In this document: piece by piece, positions 1 to 14,885 of the stretch | Layout: every line of letters begins with the position of its first letter | How positions within the stretch are numbered: position 1 is the first letter of the stretch | Assembly (NCBI GenBank): GCA_023128635.1 | Contig: JAGMDP010000024.1 | Span: 1-14,885 of the forward strand | Direction: 5' to 3' | Source of the DNA: Candidatus Heimdallarchaeota archaeon | GTDB taxonomy: Archaea; Asgardarchaeota; Heimdallarchaeia; JABLTI01 | Length of the DNA: 14,885 bases | The notes under the pieces: generated by a model | The model's input: only the letters and a program-made list of their open reading frames with translations | Told to the model about the DNA's origin: nothing | The model's database searches: none | Translations under genes and position numbers: made by a program

Positions 1-852
1 ATAGAAATTGTCAAACACATAACAGTTAGTCATCAAGAAAGCACCGTAAGAAGATTATCTCAATATGCATTTAATCGCGGGAAATATACTGTTGCTGCTG
101 ATTTATTACGGGCTATAGGGTTAGTTGATGAGGGTGATGCAATACTAGCAGTAGCAGCTCATGAATTCGGAACGATTGAGCGTCCAGAAATAGCCGCTAC
201 TATGTATGATTCCGTTGGACGACAAGACCTTGTAGGTGAGTCGCAAGAACATCGTGGTGAACAAGCACTTTCTCAAGGGAAAATTGAGGAAGCAAAAGTT
301 GCTTTTGCAGAAGCTGTAAAAGCCTATGATGAATCAAATCAACCAAAAGACGCCTTACGAGTGGAGGACCGTTTAAAGAAGTTCAATTTATTGGACAAAT
401 TCAGAGATTATGCTGCAGATGGGAACGCAGAAGCTGCTGAAGATATGATCGATGAAATCTCCGCAAGCTTTCCTGCTATTGCAATTTCCGACTTATATGC
501 TGAGATTGCAGCAGTCCTTGAGAGGAGTGGTCGCCCTTCAGATTCAGTTACATATTACGATAAAGCCGCAGATTCCACAAATAATCCTTTGAAAAAACAA
601 GGATATGTGAATGCCTTGCGAAGAGTTGGTTCACAGATTGCCTCACAACGAGGAAAAGGAGAAACTGTTGCTGCTTCTAACTTTTCAAAAAATTGTATAG
701 TATGTAAACGTCAAATACGAAAAGGTGAACGAATCGTATCGTGTCCTCATTGCAGTGAAACAGCACATTATTCACACTTTGTTGAGTGGGTAAAAGTGCA
801 AGGTGAATGTCCAAGTTGTCACGCAAGATTAAAAGCAGCTGATTTCAAATAA
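1..852 (+). CDS. alpha-solenoid (TPR-like) protein with C-terminal RING-like zinc finger, 5' truncated
   Basis: The frame is open from the first base of the window, so the gene begins upstream; 283 codons are visible. The first ~225 residues are alanine-rich amphipathic helices in pairs (for example around LSQGKIEEAKVAFAEAVKAY), as in TPR or related alpha-solenoids. The C-terminus carries eight putative zinc ligands: C232, C235, C248, C251, H256, H259, C270 and C273. The spacing is CxxC-x12-CxxC-x4-H-x2-H-x10-CPxC, with a Trp between the last two pairs, resembling prokaryotic RING-finger families and more loosely eukaryotic RING-H2. A role as adaptor or E3-like factor is inference. The next gene on the same strand starts 59 bases downstream. 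The internal ATG at base 202 is not the start, because solenoid sequence continues above it. Confident as a gene; function unknown. Confidence 0.8.
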   Translation: MEIVKHITVSHQESTVRRLSQYAFNRGKYTVAADLLRAIGLVDEGDAILAVAAHEFGTIERPEIAATMYDSVGRQDLVGESQEHRGEQALSQGKIEEAKVAFAEAVKAYDESNQPKDALRVEDRLKKFNLLDKFRDYAADGNAEAAEDMIDEISASFPAIAISDLYAEIAAVLERSGRPSDSVTYYDKAADSTNNPLKKQGYVNALRRVGSQIASQRGKGETVAASNFSKNCIVCKRQIRKGERIVSCPHCSETAHYSHFVEWVKVQGECPSCHARLKAADFK

Positions 853-911
853 TAAGGAAATATCTTAAAATACCTTGAACAATTTTCATTCTATATTGTT
901 GCTGTGATATT

Positions 912-1841
912 ATGGTCAGTAAAACTATTCTGGAATTATCCAATCGAATCCTCGCAGATTATGATCTAGCAACTAAATTAACTGCTGATGAAATTAATGA
1001 GTTAATTGAACAATTTATATTTTTAAAGAAAGGGAAACCAATTTTAAAACGCATTAAAAGCGGATCAACATTAGTGATCGGGGACATTCATGGTGATTTC
1101 AATATATTGAAATCAATTATTGATGGGTTTACAAAAAATGATCATATTAATCACCTAATTTTCCTTGGCGACATAGTAGATCGAGGGTCTCAATCAATAG
1201 GGTGCTTGAATTTACTATATGCTTTGATAATTAAATACCCAGATAGAGTACACATTGTGAGAGGAAATCACGAAGCTATCTCAGTAAATTCCCGTTATGG
1301 CTTTTTAACAGACATTAGAAATTTTTGCGGGACATCAGAAATAGAACAAAACACAGCAAATAACTCCTTACCTGAATTATATGTCAACTTCAACAGATCT
1401 TTTGGAACCATGCCTTTAGCACTTGTTCATGAGGAGTTCAGGTACTTTTTTGTCCACGGTGGGATTCCAATTGAACCCATTTCTTTAAAGGAAATCAACG
1501 ATCTGCCAAAAGCAGATTTACTTCTTAGCAATCCAACCATAAAACAAATGCTTTGGAATGATCCTCTAGAAGGAGTCGAAACGTATAGTCATAGCATAAG
1601 AGGAGATGGAATCTATATTTATGGTCAGGAAGTTCTTGACAATTTCATGAAAAAAAATAATCTGAAAATGATAATAAGAGCACATGAAGTTATTCCGGAT
1701 GGACATATCTACTTATTCAACAAAAAATTGCTTAGTTTATTTACATCAGAGGATTTCTATCAGGGTGTTAGTGGGAAAGTTGCGAAAATAACTGATAAAG
1801 GCAAAATCAAGATTTTTCATCCCTCAACAAATTCATATTAG
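912..1841 (+). CDS. PPP-family serine/threonine protein phosphatase
   Basis: A predicted cytoplasmic metallophosphatase of the PP1/PP2A/PP2B (PPP) family, which removes phosphate from protein Ser/Thr using a two-metal centre. All signature motifs are present and in order: GDIHGD (57-62), GDIVDRG (86-92), RGNHE (117-121), VHGGI (181-185), an LWNDP segment (214-218, matching the family's LWSDP), RGDG (230-233) and RAHE (256-259). The 309-residue length fits a bare catalytic domain with a short N-terminal helical lead-in and no added domains. The ATG at 912 has no clear Shine-Dalgarno sequence, so the transcript may be nearly leaderless. It follows the solenoid/zinc-finger gene on the same strand, but a 59-base gap leaves operon membership uncertain. 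It converges with the transporter gene downstream. The physiological substrate is unknown. A nucleotidase of the related diadenosine tetraphosphatase group is possible, but the RGDG...RAHE tail favours a protein phosphatase. Confidence 0.92.
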   Translation: MVSKTILELSNRILADYDLATKLTADEINELIEQFIFLKKGKPILKRIKSGSTLVIGDIHGDFNILKSIIDGFTKNDHINHLIFLGDIVDRGSQSIGCLNLLYALIIKYPDRVHIVRGNHEAISVNSRYGFLTDIRNFCGTSEIEQNTANNSLPELYVNFNRSFGTMPLALVHEEFRYFFVHGGIPIEPISLKEINDLPKADLLLSNPTIKQMLWNDPLEGVETYSHSIRGDGIYIYGQEVLDNFMKKNNLKMIIRAHEVIPDGHIYLFNKKLLSLFTSEDFYQGVSGKVAKITDKGKIKIFHPSTNSY

Positions 1842-1849
1842 TAACACGA

Positions 1850-1857
1850 TTTTTTTT
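1850..1857 (+). terminator. T8 tract after phosphatase gene
   Basis: An uninterrupted run of eight T residues begins nine bases after the phosphatase stop codon, with no strong hairpin before it. Archaeal RNA polymerases commonly terminate at such oligo-T tracts. It lies between two convergent genes, which fits a termination role. Confidence 0.45.
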
Positions 1858-1902
1858 AAGAGGAAACTCAGGGGAACTACTTTCTAGATGCAAATATGAA
1901 TC

Positions 1903-3816
1903 TCAAATCCAAATAAGTCCAAAACCAACCCATAAGAACACTGATACCGTTGATAAGACGATTATACCTACAATATCCAGTATTGACCCTACTCGAAATA
2001 TCTCTTTCACACTAAAATAGCCCGTTGAATAACTTATCATTGTTGGTGGCGTGCCAAACACTAATGCATAATCAATACTTGAACCCATTGCTACAATTAA
2101 AGCCAACATCGTAGGGTCGATTTGCAAACTAATAGCAATAGGAATAACTAAGGGAATCAGCATTGCAGCACTTGCTGTATTACTAGCAACAGCTGTAACT
2201 AGAAGTGAAATCCCACCAACAATTAATGCAATTACAATGAAATGTTTTCCTTCAATAATACCCATTTTAGAAGCAATCCAGTCACCAATCCCTGTAGCAA
2301 CTAACGCATCTCCTAAGCTTAAACCCCCACCGAATAAGAATAAAGCATTCCAATTGACATTCTTAACATCTTTTACTTCTAACAAATTGAATCCGAAAAT
2401 TAGCACAACTGCTATTAGAGCTACAATACCAGAACTAATTGCAATAACTCCATTGGTCCAATTTTTAAGAGGGGTTGCCATTAACCAGAGAACAATGGTG
2501 AAGATGAATATTGCTACAGTAACCCATTGCTTCTTGTTCATTTTACCCATTTTCTTTAAATCATCACGAAAGACGATTTGAGCTTCTGCTAAGCTTTCCT
2601 TTGAGATTTTTGGTTTGAAAACTAGGAGTATGTACCCCCAAATAATGAAAAGCATAATTAAAACAAATGGTAATCCAAATCCTATCCATTTCAAGAAGGA
2701 AATTTCTATACCCACATCCGATAAACCTGCTATAGCAATGGGATTTGCTGGGGTTCCAATGACAGAAGCAATACCTCCAGTGGTTGCTGCATAACCAATT
2801 CCTAAAATTAATGCTTTCCGGAAACCAGAGAGATTTTTCTCTCGGCCACCACTTTCAATTTGAGTTACTAAAGCAATAGCAATAGGAATCATAACAGCAG
2901 CACTAGCAGTATTACTCATCCACATGGAGAGAAAGGCTGAGACACTCATTAAAAGTAAAATCAACATAGATGGACGAATACTAGCATTACCTATTATGCC
3001 AAGGGCTAAACGACGATCAATATTGTGTTTCTTAAGTGCTTCAGCAATTATAAAGCCACCAAAGAATAAAGCAATAACAGGATCAAAGAATGGTTGTAAA
3101 GCATCTCCCGTAGTAGAAATACCTGAAATGACTACAATAATCGGTACTAAAAATGCTCCAACGATTGTAGGAACAATTTCAGAAATCCAAAGACCAGCAA
3201 TTACAACTAGTAATCCTATAGCTACTCCTGCTTTAAATGGAACTGCCATACTAAAATAAATAACGTCAATATTTTTTCCTATTTCTGTACTGTGAATAGT
3301 CTCAATTTTTGTGGGACGAACTTTTCGATCCATCCCAACTCCGTTAATATTACTGGAAATGAGATTCAATTCCAAATTCTGAATCGAATTGTTTGTATTA
3401 TCTAAAATTCCTACTCGGTATTCAACTTTAGAGTGAGTAGATGACTTGTAGGCTAGATCCGTGAAAATAATACAAGAATTACCACTAACACTTAGAGATC
3501 TAAATATTTCAGTTGTAGTGGTATCTGCGCTATCAGCCATATTTATATCAAAAATAATATCATTATAATTACTAAAAGTTAACCGAACTTGATATTGACC
3601 CGGTTCCATATTTGCGGGTCCAAGAAAAGAAACACCAATAGCTACTCCTATGAGAACAAAGGCAATCACAGATTTTCTTATGAGCTTCTTTTTTTTCTCC
3701 TGTTTTTCTTCGGGAGTTAACTCTTTTTTATCTGAGCCCACTTTTGTTTTCTGTGTATGAGGTTCTTTAACATCATTTTCTAATGATATTTTTCCATTTG
3801 TTTTCTCTTTGGACAT
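1903..3816 (-). CDS. SLC13/DASS-family sodium:anion symporter with N-terminal ectodomain
   Basis: An integral membrane transporter of the divalent anion:Na+ symporter (DASS/SLC13) family, which moves dicarboxylates, citrate, sulfate or phosphate. The diagnostic duplicated SNT motifs, which bind Na+ and substrate in this family, are at residues 301-303 and 545-547, each followed by ASAA(V/M)(M/L)IP. They pair with GTPAN (355-359) and GTPPT (588-592). The transport core runs from about residue 193 to 637, roughly the usual family length. The oddity is the N-terminus: a Lys/Glu-rich cytoplasmic stretch (1-48), one membrane segment (~49-66) and about 120 residues of beta-rich polar sequence (~70-190), likely extracytoplasmic. 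The start ATG has a GTGATG sequence 4-5 bases upstream. The gene is probably monocistronic, since 100 bases separate it from the upstream Yip1 gene. The substrate cannot be read from sequence. Confidence 0.9.
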   Translation of the reverse strand: MSKEKTNGKISLENDVKEPHTQKTKVGSDKKELTPEEKQEKKKKLIRKSVIAFVLIGVAIGVSFLGPANMEPGQYQVRLTFSNYNDIIFDINMADSADTTTTEIFRSLSVSGNSCIIFTDLAYKSSTHSKVEYRVGILDNTNNSIQNLELNLISSNINGVGMDRKVRPTKIETIHSTEIGKNIDVIYFSMAVPFKAGVAIGLLVVIAGLWISEIVPTIVGAFLVPIIVVISGISTTGDALQPFFDPVIALFFGGFIIAEALKKHNIDRRLALGIIGNASIRPSMLILLLMSVSAFLSMWMSNTASAAVMIPIAIALVTQIESGGREKNLSGFRKALILGIGYAATTGGIASVIGTPANPIAIAGLSDVGIEISFLKWIGFGLPFVLIMLFIIWGYILLVFKPKISKESLAEAQIVFRDDLKKMGKMNKKQWVTVAIFIFTIVLWLMATPLKNWTNGVIAISSGIVALIAVVLIFGFNLLEVKDVKNVNWNALFLFGGGLSLGDALVATGIGDWIASKMGIIEGKHFIVIALIVGGISLLVTAVASNTASAAMLIPLVIPIAISLQIDPTMLALIVAMGSSIDYALVFGTPPTMISYSTGYFSVKEIFRVGSILDIVGIIVLSTVSVFLWVGFGLIWI

Positions 3817-3916
3817 TGACTCATCACATTCAGTAGTTATGCTTAACTATATTCAGACAAATAATACGGCAGATGAATGATATTTATGGGTTGTGTTTAA
3901 TTTTTGAAGAAACAGC

Positions 3917-4681
3917 TCAAGTTCCAATATAATAAATAATCATCAAAATAAGATAAACTATCATAGGTATACCGGTAGCTATAGCAGTCTCTAACCATGA
4001 AAACTCACATGCTGGTTTAGCAATGAAGACAATGTAAATACTTGATGCCGCAAGACCCAAAAAGTGGATAACTAAACCAACTATACCAATAAAAGAATGT
4101 CTGAGGGAACTCATATCATTGAAAATCGCAGAAAAGTCATATGAATCAGGATCTCTCCAAGGTAGTGCAATAAGAAACAAAATACCGATAAAGAGTTCTG
4201 AAAAAACAATAGGCATCATTCCATACCCTACTGCCGCACGAATTTGTTTTCTGGAAGCTTTGCCTCCTAGTAATCGGGTCATCAATCTGATAACCCAGCT
4301 TCCTAGTAGCCAAATAAGCGTCGGTAAAAGCAAAATAGCTATCCAGCCAAGGAGGAATACAACCGGATAAAATTTCATATCGAGTAATCTTGTGTGCATA
4401 ACAAATGATAATACTTGTAGAGATAATCCCAGTGAAATTGCTACAATGAATAAGAAAGCACCTTTCGAATCAGGATTATCTGCAATTTCTTGAGCAATAA
4501 CTCTTGGCTTCACAATAAGAGATTTGATTCTGAACCAAACTTCTTTGTATGTAACTGGAGCGAAAATCTTTTGTTCATATGTAACAGTCAAATCTGCTCC
4601 ACAAAATGGACAAAGTAAGTATCCTTGAGGAGAGACTTCGTTACATATCGGGCAACGAATAATTACATCTTCGGTACTCAT
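3917..4681 (-). CDS. zinc-ribbon / Yip1-domain membrane protein
   Basis: A 254-residue membrane protein. The N-terminus holds a zinc ribbon with C10, C13, C24 and C27 (CPIC...CPFC). A linker follows, then about five membrane segments (roughly 75-97, 105-135, 152-173, 196-220 and 232-252). The segment around 47-90, with KSLIVKPRVIAQEI before the first membrane helix, and the overall helix layout match Yip1-domain proteins. The eukaryotic relatives act in vesicle traffic and bind Rab GTPases; prokaryotic members have no settled function. GGAG lies eight bases before the ATG, supporting this start. The gene points the same way as the transporter gene downstream but is separated from it by 100 bases. 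The family assignment is fairly confident; a trafficking role would be inference only. Confidence 0.82.
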   Translation of the reverse strand: MSTEDVIIRCPICNEVSPQGYLLCPFCGADLTVTYEQKIFAPVTYKEVWFRIKSLIVKPRVIAQEIADNPDSKGAFLFIVAISLGLSLQVLSFVMHTRLLDMKFYPVVFLLGWIAILLLPTLIWLLGSWVIRLMTRLLGGKASRKQIRAAVGYGMMPIVFSELFIGILFLIALPWRDPDSYDFSAIFNDMSSLRHSFIGIVGLVIHFLGLAASSIYIVFIAKPACEFSWLETAIATGIPMIVYLILMIIYYIGT

Positions 4682-4817
4682 ATTTTTTGCTCCAAAATAA
4701 TCCTTATTGTAGTTAATAAAGAATCATCGCTATTAAGCTAAAATAACCTTTCGAAATTATCAAATTTTATTTACAAAGAAGGATATCATTTATTAGATTC
4801 ATTTAACAAGATAATTT

Positions 4818-4823
4818 GGTGGG
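4818..4823 (+). promoter_or_regulatory. ribosome binding site of pcp
   Basis: GGTGGG seven bases before the ATG. It is the GGTG core seen before several genes here, complementary to the archaeal 16S rRNA 3' end. Confidence 0.6.
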
Positions 4824-4830
4824 TTAAACT

Positions 4831-5442
4831 ATGAAAAAAGTGCTATTAACGGGCTTTGACCCCTTTGGTAAAGACAAAATAAATCCTGCTTTAGAGTTAA
4901 TAAAAAAGATGGCAAAAGAAGAAATCCCGGATGTAGTATTAACAACGATTAGATTACCAGTTGTCTTTGGGGAAGCAATTGCTGAATTAATTTCAGCTAT
5001 TGAAAAAACAAAGCCTGATTTGATCCTATCTCTGGGACAAGCTGCGGGAAGAATGGTAGTCTCAATTGAGAGAATTGGTTTGAATATGAATGATACTGAT
5101 CATGCAGATAATGCAAATAATAAACCAAGAGATGAATTAATTGCTGACAATGGTCCCGCAGCCTATTTCACAACTATTAATGTTAGAAAAACTTATCAAG
5201 AAATTAAGAAAGCAAGTATCCCTGTAAGTATCTCAAATTCAGCTGGAACATTTGTTTGTAATAACATAATTTACGGAGTTTTGCATCACCTTGCTAGCAA
5301 TAATCAAAATCACATTAAATATGGGTTCATTCACATACCTTATCTACCATCCCAAGCAGCAGAAAAAGCAAGACCCTTCGCATCACTACCGTTGGAAATT
5401 CTAGAGAAAGCTGTCCGCATTGCAATTAACGTTAATATTTAA
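4831..5442 (+). CDS. pcp: pyrrolidone-carboxylate peptidase (pyroglutamyl peptidase I)
   Basis: A cytoplasmic cysteine peptidase of MEROPS family C15 that removes N-terminal pyroglutamate from peptides. The 203-residue length is standard. The N-terminal VLLTGFDPFG strand and the catalytic triad are all visible: E80 in SIERIGLNMND, C143 in SAGTFVCNN, and H168 in GFIHIPYLP. Nothing essential appears missing, so it should be active. The ATG at 4831 is preceded by GGTGGG at a good distance. It is a single-gene unit: the upstream gene is divergent and the downstream pilin-like operon is convergent, only 33 bases away. It probably serves peptide turnover. The family occurs in both bacteria and archaea, so it says little about the organism. 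Confidence 0.95.
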   Translation: MKKVLLTGFDPFGKDKINPALELIKKMAKEEIPDVVLTTIRLPVVFGEAIAELISAIEKTKPDLILSLGQAAGRMVVSIERIGLNMNDTDHADNANNKPRDELIADNGPAAYFTTINVRKTYQEIKKASIPVSISNSAGTFVCNNIIYGVLHHLASNNQNHIKYGFIHIPYLPSQAAEKARPFASLPLEILEKAVRIAINVNI

Positions 5443-5475
5443 TTTTTAAAAGAAAAATGGGAGAATATTGTTACT

Positions 5476-6177
5476 TTATACGTTCAGTGTAACAATAACC
5501 TGTTCAGCAGAAACTCCTATCACAACATCTCCGGGAGCCAATGGAGCAGAATAAATATAGGTGCCATTGTAAAGATCTGCTGTTGCAGCAGCATTGACGG
5601 TTACTTGCGAGTACCCTAGATAAGTAATTCCATAAACTGTTTCATAATAGAAATCAATAATCGCATTAGTTGCTGTATTTGTGTAAGAAAGGGTATAGTT
5701 GACATTATAGCTTAATTGGGTTACAATAGACATGTAGTTGCATTCCATATAAACATCAATGTCACCCCTGAAAGACATACGTCCATTAGTACTTACTAAT
5801 TCAACTGGAAGAACAGCGGGAATTAATTCATCTATCTCGAAAACAGCAATATATCCCTTACTCAGCATTTGTACTTCTGCAAAATCAAGCCAATCTTGTA
5901 AGATAAGCCCTGCAGTATTATTGCTATCAATTATAGTAGCAGGTTGAGAGAAATTCGCTAACATAGATATGACATAAGCGTTTGTTTCCGTTCTAAAATT
6001 ATCAAATGTTGATTGGAATTCTTCTATTTCCAGTCCTTCTGTGTATTGGGTTCGGTTTAATTCGTAAACAATATTGATAAAAGATAACATGTAGATTGTC
6101 ATAATTACAGCGCAAACCAGAAAGATTTGCCCTCTTTTGTTATCTTTCATGAATTGTTTGATTTTGTTGCGTTTCAT
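5476..6177 (-). CDS. pilin-like anchored protein, KRGQ N-terminus (third gene of operon)
   Basis: A predicted 233-residue exported protein. It has a basic N-terminus, then KRGQIF at 14-19, then one hydrophobic segment (about 17-36) and a Tyr/Thr/Asn-rich, probably beta-structured outer domain. This layout matches archaeal class III signal peptides, cut by an archaeal prepilin peptidase just before the hydrophobic helix; here the likely scissile region is at the GQ (16/17). I chose the ATG at 6177 over a TTG four codons earlier, because GGGTGA overlapping the stop codon of the preceding gene is then well placed. The gene follows its neighbour by four bases, indicating translational coupling. 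There is no recognisable domain after the anchor. The subunit type (major pilin, minor pilin or other surface protein) cannot be told. Confidence 0.7.
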   Translation of the reverse strand: MKRNKIKQFMKDNKRGQIFLVCAVIMTIYMLSFINIVYELNRTQYTEGLEIEEFQSTFDNFRTETNAYVISMLANFSQPATIIDSNNTAGLILQDWLDFAEVQMLSKGYIAVFEIDELIPAVLPVELVSTNGRMSFRGDIDVYMECNYMSIVTQLSYNVNYTLSYTNTATNAIIDFYYETVYGITYLGYSQVTVNAAATADLYNGTYIYSAPLAPGDVVIGVSAEQVIVTLNV

Positions 6178-6181
6178 TTTT

Positions 6182-6634
6182 TCACCCAACCAATCGCCAT
6201 AATTCTAAATGAATCATTCTGTACTGATTCAAGATTGTATCATATCCAAACAGAAAGTAATCAGTAGCTCCAACTGATGCATCAGCTGGCGGTATTCTTT
6301 CCCAGTATAAACTGAAAATATTCGTTCCAGCATCATCTTCAACCGATAATCGCCAGAAGACATTTTCAGGCAAAGCACTATCAATACTATCAGCAAGTTC
6401 TGTTGTCATTAAATTATAAACTAGAGGTTTCAAAGTTCCTGCACTATTCAAAGATTCGAGAGTGTTGTATCCTATTTCAGATAAATTATCTGGGTAGGTT
6501 TTATCTGTAGAAAATTCAACTTGATAAATAGCAATCATCAATAATATTAGCACAGATAATGCTATGAAGACTTCTATTAGGAATAGTTGTCCTTTCTTTT
6601 TGTGTCGAATTTTTAACTTAGATATTGGGGCCAT
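6182..6634 (-). CDS. pilin-like anchored protein, KKGQ N-terminus (second gene of operon)
   Basis: A predicted 150-residue protein with a basic N-terminus and KKKGQLFLIE at 12-21, the best class III signal-like motif of the three, with Glu near position +5 after the Gly as in type IV pilins. A strong hydrophobic helix (about 17-38) and a small outer domain follow. The chosen ATG at 6634 has GGCGGTG eight bases upstream. An earlier in-frame ATG at 6661 has only AAGGA directly touching it and is less likely. The start overlaps the end of the upstream gene by 22 bases, and the stop overlaps the ribosome-binding site of the next gene, so the three genes form one tightly coupled operon. Its size and motif make it the best candidate here for a true pilin or pseudopilin. 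No specific family was recognised. Confidence 0.72.
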   Translation of the reverse strand: MAPISKLKIRHKKKGQLFLIEVFIALSVLILLMIAIYQVEFSTDKTYPDNLSEIGYNTLESLNSAGTLKPLVYNLMTTELADSIDSALPENVFWRLSVEDDAGTNIFSLYWERIPPADASVGATDYFLFGYDTILNQYRMIHLELWRLVG

Positions 6635-7719
6635 ACGTATAACACCGCCTTGAATAAGCATTCCTTAACAACAACAATTTTTTCAATTTTCACGATTTGC
6701 TTATTATCTGGCATCAAATCAGCACCGTATACAGTGCTAAATTGCTCACTTAATTGTGAAGGATAAACAAACACCTTTCTCTGGAAACCAGAAATTGAAT
6801 CTGCAGTTACTAAAGAAACACAAGTACCATTTGTTGGGATTCTTAGATCAAAGGTTTCAGTAGTACTTGGACTACTGACTGTTGATGACTCATTACCAAA
6901 TTGCTCATTTCCTTCAGTATAAGGATATAAAACAATTGCACTTAAACTGACTAGCGAACCCACAAAAGATGTTTGAATATTTGCTAATCCATTATTTGAA
7001 ATGTTCTCTTGAACAATAAATTGCAATCCGAAATTAGTTTCGGTTCCTATAACAACCTCTTCGATATCAACTGCATAAATCCCAATCTGACTTTGCGCAA
7101 AAACAACCAACGTAAAATGTCCGTCTGGTAATACAGCAACTCCTGTTGGAAAACTCAAATCTAAAATACCAGAAGTATCTGTTTGGGATTTCTGGGTAAA
7201 AACAACTGTACTATTTGGTGCTACTACAAAACTCCAAACAATGCAATCTCCAATTGATGTTGTAATATTGATGCTACCAATTGGTTGAGACAGAGTCAAC
7301 GATGCGCTAACATCAAATAGTGACTCAAGACTTAATTGAAAACCAATTTTGTTTTCTAACGACATATTCTGTTTCAGATTTTCATAACTCAGACTAAACA
7401 ACGCATGCGGATTTATCCGAGAAATCTTGTTTGCATCTAAACTTGTGGTACTAATCTCTCGCAAGCCAAAGGAATTAAATTCTGTACTATATTTGTACTC
7501 CCAATCATTGGGATACCCTGTGCTTGAAAAAAATACCTCTGAGACTTGATTAGCAGAGGATTCAAAAGCTCTGTTATCTAAATTTTGATATTTTGGTTCT
7601 AGAAAATTCAGCGATAATACAATTACTTCTGCAAACATAATCATGAAAATAATCATTGCGAGAGCAAAATCGACTCCTTGTATCTGCCCTTTCTTATTTC
7701 GCCAAATATTTCTTTTCAT
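6613..7719 (-). CDS. pilin-like anchored surface protein, KKGQ N-terminus (first gene of operon)
   Basis: A predicted 368-residue protein starting with a basic stretch and KKGQIQ at 9-14, followed by a hydrophobic helix (about 16-40). A long Ser/Thr/Asn-rich outer region with several N-x-S/T sites follows. A GYPNDWEY segment shortly after the anchor resembles a G-x-P-x-(D/N)-W pattern I associate with archaeal pilin-like membrane proteins, though this is from memory. The C-terminal ~40 residues are hydrophobic and basic rather than serine-rich. The ATG has GGTGG seven bases upstream, and TTATATTAAA near 7740-7749 may be part of its promoter. It is the first gene of an operon transcribed away from the TadC-like gene, which suggests it belongs to the same surface filament or secretion apparatus. 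It is too large for a simple pilin and may be a tip or adhesin subunit (inference). Confidence 0.72.
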   Translation of the reverse strand: MKRNIWRNKKGQIQGVDFALAMIIFMIMFAEVIVLSLNFLEPKYQNLDNRAFESSANQVSEVFFSSTGYPNDWEYKYSTEFNSFGLREISTTSLDANKISRINPHALFSLSYENLKQNMSLENKIGFQLSLESLFDVSASLTLSQPIGSINITTSIGDCIVWSFVVAPNSTVVFTQKSQTDTSGILDLSFPTGVAVLPDGHFTLVVFAQSQIGIYAVDIEEVVIGTETNFGLQFIVQENISNNGLANIQTSFVGSLVSLSAIVLYPYTEGNEQFGNESSTVSSPSTTETFDLRIPTNGTCVSLVTADSISGFQRKVFVYPSQLSEQFSTVYGADLMPDNKQIVKIEKIVVVKECLFKAVLYVWPQYLS

Positions 7720-7954
7720 TGGGGATCCACCAATCTAACGTTTAATATAATCTCAAAAGTATCATGGTTTATTTTTGCTATAATTATGTGATTATTTAAG
7801 TTCTAAAACCTTTTCGCTTGTGGTATTTAGTCTAGTGAACAGAGCAATATGTATTTTTTCACTTCTTATAAAAAAATCAATAATAAACTCATTTAGTATC
7901 CACAAACATAGAATTTATTTAGCATAAACATGTAAATGTAAGCACTATTAGAAT

Positions 7955-7964
7955 CCCTATAGGG
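7955..7964. promoter_or_regulatory. perfect palindrome, possible operator
   Basis: CCCTATAGGG is an exact 10-bp inverted repeat, extended to ATCCCTATAGGG-GAT with one extra G. It stands out as a G/C-containing island in A+T-rich DNA and lies about 17 bases upstream of the TATA-like TTATTTATTT of the TadC-like gene. Such a site would suit a dimeric regulator. No matching regulator gene is adjacent. Confidence 0.35.
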
Positions 7965-8014
7965 GATAACATGGCAATAATTATTTATTTGTGAAATTTC
8001 ATATCACATTTAAG

Positions 8015-8020
8015 CGAGGA
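8015..8020 (+). promoter_or_regulatory. ribosome binding site deciding the TadC start
   Basis: CGAGGA lies about nine bases before the ATG at 8030. It favours that start over an in-frame GTG 13 codons upstream, which would place this purine-rich site inside the gene. Confidence 0.5.
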
Positions 8021-8029
8021 ATAAACAAT

Positions 8030-8917
8030 ATGCCTAAGATTCCACAAAAAACTCAAACAACGATTTGGGTTATCTCCATATCTATAGGAGTAGCAATGGG
8101 TGTTATTGCTGCTTTAATTTTTGCTAACGTATTTAATCTTCATGAAAATATAACCGCAAGTGACTTCATAGCAATTGGTATATTACTTACGATTGCTCCT
8201 CCATCTGTTGCATTTTTCATTGATAATAATTGGAGAACTGGTATTGATACTAACTTGCCAAATCTATTGAGAGACATTGCTGACGCTCAAAGAACAGGAT
8301 TATCCCTACCAAGAGCAGTTACGGAATCATCCAAAAGAAACTATGGTCCTTTAACACCTGAATTACAGAAAATGGCCGCGAAAATTTCTTGGGGAATTCC
8401 CTTTGATCAAGCGATGCGTTCGTTTACAGAAACTGCTGATACAGAATTAAATAACCGTGCTGCTATTCTAATTCTTGAAGCACAGAGATCAGGTGGAGTT
8501 ATAGAAGATATATTTGATTCAGCACAGAAACATGTTGAAGACATTCTAGCGCTGAGAAAAGAAAGATTAGGACAAATGAAACCGTACATATGGATTATTT
8601 ATGCAGCTTTCATCATTTTCTTGTTAGTAATTGTAGTGCTATTTAATACATTCTTTTACCCGATGGCGGAGATGTATACGGAATTCCAAGGGAATCAATT
8701 TGCAAATATGGGACTGAATCCCCAAGTCTTAGAATCGTACAAAATCTTGTTTCTCCACATGACTATAGTTGAAGGATTATTCAGTGGACTTGTAGCAGGA
8801 AAAATGGGTGAAGGAAAAGCAAAATCAGGATTAAAACATTCCTCAATCATGGTTTTAATTGGTTGGATAACATACAAATTAACCATAGAACTCCAGCTGA
8901 TAGAGATAAACATGTGA
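8030..8917 (+). CDS. TadC/FlaJ-like pilus assembly platform protein (T2SS F domain)
   Basis: A predicted polytopic membrane protein of 295 residues. Two N-terminal membrane segments (10-33 and 45-63) precede a cytoplasmic T2SS-F domain (about 70-185) reading NLLRDIADAQRTGLSL...GIPFDQAM...ILILEAQRSGG. Three further membrane segments follow (about 186-208, 238-258 and 270-290). The C-terminal run of SGLVAGKMGEG then SGLKHSSIM is characteristic of archaeal TadC/FlaJ platform proteins, which sit in the membrane and couple a cytoplasmic ATPase to pilus or archaellum assembly. At 295 residues it has one F domain, as in TadB/TadC. Full archaellar FlaJ is about twice as long, so this is not the archaellum platform. 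A coiled-coil gene follows after seven bases, and pilin-like genes diverge upstream. No secretion ATPase or second F-domain gene lies in view. Confidence 0.88.
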   Translation: MPKIPQKTQTTIWVISISIGVAMGVIAALIFANVFNLHENITASDFIAIGILLTIAPPSVAFFIDNNWRTGIDTNLPNLLRDIADAQRTGLSLPRAVTESSKRNYGPLTPELQKMAAKISWGIPFDQAMRSFTETADTELNNRAAILILEAQRSGGVIEDIFDSAQKHVEDILALRKERLGQMKPYIWIIYAAFIIFLLVIVVLFNTFFYPMAEMYTEFQGNQFANMGLNPQVLESYKILFLHMTIVEGLFSGLVAGKMGEGKAKSGLKHSSIMVLIGWITYKLTIELQLIEINM

Positions 8918-8924
8918 AAACACG

Positions 8925-9353
8925 GTGGTCGAACACTTGGCTAAAATAGAACAAGAAGTAAAGGAAATGAAAACAGCGATTACAGAGCTAGAAGGAAAAA
9001 TTGACAAATTGCAGTTTTTCCTTGTCCAGATTATGAATAAAGTAAGTGAAGAAGGAGATCAAGCTTCAAGTGGATCTACAACAGGTGCTGCACCGGGAGG
9101 ATCTATCTCAGTAGATATTACTCCCTTGGAAGAACGTCTAGACCAGCTCTCAAAAACTATGGTTTCTAAAGCAGACCTGGAACCAATTACTCAAGCACTG
9201 AATAGCATGTATGATGAGCGAGTAAAGGAAGCGGAAGATACAATTGATAATGTAACAGTACTCTTAGAGAAAGGATTAGCATTAACAGAGTTAACGGCTT
9301 CTTTGAAGGAAATAGAAGCTCACCTTCAAGAATTGATTGCCCCACCAAAGTAA
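8925..9353 (+). CDS. small coiled-coil protein coupled to the TadC-like gene
   Basis: A 142-residue soluble protein with a GTG start seven bases after the TadC stop, implying translational coupling; no in-frame ATG fits better. Residues ~4-42 form a heptad-patterned helix (LAKIEQEVKEMKTAITELEG). A Gly/Ser/Ala-rich linker (~48-60) follows, then a second helical stretch (~66-138). There are no membrane segments, cysteines or catalytic motifs. I do not recognise a family. Because it is coupled to the platform gene, it may be a cytoplasmic accessory or scaffolding factor, loosely comparable to the coiled-coil FlaC/D/E proteins beside archaellar FlaJ. That comparison rests on position and coiled-coil content only. 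T-rich DNA after its stop suggests it ends the operon. Confidence 0.75.
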   Translation: MVEHLAKIEQEVKEMKTAITELEGKIDKLQFFLVQIMNKVSEEGDQASSGSTTGAAPGGSISVDITPLEERLDQLSKTMVSKADLEPITQALNSMYDERVKEAEDTIDNVTVLLEKGLALTELTASLKEIEAHLQELIAPPK

Positions 9354-9378
9354 TAGTTACCAAGTCTAAAACAACATT

Positions 9379-9418
9379 GTTTTTCCTCCTTTAATATCTT
9401 CTTTTTCAATAATTTTTT
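9379..9418 (+). terminator. T-rich tract after coiled-coil gene
   Basis: Three T-runs of five to six bases lie within about 40 bases (9380-9384, 9402-9406 and 9413-9418), after the coiled-coil gene and before the next cluster. This is the usual form of an archaeal terminator. There is no hairpin of note. Confidence 0.45.
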
Positions 9419-9468
9419 AATGAGGGAACTCTGTTTTTTCTTATTGAACTCAGGAACGATGATTGGAA

Positions 9469-9744
9469 ATGAAAAAAACTACACTCAGAACTGAAAAGGG
9501 GTTAATTGAAGTGGAACTAAGTATAGAAAATAATCAAATGACCAAACTAAAAATCACAGGTGACTTTTTCATCTATCCTGAGGAAGCATTAGAAATTATT
9601 GAACAAGAGTTATTGGGTATTACGATAGATAAGGAACAACTCAAAAACAAAATTGAAGGAATCTATAAGGAACAACAAATATCAACACCCGGAATTACAA
9701 TTAATGATTGGGTAACAGTAATTTTGAAAGCCAAAAATCTTTAA
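9469..9744 (+). CDS. lplB: LplB-like: stand-alone lipoate-protein ligase C-terminal domain
   Basis: A 91-residue protein resembling the C-terminal accessory domain of lipoate-protein ligase A. The pattern GLIEVELSIENNQMTKLKITGDFFIYPEEAL is typical: a strand pair, then the ITGDFF-(I/L)-x-P motif, then helices around ELLGITIDKEQL and a late helix. In archaea such as Thermoplasma the ligase is split into a catalytic LplA and a separate small LplB, and both are needed to activate lipoate onto 2-oxoacid dehydrogenase or GcvH proteins. No LplA is adjacent, so the partner must be encoded elsewhere. I chose the ATG at 9469 over a TTG two codons earlier; the ribosome-binding site is weak for either. 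The next gene on the same strand starts 59 bases on. The family match is by eye but the motif is distinctive. Confidence 0.8.
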   Translation: MKKTTLRTEKGLIEVELSIENNQMTKLKITGDFFIYPEEALEIIEQELLGITIDKEQLKNKIEGIYKEQQISTPGITINDWVTVILKAKNL

Positions 9745-9803
9745 ACATATTTAAAAACGCTATCAAAAATTTATCAATAATTATCTTAGAAGAGTGGGCT
9801 AGT

Positions 9804-10076
9804 GTGAAAATAACTTTCGAGTTCAAAGGATCGATTTTTGGTCAAAAAGAGAAAATTGTCTTGACATTGAAAGATAATCTTTCAGTTTTAGCTGCTCTTA
9901 AAGAGTTAGCTTCACAAATACCATCACTTGAGACGTTACTCTTCAAAGAAGATTCATTACGTAATGATATCCTTGTATTTGTTGATAGAACAGATGTAAT
10001 AACTATGAAATTGCTTGCTGTGTCTTTAGAAGACGGACAACAAATCACTGTCTTACCACTTGCTCATGGCGGTTAA
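9804..10076 (+). CDS. ubiquitin-like beta-grasp protein, MoaD/ThiS/SAMP type, C-terminal Gly-Gly
   Basis: A 90-residue protein with the beta-grasp pattern of MoaD, ThiS, Urm1 and the archaeal SAMPs. An opening hairpin (VKITFEFKGSIF...EKIVLTL) precedes a helix (SVLAALKELASQIP), a strand ILVFVDRTDV, a short helical turn, and SLEDGQQITVLPLAHGG at the end. The DG(Q/D)-x-(I/V)-x-(V/L)-x-P-x-x-x-GG ending is the hallmark: the terminal Gly-Gly is adenylated by an E1-like enzyme for sulfur transfer or protein conjugation. I take the GTG at 9804 as start, because the beta-grasp fold begins there. An upstream in-frame TTG at 9708 would add 32 unrelated residues and overlap the LplB gene. The stop is 32 bases before the EF-2 paralog, implying co-transcription. 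Sulfur carrier and protein modifier roles cannot be told apart from sequence. Confidence 0.82.
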   Translation: MKITFEFKGSIFGQKEKIVLTLKDNLSVLAALKELASQIPSLETLLFKEDSLRNDILVFVDRTDVITMKLLAVSLEDGQQITVLPLAHGG

Positions 10077-10090
10077 AAGTAGACGAATAA

Positions 10091-10098
10091 AAGGAGAG
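10091..10098 (+). promoter_or_regulatory. ribosome binding site deciding the EF-2 paralog start
   Basis: AAGGAGAG sits ten bases before the ATG at 10109 and only one base before an in-frame TTG at 10100, so the ATG is the start. It is a strong Shine-Dalgarno sequence for this window. Confidence 0.65.
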
Positions 10099-10108
10099 CT
10101 TGATTAAG

Positions 10109-12169
10109 ATGAGCTTGATAGAGAAAATTTCGAATTTAATGACAAATCAAAAAAAGATAAGAAATATTGCTCTAGTTGCTCACATAGATCATGGAAAAAC
10201 AACTCTGTCGGATTCTCTACTTGTTTCTGCAGGCATTTTAGCTCCATCTATAGCGGGAGAAGCACGTGCCTTAGATTTTTTGCCAGAGGAGCAAAGACGC
10301 GGTATAACTATGAAGACCGCGAATATTTCATTGATCGTCAAAAAAGAAGATGAGGAATTCTTAATTAATTTAATTGATAGTCCTGGTCATGTTGATTTTT
10401 CGGGTAAAGTTGCACGAGCATTACGAATTGTAGATGGAGCAATAGTAGTTATAGATGCTGTAGAACAAGTTATGGCGCAAACGGAGACAGTTATTAGACA
10501 ATGTGTAACTGAAGGCGTTAAGCCGATTCTCTTCATTAACAAAGTAGATCGTTTAATCAATGAATTAAAATTAACCCCAAACCAAATTTCAGAGAGAATT
10601 GAGATACTTTATAATAATTTTAATGCCTTGGTAAAGAAGTTTTCAAAAAATTCCTCTGTGCCAAAGTGGCGTAGCTCAACAAGAGACGGAAGTGTGGTAT
10701 TTGGTTCAGCTCTTCATCGCTGGGCAATTTCAATTCCAATTGCTAAAGAGACTGAAATAACATTTGATCAAATTGTTGAGTACTATTCAAAAAATGAAAT
10801 TGAAACTTTGCAACAATTATTACCAATAGAGAAACCCTTGATTGATATGATTATTAATCACCTCCCTGATCCGATAACTGCTCAGAAATATAGAATTCAG
10901 AATATTTGGAAAGGAGATTTAACTTCTAGCGTTGGAAAGGCGATGATTAATTGTCAAACAGAAGGAGAAGATATACCTTTAGTTTTTGGTTCAACAAAAA
11001 TTTTGATGGATAAACATGCGGGTCAATTAGTATTAGGACGTATTTTCTCCGGGATACTAATGGAAAAGACAAACGTTATACTCCTAAATACGAAAGAACC
11101 TAAGAAAATACAAAATATATATGTCTTTATGGGAGAGGATAAAAAACGATTAACTCAAGTTCCTGCTGGTAACACTGTAGCAATCTCAGGTCTAGGTGAA
11201 ATAAATCCAGGGGAAACACTCGTAAGTATAAATCAAAAAGAAATGTTGCCTTTTGAAGAAATAAAATATCTTGCTAGTCCCGTTGTTACCGTTGCAATAG
11301 AACCAGAAATGCTTCGTGACTTACCACAACTCAAGAAAGTTCTCAAGCGATTTGACTTGGAGGATCCAAATCTTCTCATAAGAATTGATGATCAGTCAGG
11401 TGAAATCCTCTTAATGGGATTGGGAGAATTACATCTTGAAACAGTAGTTAATGATGTTTCCTTATTGGTTAAATGCACCTCCTCATCACCTCTTGTCATT
11501 TTTGTTGAAAGAATTAGTAAACCAAGTGGAGAAATATCTCGAGATGAATTTGGCTCTAAAGTAAGATTACTCGTAGAATCTAATACAGAAGATAAAACCC
11601 CACCACCATCAGTTGGCGAGGAAATCGGGGATTACATTGAAGGCTTAAGCCAATATAAAAATGAAATTGTTATTAAGAAATCTATAATAAACAAATTTTC
11701 AAAAGAAGCGATTGAGAATATTTTAGTAGGAATAAAAAGTGCATTGATTTCAGGACCAATCTTTTCTAAACCAGTTGCTGGTGTTCGAATCATAATTAGA
11801 GATTTCGAAGCTACTGAGGGTGAGAAATTCGAGCACACTGTACCTTTACTAAGAAATTCTGTGTGGGACGCCTTACGCAAAGGAGAAATCGCTACCCAAG
11901 AACCAATCTATAAGATACAAATCACAACCCCTGCAATGTACCTAGGAAAAGTAACTTCGGTAATCAACAAAAGAAGAGGGGATATAGTTGATGTTAGGTC
12001 TGATCAAGATCTCATCATAATTTCAGGGAGTTTACCAGTCGCTGAATCTTTCAAAATAGATCAAGATTTACGATCTGATACTGAAGGAAGAGCATTTTGG
12101 CAAATGTCCTTTGAACGATACGAGATTATCTCAGAAACTCGCTTAGATGAATATAAACAAAAGCAGTAA
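10109..12169 (+). CDS. EF-2 family translational GTPase, paralog lacking the diphthamide loop
   Basis: A 686-residue GTPase of the archaeal/eukaryotic EF-2 family. The G domain is intact: AHIDHGKT P-loop (24-31), RGITM switch I (64-68), DSPGHVDF switch II (90-97), NKVD (144-147) and GSALH (199-203). Domain II follows (about 290-380), then domain III with MGLGELHLE (436-444), domain IV (about 465-605) and domain V ending LPVAESF...RSDTEGRAFW. Domain IV is abnormal. In canonical EF-2 a loop reading D-x-x-H-R-G-P-A-Q holds the histidine modified to diphthamide; here (residues 564-577) the loop is about three residues shorter and has no HRG. The conserved SPNKHN loop is also absent, and the protein is roughly 45 residues shorter than typical archaeal EF-2 (about 730). 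This fits the described EF-2 paralogs of diphthamide-lacking Asgard archaea. Whether it still translocates tRNA is doubtful. A ubiquitin-like gene lies 32 bases upstream. Confidence 0.95.
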   Translation: MSLIEKISNLMTNQKKIRNIALVAHIDHGKTTLSDSLLVSAGILAPSIAGEARALDFLPEEQRRGITMKTANISLIVKKEDEEFLINLIDSPGHVDFSGKVARALRIVDGAIVVIDAVEQVMAQTETVIRQCVTEGVKPILFINKVDRLINELKLTPNQISERIEILYNNFNALVKKFSKNSSVPKWRSSTRDGSVVFGSALHRWAISIPIAKETEITFDQIVEYYSKNEIETLQQLLPIEKPLIDMIINHLPDPITAQKYRIQNIWKGDLTSSVGKAMINCQTEGEDIPLVFGSTKILMDKHAGQLVLGRIFSGILMEKTNVILLNTKEPKKIQNIYVFMGEDKKRLTQVPAGNTVAISGLGEINPGETLVSINQKEMLPFEEIKYLASPVVTVAIEPEMLRDLPQLKKVLKRFDLEDPNLLIRIDDQSGEILLMGLGELHLETVVNDVSLLVKCTSSSPLVIFVERISKPSGEISRDEFGSKVRLLVESNTEDKTPPPSVGEEIGDYIEGLSQYKNEIVIKKSIINKFSKEAIENILVGIKSALISGPIFSKPVAGVRIIIRDFEATEGEKFEHTVPLLRNSVWDALRKGEIATQEPIYKIQITTPAMYLGKVTSVINKRRGDIVDVRSDQDLIIISGSLPVAESFKIDQDLRSDTEGRAFWQMSFERYEIISETRLDEYKQKQ

Positions 12170-12207
12170 AAGATTAACTACAAAATAGGAATCGTATAAG
12201 CTACTAA

Positions 12208-12933
12208 TTGACTATCTTTTTAAACTTAAAAAAAAAGATATTAGATGACAAATATAAATTATTCTCAAGTATGGTGAAGAACAACGTGCGACGAATTAAA
12301 GACGATCTTGGTAGAACAGTAGATGCAGAAGACAACTTAGCGAAAATGATTATGATTGAGCAAGGGATTGACGCTGCTTATGAAATCGAAGAACCTGTTT
12401 CACGAAGTTATGCATTTTGTGATTGCATAATAGCTATTTCTGAATTTGCTAGGGAAACAAGTAACTTTGAAACGCTCGAAAGAACTCAACCATTACTTGA
12501 ACAAATAACAAATAAAGGTGCAACAGCAAGAGCTTTATGTTATCTAGCAGTAGTCCTCTCTTCACTAAATCATGAAGAAGAAGCTGAAAAAGCACTTCTT
12601 GATTCTATAAAATGCGCTTCAGAAATAAGAGATGACTTTGATCGAAGAGACGCTTTACTTGACATTGCTACTTCTACTGCTGACATGTCATTTTTATTGA
12701 ATAAACGTAGATTAGTTAATTTAGGCTTACAATTTCAGGATCAATTAACAAAAGGACAAAAAGCATATCTCTTTGGCTATCTCTCACAGGTTCTTCCATC
12801 CGAAGAAGGCACTCAATTAATGAGAGAAGCAATGAATATAGCAAGTCAAATAAAAGATCCAATTACAAGATCCAAAGTTTCATTAGAACTAGCAACTCTT
12901 CTAACAAGTAGTGCAAAACCACTTGAAGAATAA
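12208..12933 (+). CDS. helical-repeat (solenoid) protein downstream of the EF-2 paralog
   Basis: An all-helical soluble protein of up to 241 residues with degenerate repeats of the form I-x-(D/E)-x3-R-x3-(A/S/L)-x-(L/I)-A. They are visible at about 60-76 (IEEPVSRSYAF), 140-154 (IRDDFDRRDALLDIA) and 215-230 (IKDPITRSKVSLELA), with a looser unit at 100-116. Such units build TPR/HEAT-like alpha-solenoids that act as binding scaffolds. The start is uncertain. A TTG at 12208 gives 241 residues. An ATG at 12271 gives 220 and would suit a TATA-like TTTTTAAACT at about 12217-12226. It follows the EF-2 paralog by 38 bases (or 101 to the ATG), so co-transcription is possible. It converges on the PHP gene, 13 bases away. 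No specific function is recognised. Confidence 0.75.
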   Translation: MTIFLNLKKKILDDKYKLFSSMVKNNVRRIKDDLGRTVDAEDNLAKMIMIEQGIDAAYEIEEPVSRSYAFCDCIIAISEFARETSNFETLERTQPLLEQITNKGATARALCYLAVVLSSLNHEEEAEKALLDSIKCASEIRDDFDRRDALLDIATSTADMSFLLNKRRLVNLGLQFQDQLTKGQKAYLFGYLSQVLPSEEGTQLMREAMNIASQIKDPITRSKVSLELATLLTSSAKPLEE

Positions 12934-12946
12934 AAAGTTAAAATCA

Positions 12947-13648
12947 TTAGAAATAATCGAAAAATCTCACTACTTTTCTTCCTTCTTTAGGGGTAAAGAT
13001 AATTTTAAAGAAATTAGCAATGTCATGTTGATCAATTGGTTTTTTTCTCGATTGAGTTTTACGACGTCGAAGTGCCTCTAATATTTTCTCTTCAGTTGCT
13101 TCTCCATCAATTTCTACAATGCTATAACAAGTACCTATAGCGTGCACATGATGTGCATCGGAACCACCAACTTCGCTGAAACCATTATGCTTGAACGCTA
13201 CTTTAGCCATTATATTTGGAAAATTAAGAAAAATCTTAGCGAATCCATTGTAGAATTCCATGGCATCTGCTTTTAATGTATAAGCCTTCCATCCAACACT
13301 ATTGTGAGACATAAATGGATGAGGGATAATCGAAACACCACCCAAATCACTGATAAATTCTATAGTTTCTTCAGATGGTTGATTTGGAGGAATTTCCTCA
13401 TTAATACCATAAGCGATAATATGACCATCAGCAGTATCGACTTCAACACCTGCTAAATAGATCTTCTCTTTGTCTTCAGCTTTTAACATCTCTGTTACTT
13501 TTTTAGCAAAAGCGAAATCATTATGAGTTAGTAAACCCGCCCCATCAAGTCCTCTTGAACGTAAGACACCAGGAATTTGTTGGTATTTCACACGCTCATC
13601 TACGTGAACATGAAAATCAATAGCAATTTGTATTTTTTCTGAGGACAT
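12947..13648 (-). CDS. PHP-domain metal-dependent phosphoesterase
   Basis: A 233-residue stand-alone PHP (polymerase and histidinol phosphatase) domain protein. The metal-binding motifs are all present: DFHVH (11-15), THND (41-44), GVEVDTADGH (67-76), IPHP (108-111), EFYNG (131-135) and GGSDAHH (161-167). These ligands form a two- or three-metal site for phosphoester hydrolysis. Relatives include nucleoside 3',5'-bisphosphate and oligonucleotide phosphatases and archaeal proteins of unknown substrate. The short C-terminal tail, basic around RRRKTQSRKK, may contact nucleic acid (inference). The start ATG lacks a Shine-Dalgarno sequence, while TTAATATTTG lies close upstream, so its mRNA may be leaderless or nearly so. 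It is a single gene, convergent with the solenoid gene and divergent from dodecin. Confidence 0.88.
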   Translation of the reverse strand: MSSEKIQIAIDFHVHVDERVKYQQIPGVLRSRGLDGAGLLTHNDFAFAKKVTEMLKAEDKEKIYLAGVEVDTADGHIIAYGINEEIPPNQPSEETIEFISDLGGVSIIPHPFMSHNSVGWKAYTLKADAMEFYNGFAKIFLNFPNIMAKVAFKHNGFSEVGGSDAHHVHAIGTCYSIVEIDGEATEEKILEALRRRKTQSRKKPIDQHDIANFFKIIFTPKEGRKVVRFFDYF

Positions 13649-13764
13649 AATGTATCAAATATTAAGAATCCCTATTAGAAATTTTTCACTATTCTCTTGA
13701 AATAAAGTTGGATTTTAAGAGGGAAAATCTTTTGAGTAAGCACTGTGTTTTTATTATACCTTTT

Positions 13765-13772
13765 AAGGAGGG
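13765..13772 (+). promoter_or_regulatory. ribosome binding site deciding the dodecin start
   Basis: AAGGAGGG is the strongest Shine-Dalgarno match in the window. It lies ten bases before the ATG at 13783 and excludes a longer in-frame reading from TTG at 13708, whose extra 25 residues have no dodecin character. Confidence 0.7.
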
Positions 13773-13782
13773 TACTAAACAT

Positions 13783-13980
13783 ATGGTCATTAAAGTACTA
13801 GAAATCATTGGAAGTTCCCCTAAGAGTTGGGAAGATGCAGCAAATGTTGCTGTAAAAGAAGCATCAGAATCTATTCGTGGAATATCTGGTGTTGATGTAA
13901 TTAATTTGACAGCCGTTGTAAAAGACGGAAAAATAGTCAAGTACAAAGCTTGTTGTAAAATTGCTTTTTCAGTAGAATGA
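13783..13980 (+). CDS. dodecin (flavin-binding small protein)
   Basis: A 65-residue protein with the full dodecin pattern. It opens MVIKVLEIIGSSPKSWEDA, continues with a helix through AVKEASESIRGI, and ends with two strands (VDVINLTAVVKDGKIVKYKA and CKIAFSV). Dodecins assemble as hollow 12-mers that bind flavins such as riboflavin, lumichrome or FMN, stacked between tryptophans at the dimer interface. The key tryptophan is present (W16, in SWEDA). The likely role is storing or buffering free flavin and quenching its photochemistry. The length is typical. The gene stands alone: it diverges from the PHP gene and is followed by a hairpin terminator. Dodecins are widespread in bacteria and haloarchaea, so it carries no firm taxonomic signal. 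Confidence 0.93.
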   Translation: MVIKVLEIIGSSPKSWEDAANVAVKEASESIRGISGVDVINLTAVVKDGKIVKYKACCKIAFSVE

Positions 13981-14003
13981 TTTACAAAGCAATAATAATT
14001 AAA

Positions 14004-14047
14004 TGCGGAGTGACAATTCCGCAATTCTTTTCTCTTTTTATTTTTCA
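14004..14047 (+). terminator. hairpin plus T-rich terminator after dodecin
   Basis: TGCGGA (14004-14009) pairs with TCCGCA (14018-14023) across an eight-base loop. The stem is followed by a pyrimidine tract rich in T (14024-14047). The stem is short but G/C-rich against a very A+T-rich background. It lies 23 bases after the dodecin stop. Confidence 0.65.
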
Positions 14048-14115
14048 ATTTGGAAGCAATACTTTAAGTTATCTCTCTACAGTTGTGTTTTTAGTTTGAA
14101 GATATTTGGAACACT

Positions 14116-14120
14116 GGGTG
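14116..14120 (+). promoter_or_regulatory. ribosome binding site deciding the uvrB start
   Basis: GGGTG lies eight bases before the ATG at 14129. The out-of-frame ATG at 14125 would not read UvrB. Confidence 0.5.
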
Positions 14121-14128
14121 CTTGATGT

Positions 14129-14885
14129 ATGCCGAAGTTCAAATTAGCAAAGAACTTAACTCCAAAAGGTGATCAACCAAAAGCGATCAAAGCTATAGTT
14201 GATGGTTTTAAAAAAGGCTTAAGTCATCAAGTACTGAAAGGAGTTACAGGCTCGGGTAAAACATTCTCAGTTGCAAATATTGTAGAGAAATTACAATTAC
14301 CCACACTTGTTTTGTCACCAAATAAAACCCTTGCAGCTCAACTTTGCTCAGATTATAGAAGATACTTCCCTGATAGCGCAGTCGAGTACTTTGTATCATT
14401 CTACGATTACTATCTCCCAGAAGCTTATGTTCCCAGGACAGACACCTATATTGGCAAGGAGACTAGTATTAATGAAGAAATTGAAAAAATGAGGCACGCT
14501 ACAACTCATGCTCTTGCCACGAGAAATGATGTTATAGTCGTTGCTAGTGTTTCTGCAATTTTTGGTTTAGGTCCACCTCAAGCATATCGTACTATCTTTA
14601 ATCTTGAAAAAAATATGAATGTAAAAAGAATGCAAATTCTTAGAAGATTAGTTGCTTTACAGTATGAGCGAAATGATTTCGAATTGAAAAGAGGAACATT
14701 TCGAGCAAAAGGTGATACAATAGAGATTTTCCCACCTCATTCTGATAAGACAACTATTCGCATTGAAATGTTTGGAGATACTATTGAAAAAATAACAGAA
14801 AACGAATACCCAACTGGGAAAAAGCTGAACGAAATAAACTCGTTTAATGTTTTTCCAGCAACTCATTATATGACTGAAGAGGAAA
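14129..14885 (+). CDS. uvrB: UvrB, excinuclease ABC subunit B, 3' truncated by window edge
   Basis: The first 252 residues of UvrB, the helicase-like damage-verification subunit of bacterial-type nucleotide excision repair; it receives DNA from UvrA and recruits UvrC. Conserved marks are GDQP at 14-17 near the N-terminus, Walker A GVTGSGKT (38-45), PNKTLAAQL (64-72), the beta-hairpin segment FYDYYLPEAYVP (91-102) that inserts between DNA strands, a DVIVVASVSAIFGLG run (134-148), and RNDFELKRGTFRAKGD (181-196), which opens the UvrA-contact region. The frame stays open to the last base, so roughly the last 60% of a normal ~660-residue protein lies outside the window. UvrABC is bacterial in origin and was gained by several mesophilic archaeal groups. 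The neighbours on this side give no sign of uvrA or uvrC. Confidence 0.95.
   Translation, partial: MPKFKLAKNLTPKGDQPKAIKAIVDGFKKGLSHQVLKGVTGSGKTFSVANIVEKLQLPTLVLSPNKTLAAQLCSDYRRYFPDSAVEYFVSFYDYYLPEAYVPRTDTYIGKETSINEEIEKMRHATTHALATRNDVIVVASVSAIFGLGPPQAYRTIFNLEKNMNVKRMQILRRLVALQYERNDFELKRGTFRAKGDTIEIFPPHSDKTTIRIEMFGDTIEKITENEYPTGKKLNEINSFNVFPATHYMTEEE

Follow-up and report, generated by a model that had tools for sequence, protein, structure and literature searches.

Diphthamide was long thought to be universal in archaea and eukaryotes. Narrowe et al. reportedly described in 2018 a loss of dph genes in Asgard archaea that is accompanied by a second EF-2 lacking the key residues. Eme et al. (2023; PMC10307638) restate Asgard dph loss with an EF-2 paralog lacking the diphthamide residues and hold that only Hodarchaeales keep dph genes with a single canonical EF-2, and Vosseberg (2023) states that the last ancestor of Asgard archaea had two orthologs of EF-2. 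Whether eukaryotes arose from Asgard archaea is argued partly on EF-2, whose value as a marker is disputed (PMC5875740, PMC12395588), and telling the Asgard copies apart therefore matters for the tree of eukaryote origins. We analysed a 14,885-nucleotide stretch of DNA from a Heimdallarchaeota archaeon (the whole stretch is called the window below) whose EF-2 gene is very probably the type-A paralog in a Heimdallarchaeia lineage that does without diphthamide, in a setting without dph genes. Type A denotes window-like EF-2 and type B the second EF-2; f-numbers are families and G-numbers are genomes.

The window gene and its domain IV

The features of the EF-2 locus are as follows.

9463..9744, + strand, lipoate-protein ligase small subunit-like (LplB) ORF (NF053749, 65.1 bits, cut-off 65)
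9708..10076, + strand, SAMP1/Urm1-like ubiquitin-like protein with C-terminal LPLAHGG, next gene upstream of EF-2 (NF041918)
10109..12169, + strand, EF-2-type translational GTPase, type A (aEF-2 paralog), 686 aa, frame open from ATG 10109
10178..10204, + strand, G1 / P-loop AHIDHGKTT, intact (alignment)
10376..10399, + strand, G3 / switch II DSPGHVDF, intact, with the His of PGH present (alignment)
11498..11905, + strand, domain IV, 136 aa versus 162 in canonical EF-2 (alignment; fold in predicted model)
11543..11575, + strand, first tip loop, SPNKHNR motif lost, tight hairpin in model (alignment and model)
11798..11839, + strand, second tip loop (the diphthamide loop), without H-R-G and 3 residues short (alignment)
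12208..12933, + strand, downstream ORF, 241 aa, in 7/8 genus loci

The 686-residue protein matches the Pfam families GTP_EFTU, domain II, EFG_III and EFG_C, and all five GTPase motifs, G1 to G5, are intact in the alignment. Its score against the archaeal EF-2 model TIGR00490, 610.3 bits, lies below the curated cut-off of 738.45 bits. Proteins 92–94% identical to it occur in Heimdallarchaeota and Asgard MAGs (JAHLVZ010000019, DAOVHJ010000070 and JABLTI010000147). Identity to canonical EF-2 falls from 55% in the G domain to 19% in domain IV; against the canonical chain 5h7j it is 51, 40, 43, 20 and 29% in domains G, II, III, IV and V, and against the type-B copy of G001 it is 42, 25, 32, 15 and 31%, so that the window protein is nearer to 5h7j in every domain except V.

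The divergence of domain IV (only 19–20% identical to two canonical EF-2s, and some 26 residues shorter within limits that we set ourselves) extends to its recognition: EFG_IV (PF03764) was not reported for the window protein in a Pfam search at E 0.001, although the domain IV fold is present in the predicted structure. Residues 564–577, a numbering that the first-pass annotation had correctly given to codons 11798–11839 of the 686-aa CDS, read RDFEATEGEKFEHT; compared with 26 HRG-bearing EF-2s they lack H-R-G and show a three-residue gap while the flanks still align, as had been claimed. In the predicted structure a five-residue turn replaces the diphthamide loop. The size of the change had been understated, however, for the SPNKHNR loop at the other tip is gone as well, with strands 475–479 and 482–490 forming the modelled hairpin in its place, and the whole domain is shortened. 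In a 62-row alignment, 41 rows (window included) share 58% identity or more with the window protein, and in these E572, K573, T577, P579, R582 and N583 are invariant.

Integrity and neighbours of the gene

The short, HRG-less loop was present in all eight same-genus genomes in which a type-A gene was found; a ninth, G002, gave no match to the window EF-2 gene. We put aside a frameshift or assembly error in view of the open frame and the same loop in 8/8 relatives, and a sequencing slip is unlikely because, besides these two observations, neighbouring residues are invariant across the 41 close rows. Comparison of the window gene with its three closest type-A genes gives dN/dS values of 0.10–0.115, which show purifying selection. 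Between the same genomes type A mostly changes faster than type B: when G001 is compared with G004, G005, G007, G008 and G009, the A copies are 68–77% identical and the B copies 82–88%. The pair G004–G005 is an exception, with 95.1% identity for A against 94.5% for B and a dN/dS of 0.24 for A.

Gene order around EF-2 is kept upstream in 8/8 genus loci and downstream in 7/8, as far as the contigs reach. The LplB-like neighbour is present in all eight; the 241-aa downstream ORF, for which Pfam and NCBIfam gave no family match, is missing from the G007 locus, whose downstream DNA was present. The SAMP/Urm1-like ORF, whose match to NF041918 (3.1e-8) is below the cut-off, likewise adjoins EF-2 upstream in 8/8 genus loci, but no match to it was found in the type-A EF-2 loci of other families, and because of this we do not argue for a functional link between the two genes. 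At one locus of family f10 a ThiF-family E1-like gene (PF00899; L079:7134-7883) abuts type-A EF-2 end to end. Elsewhere in the window, at 5476-8917, a T2SSF/ArlJ-like gene is adjoined by three ORFs, each with a hydrophobic segment close to its N-terminus, an arrangement that suggests a locus resembling those of type IV pili or archaella.

dph genes, the second EF-2 and trees

Genes for diphthamide synthesis were sought in relatives of the window's assembly. None of dph2, dph5 or dph6 was found in the nine nearest-genus genomes (0/9 for each; genomes 64–92% complete), and A and B copies occur together in seven of the nine. The first-pass annotation had supposed either a lineage without diphthamide synthesis or a paralog beside a canonical EF-2; its proposal of a dph-less setting agrees with these counts, and in the nearest genomes its two alternatives hold together, except that the companion retains the His with HTG in place of HRG and so is not the fully canonical enzyme that had been expected. 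Within the class, families f2 and f7, which we infer to be Hodarchaeales-like, differ: their 14 genomes hold canonical EF-2, neither A nor B was found in them, and dph2, dph5 and dph6 were found in 12/14, 12/14 and 13/14. The dph5 and dph6 searches covered 58 genomes of the class, the dph2 search 158 Asgard genomes. With f2 and f7 set aside, the class has 44 genomes; type A was found in 37 of them, type B in 38 and both in 32 (the EF-2 of G056 is nearer to type A than to B and is reckoned accordingly). A was not found in seven and B not in six of these incomplete genomes, and either copy may be less than universal there. A type-A match in G178 (G178:C23:61242-63305) contains an in-frame TAG; that genome is 94% complete and has no B among the matches listed.

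Across the phylum, dph2 was found in 14/158 genomes, among them three of four in f11, the single genome of f12, three of four in f18, six of seven in f2, and one contaminated f22 genome. Among the matches listed, and at a calling threshold for B of 55% identity, which may overlook short fragments, type B occurs in at least 122 of the 144 dph2-negative genomes and in 0/14 dph2-positive ones. G018, one of the 22 dph2-negative genomes without a B call, holds a B fragment, which raises the count to at least 123/144. A Fisher test of B against dph2 gives 1e-10, a value that takes no account of relatedness; the independent lineages with dph2 number perhaps three or four. Among the dph2-positive genomes, G117 (12% contamination) gave no EF-2 match at all. 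In each of f11, f12 and f18 one EF-2 was found, with HRG, and an f18 EF-2 is 89% identical to the EF-2 of Freyarchaeum; because these families carry dph2 together with one HRG-bearing EF-2, the statement of Eme et al. cited above, which confines dph genes with a single canonical EF-2 to Hodarchaeales, seems too restrictive for our sample of genomes. Weak, partial matches to the dph6 family in 18 of 23 f4 genomes (19.6–27.5 bits, 11 of them above the Pfam cut-off of 23.2) are, we presume, other PP-loop proteins. In G021, also of f4, there is a strong dph5 match (G021:C131:5399-6082, 279 bits), and dph2 was not found in that genome.

The two types also differ in their motifs, which were counted in 115 aligned rows representing 114 EF-2 genes (one row is a duplicate). 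Canonical EF-2 has HRG in 26/26. Type A has it in 0/46, with a His in the diphthamide column in two rows, both of family f20, and it keeps the Asp of switch II in 45/46 rows, the remaining one having a gap. In type B the diphthamide loop is DPAHTG, without the Arg of HRG: its His is present in 42/42, H-T in 41/42 and HTG in 29/42, while 34/42 retain the KHNR His of the other tip loop. Its switch II, DTPGHxSF, has Ser in place of Asp in 42/42, and for this reason type B is not simply a canonical enzyme. Three observations concern interrupted genes. At L074:2563-5334 (G068, f17) the type-A P-loop holds an intein-like insert that follows HGK and ends HN before TT, and the A and B genes of this locus are neighbours on opposite strands. 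A Ranarchaeia EF-2, P0013 (1236 aa), carries the Pfam intein domain PF14890. At two f11 loci (L087:5904-6262, L088:5473-5831) the canonical EF-2 is split in frame at the switch II codons DTPGHV|DF, the two pieces lying about 23 nt apart, by either a tiny intron or a frameshift.

In a quick tree of 112 of the 115 rows type A was scattered in the neighbourhood of the canonical genes; forks were weak and there were long-branch warnings. In a more careful tree (LG+C20; 51 of the 115 rows, which we chose to favour the slower A rows, with the tip loops left out) B forms one clade (100/100), A lies on one side at only 85/63 and the canonical genes fall between. Approximately unbiased tests, whose groups we defined with the quick tree already in view, rejected A and B as sisters (AU p 0.0012) and the window genus with f2/f7 and eEF2 (AU p 0.0044), and gave p 0.024 for a clade uniting eEF2 with every Asgard row; the window gene is thus not nested among the single-copy canonical EF-2s of its class, a nesting that the first-pass annotation had named as a refutation of its claim. 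Type B joins the Euryarchaeota and Sulfolobus rows (100/96, 99/99), which may be long-branch attraction; because of that and of the p value of 0.024 we do not trust the deep order. By sequence and tree together, A is the copy nearer to canonical archaeal EF-2 and B the more distant one. Genomic position is consistent with A occupying the old EF-2 locus: rpS10 lies 0.5–2.1 kb from A in 6/6 f4 loci examined and 150 bases from A in one f13 locus, where an EF1A-like ORF, recognised by motifs only, is nearby. An rpS10 gene was not seen in the other A loci, and the B flanks are shorter, so that a contrast between A and B in this respect would not be fair.

Roles of the two copies and known counterparts

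The explanation that we favour joins the identity of the window gene and its dph-less setting to a division of labour between the two copies, and as a whole we give it a probability of roughly 0.6. The division of labour itself we propose tentatively, at somewhat less than even odds: B would be the translocase, moving tRNA and mRNA without diphthamide, and A a GTPase that still binds the ribosome at the factor-binding site, with GTP hydrolysis. The tip of A would not engage the tRNA–mRNA helix in the decoding centre, and A would therefore most likely act in a step that is independent of the tip, for example in releasing aIF6, recycling subunits or activating ribosomes. Release of aIF6 is plausible for A because unmodified recombinant Sulfolobus aEF-2 (PMC8024482) has ribosome-dependent GTPase activity and releases aIF6 with GTP hydrolysis. 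A phylum mostly without dph genes in which EF-2 has split into two GTPases makes both the role of diphthamide and the identity of the translocating copy open to experiment.

Against such a division, the overall closeness of A to canonical EF-2 would also fit A as the translocase. In that alternative, which we consider doubtful, A works without diphthamide, its shortened domain IV still moving tRNA, and B is the specialised copy. The canonical G-domain motifs of A, with the switch II Asp kept in nearly every row where B invariably has Ser, the place of A on the canonical side of the tree and the proximity of rpS10 in the f4 and f13 loci all speak for it. It must contend with the loss of both tip loops in A and their retention in B, with the mostly faster evolution of A, and with a domain IV that Pfam does not recognise. 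A further view, rather improbable in our judgement, is that in dph-less Asgard archaea two complementary GTPases have jointly taken the place of the one diphthamide-bearing EF-2, A supplying the canonical engine without a tip and B the tip. B would then be an ancient lineage and not a recent duplicate of A, its invariant His either unmodified or differently modified, its loop rewritten as DPAHTG and its switch II altered; if true, this would be a natural, phylum-wide solution to translating without diphthamide.

The remaining candidates fare much worse. That the window gene is strictly an archaeal Efl1- or Snu114-type protein, within the clade of those eukaryotic paralogs, is very unlikely; spliceosomal EF-2-like chains do appear among its fold matches, and Efl1 is not known to carry diphthamide. 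It is scarcely credible that A keeps a diphthamide-like modification on H576, by a shifted alignment or through other enzymes. This residue lies near the loop and is His in 36/41 close rows; it aligns, however, with the Gln of HRGPAQ, five residues past the diphthamide position, is Tyr in 5/41, lies in the model inside the following helix and away from the loop tip, and is not followed by R-G, in a genus in which the three dph genes were not found. A decaying copy or assembly artefact, to which the fast evolution of domain IV and the in-frame stops of some A matches elsewhere (G178, for example) might point, has next to no probability given the open frame, a dN/dS of about 0.1 for the closest pairs, and the presence of this gene, next to unchanged upstream neighbours, in 8/8 genus loci.

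The division of labour aside, the window gene is another member of the described Asgard EF-2 paralogs. We add the motif counts for B, the loss of two loops and the pattern of exclusion between B and dph2, and leave unclaimed whether these are new relative to the 2018 description. Canonical aEF-2 (TIGR00490; PDB 6u43, 5h7j and 8hl1) differs from the window protein in that the latter scores below the family cut-off and is without an EFG_IV match, HRG and SPNKHNR. Type-B EF-2 (for example G001:C81 and L102) shares its genomes and superfamily with A but has KSPNGHNR, DPAHTG and the switch II Ser, and forms its separate, fully supported clade. The EF-2s of f2/f7 and eukaryotic eEF2 are homologous to the window protein, and f2/f7 belong to the same archaeal class; those of f2/f7, in contrast, are single-copy with HRG and dph genes, and the window genus falls outside their clade. 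The nearest counterpart is the EF-2 paralog reported from dph-less archaea: the window gene resembles it in having no diphthamide residues, in a lineage where dph genes were not found and another EF-2 is present, and may differ from it in having lost both tips and 26 residues of domain IV.
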